64,000 bases of DNA from a virus. The stretch is from the IMG/VR virus record IMGVR_UViG_3300006112_000008, positions 62,001 through 126,000 of that record; one strand, written 5' to 3'. The notes under the pieces were generated by a model that worked only from the letters and a program-made list of their open reading frames with translations, made no database searches and was not told the DNA's origin. Of the stretch, positions 1-64,000 are shown in pieces (within the stretch, counting starts at the first letter, position 1; each line of letters begins with the position of its first letter). Both the position numbers and the translations under genes were made by a program.

Positions 1-1134
1 TGATGGAACACCGGAGATAGCCGCATATCCAACACTTCCTGTTGTTCCTTGGTTTGCAACAATCGGGCTATTTGGAGTTATGCTACTGTATGTAAAAAAT
101 TGCGGCCACCATACAAATTCTGGATCTACTGCAGAATAAAAATTTGCAGGTTTGTAATTTGATTTTGTATAATAACTAGCCAAGCCAAGGGCACCTGTGG
201 TTCCTGTTGGGGTAGTAGGATCCTGTAGGTGCCCTGAGTTTATATAAATTGGCGCGGTTGGAGGCAACACTGAATTTCTAGCGTTACATAGAGTATTCAA
301 AGTAATTGGTGCACCTGTAGAGGCAGAGAATGTTTCAGTTTTTAAGCCTCCTAAATATTCTAAAGTTCCTGAAGCTCCTAAATTTTGTTCGTTTTTAAAT
401 GTGATTGGTGAAATACCTACCATAAATAGATTTCCCTGCAACTCCGGAACATAATTACTGTTACCTGAGGAGTCTACGGAATTTGAAGCTTGGTAGAATG
501 GTGTGGCCCCATCTATATGTCTTATTACAGGAGTATTACAATTATTAAAAATAGAAGATTTGTCGGCCAGGCTTGTTACACTCACGGTGTCTATCACACC
601 AAAATTAATTTGATTATTATTTGGTCTGGATTTAATTATATTGGTAAGCACTCCAAAATTAACATTTCCCCTTAATTGTGCTCCATTGTTTTGTACACTA
701 GTAACACCTGGCGGAGTGTAATAAAAAATAGTAGATTCTTCTAATTGCAGGGCTTCTGTATCAAAAGTATAAGTACCGGCCATGCTTGCAACTGCGTCAG
801 CTGTGCCTATTATTAAGCTGCCGCTAGTGAATCTCATTGTTTCTGTTAAAGGAATGCTTGTGAAGTCACTAGTTATTGTTCCGTAAAACACACCTAATGT
901 CTCAAAAAAAGAATTAGATAGCTGGCAAGCTAAAGTAACCCTTATATTCGAGCCATTCACATATACTTGCTTTATAAATATATTTTTACGATCGATTGTG
1001 GTTGTTATACTCGCCCCTACAAATAATTCATTTGTTATTTTTTTACCGTCTATAGAAGTCAATGAAGATCCTGATTTAAGAGGGTATCTCCTAAATTGGT
1101 TTTTGTTTAAAAAATTAAGAGTATTGATAGCCAT
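1..1134 (-). CDS. Tail fibre/adhesin, paralogue of the 9527-10423 protein (partial, runs off left edge)
   Basis: The reading frame is open from ATG at 1134 to the left edge (378 codons seen, no stop). The N-terminus (MAINTLNFLNKNQFRRYPLK) matches the start of the 9527-10423 protein (LDYLDLNSLRRYPIREG), and similarity continues downstream: a GVTSV segment, then a ..CN..VI..IDGATP....GN.FMVGI stretch that aligns with CVKTINGVTPDPSNGNITMVGI. The visible part is rich in Thr, Ser and Gly, as expected of beta-structured fibre proteins. It lies 43 nt after the giant adhesin gene in the same direction, at the promoter-distal end of the tail operon. Role as tail appendage or receptor-binding component is inferred from paralogy and position. 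The C-terminus is unseen. Confidence 0.75.
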   Translation of the reverse strand, partial: MAINTLNFLNKNQFRRYPLKSGSSLTSIDGKKITNELFVGASITTTIDRKNIFIKQVYVNGSNIRVTLACQLSNSFFETLGVFYGTITSDFTSIPLTETMRFTSGSLIIGTADAVASMAGTYTFDTEALQLEESTIFYYTPPGVTSVQNNGAQLRGNVNFGVLTNIIKSRPNNNQINFGVIDTVSVTSLADKSSIFNNCNTPVIRHIDGATPFYQASNSVDSSGNSNYVPELQGNLFMVGISPITFKNEQNLGASGTLEYLGGLKTETFSASTGAPITLNTLCNARNSVLPPTAPIYINSGHLQDPTTPTGTTGALGLASYYTKSNYKPANFYSAVDPEFVWWPQFFTYSSITPNSPIVANQGTTGSVGYAAISGVPS

Positions 1135-1177
1135 CTGTATTTATTTATATCTTAATTTAAAGCAGTTTTACAAGAGA

Positions 1178-4100
1178 TTAATAATTGCGACCAATTAACT
1201 GAAGTGTGGTGGTAGCTGGGATAATATTATAGTCAGTGCTGTTGCTAGGATAGAAAGTAGCTGACCAAGTATAGCTACCTCCGTAATCATACTCCGCATA
1301 ATCTGGGGCATAAATGAATGTACCAGGAACAGAAGCAGTGGCTCCATAAGCCCCCGTAAACCAGGGAACACCTACGTGAGTTATTTGTGGCCAAGTAATT
1401 ACCGGATCTTGTTTGGGTATACCTAGCGTAATATATATTACCTGTGCGCTGTATACCAAATTATCGGGAGATATAGATATCGAGAAAAGTCTATCTATAT
1501 CATTACTGCTTGGGTTGCCAACTATGTTTCCATTTGCACTTATCGATAATCCTTCAGGCAACCCTATTGCCTGAAATCCAAATGGAGGATTATCTGTGGT
1601 TATTGAAATTAATGGATTATCGTCTGTGTATGGTCCTGAATTTAAATAAACAGAAGGCATAATAGTGTATACATTCACATATACAGGGAAAGAATAATTT
1701 AGGCCCGGAGGTTTTACATAACTAACCTGACTTGTTTGGCTAAGGACTGGAATATTTACTGCTACCCCTGTTATGGTTACTAAGTTTGTTGTTGCTGGCA
1801 CTACATTTATATGCACGGTTTTCGTGACGGGTATAAAATCACTTGAGTTTGGCGTGAAAGTGACGTGTAGCGGAATATTTGTACCAACCATTAAAATTGT
1901 TCCTGGGACGGGATCATATACGTATTTACCCAAAACGTCAGTTGTGGCATTCAACTGGGCTCCAGGAATTAACTGTGTTTTATAAACTATATCTGCAGGA
2001 TTATCCCAATTAAGTTGTGGTATGCCTTTCTGAATACTCAGTACAAAATGGAATGCGCTTGATAATGTCCCATTATTATTAGCATATACAGTGACATTAT
2101 AAATCGCGTTTAACTGACTAGCTACAGGGGTACCTATAATATTTCCGTTGGTGTTTATAGATAGGGTATTTGGTAAACCTTGAGCGATGAAACCGGAAGC
2201 CAAGACATCCGTGTTTACTGTAAGTAGCGGATTATTGTCTGTGTATGGCCCCGCAGCCAGATAAACAGAAGGCAAGAAATTATAATATGTACCTGTTGAG
2301 CCTGTTGAACCGGTATGTGATTGATATATAGCTTGAGTTGTAGAAATTCCTGTTATTGCTATCGGGCCCCCTGCTGGGTTTACATTTATATTTACTGATG
2401 CCTCGGCTGTGTAATAGTCTACAGACGTAGGGGTAAATACAGTATTCAATGTGTTATGGATATGATTTAATACTGTCCCTGAGGCTGGAGAATATGTAAA
2501 AGTTCCGTCTACGTTTGAAGAGGCATTTAATTGGTCTGTACTCAAGGGAGTACCATAAGTTATTGGATTCGGAGAAGACCAAGTTAATACTGGGTGATTT
2601 TTCGGGGTTAAATCTAAAACAAAATTATAAGGAGGAGACTTCAAATAAAATGACCTTGGGCGATTATTTTGGTAATTATCATTACCTTGAGCGTATAGAG
2701 ATATATAATATACCTTATTCAAATCTTGCGTACTTGGTGTACCTATGATATTTCCTAGTCCTCCCACAGTTAAAGAAGAAGGTAGTCCTGTTGCGCTGTA
2801 TGTATATACAGTAGAAGCAGCACCAAAAGAAAACAACGGGTTGCCTCCTGTGTAAGGTCCATTGTTTAAGTATTCAGAAGGATTAGGACTATATACAGGC
2901 CCGGAGGGTCCTGTGGCTGCAGAATAATATGAATTTAAAAAGCTTGCTGGGGTAAATGAAGTGATTTTATTAATCAATACAGTTAAATTGTTTGTAACTG
3001 TAGCTGAACCATAGTCTTCACTGTCTGGGGTAAATACTGCTGTTATGGTGTTATTGCCTACGTTGAATACTGTGCCGTAATCCGGGGTATATGTGAAAGA
3101 TCCCGCCACGTCAGCTGTTGCGTTTAATTGCACTTCGGTTATAGGTGTACCATAAACCACAGGATCTAGTGCAGGCCATGTAATATTGGTGGGTATTGGT
3201 TGTATAGATAGCGTAAAATTGAATGGAGGGGGATCGTTATAATGAGCACCGGATTGTGGATAATAAACAACAGTATTAACTAAATTTATAGTAACGTTGT
3301 ATGTTTGGTTTATTTCTGAAATCTGCGGATAGCTACCAACAATCTTTCCAGTATTAGTTATTGTTAAAGAATTTGGTAGTCCTGTGGCAGTAAAAATATA
3401 ACCACCAAAGTTGTGATAATCCGCAAGCGAAATTAAAGTATTTACAGTAAATAAGGGGTTATCTTCTGTATATGACGAGTTTAAATAAACAGAAGGTAAT
3501 ATGTTATATGAAGGACCTGAACCTCCAGTAGCTCCTGTACTAGACTCAAAAGTTTGGTCTGAAGATAACCCTGTTATGAGGTTAGGCGTAATAACAAGAG
3601 ATACAGATTTTGTGGAGCCTGCTACATTTATATCTGACGATACGTATTCCGCGGTTAGAATGTTTGTTCCTACGTTCAATACATCTCCTAATTGATAATT
3701 ATAAAGTAATACTCCACCCTCGGTGTATATATCAAACGATGCATTTAATTGCTGGTCTGTTAACGGGGTACCATAAATTATAGGATCTGGGGTGTCCCAA
3801 AATACATGTGACTTTCTTGGTTCAAATGCCAGTATGCAATTGTATGGGGGAGATTGGTTTCCTAAAGAATCCACAGCAGTTATAGACAACCCATAGCTCT
3901 TGTTTAGCATATTAGGTAAAACTGTTCCAATTAAGGCTCCACTGTTATCTATTGTTAGTAGTGGGGGAAGCCCAGGGTAATATGGAGGAGTTAGTGTGAT
4001 TGGTAAATCCGGCCATGCAGGGCCTGATGAGCCTGATGAGCCTGTAGGACCTGGAAATGTTGTGGAATATAAAGATATTTCCCAGCTAGAAAATGTTCCA

Positions 4101-7100
4101 CCATTACCCCCAACACTGCTAACTGATATCGTCATACGGTTTCCGCTATAAATAGCAGATATTGTTCCTATCATATAGCTGAGGTTTATTCCTCCTGTGT
4201 TTGTAACCATGACACTATCCCCAGCCGCAAAAGATCCTATAGTATTAACAGTAAATGTTCTTGTCCCTGTGCCTACTTGTATTGTTGTGTTTGAAGTAAC
4301 TCCGAAATACCCTAAGTTGGATTGAGAGGCTCCTGTTGGGCCTGTGCCTGCTGTAAAGCCAGCGATAGCAAATTTTGTGGTTGGATTAGCGGAGGATACT
4401 AAAGCTAACGGGCTAAGGTCTGAAAATTGCTTATATAAAACGAAGCTAGGATAAAAATTGTATATGGGTGGATTTATATTTGACGCGGGGTAAAAATCAA
4501 CAGTTACGTCTGGAAATAACCCATATATCAAATTTGATAATACAGTAACTTGATTTGTTTTTTGTGTGGGTAGATAATCTAAACTTGTAGGATTGTAATA
4601 GGCGGTTAGTGTGTCAACACCTATTGGAGGTAGGTATCCCGCCGGGGGAGAATATGTTATATTCCCAGAAGCTTGGGTGGTCGCATTTAACTGAAACTCA
4701 TTAAGTCGCTGACCATAAACCATTGTGTCTGGTGTGGGCCAATCTATCGTCGCATGTACGGCACTAAAAGATAATACGAAAGTAAATATATTAGAGCTAC
4801 CTGCAGGGTTCGAAACTCTCGCGGATATGGTGTAATGTAAATTTATATCATCGTACGAAGGATAGCCCACTAAATTTCCGTTGGGATTAAAGTGCAGACT
4901 AGTAAAGTGTCTGGGTGTAATGCTCGTTATCTCAATACTTGTTGGATCGTTTGTTACAGATAAACTTAACAAAGGATTATCATCAGTATACTCTCCCGGC
5001 CCCAGATAAACAGAAGGTAGGAAATTATAAGATGGTCCCGTATTCCCTGTGGCTCCTGTATAAGATTCGTATGTTTGATTTGTTGAAATTCCTGTTATGC
5101 TGGGCAGTCCCCAATATTGAATATCGTATTGATTATTAGAAGCGCCTCCTAAATATTGATTTTCAATCACAACAGAAAATACACCTGAAGAATTAGTGCT
5201 TGCGGGAGTGCCTGTGAAATTGCAGTTAAATCCAGGAAAACCATTGTAAGAAACACCGTCGGGCCATGTACCGCTAATATTGTAGAATATGGCGTTATCT
5301 GCGGAGGTTATTTTTTTACAGACTGTATGATTCTCAAGCATCACAATAGATTGATCTGCAGTATCAGAAACCACTATTGAGCAAGTACCTGTACCATAGT
5401 AGCCATATTCAGATTCTACCGAAATGGTCACATTGTATGTTCCTGTTTGGCTAACCGGTCCTCCCACAATTTGTCCCGACTCTGGAACTATACTTAAAGA
5501 AGGAGGTAACCCTACAGCAGAAAATAGTATCGGATTTTGAGTAGCATAAACACTAAACAATGGGGAGTCTGTGGTGTATTCTCTATTGTTGTAGTCTGGA
5601 GGATTAATATAGTAAATATTTTGGCTTAATGGTGTAGTTATTTGGGGTGTGGGTGAATTAGGTAAATAATTTAAGTTTAAAGAAAGGGGCATTTGTGTGC
5701 TTCCTTTATTTGCAAACAAAGTTAATGGGTAATTTGCCGCATGGGTTAATCCACTAACGGTACCATAAATATTGCAGGTTGCTCCTGTAGCCCCAGTAAA
5801 ATGAAGTCCAGGAGGTAATGGGCCAGTATAACCATAACTGTCGGCTTGTCCTAATCCTGATATCTTATAACAGTAGGGGGTATTTAAAAACACACCACCA
5901 TTCAACGGAGAAGAAGAAATATATATTTTAAACGAAGATATATATCTAGCTCCTGAGGAAGTACCTGCGATAACCTGCACATTATACGTACCCTCAACAT
6001 CGTTAGCTGCACCTATAACTTTTCCGTCTTGTGTTATACTCAAGCCCCTAGGTAATCCAGAGGCTAAATAAAAGCTTATAGGTCTAGCTGTGAGTATTTG
6101 TAATAGTGGTGCGTCAGCATTAAAAGTTATCGTGCTATAGCCACCAGAATAGACTATATAAAATAATTGATCTTGAGCTGGATAAGTTATTTGTAGTGAC
6201 GGAGAATATATAAAATTAAAAAATCTATTGGTTATTAAACCGGCATTATTTATGGATAATGTGATATATTGTTGAATTTCATTAGTCTGATTAAGAATTC
6301 CTGAAGAATAGATGTGGCAAGAGCTATTTGCCTGACTAGAAATATTTAAAAATGAAGGTAAATTTAATATGGAGAAAGACACATTTAAACTAGCACCTAA
6401 GGAGCTTAAATCACTAAAAGTGTAGCAAAATCCTGTTCCATAATCCGCAATGATTTCAGATATTTCTTGAGATAGGTTGATATTAAAAGTAACTGACGTA
6501 GTACCTACAGCATTAACTGCGTTTATTGTAACTACATGGAGACCTAGACTTGCATCATCTGAAATCTGCCCAGTAATATTTCCATTGTTATCTATGCTTA
6601 ACCCTAGGGGAAGTGTTCCGTTATTGTCATTAAATGAAGTTGCCCCTAACGCAGAAACTGTAAATAGTGGATTTACTGAAGTAAATTGTGTATTGCTACC
6701 TATCGGGTTTTTAAAGTCCGGCGGATATAGATTAATAACAGTGGAATTAGTGGGGTAATTTATTATAGGTGTAACGATATAAGGTATCGTATATGACACA
6801 AGCCTGTAACTTCCACCATAAAGCTGTTGCTTAACAACAATATTTATTTCCGTTGAGGTGGTGTCATAATTCGTACCATAAAAATTAGGTACAGCTCCCG
6901 CAGAAGAGTGATTGAGGGTAGGATCAAAAAGTAACCAGTCTGGTAAAATTTGTTCTACTGTTTGCGATATTACTTCAGGGCCAACGATTATACTGTAATT
7001 AAACTGTTCTCCCTGTTTTGCATACGATGTAGCTATGCCAGTCTCGTTTATCTCTAATAATACATGTACAGGAGAAGAGCTGCCGGCGGAATTGTGGGCT

Positions 7101-9514
7101 ACCAAAGTCAAAGGATAAAAAGCAGGGTATACGGTATTGCTAGGCATCTTGAGCTTACCTATCAGCCCGTTGCCCCCCACGGATAATCCTGGAGGAAGAT
7201 TGTTTGTACCTGTAGGCCCTATACTTACACCACTTAAATTATTGTCTAAAGTTATACTATAACTGGTAGGATAATTCGATGCAGCTATGGGAATGAGGGG
7301 GGCACTCTTTGTAAAAGTTCTAGTGGTTAAAACCTGAGGGCCTCCGTCAGGAGGATAAATATTTATAACCTCGTTTTGTGTTGGATAATTAATTACCGGA
7401 GGAGCAAAATAGTCTATGGTTAACTGAAGGAAGTAATAAAGTGATCCGGATTTTCCAAAAACTGTAAAAGAATATACTTCTGAAGTATTTCCGTTCGGAT
7501 TTGAAGAATAAATTCTAGGAGAATTTGAGGATGTATCTATTGTTATCCAGCTTGGTGGAGTACCTGTAACTGTAAATTCTGTAGCCTCCGGCATGTTTAT
7601 AGGGTAGCTAAACGGTACACCGTAGTTCACAGAAATTACATCTTGAGTATTATTGACAGAAACACAATATGCTGCCGTTATGGTTGCTCCTGGCTCTGGT
7701 ATAGTCATTGGCGTTTGAACCGCATCAATAAGAACGCCATTTGAATAGTAATTTATAGGTGTGTTACTTGGAGTAGATGTGTTTGTTATTTCAAATGTAA
7801 CTTTCCCTGTATTCAAATGATCTATATCCTGTGAGCAAGGAATGAAATATATGGATTCAAATATATTGTAATCCTTGCAGGCGATTGTTCCTACACTTGC
7901 CCCATAGCTAATATCGCCTATACTATTTTTTATCTTTACAGAAGAAGGAACGAGTGTGGCTTGGTCTGAGGTGAATGCGGATACAGAATATGAAATAGCT
8001 GCTGGTGACGGATTGTATATAACAATTACCGAAGTTATGAATGTACCATACTGCTTGTCAGCATTATAGGCTTCTAGTGTGCCGTAGTTTAAAGTTGCGT
8101 ATGGCTGATTTTTATTAGCGGCGGCGGCGTTACTTCTAGTAATTGCGTCATTCAGTGCGTTTTTTATACCGTAGTCGTTAACGATAAAGTTATTTAAGTT
8201 TCCAGATAGGGCTGCGCATATATCATTAAAAGCTATATTTGATTGCGTGGTAACCCCAAGTATAACTTCATGGGTGGAAATAACTTCTTTTATTTGAAAA
8301 ACATAATTAATGGCCCCAGAGGTTATTGTTAATTCTCTTCCCTCATGGAAATACTTTTTAAACCCTCCTGAACACGTAGGTCCAACTGGTGTAGGTTTGC
8401 CATTTCTATACGCGCAAAAACTGGTTACTACAAAATGTGCGCTATTTATTAATCCAGTAGAATTATTTTCCGCGAAGGCAGATCCATTTATTTTTCCTAT
8501 TCCATAAGTCTGTTGGGGATTATTAACTACCTTGTAAAGTTCTGCTAAGGCATCTGTGGATCTATTGAGATAATTTGCAAAACCACTTATATTTTCAGGA
8601 GAGCATTTGGGACTGCAGTGATTGTTAAATACAAGTCCGTGCCCTCCCATATCAGAGGATATGGCATTGAAGGTATTGGTGTGTGCTGCTACACCATTTC
8701 TAGCAGGGATAGGTGTGGAGAAATTTGAATAATCAGTCTTTGTTTTTAGCTCTCCTGATGTGATCTCATTAAGGGTGTTGGCACTCAAAAGGTCTAACGA
8801 ATAGCAGTCGGATGGAGCTATAAACAAAGCCCCGGAAGAATTAGGGGAGCTGTTATTAACTGTATATATGTCTACTATGTCTCCGTCAGGGCAGGGGTTC
8901 CATAATCCCGTACCTAATCCTTTAGCTACATCTATATATAATTGATGTGTGCTATCAGTGGTAAATTCATTATTTGTTCCATTGTCTAAAATGACAGCTT
9001 CTCCAGCCCCGTAAGTTTTTATGTTTTGTAATATATGGCTGGCGGTGTATCCGTCATGGGCATATGTATCAAAGCTAAGCGAAGTTACTTTTCTGGGATA
9101 CCACACTATCAAGGAAGATAAAAATTCTGTTTGATCTGCTGTATATTCTACTGTACCGGAAAAGCTAGATAAAAAATTTATCTCATCGCCAAATATTAAT
9201 TTGATCACCCAGCCATCACCAGAATAGCTAAAAAAGCTTGTTTGCGTATTTGCTAAATGACTAATCGCAGAACTTAAAGGAAAACTTAAAGAGCCTATAT
9301 CACCATTATTAACTTCTGATAAGGCTATATTTATATCTCCATCAATGTTAGAGATACTAGAGATATATACTCTTTTTATATTTTTATCGTTAGTTACAAA
9401 CAGCGCGTCTAAAAAAGCCCCTTTAGGAATATCTAAAGACTGATTGGGGGCAACACTATCTTTAAAAGGATAGCTGATCAGGCTATTTGAACTTAAATAT
9501 TCTAACGCGGGCAT
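1178..9514 (-). CDS. Giant tail adhesin with tandem Ig-like (He_PIG-type) repeats, 2778 aa
   Basis: A very long beta-rich protein. The first ~150 residues carry the YLSSNSLISYPFKDS adaptor-like start shared in pattern with two neighbouring genes. The central and C-terminal parts hold at least ten segments of the form GLPxxLSIxxxGNIxGxP followed by a beta-rich tail ending in a YNVTI-like strand, the signature of putative Ig (He_PIG-like) domains. In the C-terminal 1200 residues these alternate with a second module (TWPxPxxxVYGTPLxxxQLNA...GTFTYxPxxGTVLNxGxNTL...FTPxxxDY), seen six times. Short collagen-like Gly-X-Thr tracts precede several modules. No catalytic motif is visible. Likely a long side fibre or adhesin that binds the host surface. 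Its position after the baseplate genes supports this; the receptor is unknown. Confidence 0.85.
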   Translation of the reverse strand: MPALEYLSSNSLISYPFKDSVAPNQSLDIPKGAFLDALFVTNDKNIKRVYISSISNIDGDINIALSEVNNGDIGSLSFPLSSAISHLANTQTSFFSYSGDGWVIKLIFGDEINFLSSFSGTVEYTADQTEFLSSLIVWYPRKVTSLSFDTYAHDGYTASHILQNIKTYGAGEAVILDNGTNNEFTTDSTHQLYIDVAKGLGTGLWNPCPDGDIVDIYTVNNSSPNSSGALFIAPSDCYSLDLLSANTLNEITSGELKTKTDYSNFSTPIPARNGVAAHTNTFNAISSDMGGHGLVFNNHCSPKCSPENISGFANYLNRSTDALAELYKVVNNPQQTYGIGKINGSAFAENNSTGLINSAHFVVTSFCAYRNGKPTPVGPTCSGGFKKYFHEGRELTITSGAINYVFQIKEVISTHEVILGVTTQSNIAFNDICAALSGNLNNFIVNDYGIKNALNDAITRSNAAAANKNQPYATLNYGTLEAYNADKQYGTFITSVIVIYNPSPAAISYSVSAFTSDQATLVPSSVKIKNSIGDISYGASVGTIACKDYNIFESIYFIPCSQDIDHLNTGKVTFEITNTSTPSNTPINYYSNGVLIDAVQTPMTIPEPGATITAAYCVSVNNTQDVISVNYGVPFSYPINMPEATEFTVTGTPPSWITIDTSSNSPRIYSSNPNGNTSEVYSFTVFGKSGSLYYFLQLTIDYFAPPVINYPTQNEVINIYPPDGGPQVLTTRTFTKSAPLIPIAASNYPTSYSITLDNNLSGVSIGPTGTNNLPPGLSVGGNGLIGKLKMPSNTVYPAFYPLTLVAHNSAGSSSPVHVLLEINETGIATSYAKQGEQFNYSIIVGPEVISQTVEQILPDWLLFDPTLNHSSAGAVPNFYGTNYDTTSTEINIVVKQQLYGGSYRLVSYTIPYIVTPIINYPTNSTVINLYPPDFKNPIGSNTQFTSVNPLFTVSALGATSFNDNNGTLPLGLSIDNNGNITGQISDDASLGLHVVTINAVNAVGTTSVTFNINLSQEISEIIADYGTGFCYTFSDLSSLGASLNVSFSILNLPSFLNISSQANSSCHIYSSGILNQTNEIQQYITLSINNAGLITNRFFNFIYSPSLQITYPAQDQLFYIVYSGGYSTITFNADAPLLQILTARPISFYLASGLPRGLSITQDGKVIGAANDVEGTYNVQVIAGTSSGARYISSFKIYISSSPLNGGVFLNTPYCYKISGLGQADSYGYTGPLPPGLHFTGATGATCNIYGTVSGLTHAANYPLTLFANKGSTQMPLSLNLNYLPNSPTPQITTPLSQNIYYINPPDYNNREYTTDSPLFSVYATQNPILFSAVGLPPSLSIVPESGQIVGGPVSQTGTYNVTISVESEYGYYGTGTCSIVVSDTADQSIVMLENHTVCKKITSADNAIFYNISGTWPDGVSYNGFPGFNCNFTGTPASTNSSGVFSVVIENQYLGGASNNQYDIQYWGLPSITGISTNQTYESYTGATGNTGPSYNFLPSVYLGPGEYTDDNPLLSLSVTNDPTSIEITSITPRHFTSLHFNPNGNLVGYPSYDDINLHYTISARVSNPAGSSNIFTFVLSFSAVHATIDWPTPDTMVYGQRLNEFQLNATTQASGNITYSPPAGYLPPIGVDTLTAYYNPTSLDYLPTQKTNQVTVLSNLIYGLFPDVTVDFYPASNINPPIYNFYPSFVLYKQFSDLSPLALVSSANPTTKFAIAGFTAGTGPTGASQSNLGYFGVTSNTTIQVGTGTRTFTVNTIGSFAAGDSVMVTNTGGINLSYMIGTISAIYSGNRMTISVSSVGGNGGTFSSWEISLYSTTFPGPTGSSGSSGPAWPDLPITLTPPYYPGLPPLLTIDNSGALIGTVLPNMLNKSYGLSITAVDSLGNQSPPYNCILAFEPRKSHVFWDTPDPIIYGTPLTDQQLNASFDIYTEGGVLLYNYQLGDVLNVGTNILTAEYVSSDINVAGSTKSVSLVITPNLITGLSSDQTFESSTGATGGSGPSYNILPSVYLNSSYTEDNPLFTVNTLISLADYHNFGGYIFTATGLPNSLTITNTGKIVGSYPQISEINQTYNVTINLVNTVVYYPQSGAHYNDPPPFNFTLSIQPIPTNITWPALDPVVYGTPITEVQLNATADVAGSFTYTPDYGTVFNVGNNTITAVFTPDSEDYGSATVTNNLTVLINKITSFTPASFLNSYYSAATGPSGPVYSPNPSEYLNNGPYTGGNPLFSFGAASTVYTYSATGLPSSLTVGGLGNIIGTPSTQDLNKVYYISLYAQGNDNYQNNRPRSFYLKSPPYNFVLDLTPKNHPVLTWSSPNPITYGTPLSTDQLNASSNVDGTFTYSPASGTVLNHIHNTLNTVFTPTSVDYYTAEASVNINVNPAGGPIAITGISTTQAIYQSHTGSTGSTGTYYNFLPSVYLAAGPYTDNNPLLTVNTDVLASGFIAQGLPNTLSINTNGNIIGTPVASQLNAIYNVTVYANNNGTLSSAFHFVLSIQKGIPQLNWDNPADIVYKTQLIPGAQLNATTDVLGKYVYDPVPGTILMVGTNIPLHVTFTPNSSDFIPVTKTVHINVVPATTNLVTITGVAVNIPVLSQTSQVSYVKPPGLNYSFPVYVNVYTIMPSVYLNSGPYTDDNPLISITTDNPPFGFQAIGLPEGLSISANGNIVGNPSSNDIDRLFSISISPDNLVYSAQVIYITLGIPKQDPVITWPQITHVGVPWFTGAYGATASVPGTFIYAPDYAEYDYGGSYTWSATFYPSNSTDYNIIPATTTLQLIGRNY

Positions 9515-9526
9515 ATACCGGTAATT

Positions 9527-10423
9527 TTAACTTCCACACGAACAGCTAGAATTAACGGTGGATAAATAATTTGTGAGCTGCCCATTGAGGGTATTATAAT
9601 AATTTTTAATAGTTATAAAATTATTTTCAAGGCTAGTCAATCTTGTAGTTAACGTAGATAAATCCGAGCACCCGGAGCAAGGAGTACAGCAGGTGTCGTT
9701 AAATTGTAACGTGTATGGAGAAGTACTAGAAATTTGCATACAGTCTATACCTACCATTGTTATATTTCCATTCGACGGGTCTGGTGTAACACCATTTATT
9801 GTTTTTACACAGTTCGTATAATTACAGGTTTTGTTTAAACCTAACCCGTCCCCAACATCCATAGTTACGCTATTAGAAATACTATTGTATGTGAAAATAA
9901 CATTGTTTCTGGCGTTCATTGTGATATCGCCGGTAAACGTGGCTGTGCTTGCGTCTGCGTCTACATATGTAATTGATGTAACTCCTGCAAGACCTGGAAT
10001 TATAGTTCTTGGCTCTAATTCTGTATCTGTGTTTGTAAAAGAAAATTGTCCTGCGGGTTGTAGTTGTAAATCATCAGGCAGCCCTATGGTGATTTTGCCG
10101 GAGGCTCCTGCATAACTGCCGATAGGGGTTAAATAATAAGTATCGTTGAGCTTATGACTATTGAAATCTATAAAAAAGCTACCCACTACTGTACCTGTGT
10201 AATATTCAGCCAGCTGAATAGTGCAGGAAAAAAGGTTATTAAAAAAAGAAGAGATATAAAATCTCGCTGATGGGTCTCCACTTGCGGATAATGAAATATC
10301 AACTATTAACGTGTTTGGAATTTGAAAAAGCCCATCTGTACTCGTTGCGCTAGTTCCTTCTCTTATAGGATATCTGCGTAATGAGTTTAAATCTAGATAG
10401 TCTAATGAGTCAATCCAGGGCAT
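9527..10423 (-). CDS. Tail fibre-type protein with shared N-terminal adaptor, 298 aa
   Basis: Starts MPWIDSLDYLDLNSLRRYP, the same adaptor pattern as the left-edge gene and, more weakly, the 2778-aa adhesin. The middle is beta-rich with Thr/Ser/Asn. Near residues 200-230 is a NCVKTINGVTPDPSNGNITM segment typical of phage fibre proteins. The C-terminus contains a Cys cluster (DTCCTPCSGCSDL) followed by a heptad-like stretch (LTTRLTSLENNFITIKNYYN) that probably forms a short trimeric coiled coil, ending SCSCGS. The Cys cluster could bind metal or form disulphides. It starts two bases after the stop of the 861-aa gene. Likely a short fibre or a connector for longer fibres; function is inferred. 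Confidence 0.7.
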   Translation of the reverse strand: MPWIDSLDYLDLNSLRRYPIREGTSATSTDGLFQIPNTLIVDISLSASGDPSARFYISSFFNNLFSCTIQLAEYYTGTVVGSFFIDFNSHKLNDTYYLTPIGSYAGASGKITIGLPDDLQLQPAGQFSFTNTDTELEPRTIIPGLAGVTSITYVDADASTATFTGDITMNARNNVIFTYNSISNSVTMDVGDGLGLNKTCNYTNCVKTINGVTPDPSNGNITMVGIDCMQISSTSPYTLQFNDTCCTPCSGCSDLSTLTTRLTSLENNFITIKNYYNTLNGQLTNYLSTVNSSCSCGS

Positions 10424-10425
10424 TT

Positions 10426-13011
10426 TTAGTTACTAGTTGTTCCCCAATAAATTCCAAGAATTCCAATATCCCCTACGTAGTCATTATTAGACCCGGTGAG
10501 GTTTCTTGTGATTTTAAAGTTTATCACCGTATCTTCGCCTACGTAATTTTCTGGAATAACTAATCCCCCTGAAATATTAATTGGGGTATACGCAGTGTAT
10601 CCTGCGCTAGGTAAGCTTAGAGTCACTAAAGATGACGCTGCACTAGTCAGGCTTACTGAATTATTTAAATTAAGTGTGACTGAGCTAGCTGCTCCGTTTT
10701 GTGCTGATGTTGCCGAATATTCGAAATTCAAAGCAACCGCGGTGTTATTCGTGTTGCTTCCATAAGTACTATTTCCAAAAACTTGAAGTATTAAATTCAA
10801 TGGGACGTTATTAAAAGAATCTTTTGTGAGAACAATTTTACCTATTAATCCGTACGGTACAGTTACTGGATTATAATATGGTAATTTTATATATGAATTT
10901 AATCCCCTAAATTCTAATCTAGAGTTAACTGGCTCTATAGAGTCTACCAGTCCATATATACCCTGAGACATATATGCGATATTGTATGTGCCTGGACTGC
11001 CGCTAACTGGAGTAACATTTATTCCTCCGGATCCCTGCAGACTAGCGACCACAGGCGTAACAGTTTTTTTAAACTTGCCTGAAATGGCGTCCCATGATAG
11101 ATCTGCCACAGCGCTTCCAGCAGTATACGTACCTCCTGTGCCTGTTGTTGATGGTACATTCGTGCTGTCTCCTGCTATTGATATGGTTCCTACAGTTATA
11201 GGTGCGGCTGTGGGGCCAGATATAGATATATTAGAGGTATCTATAACAGTAACCGTAAATGTACCGTTCCAGGAATTATTTGAATCATAAAAACCGGTCG
11301 TCACGACTTGTTGACCTGTTGTTAGTCCGTGCGGGCTTGAGAAAGTTATAGCCCCCAATGTACCTGATACCCATGTGGCCGACACTATTTTTGGTAAATC
11401 AGAATATCCTACGGTATTAAACTGAGGAGTAATATTCACTAACAAATCCCCTGTGGCTGAAAGTTCTCCTGGGTCACTCTTCAAGTCAAACGAGATAAAA
11501 TTACTACTGTTATTAGGTGCTACCCCTGTGGGAGGATTAGTGGTTATGTTATAAGGCTTCAGGGAGCTTACAAGCTGTGTTCTCAGTGCTGGGTTGAATT
11601 TAGCGAAGTTTATAAACAGTCTTGCTCTGTTTCTATTGGTTCCTTTAAATGTTTCCCATTGTGTTGGGTCCCATCCGGCGTTAGCTGTAAATGTAGCTCC
11701 TGTTGCGGCGGGGTGTATTGTTGGCTTATTTAATATTAATGTATATGGCCCTGTTGGACCGGATGCTCCTGTTGTGGAAAATACATTAGATATATATGTA
11801 CCAGTATTTAAAAAAGACGCTGTGAGTAATGACTCCTGAGAAATACCGGAAACAGAAGAAACATGCAATGCTGTGGCTCCTGTGGCACTAGCTGCAGCCG
11901 ATAATGTTAATGTTACGGGGGCGTAGGTAGTTAAAATATCTGAAGCCCAAGGCTGTGTACCGTCAACATTAGAATACCACCAAATCCCATAATCATCTAT
12001 AGAATATATCCCATCTGGAGCATATACATCACTATATCTTTGAGTTACGCCATTTTGTAAAATTTGAACAAAGTTAGATGGTACTGGAGGCAGGTTTGCC
12101 CCTAATTGATTTGCCTCAGCTATCTCATAACTATTTAACACCGTAGAGTCTGGTCCTGATGATAAATCAGAGGGTATATAGTAGAAAAATTTTGCAACTT
12201 GCCCTGCAGGGTTTGTTGGGATGACATAACCAGGAAGATTTTGTGCTGTGGCAGCGATCCACCCAAGTCTATCTGGGTTATTAGGAGAGCCGTAAGGCGT
12301 TGGAATTGTCCAAGTATGGCTACCGGAGTCTAAAACCGGAGGATATACAGGACGATCTAATATATTATAACGATAGTTAATAAAAAACTGTGTAAATTCA
12401 TCCACAGAAGGCTGAAGTATGAACTCTGTAGGAGACAAGGCATACCCAACATAAACAGGAATACCGTCCGGGTTTTGTGTGATCTTTCCTGGTAATTTTC
12501 TAGATAGATAGTATGGCCCAACACTGAATGGTTGAACAACGCGGTTTCCATAGTTATCTAGAGAGTACTCTATTAATCCGTTGTATGGATCATCTATAGG
12601 CACAGAAAATTCGCACATGCCCTGAATATAGCAGTCTGCGACATTTCCAGGATTTACATCTCTAATAATTCCAAAAACATAATTAGAAGCATTGGGCTGG
12701 AACATGCTTGTGGTATGGTCTGTAGAGAAACCCGTAGATGCCTTTGATATTCCTTCTCCACCTTCATCACTTCTAAAATATACAACCGCAAGCTGTCCTA
12801 CGGTAATTGGATTTGCTCCTGTTAAATCTCCAGGGTATATAGGTTGATTAAAACTAGTTAACGCAGACTTATTTTGAAGTTCATTAAACTCATCGTATAA
12901 ATGCTGGTCGCGTTGAATCAACTGCTCTAGAGGTACATTAACTACCTGCTGAGAAACATCTTGACCGTCTTGAATTAGTTTTACCGTGGGTACCCAGGGA
13001 GTTACTGACAT
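10426..13011 (-). CDS. Tail fibre/baseplate appendage protein, 861 aa
   Basis: The N-terminal ~100 residues (VKLIQDGQDVSQQVVNVPLEQLIQR and following helix) look like a baseplate-attachment segment with a short coiled coil. The rest is beta-rich, with a collagen-like GATGPTG run near the middle and a ~140-residue Ser/Thr/Asn-rich C-terminal domain (VFGNSTYGSN ... GIYWGTTSN) of the kind that often forms a receptor-binding jelly roll. No enzyme motif was found. Gene order (baseplate wedge, then this, then fibres) suggests it links the fibres to the baseplate. The family is not recognised with certainty. Confidence 0.65.
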   Translation of the reverse strand: MSVTPWVPTVKLIQDGQDVSQQVVNVPLEQLIQRDQHLYDEFNELQNKSALTSFNQPIYPGDLTGANPITVGQLAVVYFRSDEGGEGISKASTGFSTDHTTSMFQPNASNYVFGIIRDVNPGNVADCYIQGMCEFSVPIDDPYNGLIEYSLDNYGNRVVQPFSVGPYYLSRKLPGKITQNPDGIPVYVGYALSPTEFILQPSVDEFTQFFINYRYNILDRPVYPPVLDSGSHTWTIPTPYGSPNNPDRLGWIAATAQNLPGYVIPTNPAGQVAKFFYYIPSDLSSGPDSTVLNSYEIAEANQLGANLPPVPSNFVQILQNGVTQRYSDVYAPDGIYSIDDYGIWWYSNVDGTQPWASDILTTYAPVTLTLSAAASATGATALHVSSVSGISQESLLTASFLNTGTYISNVFSTTGASGPTGPYTLILNKPTIHPAATGATFTANAGWDPTQWETFKGTNRNRARLFINFAKFNPALRTQLVSSLKPYNITTNPPTGVAPNNSSNFISFDLKSDPGELSATGDLLVNITPQFNTVGYSDLPKIVSATWVSGTLGAITFSSPHGLTTGQQVVTTGFYDSNNSWNGTFTVTVIDTSNISISGPTAAPITVGTISIAGDSTNVPSTTGTGGTYTAGSAVADLSWDAISGKFKKTVTPVVASLQGSGGINVTPVSGSPGTYNIAYMSQGIYGLVDSIEPVNSRLEFRGLNSYIKLPYYNPVTVPYGLIGKIVLTKDSFNNVPLNLILQVFGNSTYGSNTNNTAVALNFEYSATSAQNGAASSVTLNLNNSVSLTSAASSLVTLSLPSAGYTAYTPINISGGLVIPENYVGEDTVINFKITRNLTGSNNDYVGDIGILGIYWGTTSN

Positions 13012-13017
13012 ATTTTT

Positions 13018-13587
13018 TTAGGTTACGAGGAATTTAATTCCCCAGGTTATTGTAAAGTTAAAAGTAGAGTCGTAGTTAACTGGGTTAAACGAAGTTCTTG
13101 AAAATACGATATCTTGCGCGCTGTTATTTGGATTAGGAGCAGAAACAAGTGCCACTTCATAGATATTGCTGCTCCCTCCTTGAAAGGCGGCTCCCCCGAA
13201 CGCTGTGGAATATGTTATCAGAGTGCTGAATAAAACTGTATTGTTTGTATAGTTGGGGTCAGATAAATAACTAGGTGTGAACGTTAGCGGTTCTCTAAGA
13301 TAACCAAAACCCGCAGAAGCATTAAAATTGCTGAAAGGTTGTGAATAACTCACATCTATGGTAGGAGGACTAAAAGAGGAATTATTATTATAACCTATAT
13401 ACATTCCCCAAATACCTCCATTAGGTACCCCGGCTAAGGCTTGGCTCATTACCGTAGCTCCTCCATAAAGTACCAAGTTAGGTTGGTCCACCACAAGTTG
13501 TGATTCTCCCGTGATAGGTGAGGATTTCCAGATCTTAACAAACCCAGAAATAGATTTATTCAAATTGTTTTTTTCTAAAGCGCCCAT
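13018..13587 (-). CDS. Tail appendage protein, 189 aa
   Basis: A compact protein with the pattern SGFVKIW...VVDQPNLVLYGGATVMSQALAG...IWGMYIGYNNN, which recurs in phage tail-fibre-associated proteins (a Gly-rich N-terminal strand, an NLVxxxG helix cap, then a YIGxG-type strand). The second half is Ser/Thr/Phe-rich beta structure ending ITWGIKFLVT. It is preceded by an AT-rich leader (AAAGTATAATAAGAAAAATAT) very like the one before the 21560 gene. It lies between a baseplate protein and the large appendage gene. Function as a virion tail component is inferred. Confidence 0.6.
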   Translation of the reverse strand: MGALEKNNLNKSISGFVKIWKSSPITGESQLVVDQPNLVLYGGATVMSQALAGVPNGGIWGMYIGYNNNSSFSPPTIDVSYSQPFSNFNASAGFGYLREPLTFTPSYLSDPNYTNNTVLFSTLITYSTAFGGAAFQGGSSNIYEVALVSAPNPNNSAQDIVFSRTSFNPVNYDSTFNFTITWGIKFLVT

Positions 13588-13612
13588 ATATTTTTCTTAT
13601 TATACTTTAAGG

Positions 13613-15412
13613 TTAAGAAAAGTCTATCAATAACACAGTAGGAATGTCTCCATTTGTTTTTGGTGGGTTTGTTATTGGTATATTAGTGAATACTTTACCG
13701 TCAAGAGCTCTAGGGCCCGTACCACCTCTAGCTGCCGAAGAATTGGCTAGTGTTAGATTATCTAAATTTTCGGAGTAAAACAAAGGGTTTCCATCATAGG
13801 CATGTGGGGTTTTACTTAAACAAAAAAGTCTATTTTTATAATCTTTATAGTACGCGGGGTCACTCACACCTGTTCTTGGTCTTGTTCCGTCTGCGTTAGA
13901 GCCGTCTATACTAAATTGAAGTCCAGGAAATCCTGGGATACTGTAACGAGAATTCATGCCAGAATAAACATCTGCGGATAAATTTAAATTTACATCCAAC
14001 AAAATATATAAATGAGAAGGAAGGTACTTTTGAAGTAATGGATAATAATTAAAAAATGTAGCTACATCGTCAGGTGTATAAAAATTAAATTTAAGTAATG
14101 CGGTATTGCTTTTAATGAAATTGTTAAATATAAAATCAGCCGGAACTATAACTGCAGTATTTCCAGGATTATTAAGCCCTAGTGCCTTTAAATTACTTTG
14201 TACGTTTTCTTGTGCGTTTAAAAAAGCATTAAATTGTGCCACATCTGAAGCATTTCCAAGTACGGGAAAATTTATATCTCCGTTTATATCTCTGGTTACT
14301 AATTCTGGGGATGTTGAAAAAAACAGCTGATGTTTATAATTACCTATAAAAATATGTGGAGATAGACCTATTTTTGGTGTATTAACCACCGTTTTCCACC
14401 AATGGTTATCCAGTAATTGATCATAAAACTGTACAGTATCTACCAAGATATCTCCGGCATACACAACGCTGCCCGCTTTAAACTTTTCTAAAATTGTTTG
14501 ATATATTTCAAATTTGTAAACTCTCTTATCTGTAATCACATAATTAAACAAATTATCAGAGTATATATCTTGAATAGTTTCTTCTGCCTCAATCACAGGA
14601 GTTACCCCGTTAAATGCCGCCATTATGGACTTAATAGCGTTAATTGTAGGGCCAGAAACAAAAAGATTAAACACCCCCTCCAGTATGGCCTTATATGCTT
14701 CAGAAGAATTTAACCTTAGGTCAAACAAAGAACCAAAATTATTATATAATTCTTTGTTGTCAACCTGAGCATTATATCCCCAAAGAATAATCAACTGGTC
14801 ATTTTGAGTCACACCGTCTTGATCTACGAAGGTGGCGGGAGTGCCGTTGGTGTTTATTAAATTTGTTTTAGGTAAACCAGGGTCTTTGAAAATATCTACG
14901 TTAAAATAAAGTACATTGGACGCATCTACGACTACATCCACACCGTTAACATACAAATTAGAAGGAGCTATTACTCTGTCAGCAATTACTGAAAACTTTC
15001 TAAGATCAAAAGTTGGAGAAAAATTAAAAACTCCATTTGATGCGCTCTTTGACTTACCAAACAAGAATGTTTGACCTGCGTAATACGTATCATTGGCGGG
15101 CTGCGCGCCAAAAACAACAGTCTTAGGAGCAAATTCAATAGGAGTATAATTAAATTTCGATTTTTGAATTACTATTGGCTGCCATTTTACCTTATTAAAG
15201 ATAGGAATTTGTTTTACTGAATATGAATTCAATATATCTATGAGAGAATAATAACTCTGTATTAATTCTTCAGCCATGGCTAAAGTATAGCCTTTTAGCG
15301 TGTCTGTTTCCTGGAATACTTGGGTCCAAAAAGAACCCAAAGACATATAGAGATTATTACTGTTTGTATAATCGCTTGATGGATATTTTGAAGATAAAAA
15401 TCCTAAATTCAT
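13613..15412 (-). CDS. Baseplate/wedge structural protein, 599 aa
   Basis: Overlaps the end of the J-like baseplate gene by 4 nt (ATGA), so the two are translationally coupled. The N-terminal ~60 residues are helical (FWTQVFQETDTLKGYTLAMAEELIQSYYSLID), followed by long beta-rich stretches and a Tyr/Asn-rich C-terminal third. No catalytic residues are apparent. Its place directly after gp25-like and J-like proteins fits a wedge protein equivalent in position to T4 gp7/gp8 or to P2-type gpI followers, but I cannot show homology by eye. Confidence 0.6.
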   Translation of the reverse strand: MNLGFLSSKYPSSDYTNSNNLYMSLGSFWTQVFQETDTLKGYTLAMAEELIQSYYSLIDILNSYSVKQIPIFNKVKWQPIVIQKSKFNYTPIEFAPKTVVFGAQPANDTYYAGQTFLFGKSKSASNGVFNFSPTFDLRKFSVIADRVIAPSNLYVNGVDVVVDASNVLYFNVDIFKDPGLPKTNLINTNGTPATFVDQDGVTQNDQLIILWGYNAQVDNKELYNNFGSLFDLRLNSSEAYKAILEGVFNLFVSGPTINAIKSIMAAFNGVTPVIEAEETIQDIYSDNLFNYVITDKRVYKFEIYQTILEKFKAGSVVYAGDILVDTVQFYDQLLDNHWWKTVVNTPKIGLSPHIFIGNYKHQLFFSTSPELVTRDINGDINFPVLGNASDVAQFNAFLNAQENVQSNLKALGLNNPGNTAVIVPADFIFNNFIKSNTALLKFNFYTPDDVATFFNYYPLLQKYLPSHLYILLDVNLNLSADVYSGMNSRYSIPGFPGLQFSIDGSNADGTRPRTGVSDPAYYKDYKNRLFCLSKTPHAYDGNPLFYSENLDNLTLANSSAARGGTGPRALDGKVFTNIPITNPPKTNGDIPTVLLIDFS

Positions 15413-17025
15413 GACACCAGAGTAATTCCAATATTGTCAATTACACCTGCACCACCAATAGAGGTGTCAAAATAATTTATAAAAAATTGTACGGTTTTTG
15501 GAGAAACCCCCAGAGGAATATTAGTTGGTATTTCTAGACTATCGCTTCCGGTTATAGTTATTGTTGTGCCATCGTTACATAGAATCTTTCCTGTCATGCT
15601 TATAGGAAGTTCAACTCTAGATATATTATAATTATGGCAAATTTTTACTATATTCGACGCATGTACAGATCCACCGAACGGTATCGTATTTATATATGTA
15701 AAAATATCCTGCTTCAATTGGTTTAACTTCAAGGAGTCATATGTGTCATTGGGGTTGTTCAATACCAATGAAAGGTTTAAAGAAACAAAGCAGGGTAGGG
15801 CGGCTTTAACCAAATAATCCGCACAAGCGAGACGTTCATCACTAGACGTGACTAAATCCTGAATATCCCCTATATGCGGTTGATAGTATGAAGAAACCAC
15901 AAAATCTGCGGTGCTCCCCACAGCCAGTAATGGATTTTCATCATATGTAAACGTTATCGTAGCTGTTTGATACTTTGTAAATCTAGCATCCTTATAGTTA
16001 TTTAAAACATTATTAATGGTTGATTCAAATGTTCGATACCCATAAGTAATGTTGGTTATAGGTAAAGTACCCCCTAGGAGCTGCGTGGAATTAGGTATTA
16101 TTGAAAAAACTGTATAAAACCCCGCGCAATAAGAATTATCTAAATTAAACTGCCAGGTACTTGCAGCTATTTTTTTACCTGTAACTATAGCTGTGTATGT
16201 CTCCACTCCCACACAATTGCGTAAATAAACATCCGCCATACCAAATGTAGAAATGCCAAAAGAGTTTTGTTTAGACCTGGTCATTTCAACATCATTAGCT
16301 CCACAAACAGACAAGGTTTGAAAAGTTGGATATATATTCGAAAGTCTATTCGCTATACCTGCCGGAGATTCAAATCTCGAACTACCCAGCTTATTTTTAA
16401 ATGTAGAAATTAGTTGCTGGTCGGTTTGTTCTGGAAGACCCGAGGTAAAATTACCATAAGCATTGGCGGAAACAAAGTTGGATATTACTCCAGTAATAAC
16501 CGTAGAAAATACTGTACCTGAAGACACTTGAGATGCATAGCCCACCGCAGTTGCAGTTACAGGAAGAATAAAATAATATTTATTTCCCTCTGTGTATAGT
16601 TGTAACTCTCCGGCGGATATATTTGGAGTTAAAGATATTCTGTAAGCGCTGTTTACCTGATAAACTAACTGAAGAGTAGGTTGAATGAATTGAAGTGTGT
16701 TAGAGACTGTATAATTGCCAGGAGAACTAACATAAACTTGTATATTTCCGGTAGAATAGGCTCCTTGATTTCTAATGGTATTATAGTTAGAGGCAATTAA
16801 ATCTATAGTTGAAGTATATGTGCCGGTGGTGCTGGCTAGTGCCTGGCTTATGGCCTGCCCCTGAGATAGAGAGGAAATATTGTTATATTGAACATTTTGA
16901 AGAGACGCAGCCAATTTTATCACAAGTTCGCTTATTACAGATCCTGGAGCAGTATCCGCATTAGCGAAATTTTGGCTTATAAATGTTGTTAGCCTGGTGG
17001 CTGTATCTTGCACTGATTCACTCAT
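15409..17025 (-). CDS. Baseplate J-like (T4 gp6-type) protein, 538 aa
   Basis: The N-terminus (RLTTFISQNFANADTAPGSVISELVIKLAASL) has the APGS..sel..l.a pattern of Baseplate_J/gp6 proteins. The central segment SGLPEQTDQQLISTFKNKLG and the following SPAGIANRL match the T(D/E)(E/Q)xLRxRl...G(T/S)xxGi core of that family. Downstream, beta-rich domains end in ITLVS. It follows the gp25-like gene after three bases, the usual wedge order in contractile tails and injection systems. It probably forms the wedge core that clamps adjacent baseplate sectors. Assignment by motif is fairly secure. Confidence 0.8.
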   Translation of the reverse strand: MSESVQDTATRLTTFISQNFANADTAPGSVISELVIKLAASLQNVQYNNISSLSQGQAISQALASTTGTYTSTIDLIASNYNTIRNQGAYSTGNIQVYVSSPGNYTVSNTLQFIQPTLQLVYQVNSAYRISLTPNISAGELQLYTEGNKYYFILPVTATAVGYASQVSSGTVFSTVITGVISNFVSANAYGNFTSGLPEQTDQQLISTFKNKLGSSRFESPAGIANRLSNIYPTFQTLSVCGANDVEMTRSKQNSFGISTFGMADVYLRNCVGVETYTAIVTGKKIAASTWQFNLDNSYCAGFYTVFSIIPNSTQLLGGTLPITNITYGYRTFESTINNVLNNYKDARFTKYQTATITFTYDENPLLAVGSTADFVVSSYYQPHIGDIQDLVTSSDERLACADYLVKAALPCFVSLNLSLVLNNPNDTYDSLKLNQLKQDIFTYINTIPFGGSVHASNIVKICHNYNISRVELPISMTGKILCNDGTTITITGSDSLEIPTNIPLGVSPKTVQFFINYFDTSIGGAGVIDNIGITLVS

Positions 17026-17028
17026 AAA

Positions 17029-17508
17029 TTATATAGGTAAAGGTACCAGAAAGCTAACAACATCACCAGCTAATGTTGTTATTTGTACAGAAAAACTTAC
17101 AGAACCAGGAGTCAATATAATCCCTAATAGCTTAGTACTACTTAATTGTTCGTCTGCAGGCATATCTGAATTGTTGATTTGATAATTTTTAATAATATTA
17201 ACAGCAAGATAATCTGCAAGAGAAAATATCTGGCCAGCTCTTATATTATCTACCGGCGACAAACCTTGCTGTAAAGTTTGTAAAAAAGATGTACCAAAAG
17301 AACTATAATTTTCTTGAGATCCTGCATTAGTTAATAAAATAATCGCATATCTTTGTACCAATTTTTGAACACCTGAGCACAACTGAGAAGGATTGCCAAA
17401 AGACGGAGAAACTGCTACAGGCGTAGCAACGTTAGGTGACGGTGTGCGTAAAATACTTACGTCTACCTTTCTACCAGTATAATTTGTAGATGTTCCTGAA
17501 ATAGGCAT
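17029..17508 (-). CDS. gp25/GPW-like baseplate wedge protein, 159 aa
   Basis: Contains the gp25-type pattern: FGNPSQLCSGVQKLVQRYAI followed by LLTNAGSQ...FGTSFLQTLQQG. In this family an inward-facing helix is followed by an LLT..GE(R) turn and the F/YG(S/T) motif; here the acid of GE is replaced by S-Q. Length is close to the usual 110-150 residues. The next gene downstream is the J-like wedge protein, the normal neighbour. Role: nucleates sheath contraction at the wedge. Confidence 0.7.
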   Translation of the reverse strand: MPISGTSTNYTGRKVDVSILRTPSPNVATPVAVSPSFGNPSQLCSGVQKLVQRYAIILLTNAGSQENYSSFGTSFLQTLQQGLSPVDNIRAGQIFSLADYLAVNIIKNYQINNSDMPADEQLSSTKLLGIILTPGSVSFSVQITTLAGDVVSFLVPLPI

Positions 17509-17509
17509 T

Positions 17510-17923
17510 TTATACGTCTAGTTTTGTTTTAAATGTATTAAATATAGCTATAGACTGCCAAACATTATACATAGTTCTTCCTCCCTTTTGGGACAAGTCT
17601 CCTCTATAATATTGCAGTCTTGACTGATGTCTTAGAACGAATGATTTATTAAATGAGTATAGTTGACTTATCTCTAACTTAATAGCAGAAATTCCTTTTC
17701 TGGACTTAGCATCCTCTACTTTAAAACGCTCTGTATAATCTGAGTTTAAGTTAGTCCTATCTGTGGCCTTTTGGAGATCTTCCATTTTGAGGGTGCCTTC
17801 CCAGTTAACAGAGTCTAGAAACCATTTTCTAGCCATTCCTGGCGTGGTCATTGATAACGGGAGTTCTTTAGAAAAGAACACATTCATTAACTGAGTTAAT
17901 TTTGGTAAAAGATTTGCTATCAT
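17510..17923 (-). CDS. Small baseplate-operon protein, 137 aa
   Basis: Not recognised. Predominantly helical at the start (NLLPKLTQLMNVFFSKELPLSM), then basic and polar. The C-terminal part (FVLRHQSRLQYYRGDLSQKGGRTMYNVW) is Arg/Tyr-rich. No Cys, no membrane segment. It starts immediately before the stop of the upstream sigma-like gene and ends two bases before the gp25-like gene, so it is co-translated with baseplate components and is probably a small structural or assembly factor. Confidence 0.5.
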   Translation of the reverse strand: MIANLLPKLTQLMNVFFSKELPLSMTTPGMARKWFLDSVNWEGTLKMEDLQKATDRTNLNSDYTERFKVEDAKSRKGISAIKLEISQLYSFNKSFVLRHQSRLQYYRGDLSQKGGRTMYNVWQSIAIFNTFKTKLDV

Positions 17924-17924
17924 A

Positions 17925-18563
17925 TTATTTCCATCCTTCGTTAATTTTATCGCTTATCAATTTTATCCTTTGATTTGCTTGCGCTTCTGAAATATTTAAT
18001 TTCTTTGCTATGTTTTTTATAGGTAAAGTAGGTCTCCCTCCGAAACCTGTCATGTGTTCAAATATTAATTTATCTTTAGGGGTTAAATCGTGATAAACAA
18101 ATGCAACCCATTCATCATTAGAGCTATCCATGATTGTGGGAGTATTTAACATGTTATTAAAAGAAATTATGGATTTTTTGTTTTTAAGCAAATTATTAAT
18201 TGTTTTTATATTCATTCCTGAATAGTCGGATAGCTCTTCTACGGTGGGATTGCGCCCTAGCTCACTATCTAGTTGCTTTTCTATATTATTGAGTTTGTTT
18301 ATTGCAAATTGTGTATTTTCTGGAAGTCTCACAGAGCTGCCGTATTGCGTAGAAAGTCTAGATAATTTTTTTAAGCTATTAACAAGATGTGTGCTAAATT
18401 TACCCATGCTTGGAGAATAACTTTCTGCCGCACCTCTGGCCAATCTATGTGCCTCTATCTGTGCAGTAATAAAAGGAATATTTGTTGAATATTTTTTTGC
18501 TTCTGAATCTATGAGTTTTTTATGCTCAGTCAGCAGTTTATTTATTTCAGTGATATTTTGCAT
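17925..18563 (-). CDS. Sigma-70-like factor (regions 2.3-2.4, 3 and 4), 212 aa
   Basis: Residues ~49-82 (YSPSMGKFSTHLVNSLKKL...SSVRLPEN) align with sigma-70 region 2.3-2.4 (..G.KFSTYA.WWIRQAI...RTIRIP). Residues ~84-128 (INKLNNIEKQLDSELGRNPT then EELSDYSGMNIKTINNLL) align with region 3 (INKL.R..RQ..QE.GREPT.EELAE...M...KI). Residues ~158-208 (LTPKDKLIFEHMTGFGG...IKNIAKKLNISEAQANQRI) align with region 4 and its HTH. Region 1 and most of region 2.1-2.2 are shortened, and the region 2 tryptophans are missing. It sits between hub and wedge genes, an unusual place. It could direct late transcription by host or phage polymerase, or be carried in the virion; both are inference. Confidence 0.7.
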   Translation of the reverse strand: MQNITEINKLLTEHKKLIDSEAKKYSTNIPFITAQIEAHRLARGAAESYSPSMGKFSTHLVNSLKKLSRLSTQYGSSVRLPENTQFAINKLNNIEKQLDSELGRNPTVEELSDYSGMNIKTINNLLKNKKSIISFNNMLNTPTIMDSSNDEWVAFVYHDLTPKDKLIFEHMTGFGGRPTLPIKNIAKKLNISEAQANQRIKLISDKINEGWK

Positions 18564-18564
18564 A

Positions 18565-20268
18565 TTAAGAGGCTCCTATGTCTCCTGTAAAATTGCTTTT
18601 AAATGAATCTTCTTTACCTTGGTTGTATCCAGTAAAGGCATCCTCTTTTACTCCCACGGGTTCCGGGGGAACTCCGCCCCATCTACCACAACAAAAATTT
18701 ACAATTGTTATAGCTGCCCCACCTGCTGGAGGGGTCATATCTACTCGATGAGTTACGCTTTCTACCCAAAAGTCTAAAAATGCCCCAGAGTTATTTTCTC
18801 CAGACTTAACAAATATGGTTCCTCCTGCTCCTGGAGCCCATTTGGCGTTAAATGACATAGTTATACTTCCTTTTCTTTCTCCATATCTAGCCTGATAAAA
18901 TTTAATTTGAGCGTAATTTTTTAATTTATCAGGGTTGGCTAGTTGTCCTTTGTAAATGTCCTGCTTGCTTTGCGCCCTATCTTTTTGATTTTCCTGGCTA
19001 TCGTTTGAGCCGTACTCTTGCTTATCACCATAATAAGATTGAGACGGTCCGGCGTCTGCTTTGGTTTTTAAAGATTTTGCATCGCCAGCGTAATTTTCAC
19101 TATCCTGCGTTAAAAATGAAAATGGATGTTCTTCTATAATTAAAACACCCGAAGCATTAGTTAATTCATTTTCATCTTTATAATACCCTATCATGTTACA
19201 ATTAAGGGGCAAATCGTTTAGATTCTGTCCGGTAACTATAACTCGGTTAGCCAATAGCACGGCAAAAACATCTTTGTATCCATTGTCATTGTAGGAATAA
19301 CCTCCATAGTCCGCAGGATATGCTTTATTTATTTCTGAAGACTGTTGTTTGGGTCCTGGTCTTGAGTGCGTTTGTGTAATAAAAGATCTTTCAGGTATAA
19401 CAAATCCTCTTTCTGAGCCAAATACTATAGTTAAACCTAAAAAGCTTAAAAAGTTCAAAAAATTCTCTAAAATTACATTAGACCCTTTAAAGAAAAAATG
19501 CTTTATTACGCTCATCGCATTAGGTAGAGAAGATTTAATATCTGTAAGCACTCCTCCATCAACTGAAGAAATGTCAATAGCTTCGATTATATCTAATGCC
19601 TTAGTTATGGCTTTCTGATATCGTTCTTCGCTATATATCTGTACTAATGCTTGCTGATTTTGAGTGTCTTGTTCTTTACCTATAAATGTACTAAAATCTG
19701 ATTTTTGAATATTTAATATTGTTTTTATTAATTTAATATAAAACTTTAATGGATTTTCAGTTGGGTCTAACCCAGACGAAAAAGCCTTATTAATCATCGC
19801 TTCATCGCTTTGATCATCGGGATTATCAGAATTTGATAAAATTGAATAATATGGATTTTTATATATGTCCACAGAATCCGGAGTTAAACCAGGAGTCATT
19901 GTGGTTAATTCCAATAATGTTTGAGCTTTACCCTTAAGCACTGCTTGGTATCTGATATCTCCTACATTGTTGCTTGAACTAACACCGTCTAAAAATCCTT
20001 TCCAGGATAAATTGTGTGACCTACTACCGCCAACTCCTGAGGATTCTTTTGTACTTATGTTAACATTTATAAGAGTTTGTCTTTTAAACGTGTCGGGAGA
20101 TGCAAGGATTCCGCTGGTATTTCCTGATATTCTTGCCGGAGGTCCCGGTTCCGCTGGCGCAAAATCTACCGTACACACCGGGATAGCTCCAGCAGTAAAA
20201 TTTAAAGTAACTCCGGTAACTGTCACACCAGGTAAGGGAGATACGGAGAGCTGTACGTCTGATGGCAT
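18565..20268 (-). CDS. Probable baseplate hub protein, 567 aa
   Basis: The N-terminal 130 residues are beta-rich (VTVTGVTLNFTAGAIPVCTVDFAPAEPG), then a helical region (~140-280) and a C-terminal beta domain with GSITMSFNAKWAPGAGGTIF and VESVTHRVDMTPPAGGAAITIVNFCCGR. The layout (N-terminal barrel, SYNDNGY region, C-terminal beta domain containing a VxHxVD..gG..T motif) resembles gp27/gpD-type hub proteins. It lies in the tail operon between tape-measure followers and wedge genes, where a hub is expected. Homology is suggested by motif and position, not proven. Confidence 0.55.
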   Translation of the reverse strand: MPSDVQLSVSPLPGVTVTGVTLNFTAGAIPVCTVDFAPAEPGPPARISGNTSGILASPDTFKRQTLINVNISTKESSGVGGSRSHNLSWKGFLDGVSSSNNVGDIRYQAVLKGKAQTLLELTTMTPGLTPDSVDIYKNPYYSILSNSDNPDDQSDEAMINKAFSSGLDPTENPLKFYIKLIKTILNIQKSDFSTFIGKEQDTQNQQALVQIYSEERYQKAITKALDIIEAIDISSVDGGVLTDIKSSLPNAMSVIKHFFFKGSNVILENFLNFLSFLGLTIVFGSERGFVIPERSFITQTHSRPGPKQQSSEINKAYPADYGGYSYNDNGYKDVFAVLLANRVIVTGQNLNDLPLNCNMIGYYKDENELTNASGVLIIEEHPFSFLTQDSENYAGDAKSLKTKADAGPSQSYYGDKQEYGSNDSQENQKDRAQSKQDIYKGQLANPDKLKNYAQIKFYQARYGERKGSITMSFNAKWAPGAGGTIFVKSGENNSGAFLDFWVESVTHRVDMTPPAGGAAITIVNFCCGRWGGVPPEPVGVKEDAFTGYNQGKEDSFKSNFTGDIGAS

Positions 20269-20277
20269 TTATTTAAA

Positions 20278-21111
20278 TTATTTAATGAGTTTGTTTACCC
20301 TAGTGATATAGCAATTTAAAAGCCCAGCAAATCTATATACAGAATTAAAGTGTAAATTCCATATATTTTCGTTTGTTTTTTCATCTGTGTCTAAACCATA
20401 GTTAATCATATTATCCACCTTGCTGTTGGCTAACTCTAAAGCCTTTAATGTATCTTGAAAAGAAAAACGTAAAGGAGCCTCTGCAATAAAAGTCCACTGT
20501 TTGTTTGAAGATAGGTTAAAGTTATTAAGTGGACCAGTAATAATGAAAGAAAGGTTTGAGCCCCCTATTTGCATCGATGTAGAAGAGGTAGGAGAGTTTT
20601 GGGATATTGTTAATGGTATGGTTAGATCTCCTGTTAAGGTTTGCCCAAATTGGTTACCATTTAAAAAAAGCTTATCTATATTTGAAAAGACTGAAATGGT
20701 ATTTGTAGAGCCCAGCTGAGAAACAGTATATGAATTATAATAATAATTATTTTTATTGTTTTTGTATTTACCTGTAACTAACAATGAGTAATTTGGATTA
20801 TTACTTACAGGCGGAGAGATTTGATAAGTTCTAAAATATTCAGTTAATTTATCTAAATCATATGTAATTCTATTATCAAACGATGTTAATAGGTCAACTA
20901 GCCCTGTTGAATGTATCAACCTTAGGTAAGAATAACATAAAAATTGCTTTTGATATGCTGTTGTTGCAGGCGGAAAAATTATATTGTAAAAATCCTGCAG
21001 GGCCTTTGGTAGTGTCACGGGAGAATAGTTTCTATCTATAAAATAAGAAGGAGTTCCCCCATTTTTGACCCCGGGAAGATTCATTAATAAAGTGGCGTAA
21101 TGATTAACCAT
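20278..21111 (-). CDS. Tail/baseplate structural protein, 277 aa
   Basis: Not recognised. The N-terminal half has a helix-rich segment (ALQDFYNIIFPPATTAYQKQ), then Tyr/Asn-rich stretches. The middle is beta-rich (GDLTIPLTISQNSPTSSTSM) and the C-terminus is helical again (NSVYRFAGLLNCYITRVNKLI). It is located between the tape-measure-distal gene and the hub, the position of tail-tip or tube-initiator proteins. It is followed closely (9 nt) by the hub candidate. Confidence 0.5.
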   Translation of the reverse strand: MVNHYATLLMNLPGVKNGGTPSYFIDRNYSPVTLPKALQDFYNIIFPPATTAYQKQFLCYSYLRLIHSTGLVDLLTSFDNRITYDLDKLTEYFRTYQISPPVSNNPNYSLLVTGKYKNNKNNYYYNSYTVSQLGSTNTISVFSNIDKLFLNGNQFGQTLTGDLTIPLTISQNSPTSSTSMQIGGSNLSFIITGPLNNFNLSSNKQWTFIAEAPLRFSFQDTLKALELANSKVDNMINYGLDTDEKTNENIWNLHFNSVYRFAGLLNCYITRVNKLIK

Positions 21112-21116
21112 ATGAA

Positions 21117-21560
21117 TTAAAGATGATGGTCTACTACGGAAAAAGACATTTGAAAATTGCCCATAAAGTCGGGTTCTGAAAGCATTGTTAAATTTGCATT
21201 AGTGACCACAACAGTAAAGGTTTGCCCGCCCATGGTTATTTGCTGTGTTGTGCCTCTCAATGAAGAAAAAGCTGAGAGATATTGGGAGGCTCCTGGTAAA
21301 TTTTGGGAACAATCAGAAAATAAAGTTCCATTTGCCGTGATATTTCCAACACCCTTACCAAAATGAATATACTTGATAACGTCGTCAAACGTTAAAAAAT
21401 ATTGTATTGTTTCTCCGAGTTGAAGAGTTACGTCGGAATATACTGCTAAACCTGATTGTCCTATTATAGCGTCTAGTGAGGGAATCGTTAAAATAGAAGA
21501 TGCCCCGCCTGTTCCGCGTTTAAAAACATCTCCGGATCCTTGGTAAAAAGTAGCAGCCAT
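21117..21560 (-). CDS. Tail protein downstream of tape measure (tube-like or tail-tip), 147 aa
   Basis: Its length and beta-rich composition are like those of the tail tube protein (146 aa), with alternating strands and a final FQMSFSVVDHHL strand. A tube-initiator or second tube-fold protein is plausible, since tail-tip proteins commonly repeat the tube fold. It starts 12 nt after the tape measure stop, in a leader (AAAGTATAATATAAAAATAT) that closely matches the leader of the 13587 gene. The function is inferred from position. Confidence 0.5.
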   Translation of the reverse strand: MAATFYQGSGDVFKRGTGGASSILTIPSLDAIIGQSGLAVYSDVTLQLGETIQYFLTFDDVIKYIHFGKGVGNITANGTLFSDCSQNLPGASQYLSAFSSLRGTTQQITMGGQTFTVVVTNANLTMLSEPDFMGNFQMSFSVVDHHL

Positions 21561-21571
21561 ATATTTTTATA

Positions 21572-24500
21572 TTATACTTTACCTGCCAAAGCTACAACAG
21601 CATTTGCTAATTTACTGTCATTTAATGCTTTTGTAAGATCTGCTAAATGTTTGGATGCTTCGTCTTGTGGTGAGCTTGCGCCTGAGTCATCCATATCTTT
21701 TCCACCCATGGCTTTTTCAGAAGCTTCTTCAAAGTTATTTTTAACTTCTTTTAACCCGCTAACTACACCTTTAAATTTTTCGGATTCGAGGTCTACCCCG
21801 TATTTTTTAGCTTCTTTCGAAGCTTTATTAAATAGCCCCTCACTTTTTTCCATGTCTGTGAGGAGCTTCTTATTATCTCCACGATAATAATCTTTTATTG
21901 CGCTTATATCTTTTTGAATTTCTTGGTCTTTGTTTCCTTTTGCAGCACTGGCCAATAGTGTATCTACCCCACCTAAAATAGTTTTTCCTTCTTGTTTTTC
22001 AAAGTCTGCTCTAGCTATCGCTGCCTCTTGCCCTGTGATTGTGGCTGCGGTTATGCCGCCCGCAAGATGCCCCCCTTCTGCACCTTTCTTGGCCGTAGAA
22101 TATGCCTTTTGACTAGATAATATACCTAGCTTATCCAGGGATTCTAAAGCAGATAATTGTTTTCTTTCTGCCTCCCCGAGTTTATTTTTGTTTTTCCTCA
22201 GTGTCTCTAGTCTCCCCTTCGCGTCTCCTACATCTTTGTCCATGAACCCGGCATCTTGAATATTCTTTAATGCCTCCTCGGTTAGTCCTGCTCCTGTAGC
22301 TGCGTTGAGTCCTTTAATCGTGTCCCTGTAGTTGTGGGAGATATCATCTGCTCCGGCGCTTACCACGGCCTGCTGAAGTCCTGGTTTTAATTTTTCACCC
22401 TTAGCTGTGTCCCCGAATATTCCCATTATTTGAGCTGCGGTACCCTCGTCAAATTTACCGCCCTCTGCTAATTTTGAAATTGCTTGTGTTATTACTGGGG
22501 CATACCTGCTGGCGTATTTTTTATCCAAAGCTGTGTCCACAGCTACTTGATTTTCTCTAATTTTTTTTACGTTTTCAAAAACCTGTGGATTTGTGGCTTC
22601 GTATAAGCTAGACATGATTGTCCCGCCTACCAAGTCATCTCGCATTAGGGCAGTTGCTCCAGGCGCACCTTTGAGCTTACTACCCACAAAGTCAGAGAGA
22701 CTACCCTGGGGATTCTGTTTAAGATATTCGTCATAACCACTAACTAATTGCTTTTTAGTATAGTCTGCTAAAAAGTCAGATTTGTTTAAACTGGGGTTTT
22801 TCTTCTTCGCCTCTTCAAAAGCTTTTTCACCTCCCGCTCTATCCACCTCAGAAACACCACTGTAGTAAGCGTTAAGTAGAAATTCCTTCTTTACGGCTTG
22901 TGTTGATAGATCTGTGGCTGTATTGAAAAACTTGCTATTTTTCTTGCCCTGCTCCATGTAATATTTGTCAGTCATATTACGCATGAGCTCGGCAGTACTC
23001 ACATTCTCCATACCCTTCTGTTTCTTTATCTCTGAAATAAATTCAGGTAATTGCTGCTGTGAAATTCCTCCCTCCTTGAACTTTTGCATAGCCGCTTGCA
23101 CTGCGGCTAGCTTTTGAGGATCTCCTGCATAGGCCTGCTGCAGCGCAACAAGTCTCAGGTTTTGGTCTGAGCTACCTATTCTTTGTCTTTCTGATATTTG
23201 CTGCGCAACTATTCCTTGTGTTCCTCCCGCTTTTCTAATTTCGCTACTACTCATAGCACTAGATAATGCAGATGCTGTTTGGAATGCTTTTACGGTCATG
23301 TCTGTGGTAGCGGCGGAGCTTAAATATTTTAACCTCGGGTTATTGTTAGCTAATTGTTTTGCCGCGTCTATAGTATCTAGCATTGCATTTATGCTAACCC
23401 CAGCAACCCTTGCGGTAGCTTTCATATCTCTCAAATATTTCTCTATATCTTGAGAGCCTGATTTAGAGGACATATCTACCGCGTCGGATCCCATCAAATT
23501 GCTTATTTTGCTGGTGAGTTCTGCTCCGGACTTATTGCCAAACACGGATCTGGCCGCACTTAGCGTTCCCCCTGCATTTTGCATGAATTGATCAAACTTG
23601 CCTGTAAAAGTGCCCTTACTACCAAGCATACCTAACTCAGCTGACGTTTTATACGCAGAGGTAAAGTCTTCTATATTAAATCCTCTTGTGTTTTCAAAAT
23701 TTATACCAGCATATCTACCTCCAGCTTTCTTATACTGCTGGTATTGCTGAGCCATATACTCAGAGTATGTTTTGGCCTTCATCTTATTTTCAACTTCATT
23801 TAGATAGTCGATATCTATATGTTTATTCGCTGAATTAAAGCCAAGTATGCCTCCGCCGGTTGTTTTGATGTCGGATTCTTTTATACCACTAGATATAAGC
23901 TCCTGTTTTATTTTTTTCTCTATTTCTTTTTTATCTGCAGGACTTGTTGCACTATCATACTCTGCTCTGAGGCTATTTATAGTATTTAACCTAATATCTT
24001 TAGCTTCTCTATTTTTTGTAATATTTTCCGCAACATCTGTTAATTTTGTGCCCTTTATTTTGTTGTAGTCTAGGCCGGCTTCCTCAATAGCTGCTCTTTG
24101 CTTTTGAGCTCTTGTTAAATTTCTTACAACCTCAGGATTTATTATACCGTTAGGATCCGTAGCTTTCTTCAATTCTTCTTCTGTGAGCTTTTTAGAATTT
24201 AAAAGAGTCTTCTTGAGGTGGTCGCTTATATTTTTAGATAATTCTTTTTTATAGTCTGTGGTGTCTTTTTTTAGCTCATTAGCAACTAATGTGTCTACGT
24301 CGCTATCAAGGGCTTCTGCAGTTTCTCTTCTGCTCTTTCCTATTTTTTTAGTTTTCTCGGCGGAGGCTTCGTCTTGAACTCCTATACCTGCCTGTCTAGC
24401 TAACTCAGGATCCGTTATGAGCCGGTCTGTAAACTCTTTATTTAGCTTGTTTCCTGTGGTAGTCAAATCTTCTTTTTTATAAAAGCTTTTCTCTAGAGTG

Positions 24501-24955
24501 CTCATCAATTTAGCTACCTCCCCAGAACTAACACCAGTCTGACGACCAAAGGCACCCATTATATTAGCTCCCTGGAAGCCGGCGAAGGCTTCTTGAGACG
24601 CAGCCATAGGGTTTCCCCCGATAAGAGGAGATAAAAGGCGAGCCATGGGACTATCTGGACCTGCAAGAGTATGTCCAAGAGTATTCAATACTTCATTATT
24701 AGGATCTAAACCTGCTGCTTTAAAAAGCATATTTTGTGAAAACTGCTGAGCCTGCAGTCCCATAAATCCCCTAGTTCGCTCTCTCTGCTGGTATACATCA
24801 TAAATATCCTGATCACCTTCGGGTCTGGGGGCATAATTACCTCCAAAAGCACTGTAAGCTAATAGATTTAATACAGGATTTCCGTAGTTATTGCCTAACG
24901 GCCTATAACTACTATAATTTGGATATCCTTCAAAAGGTGTTACATCTACAGGCAT
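21572..24955 (-). CDS. Tail tape measure protein, 1127 aa
   Basis: The longest helical protein of the tail module: Ala/Lys/Glu/Gln-rich with few aromatic residues over most of its length and long predicted coiled-coil stretches (e.g. the 230-400 region rich in KKEIEKKIKQ-type heptads). It lies directly after the two overlapping frameshifted chaperone frames, the diagnostic position of tape measure genes. By the usual rule of about 1.5 angstrom per residue the tail would be about 170 nm. No lysozyme or peptidase motif was seen. It acts as the ruler for tube assembly and is ejected with the DNA. Confidence 0.8.
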   Translation of the reverse strand: MPVDVTPFEGYPNYSSYRPLGNNYGNPVLNLLAYSAFGGNYAPRPEGDQDIYDVYQQRERTRGFMGLQAQQFSQNMLFKAAGLDPNNEVLNTLGHTLAGPDSPMARLLSPLIGGNPMAASQEAFAGFQGANIMGAFGRQTGVSSGEVAKLMSTLEKSFYKKEDLTTTGNKLNKEFTDRLITDPELARQAGIGVQDEASAEKTKKIGKSRRETAEALDSDVDTLVANELKKDTTDYKKELSKNISDHLKKTLLNSKKLTEEELKKATDPNGIINPEVVRNLTRAQKQRAAIEEAGLDYNKIKGTKLTDVAENITKNREAKDIRLNTINSLRAEYDSATSPADKKEIEKKIKQELISSGIKESDIKTTGGGILGFNSANKHIDIDYLNEVENKMKAKTYSEYMAQQYQQYKKAGGRYAGINFENTRGFNIEDFTSAYKTSAELGMLGSKGTFTGKFDQFMQNAGGTLSAARSVFGNKSGAELTSKISNLMGSDAVDMSSKSGSQDIEKYLRDMKATARVAGVSINAMLDTIDAAKQLANNNPRLKYLSSAATTDMTVKAFQTASALSSAMSSSEIRKAGGTQGIVAQQISERQRIGSSDQNLRLVALQQAYAGDPQKLAAVQAAMQKFKEGGISQQQLPEFISEIKKQKGMENVSTAELMRNMTDKYYMEQGKKNSKFFNTATDLSTQAVKKEFLLNAYYSGVSEVDRAGGEKAFEEAKKKNPSLNKSDFLADYTKKQLVSGYDEYLKQNPQGSLSDFVGSKLKGAPGATALMRDDLVGGTIMSSLYEATNPQVFENVKKIRENQVAVDTALDKKYASRYAPVITQAISKLAEGGKFDEGTAAQIMGIFGDTAKGEKLKPGLQQAVVSAGADDISHNYRDTIKGLNAATGAGLTEEALKNIQDAGFMDKDVGDAKGRLETLRKNKNKLGEAERKQLSALESLDKLGILSSQKAYSTAKKGAEGGHLAGGITAATITGQEAAIARADFEKQEGKTILGGVDTLLASAAKGNKDQEIQKDISAIKDYYRGDNKKLLTDMEKSEGLFNKASKEAKKYGVDLESEKFKGVVSGLKEVKNNFEEASEKAMGGKDMDDSGASSPQDEASKHLADLTKALNDSKLANAVVALAGKV

Positions 24956-24957
24956 TT

Positions 24958-25350
24958 TTATTTATCTGGAGAAGAGCCAGGCGGGGGTTGAGTTGAAATT
25001 TGCTTTTTAGCCGCCTCTAAAATACTACGCATTTCTACAAGTGTTTGCGGCGGCAGGGTTTTTTTCTCCTCAATTTTAAACTCCTTAGCCAGTTCTGGCA
25101 ATTTCAATCCAATATACTTTGTGTGGGCTTCGTCTAGGCTCTTAAACAACTTTTCTGGCTTGCTGGACAATCCCGCAAAGATAGTGTAATCCTTTTGCAA
25201 TCTCTCTTTAAAAAGGTCCAAATATACCTCTTCCTCTAAGTTGCGAAGAATTATTTCCTCCCTAAGTCTTGATAGGCGTTGCGGGTATTTAAAATCAAGC
25301 CAGCCACGTAAATAACCAGTAGTTAAAAACTTTACGCGCTGGCCGTCCAA
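24958..25350 (-). CDS. Frameshift extension of the tail assembly chaperone (-1 frame), 130 codons
   Basis: This frame lacks a convincing own start: its first in-frame initiation codon is TTG at 25350, inside the end of the upstream gene. It continues exactly from the -1 product of the A_AAT_TTT heptamer at 25350-25356 (next codons TTG GAC GGC CAG). The sequence is helical and charged (LRGWLDFKYPQRLSRLREEI) with a Pro-rich end. Together with the upstream 175 residues it would give a protein of about 305 aa, as in the G/GT pair of lambda. Independent translation from TTG is the alternative. Confidence 0.75.
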   Translation of the reverse strand: MDGQRVKFLTTGYLRGWLDFKYPQRLSRLREEIILRNLEEEVYLDLFKERLQKDYTIFAGLSSKPEKLFKSLDEAHTKYIGLKLPELAKEFKIEEKKTLPPQTLVEMRSILEAAKKQISTQPPPGSSPDK

Positions 25351-25874
25351 AAATTTTCAGTCTTTACCTCGTTTGTGAGCTTCACCACTTTTTCTTCAAA
25401 ATCATTAAAGGCCGATAAAAAGGCAGAAAGTTTGAAAGTAGGCCATTTTTGCATATCATTGGCTCTTGCTCTGATATATGTAACACCCTTCTCGGTTTCT
25501 TTAAATGTATTTTTATCTATAGCTTTATACGGTTCACCATCTATAGCTACTAAACATAAACCTAATCTATACGTAGAGATTGTGATAAAATAAGCGTCAT
25601 TATTTTCGGCTATTTCATTCTCCTTATCTTTATTTATTTGGGCTATAACATCATTGTTTTCTTCAACGGTCATAGTCCTTAAAGTAATTGTCATTCTGTC
25701 GTCAAAAAGACTGATTTTTTCTTGAAATGGTTGATCCGATAGTACTGATTTAAAAAAAGCCTCTTTGTCTTCGTCTGATATAATCATGACTTTATTTTTC
25801 TGTGGGCTAGTAGGGTTTTCCAATATTGAGGAAGTTTCGACTTGTTGTGGTTGTTCGTTTTCTTGTGAGTTCAT
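25332..25874 (-). CDS. Tail assembly chaperone (unshifted product), 180 aa
   Basis: An acidic, helical protein with a disordered Gln/Glu/Ser-rich N-terminus (first ~30 residues) and a compact remainder (FKSVLSDQPFQEKISLFDDR, LRTMTVEENNDVIAQI). Last codons are GAA AAT TTT TGG ACG GCC AGC GCG TAA; a -1 slip on A AAT TTT enters the next frame. Size, acidity, overlap with a second frame and location immediately before the tape measure gene match the gpG-type chaperones of long-tailed phages, which coat the tape measure protein during tube assembly. Confidence 0.75.
   Translation of the reverse strand: MNSQENEQPQQVETSSILENPTSPQKNKVMIISDEDKEAFFKSVLSDQPFQEKISLFDDRMTITLRTMTVEENNDVIAQINKDKENEIAENNDAYFITISTYRLGLCLVAIDGEPYKAIDKNTFKETEKGVTYIRARANDMQKWPTFKLSAFLSAFNDFEEKVVKLTNEVKTENFWTASA
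25350..25356 (-). promoter_or_regulatory. Programmed -1 ribosomal frameshift site (A_AAT_TTT)
   Basis: On the coding strand the heptamer is A AAT TTT in the zero frame, a full X_XXY_YYZ slippery sequence (X=A, Y=T). Slippage by -1 continues in the 130-codon frame and bypasses the TAA at 25332-25334. The stop lies five codons downstream, and the context before the tape measure gene is the classic one. No strong downstream stem was obvious by eye. Confidence 0.7.
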
Positions 25875-25877
25875 AGT

Positions 25878-28295
25878 TTATTGATAGGATTGTATTTTAT
25901 ATTCGTCGAGTGAAGATAATTTTAACGTAGCTGGGGTTTTTTTCGCTGTTGCTGAGCTATAACTATCTTTTTCTCCGGATTGGGACTTCTTTAGATTTTT
26001 AAATACTTCGGCGGAAAGATAAAAAGTATCATAATCATCTTTTCCAGGAAACGGTTTTGTATCATTTACATCTTTTTCTTTCCAGGGTGTCAAATTATAT
26101 AGTTCCGTCAACTTTGCATCTTGTTGCGCCATCGTGGTAGGAATAGCATCTATCTCTTTTTGAAGACCATAATAATCTTTTGAGTCTAAAAATCTAAATT
26201 TAAGATCAGTAAACTTTTTATTTTCTTGAAAGATGGAATATTTTATCGGTTCCTTTATTTGATCAAAGTCTTTATTAGTTTGTGTACTAACTGTTTTTAA
26301 ATCTAATGCTCCCTTTAAAATATCCACAACGAAACTCTTCTTATCATAAGTAACACCAATATATTCGTCCTTTTTACCAAAAACAGAACCACTATCTCCA
26401 GCAAACGCCGCGAGGCCTGCTGAAGATAGAAATAAGGCGGAGTCCTTACCGTCAGCCACAATGGTTTTCCCTTGCAGCATAATCTGACTATTTTTAGATT
26501 TTATAGAAATCAATTCGTCTCCCTGGATCAAGAAATCTTTTACGGCCTGAAAAAGAATCCTATCTTTGGAGTAATTTAAAATTTCTGTTTCGGCATAATT
26601 ATAAATACCTAACTTAGATTTAAGTACAATTCCTCCAATATCAGTGATTGCCTTTGTTGCCGGGTCTGGCGATCCAGTGGTAGGAGTTGAAGAATTAGAT
26701 TCAACCACTATTCCGCTCTTATCGCTATAAAAATACTGTGATTTTTCTGTTTTTAATCTAAAGCCTTTATCCGTAGAGGAAATATCTATATCCTCTTTTC
26801 CTGCTATACTTGTCCATCCTCCTACTTTTGCTATGAAATTACGCAAGGGCTGTAAAACTAAATCTTTGGCTGGTTGAATATAAACATTTCCTCCCTCTAA
26901 AACAATGGCGCTATTCCAGGCATCTCTTATGGTTATTCCCCCATTAGGCATTAAATATATGCCTGCAGTCCGTAATTTATATTCGTTTAAGTCTAATTCA
27001 GTAGATTCGTCTACATTAGTTATCTCTGATAAACTTTTCTCTTTAGCAATATCGTCATTAACATAAAAGTCTTTTTTGTGCTTTTTGAAATTTTGATAAG
27101 AGGTTTTTTCGTTAACATAAGCTAAGTAGTCTCTTATCTGTAAAAAATAAGACAAAGGATTTTCTTTGTATATATGAGAAGTATCCCAGTCAAAAGTTTC
27201 TTTTTTATCGTAATCTATGCCTGTGGCATCATCCCCTTTTTGGTCTTCGGGGGCGCTATATCTCAGGGGTACACGTATCCAATTTGTTTTTTCTATGAAT
27301 ACCTCTTTTAAGCTTCTTATATGTACTCCTCCGTCTGTACCTAGATGTAAATCAAATAATCCAGTATCTGGTTTTTGTGGTGTTTTTTCTGGGTCTAAAC
27401 ATCTAACTTCGTCATCGTCGGGTTTTACTAAAAATATATGTAAAAAGTCACCAAGTCTTCCTAAAAAGACCTTAAATCGCTCGATGGCCTTGATTCTTTC
27501 ATTTTCTGTAATCTTGTAAAAATCTTCTTTATCGTCTGGAGTATTCGAAGAAGTTTCTGAAAAAACCGGAGCTCCTGCTGCGTCGGATAAAACAGAAGGC
27601 CTGCCCAATGATTCTGCTGGTATATGGGTTGCTCCGAATTCTGCCATTAATGATTTTCCATCATGCCAAATATTATATTCTCCTAGGGCGGTATAATGCT
27701 GGAAATTGTGGCTAACTATTCTTACCAAGTCATCTAATAAGTGACATTGTACCTGAGCTAACTCTGATGCTTTTAATGTGGCTAGAGTTTGAAATAAACC
27801 CAACAAAACCCCAAATTCGTTAGAAATAACATACTCACCATCCACAACATCGGCAGGTCTTCTATTATTAGGAATAACGGGGTGTTTATCTTTGTGTCCT
27901 ATTCTGTTGGCATCATCATTACTAGCGCAACCAACTCCTGCGGATACCCTACCAGGTATAAATCCAGAGCTTAAATTATTTTGTGGAATAACTCCAATAA
28001 TATAGCAAGTATTAGATCCGCTGCCTGCACACAACACACGACTGCCTGGTTGTGGTATACCGCAATCTTTAAAACCAAAGAAAGAAGCTAGGTGAGAAGA
28101 TATGGCTATACCTTGAATTGTGTTTCCTCCATCAGAAAATGGGGTTATGTTATTTTCGCGCACAACAGACACCGTGTAAGTTGCTGCAGTGGATGTAACT
28201 ACAACGGCAGTAAATAGCGACATCTCGCTTCCTTTAGTGTTGTGTACAGTATGTAGCTGGCGTTTAAAATCTGAAAAAAGAGTATTAAGATCCAT
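25878..28295 (-). CDS. Baseplate central spike, OB-fold plus beta-helix (gp5/gpV-like), 805 aa
   Basis: Residues ~25-115 form an OB-type barrel with the GIPQPGSRVLCAGSGSNTCY then IIGVIPQ pattern typical of gp5/gpV/VgrG N-domains (P..Gd.V.v......v.VlG.iP). Residues ~440-690 carry repeated short strands (GIYLMPNGGITIRDAWNSAI, VYIQPAKDLVLQPL, GIVLKSKLGIYNYAETEILN, QIMLQGKTIVADG), as expected of a trimeric beta-helix. No lysozyme catalytic segment lies between them. The C-terminus is Lys/Ser-rich. It has its own promoter (28309-28336) behind a terminator and starts the baseplate transcription unit. Role: membrane-piercing tip. Confidence 0.75.
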   Translation of the reverse strand: MDLNTLFSDFKRQLHTVHNTKGSEMSLFTAVVVTSTAATYTVSVVRENNITPFSDGGNTIQGIAISSHLASFFGFKDCGIPQPGSRVLCAGSGSNTCYIIGVIPQNNLSSGFIPGRVSAGVGCASNDDANRIGHKDKHPVIPNNRRPADVVDGEYVISNEFGVLLGLFQTLATLKASELAQVQCHLLDDLVRIVSHNFQHYTALGEYNIWHDGKSLMAEFGATHIPAESLGRPSVLSDAAGAPVFSETSSNTPDDKEDFYKITENERIKAIERFKVFLGRLGDFLHIFLVKPDDDEVRCLDPEKTPQKPDTGLFDLHLGTDGGVHIRSLKEVFIEKTNWIRVPLRYSAPEDQKGDDATGIDYDKKETFDWDTSHIYKENPLSYFLQIRDYLAYVNEKTSYQNFKKHKKDFYVNDDIAKEKSLSEITNVDESTELDLNEYKLRTAGIYLMPNGGITIRDAWNSAIVLEGGNVYIQPAKDLVLQPLRNFIAKVGGWTSIAGKEDIDISSTDKGFRLKTEKSQYFYSDKSGIVVESNSSTPTTGSPDPATKAITDIGGIVLKSKLGIYNYAETEILNYSKDRILFQAVKDFLIQGDELISIKSKNSQIMLQGKTIVADGKDSALFLSSAGLAAFAGDSGSVFGKKDEYIGVTYDKKSFVVDILKGALDLKTVSTQTNKDFDQIKEPIKYSIFQENKKFTDLKFRFLDSKDYYGLQKEIDAIPTTMAQQDAKLTELYNLTPWKEKDVNDTKPFPGKDDYDTFYLSAEVFKNLKKSQSGEKDSYSSATAKKTPATLKLSSLDEYKIQSYQ

Positions 28296-28308
28296 ATGTG
28301 ATTAATTT

Positions 28309-28336
28309 AATATAGATTGCTTGTTCTATATTGCAA
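28309..28336 (-). promoter_or_regulatory. Promoter for the spike/tape-measure/baseplate unit
   Basis: Minus-strand TTGCAA (28331-28336), 16-nt spacer, TATATT (28309-28314), ending 13 nt before the spike start codon. It lies just downstream of the terminator at 28342-28379, so it probably restarts transcription. The -35 hexamer equals that before the sheath gene and the 62894 gene. Confidence 0.5.
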
Positions 28337-28341
28337 GAAAT

Positions 28342-28379
28342 AAAAAGGCCTCACCAGAATTAACCAGTGAGGCCTTTTT
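28342..28379 (-). terminator. Intrinsic terminator after tail tube gene
   Basis: A perfect 13-bp inverted repeat (AAAAAGGCCTCAC / GTGAGGCCTTTTT) with a 12-nt loop. The A-run on one side and T-run on the other make it usable in both directions. It lies 20 nt past the tail tube stop codon in an intergenic gap of 104 nt. Confidence 0.9.
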
Positions 28380-28399
28380 ATTATGATTTATTATTTTTA

Positions 28400-28840
28400 T
28401 TAACCTTGAGAAAGCTCTAAGAACTCAATCGTGATATTATCTAATACTGTAAGTCCCTCTGCCTCAGCCGTGAGATTGTAGCTAGAAACAATTGCTCCCT
28501 TAGCTGTGAGGCTATAGCCACCAGCGGCGCAATTACTTCCCTTTCCTCCAGACATCGCGAAAGTTAAAGTACCCGGAGTACAGGCCGACCAACCCTCGCT
28601 ACTGAATATATCTGAGGCTCCGTCTGCAATAAGTCTGGCGATGGTTACTTGCCCCACTGGGTAAGTGGCGTAAATGATAGCGCTTTGATTTCCAATTGTT
28701 CTGCGGCGCTGAATCTGCTGCTGATACGTGATTTGTACTTGAGTAGCAGCGGCAACTACACCACCCCATGTAATTATACAATTATCTGCTGTTACTGGGG
28801 TTTTGATTGTTGTATCTTGACGTTGAAATAAATCGGCCAT
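28400..28840 (-). CDS. Tail tube protein, 146 aa
   Basis: A short, beta-rich, evenly polar protein following the sheath gene (with two small genes between), as in most contractile tails. Segments VQITYQQQIQRRRTI and ATYPVGQVTIARLIAD then a final LDNITIEFLELSQG strand resemble the tube fold (two beta sheets and one helix), and the length matches the family (about 140-165). It has a strong ribosome site (AAAGGGAGAAAA) behind a TATAAACA box and is followed by a strong terminator, as expected for a major virion protein. Confidence 0.7.
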   Translation of the reverse strand: MADLFQRQDTTIKTPVTADNCIITWGGVVAAATQVQITYQQQIQRRRTIGNQSAIIYATYPVGQVTIARLIADGASDIFSSEGWSACTPGTLTFAMSGGKGSNCAAGGYSLTAKGAIVSSYNLTAEAEGLTVLDNITIEFLELSQG

Positions 28841-28859
28841 AGTAGTTTTCTCCCTTTAT

Positions 28860-28867
28860 TGTTTATA
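28860..28867 (-). promoter_or_regulatory. Late-promoter-like TATAAACA box before tail tube gene
   Basis: The minus strand reads TATAAACAATAAAGGGAG before the tube start. It differs at one position from the T4 late consensus TATAAATA and shares the AACAAT spacer with the sheath and 39274 leaders. Confidence 0.3.
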
Positions 28868-29077
28868 TTATTTTAAATTAATTAATCCTAATTGTCTAGC
28901 TACATCGTTAAAATTTTTATCTTCTCCCTTAGTGTATCTGATCCAAGCTTTGCCGTCTCCTATAATTCTATATATAACGTTAGGAGTTCCATCATCAGAA
29001 TATATTAATAGCCCTGTAGCTTTATCTGTATCTAATAATAGAGGTTCTCTAAAATCGCCAGTAACTACAACTCTCAT
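28868..29077 (-). CDS. Small conserved-looking tail protein, 69 aa
   Basis: Not recognised. Beta-rich start (MRVVVTGDFREPLLLDTDKA) then a YRIIGDGKAWIRYTKGE segment and a helical end. The start ATG overlaps the stop of the preceding 79-aa gene (TAATG), so it is translationally coupled. It is placed between sheath and tube genes. Possible small tail-assembly or structural factor. Confidence 0.5.
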   Translation of the reverse strand: MRVVVTGDFREPLLLDTDKATGLLIYSDDGTPNVIYRIIGDGKAWIRYTKGEDKNFNDVARQLGLINLK

Positions 29078-29316
29078 TATATTCCTAGTAGTGATTTGGT
29101 TTTTTGTATTTGGTGTTGAATTTTCTCCTGCTCCATCAATTTAGCAATTTCTGCTATATGTGCTGGAGATTCTTCGTTTCCAGATATGTCTAATTTCTTA
29201 AATACTTCGGAGGTTCCAGGATAAGTATTTGCTCTTTTCCAAAGATGGTCTGCCTCTTCTTGAGACAGACCTATCTCTAGAGCTTGATCAAAAAATCCCT
29301 GTTTAACCAACTCCAT
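29077..29316 (-). CDS. Small helical protein with recurrent GLSxxEA motif, 79 aa
   Basis: Starts within the sheath stop codon (TAATG coupling). The N-terminus, GFFDQALEIGLSQEEADHLW followed by KRA, matches a helical-hairpin motif found repeatedly in head proteins of this phage (for example YYEGVLERAREYGLSDAEAL in the 38270-39274 protein). The C-terminal half is a charged helix. Function unknown; the motif suggests a shared interaction or packaging signal. Confidence 0.5.
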   Translation of the reverse strand: MELVKQGFFDQALEIGLSQEEADHLWKRANTYPGTSEVFKKLDISGNEESPAHIAEIAKLMEQEKIQHQIQKTKSLLGI

Positions 29317-32300
29317 TATACTACGAGTGTTAAGTTGATGTAATTGAGTGGGTAAGGTACATGGAGCTGAAGCTTCACATCGATGCGGTCGAGATATGTA
29401 GGATCTTGCTGGATCTCAAGAATATCTGTGGCGGGTGTAAAGCTCACGAGCTGATTTCCTGCCCTGACCGTGTAGGTCTGAGTGGCGTAGAAGTTCATCT
29501 GATTGATGATTGCATCTCTGATGACCTGGATGTTTGCGGGATTGATATTGTACGTACCGATATATGGAGAGAGCCTGGACTTAAGACCATAGCTGATGCT
29601 ATCCACGTTAGTTGTGATAGAATCTTCAGAGGTGTTTAAGTTTGTGCTATCTGTGGTGAGCTGATGACGAACATAAGGAACAGCTCCAACAATTTCCTGG
29701 GTAACCAACCAGATGCCTCTTTCAGCCATCACATTAAGCTGATCTTGAGTATATACGTTGACCACCTTGCTGAGATCGTCTGCACCGAGGATCTGCGTAT
29801 TCGTTAACCCTTGGTGAGGTACAACACCCGAGCGTAATCCGGCTAAGGCTGCCGCGAGGAAATACCCATCATACTGCTGACCATTAAATCCATAAGTGTC
29901 AGGGAAAACAACACGAACTCTTCGATTCATGTAGCTGCCTCCGATATCCGCGAGGTTTTGAGCTCTCTCGTCGAGAGTGTAATTGCGGATAATCTCTATC
30001 AACACAGGAGCAACAAGAGGAGCCGGTAATTGTGTAGCAATCACGAGAGTAGTCTGGCTCCTGACTTGGGCCACGGCGTATTCTTGATATGTTTGATTTC
30101 CTTGTGAATCCGTGGAGAAATTCATGCGGATAGAATCGCCGGGGCGAATTCCGTCGGTGATGAATGTAGCTCCAGATACCGTTAATAACGTATTTTGAGT
30201 ATTTGCAGCTAATGGGTCCGCGGTAATGGTACCTACCCAAGCAGTAGGCGACGAAGGATTGGCCATGTTTGTGGCTTGATCCAGAATGGATCCGGGACCG
30301 TACAGTACAGCGGTGTGTTTGTCTTGAATGGACAACCAGGCTACGCGCCAGAGACCCACCTGAGGGGTACTATAGGCGTTTACGTGGGAAACTACAGCTT
30401 CTTGTACAGCCTCATCAAAGGTAAGTGGTACGAATCCATAAACCTTATCACTCTTCTGGGCCACTCCGATAGCGTAATTATACCCGGCTAAGTCATTAGA
30501 TATAAGCCCGATATAGTAAACAGAAGCATCATTCGAGTTTAACACTGCGTTATAAACACCCTGCGCGAGAGGATTGTCGGGGTGCACTGTACCTAAATAC
30601 TTAGTAACGTCCGCCTCGTTATTTACAGAACCGATAGAAACAGAGTTCACTGTGGTGAGGTCTCTGTGTTCTACATAAATATTGGCCGAAGTGATTGTAA
30701 GCGGGAGAGGAACTCCGCCAAAAATGATACCAGGATCAGTTGTAACCACTCCACTGTTGATCTGAATCTCATTACCTCCCAAAGACTGCCAGTTGTGAGT
30801 ACCGGTAGTTAAGTTTTTAATTGGAGGAATCTGAGTGGACGCTTGATTTAACGAGAGCGTTAAGTAGATATTTGGATTGCTGGCATTAAGAATTGCACTA
30901 GGTAAGTTGTCAGCAATTTGGATAACGTTAACAGCTCCGAGCGACGCGGCTTGTGCGGTGATGTAGTATATATCACCAGCAACTAAACCGGCAGCACCGG
31001 AAGTGGTACCAGCGGTAAACGTTGCAGCTACACCATAGTTACCCACTGTGATGGCTGAGTTAAGCGGAACAAGTACGGCGGGGCTAGAGTCACCGTTGTC
31101 TGCTGTGATAGCCACCTGGGCGCAAGTATTTGCGTTACCGGCTCCCCCATTGAGTGAAGGATCGTAGAAGTTACCGCCGCGAATAACGGTGATTTTATAC
31201 ACGGTGTTATTTACACCCGTGTATGTTCCTGCGGTTGTATAGGCAGCATTCACAGTAGGAGCCTGGAAAGTTAATGACCAGCTCATGCCTACCGAGAAAG
31301 CGTTTGAAATCGAAGCGCTGTTTGGGAAAGTTAATGTGATTGTATTGCCCGCATCATCAGTATCGATCACTAATGTCCAGGTCTCTGTACCTCCGGAGCC
31401 GACGCCAGTGGCGGCAACACCAGAAACAGGCACAAAAGCTCCATTGGAAGATACAACGTTAAATGTAGCGTTGGAAACATTAGTACCGCTGGCAACAGTC
31501 ACCTTAATGGTGTCACCCATTATTCTGAGTGCCTTATGGCCGACCCAGGTGGCTGAATATGTAGCAGCAACAGTAAAGTTGGGAGCCGATGGAGCTGTGG
31601 TTGCCCCTGCCCAGGCATAGGTTGCGCTAGATGGGTTGAGGATATTATTGATACCGATATTAGACGGATCTTCGAAATTACCGTTGATATGGTACGTTAT
31701 GCCAGAACCTGTGGTGATTCCTGGGATAGGCTCTCCAAAGACGCGGTCAAGAACAACAGAGTGTACACTCTGGATGCCCACTATTCGGTAGGTAGTACCA
31801 GCAATAGCCGCTGTTTCACCGCTAGGAGCGGTAGCTGCGGTCACAGTTAAAAACTGGCCAACATTCGCTTGAGTGAAAACAACGGTAGAGTCTGTGAATA
31901 TGTTTGTAGCCGGATTAGCGACAGACCCTGAAGTGCTCGAAAAAACAGGAGAACCTACAGAGGCAGAAAGAGAGGAGTTCTCTCTATATGTGTCGCGAAT
32001 AAGTCCAGTGATTTGGGAAGTTAAAGAATTTCCAGAGTCATCGATAATGCTGACAACGTCCCCAACCTGTACGTCACGGTTTGAAAAATATGTTGAGCGG
32101 GTATATCCATACTGGGACTGAAGAGCGGAAGAGCTGTAGTATGAATTCTGTGGGTTCCACTTAAGTCTGTTTGGGTATTTATTGCTGGAGGGGGCAGTGA
32201 CAAGGCCCACCTTTGTTTGATTGCTCTGAGGCGCTACATTAAATGCTGCGAGCGGGAAATATGTAGCTACAACGTTTTCGAAAAATACCTTGGTATATGA

Positions 32301-32549
32301 AGAGTCAACAAAAGTGCCAGCAACCACACCAGGAACGGCGTAGAGCACCGTAGAAGCAGGCTGATATGCATTACCTAAGCTAGGTGTTGTGGGGTGAACA
32401 ACTTCGGTATTCGGCTTCTCAGAGGCTACGTTATATCTAGCCAAATTGAACTGAGGACCGATAATGAAGGCCGCTAACGGATTTGTTGTATAAACAGGGA
32501 TCTGGGTGAACTCCTGCTGAATTAATACTTTTGGTACGATGTATGCCAT
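29316..32549 (-). CDS. Tail sheath protein, 1077 aa
   Basis: The N-terminus has sheath features (AYIVPKVLIQQEFTQIPVYT then PLAAFIIGPQFNLARYN). The C-terminal ~320 residues hold the conserved sheath domain: VVFPDTYGFNGQQYDGYFLA then AALAGLRSGVVPHQGLTNT, VVNVYTQDQLNVMAERGI and ISYGLKSRLSPYIGTYNINP, ending with a beta strand (YPLNYINLTLVV). At 1077 aa it is much longer than T4 gp18 (659), the excess being beta-rich Gly/Thr/Ala insertion domains (~150-700) probably exposed on the tail surface. Codons are visibly richer in G/C than those of neighbours, consistent with high expression. It contracts to drive the tube. Confidence 0.9.
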   Translation of the reverse strand: MAYIVPKVLIQQEFTQIPVYTTNPLAAFIIGPQFNLARYNVASEKPNTEVVHPTTPSLGNAYQPASTVLYAVPGVVAGTFVDSSYTKVFFENVVATYFPLAAFNVAPQSNQTKVGLVTAPSSNKYPNRLKWNPQNSYYSSSALQSQYGYTRSTYFSNRDVQVGDVVSIIDDSGNSLTSQITGLIRDTYRENSSLSASVGSPVFSSTSGSVANPATNIFTDSTVVFTQANVGQFLTVTAATAPSGETAAIAGTTYRIVGIQSVHSVVLDRVFGEPIPGITTGSGITYHINGNFEDPSNIGINNILNPSSATYAWAGATTAPSAPNFTVAATYSATWVGHKALRIMGDTIKVTVASGTNVSNATFNVVSSNGAFVPVSGVAATGVGSGGTETWTLVIDTDDAGNTITLTFPNSASISNAFSVGMSWSLTFQAPTVNAAYTTAGTYTGVNNTVYKITVIRGGNFYDPSLNGGAGNANTCAQVAITADNGDSSPAVLVPLNSAITVGNYGVAATFTAGTTSGAAGLVAGDIYYITAQAASLGAVNVIQIADNLPSAILNASNPNIYLTLSLNQASTQIPPIKNLTTGTHNWQSLGGNEIQINSGVVTTDPGIIFGGVPLPLTITSANIYVEHRDLTTVNSVSIGSVNNEADVTKYLGTVHPDNPLAQGVYNAVLNSNDASVYYIGLISNDLAGYNYAIGVAQKSDKVYGFVPLTFDEAVQEAVVSHVNAYSTPQVGLWRVAWLSIQDKHTAVLYGPGSILDQATNMANPSSPTAWVGTITADPLAANTQNTLLTVSGATFITDGIRPGDSIRMNFSTDSQGNQTYQEYAVAQVRSQTTLVIATQLPAPLVAPVLIEIIRNYTLDERAQNLADIGGSYMNRRVRVVFPDTYGFNGQQYDGYFLAAALAGLRSGVVPHQGLTNTQILGADDLSKVVNVYTQDQLNVMAERGIWLVTQEIVGAVPYVRHQLTTDSTNLNTSEDSITTNVDSISYGLKSRLSPYIGTYNINPANIQVIRDAIINQMNFYATQTYTVRAGNQLVSFTPATDILEIQQDPTYLDRIDVKLQLHVPYPLNYINLTLVV

Positions 32550-32567
32550 ATTTTTCTCCTGGATTGT

Positions 32568-32604
32568 TATTTATAATTTTAGATTAATCTTCTACTGCTT
32601 GCAA
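32568..32604 (-). promoter_or_regulatory. Sheath promoter region: TTGCAA/TAAAAT pair and T4-late-like TATAAATA
   Basis: Two candidate promoters overlap. A sigma-70-like pair has TTGCAA (32599-32604), a 17-nt spacer and TAAAAT (32576-32581). An exact T4 late box TATAAATA lies at 32568-32575, followed by ACAATCCAGGAGAAAAATATG. A strong AGGAG ribosome site lies in the short leader. Confidence 0.5.
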
Positions 32605-32618
32605 TATTATTTTCCCAC

Positions 32619-33314
32619 TTATTGATTTAGAAGTGGAGATTCTGCACAATTTGTAAACACGGTAAAGCTCACTGTTTTCAATTTTAAATGATCTCCCGTA
32701 ATTGTAAAGCCCATATCGAACGCCGTGAATAAATTTAATGTTACGGCATAGTGTTCTTTAGATTCTAAGTACAAAGAAGGGCTAGACATAGAGTCGATTC
32801 TAAATTTTCTTAAAAAGAAATCTCTCCTTATTTCTTCTGCATGATCTAAATAAACCCTAGATAAATACTGGGCGAACTGCTCTGCAAAACCTATATTAGT
32901 GGCCACCACTGTTACTTGTACAGGCATTTGCAATATAGCTAATTTTTCTTTTTGTGACTCTTTTGAATTTCCGCCTATTTGCTGATTAAATGTGGGATGA
33001 TCGTATCTTGCGTCCCCTCTACTTATAAAAACAGCTGGTCTTTTTTGTACCACGTCATCTCTATAATTGTATGCAATATCTAAAAATATTTCTGATTTTT
33101 TAGGGTCTCTATCAAATTTTTGAGAAAATACAAACCCCTGACTTTGTGGGGTATTAGAGAGCATGTAATTAGCTGCCATTTCATAACAAATATTCTGCAC
33201 CGTCCACGGATTTAAAACTAAATTTTTATTAGTGTACGGTTGAGGCATTTCTCTCAAAAAAGGAGAGGTGTAGCCTACCAATGGGGGGCAAACTAAATTA
33301 TCTTCGTTACTCAT
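32619..33314 (-). CDS. Tail terminator/completion-type protein, 231 aa
   Basis: I place the start at ATG 33314 rather than the upstream TTG at 33323; it overlaps the previous stop (ATGAGTAA). The region VQVTVVATNIGFAEQFAQYL followed by SRVYLDHAEEIRRDF, and the final ITGDHLKLKTVSFTVFTN strand, are compatible with a tail-terminator fold, and it sits directly upstream of the sheath gene, the usual place of gp15-like proteins. Homology to gp15 is not demonstrable by eye. Confidence 0.5.
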   Translation of the reverse strand: MSNEDNLVCPPLVGYTSPFLREMPQPYTNKNLVLNPWTVQNICYEMAANYMLSNTPQSQGFVFSQKFDRDPKKSEIFLDIAYNYRDDVVQKRPAVFISRGDARYDHPTFNQQIGGNSKESQKEKLAILQMPVQVTVVATNIGFAEQFAQYLSRVYLDHAEEIRRDFFLRKFRIDSMSSPSLYLESKEHYAVTLNLFTAFDMGFTITGDHLKLKTVSFTVFTNCAESPLLNQ

Positions 33315-34116
33315 ATAGGTCAACAGGCACTTGAATTTGATATATAGTATCAGTGGGTGGGATAAGGCGCAATGTTACTTTCTGACTAACTGGAATACCC
33401 GTGCCTGGAAAATAAGTAATACCTTTTGAAAGTACATCGTATCTAAATCCGTCTATGTTCGTACATATCACATCTCTTACATCTAGTGAAGGATATCCAG
33501 GAAATCTTGCTATGGTATCTGCTGTTTCCTTAACGCCAAGACCACTAGGATCCATTTGTTTATCTAGCTGGGCGGTATCTATAACGTATGTGCATGGAAC
33601 TGGTGAAAAATATCCTCCAGCTATACCTATACCCAGATCTTGATTTCTTTCGTCCGCGATGGGTACACCAGAAACAGGGTCTACGGTTGGAGTAGAAACT
33701 GCTCCGTAAGTCTTTTTCTTTAGTAGCCAGGCCTCGTGACCGGCAAAACGAGATAATAAAAATTCTTTCCTTAATATCTCACTAGCCATCGCATATCTGC
33801 GCTGCTCTGTACTCGTATGACCAAAAATAATAGAATTTGAATAATACTGTTTATTGTCTCCTGTGACTAATAAGATTCTATAATTATAATTTAAAGACCA
33901 AGACTGCTTTTGATTAGAATTATCAACAGCAAAAAAATTATCTCCTACAGAAATTTGATATTCTATTTCACTAAAATCTAAAGCCTGACTTACTTGCAGT
34001 GTAAAATTATAAGGCAGAGGAGCATTAAAAAAAGGATCAAGTTCCCATTGAATAAAATGACCTCTGACAAAATCAGGAATCATGAAAATCTTAGAAAAAA
34101 CTTCAGTGCCGTTCAT
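33307..34116 (-). CDS. Neck/head-tail joining protein, 269 aa
   Basis: The ATG overlaps the upstream stop (ATGA). The first 100 residues look like a fibronectin/Ig-type beta sandwich (FTLQVSQALDFSEIEYQISV, NYRILLVTGDNKQYYSNSII). The middle contains RRYAMASEILRKEFLLSRFAGHEAWLLKKK, a segment resembling the helical clamp of neck proteins. The C-terminus is beta-rich with TLRLIPPTDTIYQIQVPVDL. It lies between small neck proteins and the tail-completion gene. Role as a neck protein is inferred from order. Confidence 0.5.
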   Translation of the reverse strand: MNGTEVFSKIFMIPDFVRGHFIQWELDPFFNAPLPYNFTLQVSQALDFSEIEYQISVGDNFFAVDNSNQKQSWSLNYNYRILLVTGDNKQYYSNSIIFGHTSTEQRRYAMASEILRKEFLLSRFAGHEAWLLKKKTYGAVSTPTVDPVSGVPIADERNQDLGIGIAGGYFSPVPCTYVIDTAQLDKQMDPSGLGVKETADTIARFPGYPSLDVRDVICTNIDGFRYDVLSKGITYFPGTGIPVSQKVTLRLIPPTDTIYQIQVPVDLYE

Positions 34117-34352
34117 TTGTTTTTATTGATGGGAAATACATTACTCATAATAGCTCTAGCAATTATCCCTACCGGCGAAGTCAAATTATTTAAATAGCTA
34201 GAGTCATTTAAAATAACCATAGCTGGGTTTTTTTTAGCTGCAGCTGCGTATATTGCTCTTGTTAAAGCTCCTGGCTGTCTGCCGTTATTTATACCATCCA
34301 AAGCTTCTCCAAGCTTATTTAAGCCATCTGCAAATTTATTGTCGCCGTTCAT
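34113..34352 (-). CDS. Small neck-region protein, 79 aa
   Basis: Not recognised. A polar N-terminal helix (FADGLNKLGEALDGINNGRQ), an Ala/Lys-rich middle (ALTRAIYAAAAKKNPAMVI) and a hydrophobic end (SPVGIIARAIMSNVFPINKN). It starts two bases after the stop of the 148-aa gene and overlaps the next start. Probably a small structural or assembly protein of the connector. Confidence 0.45.
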   Translation of the reverse strand: MNGDNKFADGLNKLGEALDGINNGRQPGALTRAIYAAAAKKNPAMVILNDSSYLNNLTSPVGIIARAIMSNVFPINKNK

Positions 34353-34354
34353 AT

Positions 34355-34801
34355 TTACCCTATATCCCTGTAAATATATTCAGAGTTCTTTGTGCCGTAA
34401 ACTTGAGCGATATTTTGGCTTATCCTTATGTTTTGCGCTAACTCCTTAAACTCCGTCCATAATTGATTTCCAAGCTCTAAAAATATTTGCGCCTTGTCTT
34501 TGTCGTTAATTTGCACACCGTCAGCAGCATAACTGAATTGATTACCTGCCTCGTTTATAGCTGCACTCCTCAATAAATAACCTGATGTACCTAACAGCAA
34601 TAAACCTCTGAATGGAAACTTTTCTATTGTGTAATAAACTCCTATAGGTGGAAGCATTAAATTGAAATAATCAACTGTATTAATCATTGCTTGATTGATC
34701 ATTTCCTGAGTCCAACGAATACCTAAAAGCAATGGATTTAGTTCCGCTCTGTCCATCATGAACAAACGTATTTCTTCTGGTGTGATTAGCGGGTTAGCCA
34801 T
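34355..34801 (-). CDS. Head completion/connector-type protein, 148 aa
   Basis: Helical N-terminus (ITPEEIRLFMMDRAELNPLL, WTQEMINQAMINTVDYFNLM), a hydrophobic centre (FRGLLLLGTSGYLLRSAAIN) and a helical C-terminus (IFLELGNQLWTEFKELAQNI). The opening 'eEIR.fl.D....N.l.....t.e....a...' pattern and length resemble head-tail adaptor proteins. It is one of the first genes after the capsid terminator. Assignment is tentative. Confidence 0.5.
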   Translation of the reverse strand: MANPLITPEEIRLFMMDRAELNPLLLGIRWTQEMINQAMINTVDYFNLMLPPIGVYYTIEKFPFRGLLLLGTSGYLLRSAAINEAGNQFSYAADGVQINDKDKAQIFLELGNQLWTEFKELAQNIRISQNIAQVYGTKNSEYIYRDIG

Positions 34802-34806
34802 TTGAT

Positions 34807-35040
34807 TTATTTAATTTTAGGGTTATTCAAGTTTGTGGCTGGTTTGGGCACAGATCCAGACATTGTGGTATTACCGCCTGGATTAACAGGAGCTGAAGTG
34901 ATAGGAGCTCTTTTAAACGGCTGACCATTATTTATATTTGGGGTGACTAAATTGTTTTGTGGGGCGCTCATTTGAGTTCCTGCCGGAGTAGCTGTTTCAG
35001 CATACTTTAAAAAACTGTCTAGAATATCTATTGCCCTCAT
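34807..35040 (-). CDS. Small Pro/Asn-rich protein, 77 aa
   Basis: Not recognised. A short N-terminal helix (MRAIDILDSFLKYAETATPA) is followed by a low-complexity Pro/Asn/Gly/Thr tail with no fold. It is the first gene after the capsid terminator. The start ATG at 35040 has no clear AGGAG. The amphipathic N-terminal helix resembles the short targeting-like segments of other head proteins in this phage. Confidence 0.45.
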   Translation of the reverse strand: MRAIDILDSFLKYAETATPAGTQMSAPQNNLVTPNINNGQPFKRAPITSAPVNPGGNTTMSGSVPKPATNLNNPKIK

Positions 35041-35076
35041 GGTTACATTATATCTTTATAGTTTGAGGTTGTGAAT

Positions 35077-35110
35077 ACAAAAAATTAGGGGGAGCCGAAG
35101 CTCCCCCTAA
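35077..35110 (-). terminator. Intrinsic terminator after major capsid gene
   Basis: On the minus strand TTAGGGGGAGC pairs perfectly with GCTCCCCCTAA (11 bp) around a TTCG tetraloop closed by C-G, followed by a run of T. This is one of the strongest terminators in the window and sits 26 nt after the capsid stop codon. Confidence 0.95.
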
Positions 35111-35135
35111 CATATTTACAACTCTAAGATTAAGC

Positions 35136-36092
35136 TCAGGAGAACTGAATCTTAACAGCGCCCTTGACGTTGCCAATGGCGAGCGAGATGTTCATGTACT
35201 GGAAGTACTCGAGGAAGTAGGCTTCGTTTCTCATGAACACGGTGAGCGGCTGGAGTCTGTAGTACTTACCGAGGAACTCCTCAGAAGAGAAGAGATAGAT
35301 AGTACCATCAGGAACCAAGTCACGCTTGATCGTGTAGATGGGCTTCACGCCAAGAAGAGTCTTGGAGGGAAGACCATTGATAAACGTTTCCTGGGCGAGG
35401 TCACCACCAACTTCAGAACGACCCATCTTAACGAAGTCGTCCGCAGTAACGGTGTTCATGAGCATAACGCCCTTGCTCTCTCCACCATCAGGCTGCGAGG
35501 CACCAAAGGGAACCTGGAGGCGCTTGATAACCTTGAAGGCTTCAGCCACAGACTCACGAGTGATACCGCCGGAGATGCTAACGTTCTGAGGAAGGCCGAG
35601 ACCGTTCAGTGAGTTAGCTGTGTTGAGGGTACCAACAGAGCTGTTGATAGTGTTGATGAAGCTCGTGTCAATCTGCGTAGCGATATCCTTGGTGCTGAGC
35701 TCAAGCATGATAGCACGGATGTCGTAGTCGTATGTACGAAGCTTATCGATGTCCTTGCTGAACTTAGGCGAGAGGATGCGGCTGAAGTACGAAGGATAAC
35801 GGGTACCCTTGAACTGGAAGGCATCAGGAACAACACCAAGCGGGACGGAAACAGCAGGGGCTGTATCAGGCTCGCGATCGTTCCACTTAACAAGGAGCTC
35901 GGGATCCTGGGCCTTATCGAGCTCATCATTGCTGAGATCGATAGGGGTGAGGATCTTTTCAGCGAAGCTTTCTTCACGAAGCTTGTTGCGGGTGAACTGT
36001 TGAGCAGAAACAGCAGCCTGCTTCTCCTGTCCGGACTTCACCATCTCAACGAATGTGTCGTTGAACACTTTTACATCAGCGATTTTTTCCAT
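35136..36092 (-). CDS. Major capsid protein (HK97-type), 318 aa
   Basis: Pattern of an HK97-fold capsid protein: a helical N-arm, an E-loop-like segment, a spine helix (TRESVAEAFKVIKRLQVPFG), then a P-domain/A-domain beta run (KGVMLMNTVTADDFVKMGRS, LLGVKPIYTIKRDLVPDGTI, IYLFSSEEFLGKYYRLQPLT) and a C-terminal A-domain (YFQYMNISLAIGNVKGAVKI). It is strongly biased to G/C-ending codons unlike flanking genes, has an AAGGAG ribosome site, lies after scaffold and protease genes and is followed by a strong terminator. Cleavage by the nearby prohead protease is likely but no site is proven. Confidence 0.8.
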   Translation of the reverse strand: MEKIADVKVFNDTFVEMVKSGQEKQAAVSAQQFTRNKLREESFAEKILTPIDLSNDELDKAQDPELLVKWNDREPDTAPAVSVPLGVVPDAFQFKGTRYPSYFSRILSPKFSKDIDKLRTYDYDIRAIMLELSTKDIATQIDTSFINTINSSVGTLNTANSLNGLGLPQNVSISGGITRESVAEAFKVIKRLQVPFGASQPDGGESKGVMLMNTVTADDFVKMGRSEVGGDLAQETFINGLPSKTLLGVKPIYTIKRDLVPDGTIYLFSSEEFLGKYYRLQPLTVFMRNEAYFLEYFQYMNISLAIGNVKGAVKIQFS

Positions 36093-36111
36093 AATATTAT
36101 ATACTCCTTGA

Positions 36112-36609
36112 TTAGGCTGCGATTAATTTGATTCCGAGGAACGCTGTGGTTGTTCCGATAGCGGAACCAGCAGCAGTGTTAGGGAGGTTGCGGATACCCT
36201 CAACAACTCCGACCTGCTTGGCGCTGGAAGAAGAAGTCGTGATTAATCCTGATGCGTTAGCATAAACGGGTACACCAACAGCATAGTTTGAGTTGTTGAT
36301 TGTGAGGGCAGCTACAGAGCTGTCTACCTCAACCACTGTGCCGCCATCGAGGAGATAAATTCCGATCGATCCGGTATTGATGGCGTCGCCATCACCAGTG
36401 TTGGGAGTTACGTTGTTGTTAAGCGTGTTTAATGAAAAGCCAACGAGATCATTAGCGGGGGTTCCAGAAACACCTAAAAGAGCGGTGCCTGTGGAGGGAT
36501 CCACGCGAACTACTTGGCCTGCGGTTACTGTCTGACTAGTTCCGAGCGTGACAACCTTGTCGGCTTGTCCCAAGCTAAGAGCTGGTCCTTTTTTGAAGTT
36601 AATAGCCAT
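36112..36609 (-). CDS. Capsid decoration/head structural protein, 165 aa
   Basis: A small beta-rich protein (LSLGQADKVVTLGTSQTVTA, GQVVRVDPSTGTALLGVSGT) with Ser/Thr/Gly/Val bias and a C-terminal TTAFLGIKLIAA strand, typical of decoration or head-fibre-base proteins placed just before the capsid gene. G/C-ending codons suggest high expression. Its 148-nt upstream gap has a promoter, a structured element and an A/C-rich leader without Shine-Dalgarno, closely similar to the leader of the gene at 63262. No sequence similarity of the two proteins was established. Confidence 0.6.
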   Translation of the reverse strand: MAINFKKGPALSLGQADKVVTLGTSQTVTAGQVVRVDPSTGTALLGVSGTPANDLVGFSLNTLNNNVTPNTGDGDAINTGSIGIYLLDGGTVVEVDSSVAALTINNSNYAVGVPVYANASGLITTSSSSAKQVGVVEGIRNLPNTAAGSAIGTTTAFLGIKLIAA

Positions 36610-36660
36610 AATTTTTTGATTTTGGTTTGTTGTTGTTTAATTTTGGTTTTCGCTTCTGCT
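36610..36660 (-). promoter_or_regulatory. Shine-Dalgarno-less A/C-rich leader of decoration gene
   Basis: The 40 nt before the ATG consist almost only of A and C with some T (AACCAAAATTAAACAACAAC then AAACCAAAATCAAAAAATT). It matches the leader of the 63262 gene (AACCAAAAACAAACAACAAT...AAAAATTATGGCTA). No AGGAG is present. It may act as an unstructured ribosome standby site or S1-binding leader. Confidence 0.5.
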
Positions 36661-36707
36661 ACCTCATACTGGTACCGATCAGGGTATCACAAGTCGCATT
36701 GCCGAAG
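36653..36707 (-). promoter_or_regulatory. Structured 5' UTR element upstream of decoration gene
   Basis: CTTCGGC (36701-36707) pairs with GCAGAAG (36653-36659) with one G-A mismatch. Inside, TACC (36683-36686) pairs with GGTA (36673-36676) around CTGATC. It is placed between a probable promoter and the A/C-rich leader. It is weaker than the element before 63262 but in the same relative position. Confidence 0.35.
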
Positions 36708-36721
36708 TTTTGTATATTTAA

Positions 36722-36749
36722 TTATTACAAAATTTTATTACAGAGTCAA
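36722..36749 (-). promoter_or_regulatory. Promoter of decoration/major capsid unit
   Basis: Minus-strand TTGACT (36744-36749), 16-nt spacer, TAATAA (36722-36727) followed by TTAAATATAC. The architecture (-35, 16 nt, TAATAAT/A) equals that of the promoter at 63120-63147 before the other A/C-leader gene. Confidence 0.5.
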
Positions 36750-36757
36750 ATATATTT

Positions 36758-37150
36758 TTACTCATCAAGAAGGTTATAATTTGAATCATAACCGAAAGCT
36801 TTACGCATCACAGGGTCAACGCTATCTCCTGCGGTTTTAACAGAAGCTACTTCTCCAAACGAGGAGACATCAGAAGCTTCACAAATCTTTTGAATGATCG
36901 TGGCGAGATACTTATGATCTTCTTTGGCCTTCTTAACAAAACGACGCTTATCATATTCGTCGTTGATAAAGTCAGACTCATAAAGAGCATTAGCTGCAAG
37001 TTTGAGGGCGTGATTAAACTCTTCATCACACTGCGTGGTCTCAGAAGCGATTTTTTCGTTTACCTTGGACAGCTCTGCCTTAAGCTCACTAATTTCGGCT
37101 TGCGCTATTTTAACAAATTCTTCAATTTTGTTGAGCGTTTCCTTGTCCAT
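36758..37150 (-). CDS. Helical head-region protein, 130 aa
   Basis: Not recognised. Heptad-rich first 45 residues (IEEFVKIAQAEISELKAELS then KVNEKIASE) predict a coiled coil. The C-terminal part is mixed and ends with a VMRKAFGYDSNYNLLDE tail. It lies between the scaffold-like gene and the capsid unit and overlaps a 55-codon small gene upstream. A minor scaffold or core protein is possible. Confidence 0.5.
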   Translation of the reverse strand: MDKETLNKIEEFVKIAQAEISELKAELSKVNEKIASETTQCDEEFNHALKLAANALYESDFINDEYDKRRFVKKAKEDHKYLATIIQKICEASDVSSFGEVASVKTAGDSVDPVMRKAFGYDSNYNLLDE

Positions 37151-37289
37151 TGTTTTTGGTAGTTCTCTCTAGGAGGATTAAACTTTCAATATATTCTAAA
37201 ACTTTTCTTTTGTCTGCGTCGGTAATTTTAGTCAAGGCTTTTAAGGCCTCTAGCTCTAAGGGGGATTGAACTCCTGTAGAGCTTTCCAT
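37122..37289 (-). CDS. Small helical protein, 55 aa
   Basis: Starts at ATG 37289, 12 nt after the stop of the scaffold-like gene, and ends at TGA 37122 inside the start of the next gene (29-nt overlap). The translation has a coherent helical composition (PLELEALKALTKITDADKRK then VLEYIESLILLE) with acidic and Leu residues, unlike chance frames. No Shine-Dalgarno is visible, so it would depend on coupling. Tentative. Confidence 0.4.
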   Translation of the reverse strand: MESSTGVQSPLELEALKALTKITDADKRKVLEYIESLILLERTTKNNGQGNAQQN

Positions 37290-37300
37290 TAAAGGATTAA

Positions 37301-38206
37301 TTACTTAGCGGCCTCAGACTTAAGACGCTCGAGAACGATGTTAGCAACCGTCTCAGCGAGCTTGGTCTGGAATTCGATAGACTCAGCGGCTTGCTTCTCT
37401 TGGGCTTCCTTGCTGAGAACAGTCTCGGCAAACTGAGAAAGCTCAGCGACCTTGGCCTTGAGGGCCTCGTTCTCCTTGGTGGCCTCTTCGAGAGCAGCCT
37501 GCTTTAAGATTTCTTCAAAATAAGCGGCACCAGCAGCCTCAGCCTGCTTCTCGCTATCTGCGGCAGTCTCGGTCTCGAGTTCCTGCGCAGCCTGAGCGAT
37601 AAGAAGATCAAAATCTCTGCGACCAGCTTCTTTCATGAGCTCACCATCAGCCTTTACGGTGGTGGAGGCTGTTTTAAGAAGAGCGGCGCAGAACTGGCGA
37701 CCGAGTTCATAAGAAGCTACCTTGCTAGCAAGGGTCTCGACCTCTTCAGAGGCCTTCTTGACTTCAGCAGCGGGCTCGGCCTTATCGGAGCTTTCCTCCT
37801 GCTTGGCAGTGGTCTGCTCGAGCTTGTCTGCTCCCACTTCGTTCTTGTTCTCTGTCTCGTGCTTCTCCTCAACGGACTCAGGATGCGTGTCCTTGCCCGG
37901 CTCACCAACAACGGTGTCCTGAGCATCAGCATGCTTACGGATGAGATTTAAAATTTCAGTGCCGAGAGTTTCAGCGGTCTTGGCGGTGGGCTTGGACTCG
38001 TCTTGGCTAGGAGCCTGATGATAGCTCTGAGGAAGATTTTCGGGACCCACGTTGTTTTTGTTAACGGTCTCGTGCTCTTCTTTAACGGAATGAGGATTCT
38101 GGGAGGCGGGTTCGCCAGTAACAGACTTCTGTGCTTCCTCGGCTTGCTTCTTAACCAGCGAGTGGAGCTGGGTTAATACTTCGGCGTGTTTTGTTAATTT
38201 GCCCAT
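37301..38206 (-). CDS. Scaffold/prohead core-like protein, 301 aa
   Basis: Highly charged and Ala/Glu/Lys-rich with almost no aromatics and long coiled-coil potential (residues ~150-295), typical of scaffolding or core proteins. An internal duplication is visible: NPHSVKEEHETVNKNNVG...LPQ and HPESVEEKHETENKNEVG...LEQ, each preceded by a (T/V)VGEP-like turn. G/C-ending codons suggest strong expression. It lies between the prohead protease region and the capsid gene, the expected place for a scaffold that is degraded by the protease. Confidence 0.65.
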   Translation of the reverse strand: MGKLTKHAEVLTQLHSLVKKQAEEAQKSVTGEPASQNPHSVKEEHETVNKNNVGPENLPQSYHQAPSQDESKPTAKTAETLGTEILNLIRKHADAQDTVVGEPGKDTHPESVEEKHETENKNEVGADKLEQTTAKQEESSDKAEPAAEVKKASEEVETLASKVASYELGRQFCAALLKTASTTVKADGELMKEAGRRDFDLLIAQAAQELETETAADSEKQAEAAGAAYFEEILKQAALEEATKENEALKAKVAELSQFAETVLSKEAQEKQAAESIEFQTKLAETVANIVLERLKSEAAK

Positions 38207-38269
38207 AATGTTATGTTCTCCTATTGTTTTTTTATTTTAGTTTAGTTTTAGTTGTTTGTAAATAGCTAA

Positions 38270-39274
38270 TTATTCCTTACTTTCTCTACCTGCAACGATT
38301 CCCGCCCCGCCAACACTAGCAGCACCTAAGCCGATAGCTTTCTTGGGGTGTTTCTTCACAAGGTCTTTAGTATCGCTGTATACATCTTTGAGAGCAGTGG
38401 CTCCGCGTCTCAGGGTATTTGTAACAGCCGAACCCGCGGTCTCAGCTAAACCGCTCTCTTTTTCCATAGCTTCTTTTACAACCTGAAGTGCCTCGGCGTC
38501 GGATAAACCGTATTCGCGAGCACGTTCTAAAACTCCTTCATAATAAGCGGCGGTCTTTTCTTCTTGCTTTTCTTTTTCCTTCTTGGATTTGCATTCATCG
38601 CAAGTTCCGCCACATTCACACTCTTTTTCGGCCTTCTTTTCTTCCGAATCCATAGACTTATTTTCACCCGCGGGAGAAGCCTTGTGCTCGCGGAGCTTTT
38701 TGAGGTCCTCTGCATCAATCTTACCATTATGATTTACGTCAAGCTTCTTCTGACCGCCGACGAGCTCACTTTGCTTCAGTTGATTGAATGTGGTGGTGAA
38801 AGCTGAGTCATAGAGCTCTACAGCTTCCTTCAGCCCAATACCACGACCAACGGCTTGTGTTAAAAATCCCTCAACGTAGCTGGCGGACTTGATAAAATTA
38901 ATAGCGCTCTGCTTGCCGAGCGTGGCTTCATCAGCTCCTGGATGCGGGGCTAATTGCTCAGCAACTTCTGGGTGCTGAGAAAGCTGCTGTTCGATCCCTG
39001 CAGCAACATTAGGAATTTGTTCGGCCTCTTCAGAATGACCAGTGCCCTGCTGTTCTTGCGCGACTTCAGCAAGGAGATGTTCTAACTCTTCAGGAGAGAG
39101 TTGGGAAAGCATCTCTTCAAGTTCTTCCTCGTGAGGAATTCCACCTTCATGATGGGGAGCAGCTTCATGCGCCTCTTCTCCGCCATGCTGAGCAAGCAAT
39201 TCTTGAATTTTAGCGTCGTCCATTCCTGCGTCTTTAGCGGCCTTAACAAAGCCAATTAAAAAATTTTCGTTCAT
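38270..39274 (-). CDS. Acidic head protein with EF-hand loop, Cys cluster and three GLSxxEA-type motifs, 334 aa
   Basis: Three copies of a helical motif are visible at residues ~3-31 (ENFLIGFVKAAKDAGMDDAK), ~131-159 (ASYVEGFLTQAVGRGIGLKE) and ~242-270 (AAYYEGVLERAREYGLSDAE). Residues 179-190 (DVNHNGKIDAED) fit a calcium-binding EF-hand/dockerin loop. Residues 219-228 hold four Cys (C-x-C-x3-C-x2-C), a possible zinc or iron site. The N-terminal half is very acidic with His. A C-terminal hydrophobic Gly/Ala segment (KKAIGLGAASVGGAGIVAG) may insert in a membrane. It is located between protease and scaffold genes. Possibly an internal head protein; function unknown. Confidence 0.6.
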   Translation of the reverse strand: MNENFLIGFVKAAKDAGMDDAKIQELLAQHGGEEAHEAAPHHEGGIPHEEELEEMLSQLSPEELEHLLAEVAQEQQGTGHSEEAEQIPNVAAGIEQQLSQHPEVAEQLAPHPGADEATLGKQSAINFIKSASYVEGFLTQAVGRGIGLKEAVELYDSAFTTTFNQLKQSELVGGQKKLDVNHNGKIDAEDLKKLREHKASPAGENKSMDSEEKKAEKECECGGTCDECKSKKEKEKQEEKTAAYYEGVLERAREYGLSDAEALQVVKEAMEKESGLAETAGSAVTNTLRRGATALKDVYSDTKDLVKKHPKKAIGLGAASVGGAGIVAGRESKE

Positions 39275-39293
39275 ATGTTTTTCTGTAAGGATT

Positions 39294-39301
39294 GTTTTAT
39301 A
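39294..39301 (-). promoter_or_regulatory. Late-promoter-like box before the EF-hand protein gene
   Basis: The minus strand reads GTATATAAAACAATCC about 20 nt before the ATG, matching the sheath leader TTATAAATAACAATCC in the box and in the AACAATCC extension. Confidence 0.35.
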
Positions 39302-39336
39302 TACTATCTGATATTTATTTATGTTCCAAGTTTTTT

Positions 39337-40767
39337 TTAACGATTTTGAATGAGTGCATTTAAAATCGTTTGATCGTCTAATTTACCGCACTCATCCATA
39401 TAACGCAATGCCGCTAATTTATAGCTCAAGTATTGATGAGCTAATTCGTCAGCAGCTGCATTTTTTTCAACCTCTTCAGAATGAGGCGAGGGCTTTAAAT
39501 CACCAGGAATTCTCTTGATGATTGTGATGCGCATCACTCTTCCGTGTGCAGGCTGATCGAATAAAGAATGCCCGTTGAAAAGACCGCTGACAAGATCTTT
39601 TATTTCTCTTGGAATAATCCCCATTTCCTGGGGGTCAAATTTTTCATTATTAACTATCTTGTTTTCAACATCGTCATCTTTCTCCATAGCAGAAAAACCA
39701 GAAGGAAGACGCTTTTTCATCTTATCTATGATTTTGCTGTCTTTAAGATGATCTCCAAAAAGATACTTTACAAAGTCAGTGGGCGAAAAAATTATCCCGT
39801 GCTCTGCGAGTACCTTTAGTAGTTTACCTGGTTCTTGCTTACGAAGCTCATCTATCGTTTCGTCAGAAATTCCATCAGCATGATTTATTTTTGACGCCTC
39901 ATGAGCAATGTATTTTTCAGAAGAATCCTTTGGGCCCTTTGTGGCAATTCCTTCTATATGTTTCTCCATCTCGGCTAACTTACCAACAAGATGACGTTTA
40001 TCACTTGCCTTTTTAGATATAAGGAAATCTTGAGCGTCAGAAGGTATTGAAAAATCTGTATATATCTTTAAATAATCTGCGGTAAGCTTAGGAGCATACT
40101 CAGAGGCTAATTTAAGAGACATACCTATTCTGTCCGCGGGTCTCCCTACAATGGATAATTCAAACCAATGGGGATTAACGTTGTCCATTCCGCACATTTC
40201 ACCACGTTTGTTAAGCTCGCCTATTTGTCTAGGGATATGCTCACAACGCCCACGATCATCTTTGGCTTCATGTCCGCACCAAGTGCAAATATCACTAGCT
40301 ACTTTAGCCGCCATAGACACATTGATTTGCTGCCCCTCTGAAAGTTTTTGAATTTCTTCAGCGCACTTATCGTTGTCCAGCCCCACAATAAGCTCAATCC
40401 TTTTCATGTCAGGATTATATGCTGCGGCTTTTATATTTCCGTATTTAGGATCGTGGGGCTTATTTTTATGGTGGCGATTTATAGCCCTTCCGTCATATTT
40501 ACCATCCTTATCCTTACTGCCGGATTTAATAAATGTTCTATAATGCTTTAAGCACTCAGCCTCTTTAAAAAGATCTCCATTTCTGTTTTGCCCTATGCCT
40601 TCATAAGCTCCCAGAGCAATAACATGCACATCTGTCTGATTGGCCGTTTTTTCAACTTTAAGTTCATCCTGAACAGCTGCTAATTTTTTTAAATCAGCAG
40701 ATTCATTAACAATATTTACAGGAGGAACATCAAAGTTCCAATCAGAAGTAGAATTAAATTTAATCAT
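39337..40767 (-). CDS. Prohead maturation serine protease, 476 aa
   Basis: The core at residues ~47-215 follows the herpesvirus-assemblin/T4 gp21-like protease pattern: strand VHVIALGAYEGIGQNRNGDL, a His-rich turn NRHHKNKPHDPKYGNI (candidate catalytic His 99/100), then VSMAAKV with candidate nucleophile Ser151, and WFELSIVGRPADRIGMSLKL closing the fold. Between them lies a Cys4/His site (C161-x2-C164 ... C175-x-H177) often seen in large-phage versions (CsiCG.....yC.H). The C-terminal ~260 residues are helical and unique. It probably cleaves scaffold, capsid and internal proteins. The start overlaps the upstream stop. Confidence 0.75.
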   Translation of the reverse strand: MIKFNSTSDWNFDVPPVNIVNESADLKKLAAVQDELKVEKTANQTDVHVIALGAYEGIGQNRNGDLFKEAECLKHYRTFIKSGSKDKDGKYDGRAINRHHKNKPHDPKYGNIKAAAYNPDMKRIELIVGLDNDKCAEEIQKLSEGQQINVSMAAKVASDICTWCGHEAKDDRGRCEHIPRQIGELNKRGEMCGMDNVNPHWFELSIVGRPADRIGMSLKLASEYAPKLTADYLKIYTDFSIPSDAQDFLISKKASDKRHLVGKLAEMEKHIEGIATKGPKDSSEKYIAHEASKINHADGISDETIDELRKQEPGKLLKVLAEHGIIFSPTDFVKYLFGDHLKDSKIIDKMKKRLPSGFSAMEKDDDVENKIVNNEKFDPQEMGIIPREIKDLVSGLFNGHSLFDQPAHGRVMRITIIKRIPGDLKPSPHSEEVEKNAAADELAHQYLSYKLAALRYMDECGKLDDQTILNALIQNR

Positions 40768-41963
40768 TATTTTATGCGGTTAGCCTCTTCGAATTGTCCC
40801 TTAGAGCGAAGCAGGTTCCTTTTCCACTCTTTGATTTTCTCTTTACCGTAAACTTGGTTCTGTAGACCTTTAAGTGCGGCATGTAAACCAAGACCGCCAG
40901 CAGCTATTCCACCTCCAACAACAGCACCGGGACCAAGTCTACGGATTAATTTAGCTGCTCTGGAGCGTCCGAATTGATTCCTAACTAAGTCCTCTCCAAG
41001 TAAACCTGCCTCACCTTGCTGTTTATTCAAGGCATCCTCAAATATGGCGTTTATAAGTGCCGGGCTTTTGTGTTCTTCGGGAAGATTGCCAATCACGGAA
41101 TTAACAAAATCTCTAATAGGTTGGTGTTTTGAGGGCAATAACTCATTTAAAAAATTGTAAACATGCTTATTCTTGTTTGCTAGTTCTGATGTGAGTACCC
41201 TCTCTCTAAGCTTATCACCAACTCCAGAAAAGATAGGGGCTTTGAGATTTTTTCCTCCATCCCTGAGCCCTTTATGAATTTCGGCGTACTCTCCCAAAAT
41301 ATTGTGCTCTTTTGTACCTACTAAGTTTTTTAAAAAGTTCTTTTTTTCTTCAGGAGAGGTTAATGCATTGTATTGCGCCTCATAACCTGACTTTCCTCCA
41401 GAAACCATGTCCATAAACTTAAGTCTTTTTGTTATAGGATCATGTTCTCCGGCTCCTGCAGAGATCACATCTTCTGGATTTAACGAACCAAACATCTGCA
41501 AAACGTGAGGGTCCGTAACTCTACCCGGATGCTTTCCTTCCATCGGGCTAAGTTTGTTAAGCATGCTCTGCGCGGGGTCAGAGCGACGGCTGTCATACGC
41601 GCTGATTAATTTTTTAAGCTGGCGGGCCTGGTTAATCCCATTTGCTGCCGGTACGCCTAAAGCGGTGGCAGTACCTAATGCTCCAGAACTAGCTAATAAA
41701 TCAGAAATAGTTGCCTGCGCTGGATGTTTGTCATAAAAAGTCTCTGCCTTATTGCTTTTAAGTCCTGTGAGGTACTCAAGGCCTACCATGCCTCTACGCA
41801 CATCATCTTTTAACTTGTTGATTCTTTCGGCATCAAACTTATTCTTAGCTTCTGGAATATTCTGTAAATTTAAAAGAGGGGATACCGCCCTATATAGCTC
41901 CGAATTTCCGTCAGTAGCGGGATTATTTAATTCTTGTTGAAAATTTGTGAGTTCGTTGGGCAT
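40767..41963 (-). CDS. Internal head/ejection-type protein with glycine-zipper segment, 398 aa
   Basis: Not recognised. Mostly helical and polar, with a C-terminal hydrophobic Gly-rich segment (LGPGAVVGGGIAAGGLGLHA) flanked by basic residues, then a basic tail (EWKRNLLRSKGQFEEANRIK). Another Ala-rich segment lies near residues 90-110 (LLASSGALGTATALGVPAAN). The gene is coupled to its neighbours (4-nt gap before, overlap after). It belongs to a run of proteins with GxxxG membrane-like segments, which may be ejected with the DNA. Inference only. Confidence 0.5.
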   Translation of the reverse strand: MPNELTNFQQELNNPATDGNSELYRAVSPLLNLQNIPEAKNKFDAERINKLKDDVRRGMVGLEYLTGLKSNKAETFYDKHPAQATISDLLASSGALGTATALGVPAANGINQARQLKKLISAYDSRRSDPAQSMLNKLSPMEGKHPGRVTDPHVLQMFGSLNPEDVISAGAGEHDPITKRLKFMDMVSGGKSGYEAQYNALTSPEEKKNFLKNLVGTKEHNILGEYAEIHKGLRDGGKNLKAPIFSGVGDKLRERVLTSELANKNKHVYNFLNELLPSKHQPIRDFVNSVIGNLPEEHKSPALINAIFEDALNKQQGEAGLLGEDLVRNQFGRSRAAKLIRRLGPGAVVGGGIAAGGLGLHAALKGLQNQVYGKEKIKEWKRNLLRSKGQFEEANRIK

Positions 41964-41967
41964 GGTT

Positions 41968-42528
41968 TTAGCTGGCTAAAAGGGTTTTATCTGCTTGTAA
42001 TGCTCTTGAGATTCTTTCTATATTCTCTGGGTCGTTCAATTTTTGAAAGCTGGAAACGTTTTGTTTTTTTGCCTCGTAGGCGGGTAAGCCTGTGAGAAGC
42101 CCCCCTGCGATAGCTCCACCCAATCCTAAAGATACCGGTAATTTTCTACGTAGTGCATTTAAAATTGTGGATTTACCTGGGCGGTTTAAAAAACCGCCCG
42201 TTAAATGTCCTGCTGTGCCACCGAGAAGTGCTCCGGGTATGGAGTGAGAAATTCCCGACAATATCCCCTGGTTGTGGGGCTCTTGCCCAAGGCTCGCGTC
42301 TCTAGCATTTAAAATTGCTTGGTTGTAATTTGATGAAGTGAATCCAGAAGGATCATTGTACCCAGGAGAGTAACCCGCCCTTCTGAGGGCAATTCTTATC
42401 TTGGCTAAATCTTGCTCACTTAAGTTATCTGCATAAGCAGACTTAATAAAATCGACTATATTTTCTTCGGGAAGTCCTGAAGAATTTGCTGCCTTTATAA
42501 ATCCAGAGATAAAGCTATTGGTATTCAT
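41968..42528 (-). CDS. Glycine-zipper protein with FxxGFxKAA N-terminus, 186 aa
   Basis: The N-terminus MNTNSFISGFIKAANSSGLP matches the N-terminus of the 38270-39274 protein (MNENFLIGFVKAAKDAGMDD). Two hydrophobic Gly/Ala stretches (GALLGGTAGHLTGGFL and LGLGGAIAGGLLTGLPAYEA) look like glycine-zipper membrane helices in a hairpin. The C-terminus is polar. Likely a virion protein packaged in the head. Function unknown. Confidence 0.5.
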   Translation of the reverse strand: MNTNSFISGFIKAANSSGLPEENIVDFIKSAYADNLSEQDLAKIRIALRRAGYSPGYNDPSGFTSSNYNQAILNARDASLGQEPHNQGILSGISHSIPGALLGGTAGHLTGGFLNRPGKSTILNALRRKLPVSLGLGGAIAGGLLTGLPAYEAKKQNVSSFQKLNDPENIERISRALQADKTLLAS

Positions 42529-42535
42529 TATATCC

Positions 42536-43015
42536 TTATTGGTTAATGCTGGGCTGCTGTGTTTGTTGCGGAGTTAGAAGACCCTCTACTCCAGCACCTA
42601 TACCTCCACCCAGTACGCTACCACCAAGTTGTCCTAATTGAGAGGCTAGCTCACCGGCGGGGGCAACAGGATAATAATACTGGTGGCCTGCTAGTTCAGC
42701 GGGATTTACTTTTGTGGATAAAGAACGTAATACAGAGTCTATTTTGTTCGTTGCCCAACCTGGAGGTTTTGGAATTGTGCCTAATTCTCCGGGTACTATT
42801 GCCCTAGCGGCTAACCTTTTAGCCAGTGCTCTTTCGGCCCAAGAACCTATGGCTGGAGCTAGATATTTACCTGCCAGTGTTGCACCCCTTAAACCTCCAT
42901 AGAGGGTTCCAAGCAATGGCAATAAAAATGCGCCTTTCTCTAAATCATATTCAGCGCGTTTATTCATATAACCGCGAGCAAAGGCCGCCTTAATTCTAGG
43001 ATCTTCTAAATTCAT
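42536..43015 (-). CDS. Gly/Ala-rich small virion protein, 159 aa
   Basis: The start overlaps the previous stop (ATGA). A short targeting-like N-terminus (MNLEDPRIKAAFARGYMNKR) is followed by hydrophobic segments (GAFLLPLLGTLYGGLRGATL and LGQLGGSVLGGGIGAGVEGL) and a Gln/Pro tail. It is of the same compositional class as its neighbours. Not recognised further. Confidence 0.5.
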   Translation of the reverse strand: MNLEDPRIKAAFARGYMNKRAEYDLEKGAFLLPLLGTLYGGLRGATLAGKYLAPAIGSWAERALAKRLAARAIVPGELGTIPKPPGWATNKIDSVLRSLSTKVNPAELAGHQYYYPVAPAGELASQLGQLGGSVLGGGIGAGVEGLLTPQQTQQPSINQ

Positions 43016-43383
43016 AAATTAAAAAGATATTCTCCGGTAAAATTGTCTGTGTTGCTTCTTAGTGAGCTTAATGCAGCTGTATAATTAGCAACAATCGCAG
43101 TTTGATATGCCACGGCCTTAATCTGGGTGTCAGTATTAAATGGAGCAGAGGTAGAGTCAAATGTTTGAGTGTAAGGTAAACCAGAGATAATGCCGATATA
43201 CTGATTGGGTAGGGTATATTGATCCGGTGAAGTTCCGAAAGTTCCGCCTACGTTTATTGTGGGTTCGCCAAATTTAGAAATTAAGTCTAGATCGCTTTGA
43301 GATATTTTTGACTTGTCCACAGAAAATGTGAGACTCCAAACGTCGTTCTCGATAGCCCTGGTAACTTGAAGAATTAAGCTCAT
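43012..43383 (-). CDS. Small beta-rich structural protein, 123 aa
   Basis: Not recognised. Beta-rich first half (LILQVTRAIENDVWSLTFSV) and a Pro/Thr/Gly loop region (GGTFGTSPDQYTLPNQYIGI), then a helix (AVAYQTAIVANYTAALSSLR). It is located between two helical head proteins and overlaps the next start. Its composition resembles small capsid or neck proteins. Confidence 0.45.
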   Translation of the reverse strand: MSLILQVTRAIENDVWSLTFSVDKSKISQSDLDLISKFGEPTINVGGTFGTSPDQYTLPNQYIGIISGLPYTQTFDSTSAPFNTDTQIKAVAYQTAIVANYTAALSSLRSNTDNFTGEYLFNL

Positions 43384-43395
43384 ATGATTTATATT

Positions 43396-44826
43396 TTAAA
43401 ACTTTGTGCTATCTAGATTACCACGTAAATAGTTCTCAGACACGATTTTTCTTTTCATGAGATCCATGTCCAGTTTTGTTAACTGGTCTGCATCATGGGG
43501 AGCGATCGCCTGAGAAGCCACCGCCTGCCTTAGCATTGCACGTAAAACTTCTTTCTCTTTGGAGACTTGCGGAGAAAGCCTTAAAATCTGTTCATAGGCT
43601 CTTGCCACTTTTTGTGGATTTGCTCTGGACAATATGGGATCAGTTAATAGCAATTCCTGGAAAATAAGCTGCCTCTCCATATTTTCAAGAGTAACATTTC
43701 CAGCATTACCTACAGAAGAGCGTCTTTTATTTACATGCCCAGCCAATTCATGATGAAGGTTGTGCTCTTCTAAGGCCTTCGCACCACCCACTAAATTAGC
43801 TAAAGAAAAAAGATTAAGTCCACCGGTAAAGGCTTCCTTTTTAAGTTCAGCCTGTTTTTTAATTCTATCTAAAACAGGATCTCTCTCCTCATCCTTCTTA
43901 TCTTCTGAAGTCGGCTTATTTTTTTTTTTAACTTTAACTTCAGGAGACTCTTCGCTTTGTTTTGCGAGAGTTCCATTACCCGCCACAAGCTTGCCTATCT
44001 CAGAATAATATTCTTTTTCAAAACTATAATTCTCTTCAGCTGTCTTGAGGTTTTGCTCCACCTCTCCTAAATAAGTGGCAGCCTTCATAAAAGAATCAAA
44101 CATGCCTAATTCACGAGAAGGCTCAAACATTTGATATTTTGCATCATGCACACCTCTTTCCTCTGAAATTCCTGCGGTCTTGTAGATCAAATCTAGGTAA
44201 GGTAACGCATTTTCTCCATGCTTACTAAATACCTGAGATTCAAATTCCTCAAAAGGTAATCTGTACCCGCTATCCTTACGGAAATGATCTGCCAGCTTCG
44301 AAAATTGCTGGTTGAGTGAAATCTCTGCCCCTACTTTTTCTGTTTTTTGATTATCGAGGTCTTGTTCTAAGTCCTTCAAAAGATTTGCAGCTTTCTGAAA
44401 AGCTCCGCGCATGGTCAGGCTGTAGGGCTCGTTAGAGGCCTCGGCATTAACAATTTCAAGATATGCTTGTTTATACCTTGGATTGTTTAAAGCTCTGTTG
44501 AAATTAAACACTTCTTCGTTAGTTTCAGAAGCAGGAAAATGTTCGGAAATATATTCGTTTGCCGTTTTTTCTGATGTAGAAAAAATTTCTTTAATCGTGC
44601 CTGGAATGTCCGCAATAGGAAATTGAGAAGACCTGTCGGAAGCCTTTTTGAAATGATTGTAGTGCAATGCCACATTAAGAGCCTCTCCTACTCTATGAAT
44701 ATAGTTTGGATTTAAATCCAAGTCAGTAGCCACCTTCTTAAGGGCTTGTGTAGGATTTACGCCAGTGTTTACTTGTTGTACCACTTCGGCTAATGCAATT
44801 TTTACGAGAGAGTTGGGTTGTTCCAT
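43396..44826 (-). CDS. Large helical head-module protein, 476 aa
   Basis: Not recognised. Predominantly alpha-helical with Lys/Glu/Ala/Gln bias, a basic low-complexity linker near residues 295-325 (KVKKKNKPTSEDKKDEERDP) and helical C-terminal ~150 residues. It begins MEQPNSLVKIALAEVVQQVN. A TATAAATT box and AAGGAT ribosome site precede the start. Its position upstream of small membrane-like proteins and the protease suggests an internal head or portal-adjacent protein. A portal was considered but no portal motif is visible. Confidence 0.45.
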   Translation of the reverse strand: MEQPNSLVKIALAEVVQQVNTGVNPTQALKKVATDLDLNPNYIHRVGEALNVALHYNHFKKASDRSSQFPIADIPGTIKEIFSTSEKTANEYISEHFPASETNEEVFNFNRALNNPRYKQAYLEIVNAEASNEPYSLTMRGAFQKAANLLKDLEQDLDNQKTEKVGAEISLNQQFSKLADHFRKDSGYRLPFEEFESQVFSKHGENALPYLDLIYKTAGISEERGVHDAKYQMFEPSRELGMFDSFMKAATYLGEVEQNLKTAEENYSFEKEYYSEIGKLVAGNGTLAKQSEESPEVKVKKKNKPTSEDKKDEERDPVLDRIKKQAELKKEAFTGGLNLFSLANLVGGAKALEEHNLHHELAGHVNKRRSSVGNAGNVTLENMERQLIFQELLLTDPILSRANPQKVARAYEQILRLSPQVSKEKEVLRAMLRQAVASQAIAPHDADQLTKLDMDLMKRKIVSENYLRGNLDSTKF

Positions 44827-44838
44827 AGCTTTATCCTT

Positions 44839-44846
44839 AATTTATA
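44839..44846 (-). promoter_or_regulatory. Late-promoter-like TATAAATT box
   Basis: The minus strand reads TTATAAATTAAGGATAAAGC before the ATG at 44826. It matches the T4 late consensus TATAAATA in 7 of 8 positions. Confidence 0.3.
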
Positions 44847-44854
44847 ACAGGTTT

Positions 44855-45940
44855 TTAAAAAGAATTCAATTCCGTAATTGGCTTATATTCTGGAAGTGAA
44901 TTTTCCTTTAACGCCAAAGTACCTATTAACTTTAACGCTTCTTGGTCTGTAGAGTCAATCATTCCTGCATCTTGGCTATTATCATTAACAATTCTAACAG
45001 TACTAGCATCCAGATTTCTAACCTTAGCTCTGTAGTAATTGACTTCTTCTTTCTTTATATAGAATGAAGCTAAGTTATTAATAACTCCATTGAAATTAAT
45101 GGCATCTTTCATATCAGTAACAGCAAAATTAAGGTTTAATACGTTCTCTAGCATAGAATCACCCAAATAATTTTCAACCTTACGTTTTTGTTCCTCGTCA
45201 AGAGTATGATAATTTGCCTGAGCCTTTAAGCCTACCTCTCCTAACTCAGATATAAGTTTATAATATCTTTTATCTAAATCAGAAATAATGTCATTGTCAA
45301 CCAGTTGGGTAAAATAAGCTGATTGCGCTGTTACCTCTCTAGGTGCCGAAGTAAAATCGAAAAATAAGTTCCTTATTGCTTCTATTTGCTTAGGATACAT
45401 TTTAAATCTTTTGGCGATTTCGTGATCTGAAATATTAGCAAAAATATGATACCCTATGGCCCTAAAAATATGTTCATGCTCTGGGGACATTTTTAAGCCC
45501 ACCGCAAACTGAATATAGTGATCAAATTTAATATTTGATATGTGATACAATAGCTTTTTTAAAAAAACATCAGAAATGCTGTCTACGTACTTAATGTTCC
45601 ATATTGGATTTTTGCCCTCGTAAGTCCTGCAAAAAATCTTTTTATCTCCTCCCTTTTTTAATTTAGAGTTAAAAAGTTTATAAAATGTTTCTCTATTTTT
45701 CCAACTTAATTTGTTTATTACATTTTGAAAACGTGTAGGAAAAGAATAATTAACTTCTACATTATCTTTAACTCCGGGATAATTCGCATATCTTCTCAGT
45801 GCGTTAGCTCCATCCGCAGGTTTGCGACAGCACCATATAAGATTCGCCTTTCCTGGATTTAAGTATATTTGATACCTCCAGTTGGGAAAGTTATAAAAAG
45901 AACCTATTCTATTTATTGGAATAATTCCTTTACGCTTCAT
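44855..45940 (-). CDS. HTH DNA-binding protein, 361 aa
   Basis: I start this gene at ATG 45940, not at the GTG 46009, which lies inside the upstream gene. A helix-turn-helix is visible (NISDHEIAKRFKMYPKQIEA then IRNLFFDFT); the 'e(I)AKRF.....I..y..LFFDf' pattern occurs in large-phage DNA-binding proteins and some terminase small subunits. The N-terminal half is Tyr/Lys/Asn-rich and basic, with CRKPADGANALRRYANYPG. The C-terminal part is helical with Glu/Asn. It could be a terminase small subunit or a regulator; neither is proven. A gene-order clue is its place before the head genes. Confidence 0.5.
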   Translation of the reverse strand: MKRKGIIPINRIGSFYNFPNWRYQIYLNPGKANLIWCCRKPADGANALRRYANYPGVKDNVEVNYSFPTRFQNVINKLSWKNRETFYKLFNSKLKKGGDKKIFCRTYEGKNPIWNIKYVDSISDVFLKKLLYHISNIKFDHYIQFAVGLKMSPEHEHIFRAIGYHIFANISDHEIAKRFKMYPKQIEAIRNLFFDFTSAPREVTAQSAYFTQLVDNDIISDLDKRYYKLISELGEVGLKAQANYHTLDEEQKRKVENYLGDSMLENVLNLNFAVTDMKDAINFNGVINNLASFYIKKEEVNYYRAKVRNLDASTVRIVNDNSQDAGMIDSTDQEALKLIGTLALKENSLPEYKPITELNSF

Positions 45941-45953
45941 GTTGTGTGGGATC

Positions 45954-46922
45954 TCAAGATGGCTGTGTTGACTGTGAATCGTTATTTCGTGAAGATAGAT
46001 AGCCTGCACCTAAACCAATACCAGTACCAATTAAACTGTTTCTTAAAAGCCCTGTTCTAGCTGCACGGATAAAAGGATATGAAAGCTTTCGCCAGTTAGG
46101 GTAATTTATTCCAACAAGTCCAGGTTCTACCTGCTGTATCCTAGTACCTAATATTCTTTTTATTGCCTCTCTTGCAGGCCCTAAGAATGTTGCAGCTCCT
46201 CCGGCTCCCGCTCCCACAACACCAGCTAATGCCGGTCCAGCATAATTGTTATTACTATTTGAACTTACTAGTGCAGATAGTTCTCCTCCGGGCAGTGCGG
46301 TAGCGTAAGGATGGTTTTGTAAAATAGCTGAAGCAGAAGACAGCTCCATATCGTTTGGCTTAGATTCACTAGAAATTATTGGTGTAGCTGCTCCTGCAGC
46401 TCCTGCCAGTAATGCATTGGTTTTTGCATCTCCCCAGGCATGCGAAACAAGTCTATTACGGTAGGCTGGATTATTTATAGCTCTATCTAAATTTCTACCT
46501 AATTGAAAGGGACTGCGTAATTCTCCCCATCTATTGATAGGTAGTCTAGGTCCCAATATTCTAGCACCTGCCCCAACTAAAAAACCTGCAGGAAGACCCA
46601 CCAAACCTAACTTAAGCGCATTTTCAACTGCCTGCCTAGCTACGTTTTTCTTATTTCCCTGCGAATGTTTTATTCTTTCAACCGCAGCAGATATTTGATT
46701 CGCTCTGGTATTAGGGTCAGGAGAGATTGTAGCTAAACTAGGAGCTAGCTCTTTTAAGTAAGGCACAGCTCCCTGCATACTTGAGGGAAGATCCTCTGCC
46801 ACATCAGTAAAGCTATATTTACCAGGCTGCTGATAATAAATATTATCCCTAAGTACTTTTAGGGCTAAATATTTTTTAAGCAGACTATCCTTTTCAGGGG
46901 ATGTATTAGAATTCGAGGGCAT
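45954..46922 (-). CDS. Glycine-zipper membrane-like virion protein, 322 aa
   Basis: Overlaps the upstream 763-aa gene by 17 nt. Four hydrophobic Gly/Ala segments are seen: LGLVGLPAGFLVGAGARILG, ALLAGAAGAATPIISSE, YAGPALAGVVGAGAGGAATF and a final LIGTGIGLGAGYLSS, separated by basic loops. Such GxxxG-rich helices suggest membrane insertion or oligomeric pore formation. The tail is Ser/Asn/Gln-rich. It is probably an ejection or inner-head protein; no recognised family. Confidence 0.5.
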   Translation of the reverse strand: MPSNSNTSPEKDSLLKKYLALKVLRDNIYYQQPGKYSFTDVAEDLPSSMQGAVPYLKELAPSLATISPDPNTRANQISAAVERIKHSQGNKKNVARQAVENALKLGLVGLPAGFLVGAGARILGPRLPINRWGELRSPFQLGRNLDRAINNPAYRNRLVSHAWGDAKTNALLAGAAGAATPIISSESKPNDMELSSASAILQNHPYATALPGGELSALVSSNSNNNYAGPALAGVVGAGAGGAATFLGPAREAIKRILGTRIQQVEPGLVGINYPNWRKLSYPFIRAARTGLLRNSLIGTGIGLGAGYLSSRNNDSQSTQPS

Positions 46923-49197
46923 CTTCCTTACCCATGTTGATGTTTAATTCTGGGGATTTACGCTTAAGGAAGATGACTAATTCTCCAAGATTTTTAAATA
47001 CATTAGTGACCAACTCTGAGAGCTGGGGGAGGTCATTTCTTCCGTACATCTCCACAAATTTATCAGTATCCCAGTTAAGAAGGAAAATAATTCTGCCCAG
47101 TCTATCCATACCTTCTATTAACGACGGAATGTATTCTGTGATCTTGTCGCTGACACCTACATATTTAGCCAATGTGGCCATGGTCTGAACGTCGAATATT
47201 TCTTTCTGTCCGTTCTGAGCCATCTGGGCGGCCTGGTTTACATATTTAGGATCAATCTTGTTCTTAGGGCTGGACGGGTCCACTCCTTCAACTTCCGGCA
47301 TCACCGTTAAACCTAAGGCTGTAGGATCTCCTGTGTAGCGAATGTCTGCAGGGAGTCGACTCTCTTGACCAACTCCAACATATGTCGGCTGTCCCACCTG
47401 GTTGGTGTACGGCGCTTCCTCGTAAGGGATGGGATAATAGTCTCCTGTATAAGCAATTTTTACATGTCCTGAAATTGCCTTGGAGGGAGTGAGATTATCA
47501 ATAACTTCACAAGCCTGCTTGAAGTCTAATCCAACTTCAGTAACCATGGCAATCTTGGCCTTCATTGGATTGTCATACTTTTTCTTCGCTCCGGCAATAT
47601 CGCTAAAGTACTCACTGCCGTTTGTTCTTACAGTCATCGGGAAAATATTATTCCTAGTAAGAAACGAATTTAATGCCCATACACCGCCCGGCCTATTCTC
47701 TAAATACTTTTCGTGAGCTTTGGCTCTCTCGGCTTGAGCTTTATCTGCTTCACTTTTATCTTTATTTGAGGCATCTAAAGAAACATATGGAGCTTCAACA
47801 CCACAATAACCATATTCATTCATTGGGTGGAACTTCACCTCTAAAAGCTTATAACCTGAAGGTACATATACCGTGTGCCCATGATAATCAAGCCCACCAT
47901 TAGGTTTCTTGGTCATTACGAGCAATATCTCTTTGGCTTTTCTGGGATGTCTATAATAGTTTCCACGAGGAAGATTATGAACACTGCCGGGCCTATCTGT
48001 CATTCCATGATTATGATCTTGATACTCATAACCGGTCTTAGGATCCTCGTGAATAGAAAACGGCTCTACACTAATTCTTCTGATCCCTTGCGCATCTTTA
48101 AAGTTAGCATTAATTCTAAATGGCTGAGTAGCCTGCATTTGCTCGTTAATAAGAACATAAACCGAAGTATAGCTAGGACGAGCTTCAGCGGGATCCACCA
48201 TCATCTTGTGGACTAAAGAATAGTCTGCGACTTTGAGTTGATCTTTAACAAAAACCATCTTAGTGTCTGCCACATAAGCGGTTCCTTTGTCTTCAGCATC
48301 AAGGTTGATAATTATCGCATCATCCGTGGCAAAATCTTGTTGAAGCTGCTTAGGACGAACAAGGATTAAACCGTAGTTAATATTTCCTGTTGTTGTGATA
48401 TATGGATAAAAGCCAGACTCTACAGGATTTTGGAATGTCTTTACATAATCAACAGCGCCAAACTTAGATTTTTTATCTACAGGACGTTTGTCAATTATTA
48501 TAAATCCCTGAGTCATAACGTCTTTTCTTTGCTTTTCATCAAGCTTCAAGACCTCAGGTTTTTGGTCTTTCATCACCACCTTAACATCATTTCCCTCTCT
48601 ATATTTGTCACCATCTTCTGTTTCTACAACAGCTTCTGCAACTTTCTCTATAGGATAGAAGCGTAGTACAGACTCGCAAAAGTCTGCGTCCTTCTCTAAA
48701 AGCTCTGTGAATGCTCTCTTTGTTTTATTATCAGAATCCTTTACGTAATCTATGCAAGAGGCTATGGTGTACTTACCTGTACGAGGAGGAATAGTCATCT
48801 GGCGATAGTCGCCTTGAGTCATATCCTGTAGAACCTTCTGTCTTGGTTCTTTTGCTACGGCACCCAAATTAGTGGTTTCGTCTTTTAAGAATAACTCAGC
48901 AAAGTCTTCATCCAGAGGATAAAACTGCTCGTTATTTTTAGAATAAAGAAGATCGAGATTCTTTACTTTACCGTCCACGAAGAAAGCAGGTACATAAAGG
49001 ATTTGTCCTCCATGAGAGCGAAATCCAAAAACACCAAGAGCCTTGGTGTTGTCCTCGTTCTTTTTTACGATCTCAAAGCCTATTAAAAACGGAAGAAGAT
49101 TCTTCAAACTGTCCTGAAGCTTGTTATAGGCAAGCTGAAAAAATGACTGCTCTAATGAATCGTCGCCCGCCTTTTTTGTTTTAGAAAAATTTGCCAT
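46906..49197 (-). CDS. Large unknown protein in the RNA polymerase/head cluster, 763 aa
   Basis: Not recognised. Mixed alpha/beta with Lys/Asp/Glu bias. The N-terminal ~120 residues include FGFRSHGGQILYVPAFFVDG and YSKNNEQFYPLDEDFAELFL. The centre (~260-540) is beta-rich (NYGLILVRPKQLQQDFATDD, NAVYVLINEQMQ-like) with Tyr/Gly/His motifs (GYEYQDHNHGMTDRPGSVHN). The C-terminus is helical (DRLGRIIFLLNWDTDKF). There is no polymerase motif and it does not look like the missing middle of beta. It follows the beta-prime C-terminal gene after a 74-nt gap with a TATAAATT box. A virion or polymerase-associated protein is possible. Confidence 0.5.
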   Translation of the reverse strand: MANFSKTKKAGDDSLEQSFFQLAYNKLQDSLKNLLPFLIGFEIVKKNEDNTKALGVFGFRSHGGQILYVPAFFVDGKVKNLDLLYSKNNEQFYPLDEDFAELFLKDETTNLGAVAKEPRQKVLQDMTQGDYRQMTIPPRTGKYTIASCIDYVKDSDNKTKRAFTELLEKDADFCESVLRFYPIEKVAEAVVETEDGDKYREGNDVKVVMKDQKPEVLKLDEKQRKDVMTQGFIIIDKRPVDKKSKFGAVDYVKTFQNPVESGFYPYITTTGNINYGLILVRPKQLQQDFATDDAIIINLDAEDKGTAYVADTKMVFVKDQLKVADYSLVHKMMVDPAEARPSYTSVYVLINEQMQATQPFRINANFKDAQGIRRISVEPFSIHEDPKTGYEYQDHNHGMTDRPGSVHNLPRGNYYRHPRKAKEILLVMTKKPNGGLDYHGHTVYVPSGYKLLEVKFHPMNEYGYCGVEAPYVSLDASNKDKSEADKAQAERAKAHEKYLENRPGGVWALNSFLTRNNIFPMTVRTNGSEYFSDIAGAKKKYDNPMKAKIAMVTEVGLDFKQACEVIDNLTPSKAISGHVKIAYTGDYYPIPYEEAPYTNQVGQPTYVGVGQESRLPADIRYTGDPTALGLTVMPEVEGVDPSSPKNKIDPKYVNQAAQMAQNGQKEIFDVQTMATLAKYVGVSDKITEYIPSLIEGMDRLGRIIFLLNWDTDKFVEMYGRNDLPQLSELVTNVFKNLGELVIFLKRKSPELNINMGKEDALEF

Positions 49198-49213
49198 AAT
49201 TATATAATCCCAG

Positions 49214-49221
49214 AATTTATA
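49214..49221 (-). promoter_or_regulatory. Late-promoter-like TATAAATT box
   Basis: The minus strand reads GTTTATAAATTCTGGGATTA in the gap before the 763-aa gene, 7 of 8 matches to TATAAATA. It is preceded by a small hairpin (AAGCT...AGCTT) that overlaps the beta-prime stop region. Confidence 0.3.
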
Positions 49222-49271
49222 AACAATATTACGTATTTTTTAACCTACATGCAAGCTTCTAAATAGCTTAA

Positions 49272-51134
49272 CTACTCTTTGAAATTTGTGTGTTCGCCAA
49301 ATCCTACACCATGAGCAATGCCAGGAATAGGGCTAGGTCCTCTAATGTCAGAAGAAGCTCCTTCGTTCACGGCATTACTAAAACGCTTTGCTAGATTTGT
49401 ACTATAGAGCACATGCATAAAGTCATCTACGTGCTCAGGTACGTCTAATAGTCTAACCATGTGAGGTTCAAAATTGGGGGGATCGTCATTAACCTCAACA
49501 GATTCTATTCCATGCTCTGTTAAATTTTTAATAACCGACGAAGATATTCTTGTACCTATTGTATAATGTAAAGCAGGCTTTTCCAAATATTTACCGTAGG
49601 CTAAGTCTGATCTTAAAATTTTACTGTTAGGTCTAGGTACATAATTCTTCTCAAGTGCGGCGTATGAAACAATTTGATCGGGTAGAAAGTCACCAAGCCC
49701 GTCATTATCATTTATTTTTACGTGATCTATGGCGGACCTGGCGATCAATTCAAAGTTTCTTCTATTTACTCCCAGGTTACCCTCATCAAAAGCCTTTTTC
49801 ATTGCTTGAGCATAATAGCTTCTTCCCTCACCTATACCTTTGTATCTTACAACCTCGCTAGGATCAACTAGTCCCGAACTTAGCACATCCCCTTGTTCAA
49901 CTTTATCTCCAACCTTAACATAAGGCTCTTGCCCTACACCTATATAATACTCTGTATCATTTATTTTTATAAAATATCCACCGGCGGCAGCATGTTGAAC
50001 ATTTGTAACAATTCCATCTTCTTGAGCGAGTGGAGCCTTGTTTAAAAATGTCTTTGGAATATTGGCTAGCTGATTAATCATCTTGAACCCTGTGACCCCA
50101 CCTAAAGATGTGGCGGCTCCTCCTCCGTGTCTCAGTTTCATCGCGTACTCGGTCAAGGGTTCGCTGACTGCGGTACCCGCCACTAAACCAATATAACTAT
50201 CAGGGGCCGCCAGCCCCTTTTCTCTTCTGCCTACACATAATTGGCAAACGGCTCCAAAGTGACTGTTGTTACTTGCCTTGCAAGTCATGGGCGAGCGTAT
50301 CAAAATTTTATCAATTCCATGACTTTTCAAGTCATTTAACATCTTAGCAGTAACTTCATTATTACGCTTATACTCTCCTGCGGGTTGTGCAAGATAAGCA
50401 CCAACAGAATCTTTATCTGAGGTAGGTACACTTATTCCGCTTGTGGTTCCGCAATCATGTTCTGTAACTTGTAGATTCATCAGGGCTCTGGAGAACTGCT
50501 TAGAGCTGTATCCACCCTGAGCCACACCAATCTTTTTAACAACCTCACCAGAACGAGTACCAAAAGATGTGACTAAATATTCTGGAAGAGATAATCCTTC
50601 GGCAAAAGAGCTCTTAACGGGGATATCCATCTTAGGGTTACCTTCCGCATCCACTACAATTCCCTGAGTTGCGATAGTTGATCTATATTGTGCAGGAGAT
50701 CCTCTAGACCCTGCTAAAATAATCTTAGCCAAAGACTTATTATTCTTAAGTCCCTCATCAAGAATAGTTTTGTTGGTTTCTTCCATCAAAGAATTATATT
50801 TATCAAAAATTCTTTGATTCTTGATGTGCTCTGGGTCTTTAGAGCTTTTTACCTTTTCCTGGAACTCATCGAACTTATCATAAATTTCTTTAGTATTAAC
50901 AGGAGAAACAAGATCTTTAAGAGTGATGGATGTTCCTTGCCTAGTGGCTACTTCAAATCCAAGCCTAGTAAGATCTGAAGCAATTTTACTATAATTCTCC
51001 GGCTCCTGCTTTACCAGCTCACTAAAAAGGTTAGAGATTCCCTTTTTATCGAGAATCTGCCCATCTATCATGTGGTGTAAGTGTCTAGGAGTATACTCCT
51101 TTAAAAGTATTCTCCCTACCGTGGTAACAGGCAT
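49272..51134 (-). CDS. RNA polymerase beta-prime subunit, C-terminal part, 620 aa
   Basis: Starts MPVTTVGRILL, exactly at the TTVGR motif of bacterial beta-prime. AGSRGSPAQYRSTIATQG (141-158) is the F-loop motif. FAEGLSLPEYLVTSFGTRSG (177-196) and following GGYSSKQF form the bridge-helix region. Cys228, Cys285, Cys297 and Cys300 reproduce the second zinc site (DCGT ... TC ... VCQLCVGR). SEPLTEYAMKLRHGGGAAT (324-342) is the trigger loop with Met332 and His336 kept and Arg changed to Lys333. The C-terminal SSGLVDPSEVVRYKGIG and final IPGIAHGVGFG match the end of beta-prime. It pairs with the 995-aa polypeptide to complete beta-prime. Confidence 0.9.
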   Translation of the reverse strand: MPVTTVGRILLKEYTPRHLHHMIDGQILDKKGISNLFSELVKQEPENYSKIASDLTRLGFEVATRQGTSITLKDLVSPVNTKEIYDKFDEFQEKVKSSKDPEHIKNQRIFDKYNSLMEETNKTILDEGLKNNKSLAKIILAGSRGSPAQYRSTIATQGIVVDAEGNPKMDIPVKSSFAEGLSLPEYLVTSFGTRSGEVVKKIGVAQGGYSSKQFSRALMNLQVTEHDCGTTSGISVPTSDKDSVGAYLAQPAGEYKRNNEVTAKMLNDLKSHGIDKILIRSPMTCKASNNSHFGAVCQLCVGRREKGLAAPDSYIGLVAGTAVSEPLTEYAMKLRHGGGAATSLGGVTGFKMINQLANIPKTFLNKAPLAQEDGIVTNVQHAAAGGYFIKINDTEYYIGVGQEPYVKVGDKVEQGDVLSSGLVDPSEVVRYKGIGEGRSYYAQAMKKAFDEGNLGVNRRNFELIARSAIDHVKINDNDGLGDFLPDQIVSYAALEKNYVPRPNSKILRSDLAYGKYLEKPALHYTIGTRISSSVIKNLTEHGIESVEVNDDPPNFEPHMVRLLDVPEHVDDFMHVLYSTNLAKRFSNAVNEGASSDIRGPSPIPGIAHGVGFGEHTNFKE

Positions 51135-51135
51135 A

Positions 51136-51462
51136 TTATTTTTTGCTGGTTATTTTATCTAACAAATCTTTTACAGGAGAGGCTACTTTTAATTTATCCT
51201 TATCTATTTGATTTAATGCCTCTAAGTCCTGAAAAGCTCCATGCATTAATTTTCCCTCTAAATTATCATGGGCCTTATCTTGTTCTGATGTATCTAAATC
51301 TCCAGTATGCTCGTCCGTACTTTCTTCTGAGTTAATGACTCCTGCTGATTGCACTGCCTGCATATCCGCAAGTTTTTCTCGAATATAACAAGCATAGTCA
51401 AAATTTGCATCTTCTGGAGTGAAGCTGTCCAAATAATTGCTAACTTTTTCTAAGGAGCTCAT
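51136..51462 (-). CDS. Small acidic protein between polymerase genes, 108 aa
   Basis: Not recognised. Helical and acidic (SLEKVSNYLDSFTPEDANFD, SEESTDEHTGDLDTSEQDKA), ending in basic LDKITSKK. It overlaps the previous stop (ATGA) and ends one base before the beta-prime C-terminal gene. It may be a polymerase-associated or assembly factor by location; no motif supports this. Confidence 0.5.
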   Translation of the reverse strand: MSSLEKVSNYLDSFTPEDANFDYACYIREKLADMQAVQSAGVINSEESTDEHTGDLDTSEQDKAHDNLEGKLMHGAFQDLEALNQIDKDKLKVASPVKDLLDKITSKK

Positions 51463-52055
51463 TGTTGTGGTTTTCCTGATCCCATGGGAGCTGTATAAAT
51501 ACCACCTTGCCCCATAGCGGATTGCTGGGCTTGCTCTTGCTGAGCCTGATCTTCTGCTTGCTGCTGCTGCTTCTGCATAGCTTCCATTTTTTTATTATGG
51601 GTGTCCGCAAGTTGTTTAACCTTAAGCAAGCTATGGGTAGCCTTGCCGCCACTCGAAAGATCTAAGAGTTCTCTGACAGAAAGTGTTACCTTTGTGTTAT
51701 CGAGGCTGTTCTCCGCATTAACATTTCCTGCGGCTTGCTGAGGTTCCTGCTCGGCTTGTTCTGCCGGTTGGCCTTCCTGTGGTTGCTGAGGCTGCGCTTG
51801 TTGTTGACCTACCTGCTGGATCTGCTGGGCAAGCTGTTGCATGGCCTGGAGCTGCTGGTCGGGCGGAAGCTGTTGAAGTTGCTGCAACGCCGGGGAAATC
51901 TGCTGCTGAAGTTCGGGAGGGAGTTGAGAGATCATACCCATAAGCTGTTGCTGAGCTTGTTGCAACTGTCCCTGATCTTGTTGCGCCTGGGGATTTGGGA
52001 TGAACGCCTCTTTAACTAGGCCATCATAAGATTCTATAAGGGATTGAATATTCAT
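51459..52055 (-). CDS. Gln-rich low-complexity protein, 198 aa
   Basis: About one third of the residues are Gln, mostly in residues 20-110 (QQLMGMISQLPPELQQQISP, LQQLPPDQQLQAMQQLAQQI). A short compact segment (~115-150, VTLSVRELLDLSSGGKATHS) is followed by another Gln-rich helix and a GGIYTAPMGSGK tail. The N-terminal SLIESYDGLVKEAF resembles the short helical starts of head proteins. Probably a coiled-coil or phase-separating structural component; function unknown. It overlaps both neighbours. Confidence 0.55.
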   Translation of the reverse strand: MNIQSLIESYDGLVKEAFIPNPQAQQDQGQLQQAQQQLMGMISQLPPELQQQISPALQQLQQLPPDQQLQAMQQLAQQIQQVGQQQAQPQQPQEGQPAEQAEQEPQQAAGNVNAENSLDNTKVTLSVRELLDLSSGGKATHSLLKVKQLADTHNKKMEAMQKQQQQAEDQAQQEQAQQSAMGQGGIYTAPMGSGKPQQ

Positions 52056-52252
52056 TTGATATACTCCAGGTCTATTATTTTATTTATTTTCTTCTTTATT
52101 TCTTTTTTTAAAGTCTTAATTTTACCCTGTTGATGGGTACCCCTTAGTTCATGCTCTCCGGAATCAAGCCTGCGGAGTTCATCTAGATAGTGTTCTAGCT
52201 CCGCCAACTTTTCTTCATCAGTTAGCTTAAACCAAATTTCTTCATCTATCAT
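52052..52252 (-). CDS. Small charged coiled-coil protein, 66 aa
   Basis: Not recognised. Acidic helix (EEIWFKLTDEEKLAELEHYL), an HxxG turn and a strongly basic second helix (KIKTLKKEIKKKINKIIDLE). It starts 30 nt after the fused polymerase gene and overlaps the next start. Possibly a small polymerase-binding or DNA-binding helper by position only. Confidence 0.5.
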   Translation of the reverse strand: MIDEEIWFKLTDEEKLAELEHYLDELRRLDSGEHELRGTHQQGKIKTLKKEIKKKINKIIDLEYIK

Positions 52253-52282
52253 TGTATGTGATACTTAAAGTTTAATAAAGCT

Positions 52283-55270
52283 TTAAGATAAGTCAATATT
52301 ATCTCCTATGTCTAGCTTTCCGGCCATAAAATCGGCAACTACCTGGGCTTCGCTAGAGTAGTGCATAGGTTTATTATGTTTATTCTCGTAGCTAGCCGCA
52401 AATAATCCCACAGCCGCCTCATTTGATGGGGTATATATAGGGCTAAAAGTTCTATGATAAATTAAGTTTTTCTCAGGGAATAACTTTTCTTTAACTTCTT
52501 CTTTAGCTGCGTCTCCTGCCGGAACTTGCACATTCAATTGGTCTCCGTCAGAATCAGCACCATAACCTTTAAACACCAAGGGGTTGAGCTTTATAGAGAA
52601 GTCTTTAGGATCCGGGTTAGGCCTAAGGTAGAATCCTTGAAAGTTATATTTGGATAACTGCGGGTCTCTGGTAACAATTCCTGGGCGATCCTTGAGTTCT
52701 TCTTGTAAAGCCAAGGAGGCTAAAGGGTGTTTAGACTTAACATAGTCTCTTGCCTTTGTGGCTGGTACTCCCTGCCTTACTAATCTCCGAATAACAAAAG
52801 GAGTGTATATATTCCACAAAATAGCCTGAGGAATTGCCGCTTCGTTCAATTGAAGATTTCCATCCGGCACAAGTACCCCTCTACCCACGAGGTCTATTGG
52901 TTTATTCACAACCTTTGCCTGGAACATTGAGCTTTTTGCACTACCTCCTTGTGTGCCCAGTGTTGTGGCTAACAAACCTTTAAAGTTTTTTTCTTTGCTC
53001 CTGGTGCTGATTGGTTCGCCTAAACCATACACAGCTCTAACGCCCTCGTATAATTTTTTGCGAGCCTCTCCTTTTAATTCCACTGGAGTATGCTCGTCTA
53101 TACCATTAAAAGATTTATTAACCAGCATCAAATCTTTATATAGCTCGTTAACATCAGCGCTCATGATTTGATTACCTTGAGCAGTAATAGGTCTATATTG
53201 GGCAGGGATAACCGGAATTTTAGAAATTAATAAATCTTTAGGATGTAAATCCTGCCTCTTCAACATGGTTAAGAAAGACAAAACTTTAACAGCTGAGTCT
53301 CTCTCTGTTTTTCTGTTAGACTTAATGTAACCCTTCAGCTCGTTTATTTTATCGTCTAGCTTTATACCATTTAAAGCTTTCTCTAACGATCCATCAGCAA
53401 GCATCTCTTCAAACTTATTTTTAGTAACTCCTAAAAGTTTACGAAGTGGTTCTTCACTAACAGGATTGGGGACTTTAAATGAAAGATTGATATGATTATA
53501 GTTATCTCCATAAATACCTACATTTACAGGGTCAAAAAGTCCGTTATTCTCAGCGACTAATTCACCATTTTTTAATTTGTAGGTTAGAGGTTCATGAATT
53601 TCACCGTGACTAATTTTTTCTATATCCTTATCTGTTTGGGGAAGAATATTAAACTTAGTTCCCTCTTGATTAACGTGCACACCAGAACCTTCTAGGTGAG
53701 AGATAAACTTGTTAAATATAAATGGAACTTTTGGTGGAGGTGGAGCATAACCTAATTTTATTGCATTCCAGAACTCGTCGTTTTTTGTTCCTCTAACAAC
53801 GGCAACATCTTTTAAAACTTCTTTAGCGTCGTTAGAAAGTGCCACCGTGGTTGCAAGATTTCCCAAACGCTTACTCTTTTCTTCTGTGCCCGCCTTAGAG
53901 GGTTGCATATTGATATCGTAGGTAGTTCCTGACGATCTGGACGAAATTTTATCTTCAGCTATATGATGGAGTCGAGTGTAGTAAGATGGTCCGGTGAATA
54001 CTTCTATGTGTTTACCAGAAACAGGATCGTATAATTTCTCTGTGTCTTTTATGCCGTGTTTCTCTAATTCTTTTATTGTTTTTTCAACAACGCTACCATC
54101 AGAGAATGGTGTGATTTTTAGACTATGTCCTAATTTTTGAGCAACCTTGCCCATTGCCATGGTCGTGATGAGCCCCGGAGCAACACGGCTAGTAACACTC
54201 ATCGAATTGAGCAATACATCTATAGGTTTACCGTCTTCTCCTTGAGGCATTTCACTATTGCTAACAATTCTAACCACCCCCTTTGCTCCGAAAGGATTAG
54301 ATAGTTTGTCAGCTGTGGCCATAGGCCTACGAGTCTTTATAGTTACTGTGATTAATTTACCTGTGTTGCTAACATCCACAACTTCACCATCGTGCTCGTA
54401 AGTCCAGGTCTCTGTGATATCTGAATACGCGTTTTTTAATGCTCTGGAAAGTTTACCTAATTGAATCTCTAATGACTTTAATGTTTTAGGCTGATAGGCA
54501 AGAATCAATGGATCTCCGTGCTTTACTACACTTCCCCTTTTCACAACACCAGAGCTATCTAATTTACCTAACTGGTCATTAAAGTATTTATTAGGAAACA
54601 GAGAAACATATTTATCTTTTTCTGTTTCTATACCTCTAGCTATCTCCAATCTAACTGGAACAAGTTGCTCTGCTTCTAATTTTTTTGCAGCATCTTCGCT
54701 AATAACAAGTGCGTCCTCAAAGTTATACGATCTATACGGCATCACGGCCGTTTTGAGATTCATACCCAAGGCCATATTGCCATGACTGTCTGAGTAGTTA
54801 GAGGTAGCTAATAAACTTTCAGGTTTAACAGAATCACCTACTTTAACAGTAGGTGTATGGTGCATATAACTTTCTCTACCTACTAAATAATTTTGATAAA
54901 GCGGATGTTCGTGCTCTTTACCAGAGTTGTCTTTTATAACAATCTTGTCGTTGTCTACTGAAGTGACTTTTCCTGAAATATTGCTGCGTATACTAACAAG
55001 CTTGTGTCCAAACTGTTCAACAAAGCTCTTGTGTTCCTGACTTTCGCTAGATTGAACCAACGGGGCTTCTCTGTTAACCAGAGTCATGGCCTGCAGCGAA
55101 CTCTTGTCTCCGATAAGCACACGAGCACCGGAAACGCTGCTCAGGCTAGGTATGAGATTTGTAACAGGAGAGAAGAAATCCGTGGTGCTCGGAATCTTAT
55201 AATCTACTTTAGTTGATCTTGGGACTTTTTTGAGTTTTCCGTGGTCCAACACGAATTTGTACTCTTTCAT
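52283..55270 (-). CDS. RNA polymerase beta C-terminal/beta-prime N-terminal fusion, 995 aa
   Basis: Residues ~45-540 follow bacterial beta from about E. coli position 620 to its end: LKTAVMPYRSYNFEDALVIS (172-191), the active-site lysines in DKLSNPFGAKGVV (K322, K330; compare K1065 and K1073), DVLLNSMSVTSRVAPG (351-366) and HHIAEDKISSRSSGTTYDIN (435-454). Without a stop it continues as beta-prime: ISHGEIHEPLTY (553-564), IPVIPAQYRPI (685-695), LVGRGVLVPDGNLQLNEAAI (794-813), and the catalytic loop GADSDGDQLNVQ (904-915), which keeps the three Asp of NADFDGD (906, 908, 910). It ends ADFMAGKLDIGDNIDLS, just before the TTVGR site. The beta-prime N-terminal zinc ribbon is missing and the whole protein has no Cys. 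Confidence 0.92.
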   Translation of the reverse strand: MKEYKFVLDHGKLKKVPRSTKVDYKIPSTTDFFSPVTNLIPSLSSVSGARVLIGDKSSLQAMTLVNREAPLVQSSESQEHKSFVEQFGHKLVSIRSNISGKVTSVDNDKIVIKDNSGKEHEHPLYQNYLVGRESYMHHTPTVKVGDSVKPESLLATSNYSDSHGNMALGMNLKTAVMPYRSYNFEDALVISEDAAKKLEAEQLVPVRLEIARGIETEKDKYVSLFPNKYFNDQLGKLDSSGVVKRGSVVKHGDPLILAYQPKTLKSLEIQLGKLSRALKNAYSDITETWTYEHDGEVVDVSNTGKLITVTIKTRRPMATADKLSNPFGAKGVVRIVSNSEMPQGEDGKPIDVLLNSMSVTSRVAPGLITTMAMGKVAQKLGHSLKITPFSDGSVVEKTIKELEKHGIKDTEKLYDPVSGKHIEVFTGPSYYTRLHHIAEDKISSRSSGTTYDINMQPSKAGTEEKSKRLGNLATTVALSNDAKEVLKDVAVVRGTKNDEFWNAIKLGYAPPPPKVPFIFNKFISHLEGSGVHVNQEGTKFNILPQTDKDIEKISHGEIHEPLTYKLKNGELVAENNGLFDPVNVGIYGDNYNHINLSFKVPNPVSEEPLRKLLGVTKNKFEEMLADGSLEKALNGIKLDDKINELKGYIKSNRKTERDSAVKVLSFLTMLKRQDLHPKDLLISKIPVIPAQYRPITAQGNQIMSADVNELYKDLMLVNKSFNGIDEHTPVELKGEARKKLYEGVRAVYGLGEPISTRSKEKNFKGLLATTLGTQGGSAKSSMFQAKVVNKPIDLVGRGVLVPDGNLQLNEAAIPQAILWNIYTPFVIRRLVRQGVPATKARDYVKSKHPLASLALQEELKDRPGIVTRDPQLSKYNFQGFYLRPNPDPKDFSIKLNPLVFKGYGADSDGDQLNVQVPAGDAAKEEVKEKLFPEKNLIYHRTFSPIYTPSNEAAVGLFAASYENKHNKPMHYSSEAQVVADFMAGKLDIGDNIDLS

Positions 55271-55333
55271 CCAAACATTCTATCAACAGCCTGTTTAAAA
55301 GGCTACTGATTTGTTAATAGCCGCGTTATGTAG

Positions 55334-56125
55334 TTAATTCCTGAGCTCTGCCATTGCCTGCTCTAACTGGTCTAGGGTTAAACCCGCAGGAGTAGAATTG
55401 TTAGATTTAACCCATTCAACGTCCACAAGAGCATATGCCTCATCTGTAAACTTACTAAAGAAATCCCAAGTCATTGTGTAATATTGCCCCCATGAAATAA
55501 CTTTTAATCCAACATTATTATATCCGGCAGCAATAATGGCATGCCCTCCTACTATAGTATTGTCTGCTGAAGGTTCGAGTGTCCAAACAGCGGGAGGGTT
55601 GCCTTCTGGAGGAGTAATATATTGAGGAACGTCTATACCCATATACAACACACCACATGCATTGATAGCAGATTTTATGGCGTCAATGTGATTAACATGA
55701 ATTTCATAAAAAGCAGTCAACTTATGTCTCTCTGCGTCTCCCGACCCTACAGGTGCCCCCTCATTGAGAAGATAGGTGAGAACTTGCTGCTCATTACCAC
55801 CGTTATCTGTGGCAGGATTACCTGGTATATATCCGCAAGCGCGCTCATACAGGATTTCAACTTCAGCGTCGTCTTCTGTTAATAACTGCCCTGTTGTATT
55901 ATAACTCCAAACCTGTAGTGCGTGATAGAACGCCGCGCAGGTACAGTCGCCCAGTTGGTCATTCATCATCACTCCCAGATTGCTGGGCATTCCTACGGTA
56001 TAATCAACTTCTTCCGGAAAAGCGGGAATTGGTTTGCCCGCCAGCAGTGTGCGCATGAAGGGAATCTTGGGATTATGACTTCTTGGCTGCCTTCCTCCCT
56101 GAAATGTTTTTCCGGTTATGCTCAT
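55334..56125 (-). CDS. Papain-like cysteine peptidase, 263 aa
   Basis: The N-terminal motif NDQLGDCTCAAFYHALQVW gives oxyanion Gln57 and candidate nucleophile Cys63 with the spacing of papain Q19/C25. GGHAIIAAGYN gives the catalytic His195. SWGQYYTMTWDFF corresponds to the NSWG motif, but the Asn position is Ile210. The preceding region is basic with no signal peptide. C-terminal ~25 residues form a separate helix (LTLDQLEQAMAELRN). It lies at the promoter-proximal end of the minus-strand block before the polymerase. It could process virion or host proteins. An activity-impaired form is possible because of the missing Asn. Confidence 0.7.
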   Translation of the reverse strand: MSITGKTFQGGRQPRSHNPKIPFMRTLLAGKPIPAFPEEVDYTVGMPSNLGVMMNDQLGDCTCAAFYHALQVWSYNTTGQLLTEDDAEVEILYERACGYIPGNPATDNGGNEQQVLTYLLNEGAPVGSGDAERHKLTAFYEIHVNHIDAIKSAINACGVLYMGIDVPQYITPPEGNPPAVWTLEPSADNTIVGGHAIIAAGYNNVGLKVISWGQYYTMTWDFFSKFTDEAYALVDVEWVKSNNSTPAGLTLDQLEQAMAELRN

Positions 56126-56175
56126 AATATTAGATATGTTGGTTATACTAGAATATTTTAACCTTTTTAAAGAAG

Positions 56176-56487
56176 TTAGTCCACCTCTTCTGGGTTATCC
56201 ACAAATCTTAATCCGCATCTCCAGAGTACATGCGCTATGTCATCACTGATTTCATCCACGATGTCATTGTCTAATTCCCAAACAGCACAATGTATCAACT
56301 CATCCAAAAGAGTAGCCAGCATCTCCTTAGGTGATTGATCTGGATCTACAACCACAGTTTTACCTTTGGCTTCTGGGTTATCCGTGCGCCCTCTGTTCTT
56401 GGTTTCATTAATCAGATTAGGTAGCAATAGGAATTTATACCTTCTGCCTCTTACTGTGATAGAATGAATATTCTCTAGCTGTTTCAT
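56176..56487 (-). CDS. Degenerate zincin-like phage protein, 103 aa
   Basis: First gene of the minus-strand block. The C-terminal half, MLATLLDELIHCAVWELDND then DISDDIAHVLWRCGLRF-like, follows the pattern of small phage proteins with tLiHElLHa.w....e......iarvLWrlGyR. The first His of HExxH is Asp62 here (D-E-L-I-H66), so metal-dependent peptidase activity is doubtful. The N-terminus is basic (ITVRGRRYKFLLLPNLI). Confidence 0.5.
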   Translation of the reverse strand: MKQLENIHSITVRGRRYKFLLLPNLINETKNRGRTDNPEAKGKTVVVDPDQSPKEMLATLLDELIHCAVWELDNDIVDEISDDIAHVLWRCGLRFVDNPEEVD

Positions 56488-56498
56488 AATGTATTTGC

Positions 56499-56559
56499 AG
56501 ACTAGGATACTCTATAAACCCCTATATTGGAAGCGAGGATTTCAAGGGCCACCTAGTCT
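56499..56559. repeat. 8-bp inverted repeat in the divergent intergenic region
   Basis: AGACTAGG (56499-56506) is repeated inverted as CCTAGTCT (56552-56559), separated by 45 nt that contain TCTATAAACCCCTATATTGG. It lies between the divergent genes and next to the Rep-like gene. It might be an operator, a terminator-like fold or a Rep target; nothing decides among these. Confidence 0.4.
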
Positions 56560-56632
56560 ATTAGATAGATCCCTCTTTTTAACATCTCTCTCCTACACAT
56601 TCCATCATCCAAAAGATTCCAGTACAGAGAAT

Positions 56633-56661
56633 TTGACAACCGTGCTTTCTGTGGATAATTT
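56633..56661 (+). promoter_or_regulatory. Promoter of the plus-strand block
   Basis: An exact TTGACA (56633-56638) is followed after 15 nt by GATAAT (56654-56659), or after 17 nt by TAATTT. The predicted start of transcription falls at or very near ATG 56668, so the first transcript would be leaderless or would use the in-frame ATG at 56713, which follows GGGGTGG. Confidence 0.55.
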
Positions 56662-56667
56662 GAGCCC

Positions 56668-58035
56668 ATGCTTTCAGAAGAAGAGTTAGCCGGACAATTG
56701 TGTGGGGTGGACATGAAACCTAACCGCCCAAGGGATAGGGTAATTAACGAATGGTTGGCTTTAGGGGCGAACAGGTGTATGAACAAACCCCTAGACTATT
56801 CTCCCACCTCTAGAGCTGAAGTAGACCCTACAAATATGCGCTCTATAATTGCTGGTTGGGATTATCTCACTCCTGGTGAAAGTTGGAACATACTTAGAAT
56901 ACTAGAGAAAGAAGTTCAGGGTGAAGGTAGATCTGGTAATCATGGAATCATTTACTATCCTGCATGGGGTATGAAGCGTAAGAACCAATTTACTCGTTGG
57001 TGCTCATTTGTTGCTCTTACTGGTGATAGCCTGTTGAGCTCTGGTTCTCTCTTAAACAGTATGCTCTCATATAAGAAAGGAGTTTGTGGTAAGAATCTCA
57101 AAAGCAAGACTCTCAACCCATATACTACTAGGAATGATAGTACAAAGTGGTTGAATCAGCGTTCGCTCTCTATCTCTGATCTCTTCAGGTCTGGTAAACG
57201 TGCTATGACCTTTGTTATTCATGAAGATGATGTTCACATTCCAGATCACGGTGAAGAATGGATATCTAGTTTGGACGGTGACTTCAAGAAAACCAGAGGT
57301 AGGTTGATGGCATTGAAGCGCTCTGGCGTTATCTCTGACTACTTCTACAGTCATGAGTGCAGTGCTACTTCTATCTCTAGCCGTGTGATTCATCCTCATA
57401 CTCATGTGGTGTTCTGGGCGGATAAAGGTTGGTCAGAAGAGGATATGAGATCTAAACTTAAGTTAGACAAAGCTATTTCTATGGGAATGGCTGGAGATAA
57501 CAAATATATAACCTGGAAGAGCAGAACCTCTGAGTTTGAGAACTATCTAGGATACATAACTGGTGTGTATGATTGGAGTGATAGACTGTCCACTGAGTGG
57601 AATCCTGATGATGGTGCCGAGCTGGTTAGAAATGCTCGTGAGATGGCATACTCTGTGGCTTATTTCTTCCTACATACACACAAAACAGGGTGCGGAGGAT
57701 TAGAGAAGAATCCTGACTTGCAAAAAAAGCATTCTAAAGATAAAATCGATAGAACTAAATCTTGCGCAAACCCAGAATATGAATCCAGAAGCACTGAAGT
57801 CAGGAATGTTAGAAGTATTATCTCAGGAGGGAATATCCAAAGAAGCCTCGCTGGGAATAGTGGATACAATACTCTCGAACAAAGAGACTATGGAGTTCCT
57901 GGAGAAGACTTCAGCTCTGTTGAATCAAGTGAGAGAAGAGAGTCTAGAGTTCAGAAAGGGCGTGAAAGAGGCTTTGCTAGAAGAAGGAAAGGACGAAGCA
58001 TTCATAGAGGGATTCTTCAAAGAGAGCGAGGTTGA
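56668..58035 (+). CDS. Putative HUH-type Rep-like endonuclease, 455 aa
   Basis: Residues 241-250 (IHPHTHVVFW) match motif 2 of rolling-circle Rep proteins (HPHxHVLl), with His244 and His246 as metal ligands. AMTFVIHEDDVHI (179-191) could be motif 1, and ENYLGYITGVYDW (291-303) supplies Tyr293, Tyr296 and Tyr301 as candidates for motif 3. The N-terminal ~110 residues are Trp/Arg-rich. From about residue 371 the frame overlaps the next gene and becomes Arg/Ser/Gly-rich, as expected of a shadow translation, so the true conserved part is probably ~1-370. Start: ATG 56668, or ATG 56713 (Met16). It may initiate replication or nick DNA at the adjacent repeat; inference. Confidence 0.55.
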   Translation: MLSEEELAGQLCGVDMKPNRPRDRVINEWLALGANRCMNKPLDYSPTSRAEVDPTNMRSIIAGWDYLTPGESWNILRILEKEVQGEGRSGNHGIIYYPAWGMKRKNQFTRWCSFVALTGDSLLSSGSLLNSMLSYKKGVCGKNLKSKTLNPYTTRNDSTKWLNQRSLSISDLFRSGKRAMTFVIHEDDVHIPDHGEEWISSLDGDFKKTRGRLMALKRSGVISDYFYSHECSATSISSRVIHPHTHVVFWADKGWSEEDMRSKLKLDKAISMGMAGDNKYITWKSRTSEFENYLGYITGVYDWSDRLSTEWNPDDGAELVRNAREMAYSVAYFFLHTHKTGCGGLEKNPDLQKKHSKDKIDRTKSCANPEYESRSTEVRNVRSIISGGNIQRSLAGNSGYNTLEQRDYGVPGEDFSSVESSERRESRVQKGRERGFARRRKGRSIHRGILQRERG

Positions 58036-58879
58036 ACTAGAGAAGATTGCAGGAGAGTTCAACGAGAAGACCGCAGGAGGAGAAGCTTCACTCCTCAGGG
58101 GACTAGGTGGTATAGGTGAGGGCTTGGGTAGAGTTTTCAAGGGAGTAGGAGACACCTGGAGAGAAGCAGGAAAGGGTGAGGGTATGCTGCAAGGATTGAA
58201 AAATACATTTATGGGTGTCGGAGAAGAGGCAAATAAGATTCGTCCTGGCTTCAGTGCTTCAGAAGGGGCTGGAGGAGTTCCTGCATCAGAAGCAGCGCAT
58301 CCAGCTGCGGAGCCTATTACACCTGCAGCAGAACCCACAACTTCCACCCCTCAAGCAACTCCACAGTCAGGAGACCCTGGATTCATGGGTCCAGGATTCT
58401 GGGCACGTAGATGGAACAAAGCAGGCAAGGGGGCCCTCTACGGCGGTGGAATAGGTGCACTGGGAGGTTTACCAGGAGCTTTAGGAGGAGCCGCGCTAGG
58501 AGGGGCTGCCGGACTATTAGGTAGAGCAGGAGTTGCTGGCGTTGGTGCCGGTGCATTAGGAGGAGGAGCTTTACTGGGTAGGTCTATCTCAGGAGATGGG
58601 GGAGACTTCAAATATGGTCAGCCGCCCTGGAACCAACACCAAATGATTCCAGGAATTTCTAACGAGCTGGCTGGTACGGCAGGAGGCGCATTAGGTGCAT
58701 TGATGCTCAGCAAAGAATTGGGGCTTCCTCTAGGCACAGTGACTCCTTTACTTTTAGGCGGGTTTCTAGGCCATAAGTTCTTACCAGGCATGATGAACTC
58801 TGCTATGGGAGGGGGCAACCCGTTAGCTAGCTATGGTTATGGTTGGAGCAGAGACGCGATGCCTTCCTCTATCAGATAA
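57779..58879 (+). CDS. Glycine-zipper membrane-like protein, 366 aa
   Basis: The acidic helical N-terminal ~100 residues (SGMLEVLSQEGISKEASLGI, GKDEAFIEGFFKESEVELEK) carry the phage's recurrent FxxGFxK-type motif. A Pro/Ala/Thr linker (EPITPAAEPTTSTPQATPQS) follows. Then comes a long Gly-rich hydrophobic region (~215-280, GALYGGGIGALGGLPGALGG and repeats) and a second one near 305-345. It overlaps the Rep-like frame by 257 nt. No enzyme motif. Likely a virion membrane-interacting protein, perhaps ejected; not recognised as a known family. Confidence 0.6.
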   Translation: MNPEALKSGMLEVLSQEGISKEASLGIVDTILSNKETMEFLEKTSALLNQVREESLEFRKGVKEALLEEGKDEAFIEGFFKESEVELEKIAGEFNEKTAGGEASLLRGLGGIGEGLGRVFKGVGDTWREAGKGEGMLQGLKNTFMGVGEEANKIRPGFSASEGAGGVPASEAAHPAAEPITPAAEPTTSTPQATPQSGDPGFMGPGFWARRWNKAGKGALYGGGIGALGGLPGALGGAALGGAAGLLGRAGVAGVGAGALGGGALLGRSISGDGGDFKYGQPPWNQHQMIPGISNELAGTAGGALGALMLSKELGLPLGTVTPLLLGGFLGHKFLPGMMNSAMGGGNPLASYGYGWSRDAMPSSIR

Positions 58880-58881
58880 AT

Positions 58882-59682
58882 ATGGATTTAGACCTCACGG
58901 CTTTTAGCTTGGGCTTTAATGACCTCCTCAACGAGAAGAAGGGAGATTTCAATAGCTATGTAGACCACCTGGCTAACGAGAATATACTTCCATCTTTCTC
59001 AGGGCAGAAGAACTGGAAATATGTGGTTACTCCTGAAGGGTTGAGGCTATCTGATGGTAACCATGTTTACGGCTTTGGATTGAGTGAGTTCGGAGGAGAA
59101 CTCAAACCTGTTGAAAAACTCAAAGATATAAATATATTAGACTTTGAGAAAGACAAACTGCACGGAGGCACGGCCCAAATCCACAGAAGTAGCCCGCACA
59201 GCATCTATATGACCCTAGCCACAGGCAGAGAAAATCCTACATTTGTGTTAGAGCACAGTGAAGGCAGAAACTGGAAATATCTGCCATCTAAAAAGATGAT
59301 GAAGAGGTTAGAGGCTATTAAAAATCAAGAATCGCAAGTCATTCCTAAAGTTGATCCAGAAGCACTCTTGAGAGGAGGAGAAGAAGAAATTAAAACTGCA
59401 GAATTCAACGGACTTCTAGGCTCTCCTGAAAATGCGGCTCATCTCATGTTCGGAGGAATCAACAATGTGAGAGGAGCTATGGGCGCAATGGCTTCACACC
59501 CTCTACTCACCATAGGTGGAACAATTCTTGGAGGGTTGCTCTTGAATCATCTTAGAAAGAAACTTAGCCCTGAATATAATCAGCAAATGCAGGCAAACCC
59601 AGGGCAAGAGTTCAATAGATCTGTTGGACTTCCATTGCTCGCTGGTGGAGCTCTTGTGGGGTTAGGAGGGGCTTTAAAATGA
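58882..59682 (+). CDS. Protein with C-terminal membrane segments, 266 aa
   Basis: I start at ATG 58882, three bases after the previous stop, instead of the upstream ATG 58843 in the preceding gene. The N-terminal ~150 residues are soluble (DLDLTAFSLGFNDLLNEKKG, WKYVVTPEGLRLSDGNHVYG, WKYLPSKKMMKRLEAI). Two hydrophobic segments follow (LLTIGGTILGGLLLNHL and GLPLLAGGALVGLGGAL), the last ending the protein. It is coupled to the next gene by an ATGA overlap. Function unknown. Confidence 0.55.
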   Translation: MDLDLTAFSLGFNDLLNEKKGDFNSYVDHLANENILPSFSGQKNWKYVVTPEGLRLSDGNHVYGFGLSEFGGELKPVEKLKDINILDFEKDKLHGGTAQIHRSSPHSIYMTLATGRENPTFVLEHSEGRNWKYLPSKKMMKRLEAIKNQESQVIPKVDPEALLRGGEEEIKTAEFNGLLGSPENAAHLMFGGINNVRGAMGAMASHPLLTIGGTILGGLLLNHLRKKLSPEYNQQMQANPGQEFNRSVGLPLLAGGALVGLGGALK

Positions 59683-60062
59683 ACGAAGCTATCTCAACAG
59701 GCATGGAAGGGTTGGAGCTAGGAGGTGCGCTGGATTTCTCTAGTTTGATAGGTCCAGGAGAAACAATGCTTCCTGCGGATCTTGCAAAATATATAAAAGC
59801 AGACCATGCTCTTTCTCAGGATCAAAAGACCCACATATTGAGAATGCTCAACTCACCAGATGTAGCCAGTCATTTGCTCGCCGGAACAGCAGGGGCAGCC
59901 TTGGCTCTGGCTGTGGCTAGGTGGAAAAAGATGAGCGGCACTAGCCAGGTACTTATGAGCTTGGCAGGTTTTGGATTAGGAAATATAATATTAAACAAAT
60001 TGATGGGTCCCTCGAAATTTACACGTTGGGACCCTGATACAGGAACAGTCACAGTACTATGA
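59679..60062 (+). CDS. Small two-segment membrane protein, 127 aa
   Basis: The acidic N-terminus is followed by a helix (DLAKYIKADHALSQDQKTHI) and two hydrophobic segments (ASHLLAGTAGAALALAVARW and QVLMSLAGFGLGNIILNKLM), ending with a polar TGTVTVL tail. It is coupled to both neighbours by 4-nt overlaps. Not recognised. Probably part of the same membrane-active set as the adjacent genes. Confidence 0.5.
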   Translation: MNEAISTGMEGLELGGALDFSSLIGPGETMLPADLAKYIKADHALSQDQKTHILRMLNSPDVASHLLAGTAGAALALAVARWKKMSGTSQVLMSLAGFGLGNIILNKLMGPSKFTRWDPDTGTVTVL

Positions 60063-60430
60063 ACTTAACATCTTACGCAAAAACAATAAAAGAAGTATTA
60101 GCCGATGATCTTCAGAAGATCGGAAGCTCGTTGGAGGAATTCGAGCATGCCCTGGCTAATATCAATACGGCAGAAGGAGCCATGAAGGTTGCGTCTGATC
60201 TTAATGTAATGAATGACTTTCTCATTCGTCCTGCTGCAGGTATTGCAGGAGGTCTTCCTCATTGGGCCATGAACACAAGCGCCGCAGCAGGAGCTGCTGG
60301 CGGCATGGCTTTTGACGAGATGGAAAATAATGTTTCAGAATTAAATCAAGCCCTAGCCAGAGAGAGGCAGAAGGTACATATGATTAGAAATTTAACCCAC
60401 AAACTAAAACAAGAACATGGCCTACACTAA
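60059..60430 (+). CDS. Small helical protein with one hydrophobic segment, 123 aa
   Basis: N-terminal amphipathic helices (TSYAKTIKEVLADDLQKIGS, EEFEHALANINTAEGAMKVA), an Ala/Gly-rich hydrophobic segment (AAGIAGGLPHWAMNTSAAAG then AAGGMAF) and a charged C-terminal coiled coil (VSELNQALARERQKVHMIRN). The gene overlaps the next by 14 nt. Not recognised. Confidence 0.5.
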   Translation: MNLTSYAKTIKEVLADDLQKIGSSLEEFEHALANINTAEGAMKVASDLNVMNDFLIRPAAGIAGGLPHWAMNTSAAAGAAGGMAFDEMENNVSELNQALARERQKVHMIRNLTHKLKQEHGLH

Positions 60431-60785
60431 CACAGAAAAAGCAACAGAACATTTTGACTTTGGAACAGCTAGTCCTGACTTCAGGCCTCAGCCCAAGCGC
60501 AGCATCCAGAGAGAATTAAAAGGAGAGATCCTAGATCAGCAAAAAACAGTAGATGCCTTTGAGCAGGCCAAGGGCTGGGCTAAAAAGCCAAAGATGGATC
60601 TCTCTATATATGAGTTTCACAACATCGTATTAGACCCAGAAAAGCAGCATGATGGTGAAATGCTGTCCAGGCTCTTGAACGACGAGAAATATGTGATCAG
60701 CTACTACAAGGATAATTGGACTCCTCAAGGAAGTTATAGAGTCTTTGTGATTTACGGAAAAAAGAAGGAAACCTCTAATGAATAA
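60417..60785 (+). CDS. Small soluble protein, 122 aa
   Basis: Not recognised. Polar, lysine-rich N-terminal 60 residues, then a mixed alpha/beta C-terminus (DLSIYEFHNIVLDPEKQHDG, RLLNDEKYVISYYKDNWTPQ, SYRVFVIYGKKKE) with a compact-domain appearance. No Cys and no membrane segment. It overlaps neighbours on both sides within the operon. Confidence 0.5.
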   Translation: MAYTNTEKATEHFDFGTASPDFRPQPKRSIQRELKGEILDQQKTVDAFEQAKGWAKKPKMDLSIYEFHNIVLDPEKQHDGEMLSRLLNDEKYVISYYKDNWTPQGSYRVFVIYGKKKETSNE

Positions 60786-61512
60786 TAACAACCAAACAAA
60801 AATACCTCTATCTCCAGAAGAGGCTTATCTTGCTTCTAAGCTTTTTGGCAGAAGCTTGTTCAGTGCTATACAACTTGCAAAAGAACAGGAAGAGGCCACC
60901 CGCAGAATGGAAGGTCTTGGTGGAGGAGACACCTTGAGAATTCCTATTCCTGTAAATACTTTGCACAAAACCAGTGAAGAGGGCGAGGCTTCTCCTGGGT
61001 TGATAGGAAGAGCAATCAGATTCAACAGAAACCCAATTCGCTCTGTGTTTGGTGGTGAGGCAGGCTTTCACGAAGCCAGGAGAGAATACTTTCAGCAACA
61101 GAAGATGCAGATACAGCGTGAACTTCAGGATGCGCAAAAAGAATATCTCCAAACACTTCAAAAGATTAAGCAGGGTGAATTAGAAACCCCTAACGTGGAT
61201 GCATTCTGCAATGGATTGGCTGCAGAAGCGACCATCAGTGAAATTCTTCCTAAAACTGCAGGTAATACTGCAGAAGATGTAGAAATAAGCGATCACAGCC
61301 TAAAGAGACTTCTTGGTAAAGGCCTAGGTATCTTGAAAAAGCCTGTTGACCCTGTTATTGATTTAGGTGCCACAGGATTAATAGGTACAGGCGCAGGTAG
61401 TGCTTATCTTACTTATGTTATTAAGAAGAAGCTTAGAGAGAAAAATCACGCTGAGGATTATATCTCTAACATTCCTACCAGAGTAGAATTAGAACCTTAC
61501 AACATAGGATGA
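60778..61512 (+). CDS. Coiled-coil protein with membrane segment, 244 aa
   Basis: The N-terminal helix (SPEEAYLASKLFGRSLFSAI) is followed by a Gly/Pro linker, a long charged coiled coil (~95-145, EARREYFQQQKMQIQRELQD then AQKEYLQTLQKIKQ) and a Gly-rich hydrophobic segment (LGATGLIGTGAGSAYLTYVI) before a basic tail. The AEATISEILPKTAG stretch recalls the KTA-like segments in neighbouring proteins. Function unknown. Overlaps the next gene start. Confidence 0.5.
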   Translation: MNNNNQTKIPLSPEEAYLASKLFGRSLFSAIQLAKEQEEATRRMEGLGGGDTLRIPIPVNTLHKTSEEGEASPGLIGRAIRFNRNPIRSVFGGEAGFHEARREYFQQQKMQIQRELQDAQKEYLQTLQKIKQGELETPNVDAFCNGLAAEATISEILPKTAGNTAEDVEISDHSLKRLLGKGLGILKKPVDPVIDLGATGLIGTGAGSAYLTYVIKKKLREKNHAEDYISNIPTRVELEPYNIG

Positions 61513-61997
61513 AAATAGACTGGAGCGAATTTGAAAGAGGATTTTCCGATATGGAAAAAGAGGGAGGTTTTTTAACCAACCTCTTAACCTCCCGTGTGAG
61601 TAAAATATTAGATAATATTGCACCCAGACCTAATCCAGGAATAGCTCCACTGCTTCCACAAATGCAGGGAAAGTTGAATTTAAACTTAGGCCCTGAAAAA
61701 ACCATTTTTAATACTCCAGCTAACGAAGTGCACAGCATAGGCTCTCCTGTTAAAGGGCAAGAAAAGTTAGCAGGACTCATAGATCCTCATGTGCTTAGAA
61801 GTGTATTAACAGCAAAAGCCGTTAAAGGTGCGGTAAATACCATTGCGGGTCCAGACGCACCAGAAACTTCTGAGGTACCTGAAAAAAAGGTTATTTTAGA
61901 AACTAAATATCCTGAAATGAAAAAACTTCTTGAAGATGAGAAGACTAAAGCATATCTTGAATCCTTACTCACAGAGGATTTGAACAATGCAAGCTAA
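61509..61997 (+). CDS. Small protein, 162 aa
   Basis: Not recognised. The N-terminus WSEFERGFSDMEKEGGFLTN again resembles the recurrent F..GF motif. A Pro/Asn-rich middle and an acidic helical C-terminus (PEMKKLLEDEKTKAYLESLL) follow. It overlaps the next gene by 11 nt. No membrane segment is obvious apart from a weak LIDPHVLRSVLTAKAVKGAV helix. Confidence 0.5.
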   Translation: MKIDWSEFERGFSDMEKEGGFLTNLLTSRVSKILDNIAPRPNPGIAPLLPQMQGKLNLNLGPEKTIFNTPANEVHSIGSPVKGQEKLAGLIDPHVLRSVLTAKAVKGAVNTIAGPDAPETSEVPEKKVILETKYPEMKKLLEDEKTKAYLESLLTEDLNNAS

Positions 61998-62199
61998 ACA
62001 AATCTATATTCCGTCTTTAAAAATAAAAGGAACATACCTAGAAGAAATCGGCGGAGAAAAAGAAAAAGTGACCTACCCTGGTAAGCCTATAGAGGTAGAG
62101 TTAACAGCAGAAGATTTCTTATCAGAAGAAGATTATCACAGTGCCTGGATAATAATAACAAGAGCAGTGCAAAAAAAGCTTTCAAATGGAGTTTCCTAA
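61987..62199 (+). CDS. Small protein before beta N-terminal gene, 70 aa
   Basis: Not recognised. Beta-rich start (QIYIPSLKIKGTYLEEIGGE) with VTYPGKPIEVELTAEDFLSE, then a helix (HSAWIIITRAVQKKLSN). It overlaps the polymerase beta N-terminal gene by 14 nt, so the two are co-translated. A small polymerase-assembly partner is possible by position. Confidence 0.45.
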   Translation: MQAKQIYIPSLKIKGTYLEEIGGEKEKVTYPGKPIEVELTAEDFLSEEDYHSAWIIITRAVQKKLSNGVS

Positions 62200-62839
62200 A
62201 AATACCAGAGATTTTTTTGATCCGCATGCACTGAATAAGCTTATTCAGAAACATGTGCTAGAAGGTTTTAAGTCTAAGTTAGGGCAGATAGAAACAAACG
62301 ACCACAAGTTAGAGGTAGAGAACATAGAGATACACCCAAAGCCATTCTCTATAGAGGACCAGAAAAAGGCTATCTTAGAAAAGCGTGATCTTACTTACCC
62401 AATAAAGGGAGATGTGCACTTGGTGGATAAACGCACAGGTCAGCGGGTAGAATCCAAACATATTACCATTGCGAATATTCCTTTTGTCACAGACAGGAAT
62501 ACGGTTGTGTATAACGGCAGTGAGTATGAGCCTATTCATCAGCAGAGATTGCTTCCTGGGGTTTACTCCAGGATTCGCCAAAGCGGAGAAGCAGAAGCTC
62601 ACATCAATCCGGCCCCTAGAACAGGAATGGGCGGAAGAATATTATTTTATCCAGACAAACAACTTTTTGTTTTGATGCTTCAGAACACGCAAATAAAGCT
62701 TTATGGTGTGATGAGAGATCTCGGCGTGTCTGATAGCCAAATGCAAGCCGCCTGGGGAAATGAGATTTATTTAGCCAATAAGAAAATGTACACAGGCGAC
62801 GAAATAGACAAGTTGTACAATAAAATATTTTTAAGTTAA
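62186..62839 (+). CDS. RNA polymerase beta subunit, N-terminal part, 217 aa
   Basis: Matches the first ~230 residues of bacterial beta. LTYPIKGDVHLVDKRTGQ then VESKHITIANIPFVTDRN and TVVYNGSEYEPIHQQRLLPG then VYSRIR correspond to ..V.L...d...g..k...v..geiPlMTd.GTFViNGtErVivsQl.RSPGvy. GRILFYPDKQLFVLMLQNTQ aligns with the beta protrusion strand. The protein then ends (KIFLS, TAA), so the beta lobe, the rifampicin region and fork loop (about E. coli 240-620) are not encoded here. It is on the opposite strand to the other polymerase pieces. No start codon problem: ATG 62186 follows a coupled overlap. Confidence 0.85.
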   Translation: MEFPKNTRDFFDPHALNKLIQKHVLEGFKSKLGQIETNDHKLEVENIEIHPKPFSIEDQKKAILEKRDLTYPIKGDVHLVDKRTGQRVESKHITIANIPFVTDRNTVVYNGSEYEPIHQQRLLPGVYSRIRQSGEAEAHINPAPRTGMGGRILFYPDKQLFVLMLQNTQIKLYGVMRDLGVSDSQMQAAWGNEIYLANKKMYTGDEIDKLYNKIFLS

Positions 62840-62842
62840 AAT

Positions 62843-62871
62843 TTGCAACCCTACCGTGTCAGAGGTATATA
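62843..62871 (+). promoter_or_regulatory. Promoter of the 62894 gene
   Basis: TTGCAA (62843-62848), 17-nt spacer, TATATA (62866-62871), then TTAAGAGGAGGTGA. The -35 hexamer and AT-rich -10 match the promoters before the sheath and spike genes. Confidence 0.45.
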
Positions 62872-62893
62872 TTAAGAGGAGGTGAACACACAC

Positions 62894-63115
62894 ATGAATA
62901 AAAACGCATACGAAATCAGATTAGACATTCTTATGGACGCTCACAGGTATTGTACTGAATTATTTCAGCACAAAGCCTCTGCGTTTATGGCGGCAGCTGA
63001 GAAAGACAATAAGGTTGTTTCACCAGAAGCAATTGAAAAGCTATATCCATCAAAAAAGGAAATCATCAGCACTGCAGAAATGTTTTATGAGTTTGTGGGA
63101 GGCAGCCACAAATAA
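62894..63115 (+). CDS. Small conserved-type phage protein, 73 aa
   Basis: I start at ATG 62894, behind a perfect AAGAGGAGGTGA ribosome site, not at the upstream GTG 62882, which lies inside the site. The sequence is helical and charged (NKNAYEIRLDILMDAHRYCT, EAIEKLYPSKKEIISTAEMF) with an EIRLDIL-type start that recurs in small proteins of T4-like and other large phages. Function unknown. Its own promoter and strong site suggest separate regulation from the upstream operon. Confidence 0.6.
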   Translation: MNKNAYEIRLDILMDAHRYCTELFQHKASAFMAAAEKDNKVVSPEAIEKLYPSKKEIISTAEMFYEFVGGSHK

Positions 63116-63119
63116 AATA

Positions 63120-63147
63120 TTGCATACTAACAAACAATAAGTAATAA
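63120..63147 (+). promoter_or_regulatory. Promoter of the 63262 gene
   Basis: TTGCAT (63120-63125), 16-nt spacer, TAATAA (63142-63147). Transcription would start close to the 5' strand of the structured element (63149-63160). The arrangement equals that before the decoration gene. Confidence 0.5.
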
Positions 63148-63148
63148 T

Positions 63149-63232
63149 AACTATCAGCAATGGAGAAACCTTATGTTTCTCTGGATTAGTAATCCTAGTC
63201 TGTTGCAAGGGCATAATCCATTGTTGATAGTT
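63149..63232 (+). ncRNA. Three-way-junction RNA element in the leader of the 63262 gene
   Basis: P1: 63149-63160 (AACTATCAGCAA) pairs with 63221-63232 (TTGTTGATAGTT), 12 bp with one G-U. P2: 63163-63169 (GAGAAAC) pairs with 63175-63181 (GTTTCTC), loop CTTAT. P3: 63182-63188 (TGGATTA) pairs with 63214-63220 (TAATCCA). The only unpaired junction bases are T161 and G162, so the three helices abut. The P3 loop may extend by TCCT/AGGG (63193-63196/63208-63211). An alternative hairpin GGATT-AGT-AATCC (63183-63195) competes with P3, so two states are possible. No known riboswitch or ribozyme core was recognised. Confidence 0.7.
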
Positions 63233-63261
63233 CAACCAAAAACAAACAACAATTAAAAATT
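63233..63261 (+). promoter_or_regulatory. A/C-rich leader without Shine-Dalgarno
   Basis: The last 29 nt before the ATG (CAACCAAAAACAAACAACAA and TTAAAAATT) contain no AGGAG. They match the leader of the decoration gene at 36609, including the sequence around the start (AAAAATTATGGCTA). Confidence 0.5.
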
Positions 63262-63777
63262 ATGGCTACCACATATTCAGTTCGTAAAAACGCTTCTGGC
63301 GTTACAGCCGACAATCAGATCGGTGGACTCATCACTTCTCGCTACGAGAAGGCTAGCATGGCCTTCGGCACTATTCCTGCCGGAAGCTACAATTGCGGCG
63401 ACACCATCAGCTTTGATGATGTTGACAGCCGTTATATCGTTGAGGCTCACGTCACGGCCCACCTCGGTGGCGGTGTGATCGCTCTTGATGTTGTTCCTGG
63501 AACGGATCTCACCGCAGGTCCTCTCGCGCTCAACATTGGTACAGGAGCCACGGGCGCTGGTACAGGCGGAACGGGAACTTATTCCAACAACAACCCTGGT
63601 CCTTTGCTCAGCTATGTAATTTATTACATCCGCGGTAACGGCACCCAAGGTTCAGCCGGATCCACGAATCCTAACGTTGGTGGTTCTGCTGGTGATCTCC
63701 TTCAGGTCACCGTGTCCGCTAGTGCAATTGTTACCAAGGATTCTGTTTCTAACACAGAAACAGGCCCTACTGTCTAA
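63262..63777 (+). CDS. Probable abundant structural protein, 171 aa
   Basis: A small beta-rich protein (VTADNQIGGLITSRYEKASM, VDSRYIVEAHVTAHLGGGVI) with Gly/Thr/Ser/Asn bias, a Gly-Thr low-complexity stretch (GTGATGAGTGGTGTYSNNNP) and a C-terminal VTVSASAIVTKDS strand. G/C-ending codons, a dedicated promoter, a structured leader and a following terminator suggest high expression, as for the decoration-like protein at 36112-36609. A head-decoration or fibre-base role is inferred; no family was recognised. Confidence 0.6.
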   Translation: MATTYSVRKNASGVTADNQIGGLITSRYEKASMAFGTIPAGSYNCGDTISFDDVDSRYIVEAHVTAHLGGGVIALDVVPGTDLTAGPLALNIGTGATGAGTGGTGTYSNNNPGPLLSYVIYYIRGNGTQGSAGSTNPNVGGSAGDLLQVTVSASAIVTKDSVSNTETGPTV

Positions 63778-63803
63778 TCTTTAGACCAGTTAAAAAAGAA
63801 TGG

Positions 63804-63838
63804 GGGTGTGGAGAAATCCACACCCTTATTTTTTTATA
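63804..63838 (+). terminator. Intrinsic terminator after the 63262 gene
   Basis: GGGTGTGGA (63804-63812) pairs perfectly with TCCACACCC (63817-63825) around a GAAA tetraloop, followed by TTATTTTTTTA. It is located 26 nt after the stop codon. Confidence 0.95.
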
Positions 63839-63846
63839 AAAAGCAC

Positions 63847-63874
63847 TTGCGCGTAGCTAGAGATCGTATATATT
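63847..63874 (+). promoter_or_regulatory. Promoter of the right-edge gene
   Basis: TTGCGC (63847-63852), 16-nt spacer, TATATT (63869-63874). The GTATATATTAA context recurs from the 62866 promoter. It lies downstream of the terminator and upstream of the partial gene at 63912. Confidence 0.45.
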
Positions 63875-63911
63875 AATTCTCGTCAGTAACACTTAAACAA
63901 ATAATAAACAC

Positions 63912-64000
63912 ATGGAAGAATCAAAAGAATCCCAAGTATTTCGTCTTGTTCAAGAGCTTGAACAAACCAGGAAAAATAAAAAAGCCGAGATGCAGGCTTA
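63912..64000 (+). CDS. Partial CDS at right edge (29 codons seen)
   Basis: ATG 63912 opens a frame that continues past the window (MEESKESQVFRLVQELEQTR then KNKKAEMQA). The visible N-terminus is a charged, probably coiled-coil helix. The leader (AACACTTAAACAAATAATAA then ACAC) is A/C-rich with no Shine-Dalgarno, like the two other such leaders here. Product unknown. Confidence 0.6.
   Translation, partial: MEESKESQVFRLVQELEQTRKNKKAEMQA

Follow-up and report, generated by a model that had tools for sequence, protein, structure and literature searches.

A 64,000-nt stretch of viral DNA (positions 62,001 to 126,000 of the IMG/VR record IMGVR_UViG_3300006112_000008; hereafter, the window) carries one long reading frame in which the C-terminal part of an RNA polymerase (RNAP) beta subunit continues directly into the N-terminal part of beta'. 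Such a chain could be a chance join, a variant of one of the known phage or bacterial polymerases, a product of joining fragments that had already been separate, or the rest of a larger fusion that was cut afterwards. As argued below, it is most probably the catalytic core of a four-chain virion RNAP with a sigma-like partner, and the uncut middle of an ancestral beta::beta' fusion.

The 995-aa frame noticed in the preliminary description is indeed present, on the minus strand (see the table). When its two halves are compared with known families separately, residues 1 to ~535 are recognised as beta and residues ~537-995 as beta' by both Pfam and PDB searches. In Pfam, RNA_pol_Rpb2_6 covers residues 96-459 (3e-54), Rpb1_1 residues 655-725 (3e-9) and Rpb1_2 residues 856-928 (7e-12); PDB beta chains match residues 20-552 (E down to 6e-42), and PDB beta' chains match residues ~603-994 (E down to 1e-31). 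K322 and K330, initially proposed as active-site lysines, align with K1065 and K1073 of E. coli beta, and the beta' part does extend to the catalytic GADSDGD loop, with D906, D908 and D910 in the columns of the E. coli beta' DxDGD motif. The beta share, described at first as the last third of the subunit, is in fact its last half. The chain contains no cysteines. Structure prediction, which had been suggested as a check, recovers a beta fold (AlphaFold, pLDDT 78.7, pTM 0.61): among solved structures, bacterial RNAP beta chains match best, T. thermophilus RNAP beta being the first (E 1e-34), and the listed matches cover the beta part. A fold search in BFVD yielded beta or beta' homologs, and a fused protein was not noticed among the 50 matches listed.

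Features of the fused polymerase and its probable partners. Coordinates refer to the window unless marked as those of the record.
Feature	Coordinates	Strand	Basis
betaC::beta'N fused RNA polymerase chain, 995 aa	52283..55270	-	Pfam, PDB, alignment, AlphaFold
beta part, residues 1-535 (E. coli beta ~630-1342), with K322 and K330	53666..55270	-	
beta' part, residues 536-995 (E. coli beta' to ~552), without zinc ribbon, with GADSDGD loop	52286..53665	-	
Fusion joint, residues 533-540, without linker	53651..53674	-	alignment: E. coli, Arash, D69, single-chain relatives
Catalytic metal-binding loop, D906-D910	52541..52555	-	invariant in alignment
beta'C chain, 620 aa	49272..51134	-	Pfam Rpb1_5 1e-14; Arash gp216 E 7e-63
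betaN1 chain, 217 aa (E. coli beta 1 to ~343)	62186..62839	+	Arash gp206 residues 12-250, E 1e-21
betaN2 chain, 230 aa	record 128287-128979	-	Arash gp206 residues 227-472, E 5e-19
Sigma-like protein, 212 aa, probable initiation partner	17925..18563	-	Pfam Sigma70_r3 8e-11; homolog of Arash virion protein gp10
Counterpart of gp218, a protein of the Arash virion; adjoins beta'C (shared gene order)	46906..49197	-	homology; Arash proteome (PMC10585845)
Major capsid protein homolog (Arash gp226)	35136..36092	-	

The order of beta and then beta' in one frame agrees with the preliminary description, although the joint, placed there near codon 545, lies at residues ~533-540 by alignment. Compared with E. 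coli, the beta side of the joint is the native C-terminus ('LGINIEL'), while the beta' side begins ~20 residues inside the native N-terminus ('IKIALASPDMIRSW...'), the N-terminal zinc ribbon of beta' being deleted. The proposed survey of related phages was made by scanning for motifs distant from the joint and with a cellular beta' query, and the joint was found in one frame in all 65 phage loci that have the whole region; in three bacterial controls from the same run, beta and beta' were unfused. These 65 are independent IMG/VR contigs plus the cultured Salmonella phage Arash and Vibrio phage D69, with a few near-duplicates (e.g. L032/L096) and with one intron-bearing locus, L052, counted among them. 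An assembly artefact at the joint, which the preliminary description itself had named as a possible refutation, or a chance join of neighbouring genes can thus be dismissed, as the same intact frame is present in 12 other, independent records (67-100% identity), the joint is universal among the whole-region loci, and the fused Arash protein was detected by mass spectrometry with 100% coverage (PMC10585845).

The rest of the enzyme is encoded in three further genes. It had been proposed to consider the 995-aa chain together with a 620-aa and a 217-aa chain, and these two are beta'C and betaN1, respectively; the fourth piece, betaN2, was missing from that set, its gene being situated 2.3 kb past the window end. 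In the beta'C chain, the second zinc site still has its four Cys, and the His of the trigger loop is likewise retained. No conservation is seen at H526 and S531, residues of the E. coli rifampicin pocket. The Pfam Rpb2_3 match of betaN2 (3e-6) reaches the fork-domain cut-off. Residues 483-1517 of Arash gp206 (1525 aa) match the 995-aa chain, and residues 227-472 match positions 128982-128284 of the record on the minus strand. Since all four chains correspond to stretches of gp206 or gp216, together they make up one beta and one beta'. This arrangement recurs: among 16 records of the four-chain type, betaN1 is a gene of its own in 15 and betaN2 in 14, the misses being partial contigs (the search also took in L068 and L219, both of other types). 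We looked for alpha and omega and found neither, and no second polymerase set was found in the 182-kb record, which may be incomplete. In the gap between betaC::beta'N and beta'C there is a Gln-rich low-complexity ORF (51459-52055, minus strand); a low-complexity ORF occurs in the same gap in L068.

Concerning the use of the enzyme, the most informative relative is Arash, which also shares homologs of the major capsid protein, portal and terminase with the window phage, as well as the gene order around beta'C. Its gp206 tops the proteins detected in virions, with 100% coverage, 128 unique peptides and 3516 spectra, which is still compatible with cleavage at the joint, and gp216 and the sigma-like gp10 are strong virion proteins too (PMC10585845). 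A gp10-type sigma-like gene was found in 11 of the 14 genomes tested, in every layout described below, with the three misses being partial contigs; in the sigma-like protein of the window phage, region 2 is not recognisable. By analogy, the polymerase is probably packaged in the virion of the window phage, packaging having been shown for Arash only, whose enzyme is 32% identical. We think it unlikely that the polymerase is instead a non-virion enzyme making late transcripts. As the Arash authors point out, an abundant intracellular enzyme could contaminate virions; however, the strong virion signals include those of gp206, gp216 and gp10, while gp196, the product of a second sigma gene in Arash, is missing from the virion protein list (PMC10585845), and in the window the fusion and beta'C genes share their strand with the virion gene cluster. 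This second sigma-like gene (Arash gp196; L028:22657-23694) encodes a protein with a clear region 2, which may serve later transcription; no homolog of it was found in the genome of the window phage. The window also holds an ORF of 2,778 aa (1178-9514, minus strand), located at the far edge of the cluster of virion genes.

Among the relatives, the joint is retained in all layouts, be it one, two, three or four chains. Layout I, as in the window, comprises betaN1, betaN2, betaC::beta'N and beta'C; layout II, as in Arash, beta::beta'N and beta'C; and layout III, beta fused to the first ~100 aa of beta', the middle part of beta', and beta'C. In layout S the whole enzyme is a single chain of 2,026-2,241 aa (2,612 aa in L123). 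L219 is an intermediate, broken at betaN|C, with betaN in one gene and betaC::beta'N in another. The label of the N1/N2/betaC layout rests on betaN being absent from the betaC chain, and L052 obtained it through its intron, its true layout being II.

The order of events was addressed with an IQ-TREE tree of 28 rows and 987 columns, in which bacteria are thinly sampled and Helicobacter, Wolbachia, AR9 and phiKZ are left out. The fused RNAPs of phages group in a single clade (100/99), separate from bacteria and from the unfused mReC-type phages, and the initial suggestion of a distinct phage polymerase class is borne out. The first branch is the single chain of L144, the remainder being united at 100/100. 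The layout I clade (100/100) groups with L219, L068 and L080 at 100/99, whereas the layout III clade is weak in the main tree (69/38) and has an SH-aLRT value of 98 in a quicker one. Among the single chains L044, L046, L175 and L123 the tree gives no firm order. A single clade of all single chains is rejected (p-AU 0.006), and a single clade of all lineages with a broken beta' is not (p-AU 0.51).

As the fused enzymes form one clade and a single chain branches first, an end-to-end beta-beta' fusion has probably been re-broken later; on phylogenetic grounds, fusion followed by breakage would be the simplest order of events, and probably the actual one. Hence the earlier statement that only the inner halves of the subunits are joined is correct for the window chain, but this chain is probably what survives of a whole beta::beta' fusion that subsequently lost its ends, given that some relatives have a single chain of 2,026-2,612 aa and that one of these branches first. 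Since the deep single-chain nodes lack resolution, re-fusion of beta'C in some single chains is possible. If such re-fusions accounted for all single chains, the ancestor would have had two chains, beta::beta'N and beta'C. That both broken lineages, which are tenable as one clade, have their beta'N|C break at an identical position would fit this scheme; it seems improbable nonetheless, as with the single chains not forming one clade and L144 branching first it would need several re-fusions. We consider it very unlikely that the four-chain form is ancestral and that the fusion arose between already separate beta and beta' fragments of the phiKZ/AR9 type. The beta' break does lie right after the DPBB region, at the site of the phiKZ/AR9 and cyanobacterial breaks (PMC7598289), and AR9 betaC begins near the betaN|C break seen here. 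Against this, the four-chain type is a nested clade (100/100) whose close relatives keep an intact beta::beta'N, L219 is an intermediate, and the first-branching member is a single chain, so that the tree already points to nesting.

Complete cellular rpoB-rpoC fusions are present in Helicobacter and Wolbachia, where beta and beta' are joined end to end in operon order and alpha is retained. In contrast, the window enzyme is viral, no alpha was found, the zinc ribbon is lost and the fusion appears to be re-broken; the chain is incomplete and is positioned outside the sampled bacteria, Helicobacter and Wolbachia not being among them. Phages of the mReC group (Weinheimer & Aylward 2020, PMC7481178) likewise encode a bacterial-type beta and beta', but at the mReC-type loci of our survey a beta' of ~900 aa is followed by a separate beta of ~1000 aa, that is, the order is opposite and the genes are unfused. 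The mReC selection required NADxDGD (PMC7481178) and separate beta and beta' genes of at least 800 aa each, whereas here the genes are fused and split and the motif is GADSDGD. In the tree, the two types form separate clades, with the mReC rows being loci of the mReC gene layout from our survey, not from the list of Weinheimer & Aylward.

The polymerases of phiKZ/AR9-type jumbo phages resemble the window enzyme in its probable virion use, its split subunits, the apparent absence of alpha and omega, and the beta' break after the DPBB (PMC7598289). No beta-beta' fusion and no sigma factors have been described for them (PMC7598289, PMC7824862); their subunits are split but never joined, while here they are joined, and the second, non-virion RNAP set was not found in the possibly incomplete record. 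YerA41, the sole sequence from the phiKZ/AR9 side in our tree (AR9 and phiKZ not included), is distant and has a long branch, and the Arash and single-chain queries reach it at only ~24-26% identity. The single-chain RNAPs of crAss-like phages and P23-45 (PMC10770324) also carry both barrels in one chain, and in P23-45 the enzyme is used in the virion; however, crAssphage RNAP is reported to lack recognisable homology to the beta/beta' HMMs (PMC7481178), whereas the window chain matches Pfam Rpb2_6 at 3e-54.

The closest counterparts are Arash gp206 with gp216 and the enzyme of D69, which have the same beta::beta' joint, the same beta'N|C break and a sigma-like partner. The identity to the window enzyme is 29-32%. 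In Arash and D69 the complete beta resides in one chain of about 1525-1545 aa, while here the beta N half is encoded in two further genes. The fusion, regarded initially as unfamiliar among phages, is therefore real, yet it also exists, with full beta::beta'N, in these two cultured phages. The Arash authors annotate gp206 only as 'beta' and leave the fusion unmentioned (PMC10585845), and in the literature searched, which excluded subscription papers, we found no earlier description of a class of beta::beta' phage fusions. We define here the Arash-type fused-RNAP clade; the window phage has the joint in one frame, belongs to the supported clade and carries a gp10-type sigma-like gene.

The enzyme is best read as a sigma-dependent, alpha-less virion RNA polymerase. 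The 995-aa chain would work with betaN1, betaN2 and beta'C as a phage-encoded polymerase of the bacterial type, its beta half giving the two active-site lysines and its beta' half the metal-binding aspartates, so that both double-psi barrels would lie in one polypeptide. Judging by homology, beta'C would close the active site via the bridge helix and trigger loop, and betaN1 and betaN2 would provide the protrusion, lobe and fork. The covalent joint plausibly takes over the role of the alpha dimer as an assembly platform. If Arash is a guide, the packaged enzyme would be injected and directed by the virion sigma-like protein to early phage promoters. The phylogeny suggests that the ancestral end-to-end fusion was broken at beta'N|C and then at betaN|C and betaN1|N2.

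There is disagreement on whether phage polymerases made of several pieces are relics that predate the cellular beta and beta' or broken-down copies (PMC7824862 versus PMC7598289), and a primordial origin was proposed for those of the phiKZ group (PMC7824862). It is rather likely that the present clade is a further class of multi-chain phage RNAPs, alpha-less and sigma-dependent, which descended from a single-chain beta::beta' and was repeatedly re-broken with the aid of inserted introns, inteins and domains. If so, fragmentation can give rise to multi-piece viral RNAPs, and a primordial origin is not required. Because the fusion point stays fixed while the enzyme ranges from one to four chains within a single clade, it is possible to trace in which direction and by what mechanism it was broken, and since a whole phage family, including the cultured Arash and D69, shares the joint, the origin of multi-piece viral polymerases becomes testable. 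The clade also offers a natural alpha-less, possibly single-chain, RNAP of the bacterial type with its own sigma-like partner.

That an intron or intein caused the breaks seen in the window was considered and rejected: Rfam yields no match in the window, start and stop codons at the break ends are clean, and the betaN1 gene runs on the other strand.

Various insertions are seen in the relatives. In L219 (325-2694), a 335-aa insert with an inorganic pyrophosphatase domain (PF18823, 2.6e-49) occupies the N1|N2 break site of the window lineage. In the 2,612-aa single-chain RNAP of L123 (9962-17800, plus strand), an intein of ~515 aa that has a LAGLIDADG and an intein splicing domain is inserted at the metal-binding catalytic loop of beta'. 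Intein-type inserts also occur in L031 (12774-14495 and 16825-19164), both at the catalytic loop, where the reading frame is broken, and near the beta'C trigger loop. Two large inserts are present in the beta chain of L080/L126, whose beta'C carries a Hint-type insert. In L052 (9050-9962), the beta::beta'N gene harbours a group I intron, scoring 107.7 bits in Rfam, together with an HNH homing endonuclease, and a homing-endonuclease gene is found at a similar place in Vibrio phages D148 and D181. Finally, a fused phage RNAP (53% identity) is carried by L091 (RXKB01000001.1), a 226-kb contig in a Candidatus Dependentiae MAG, which hints at either a host or a binning error.
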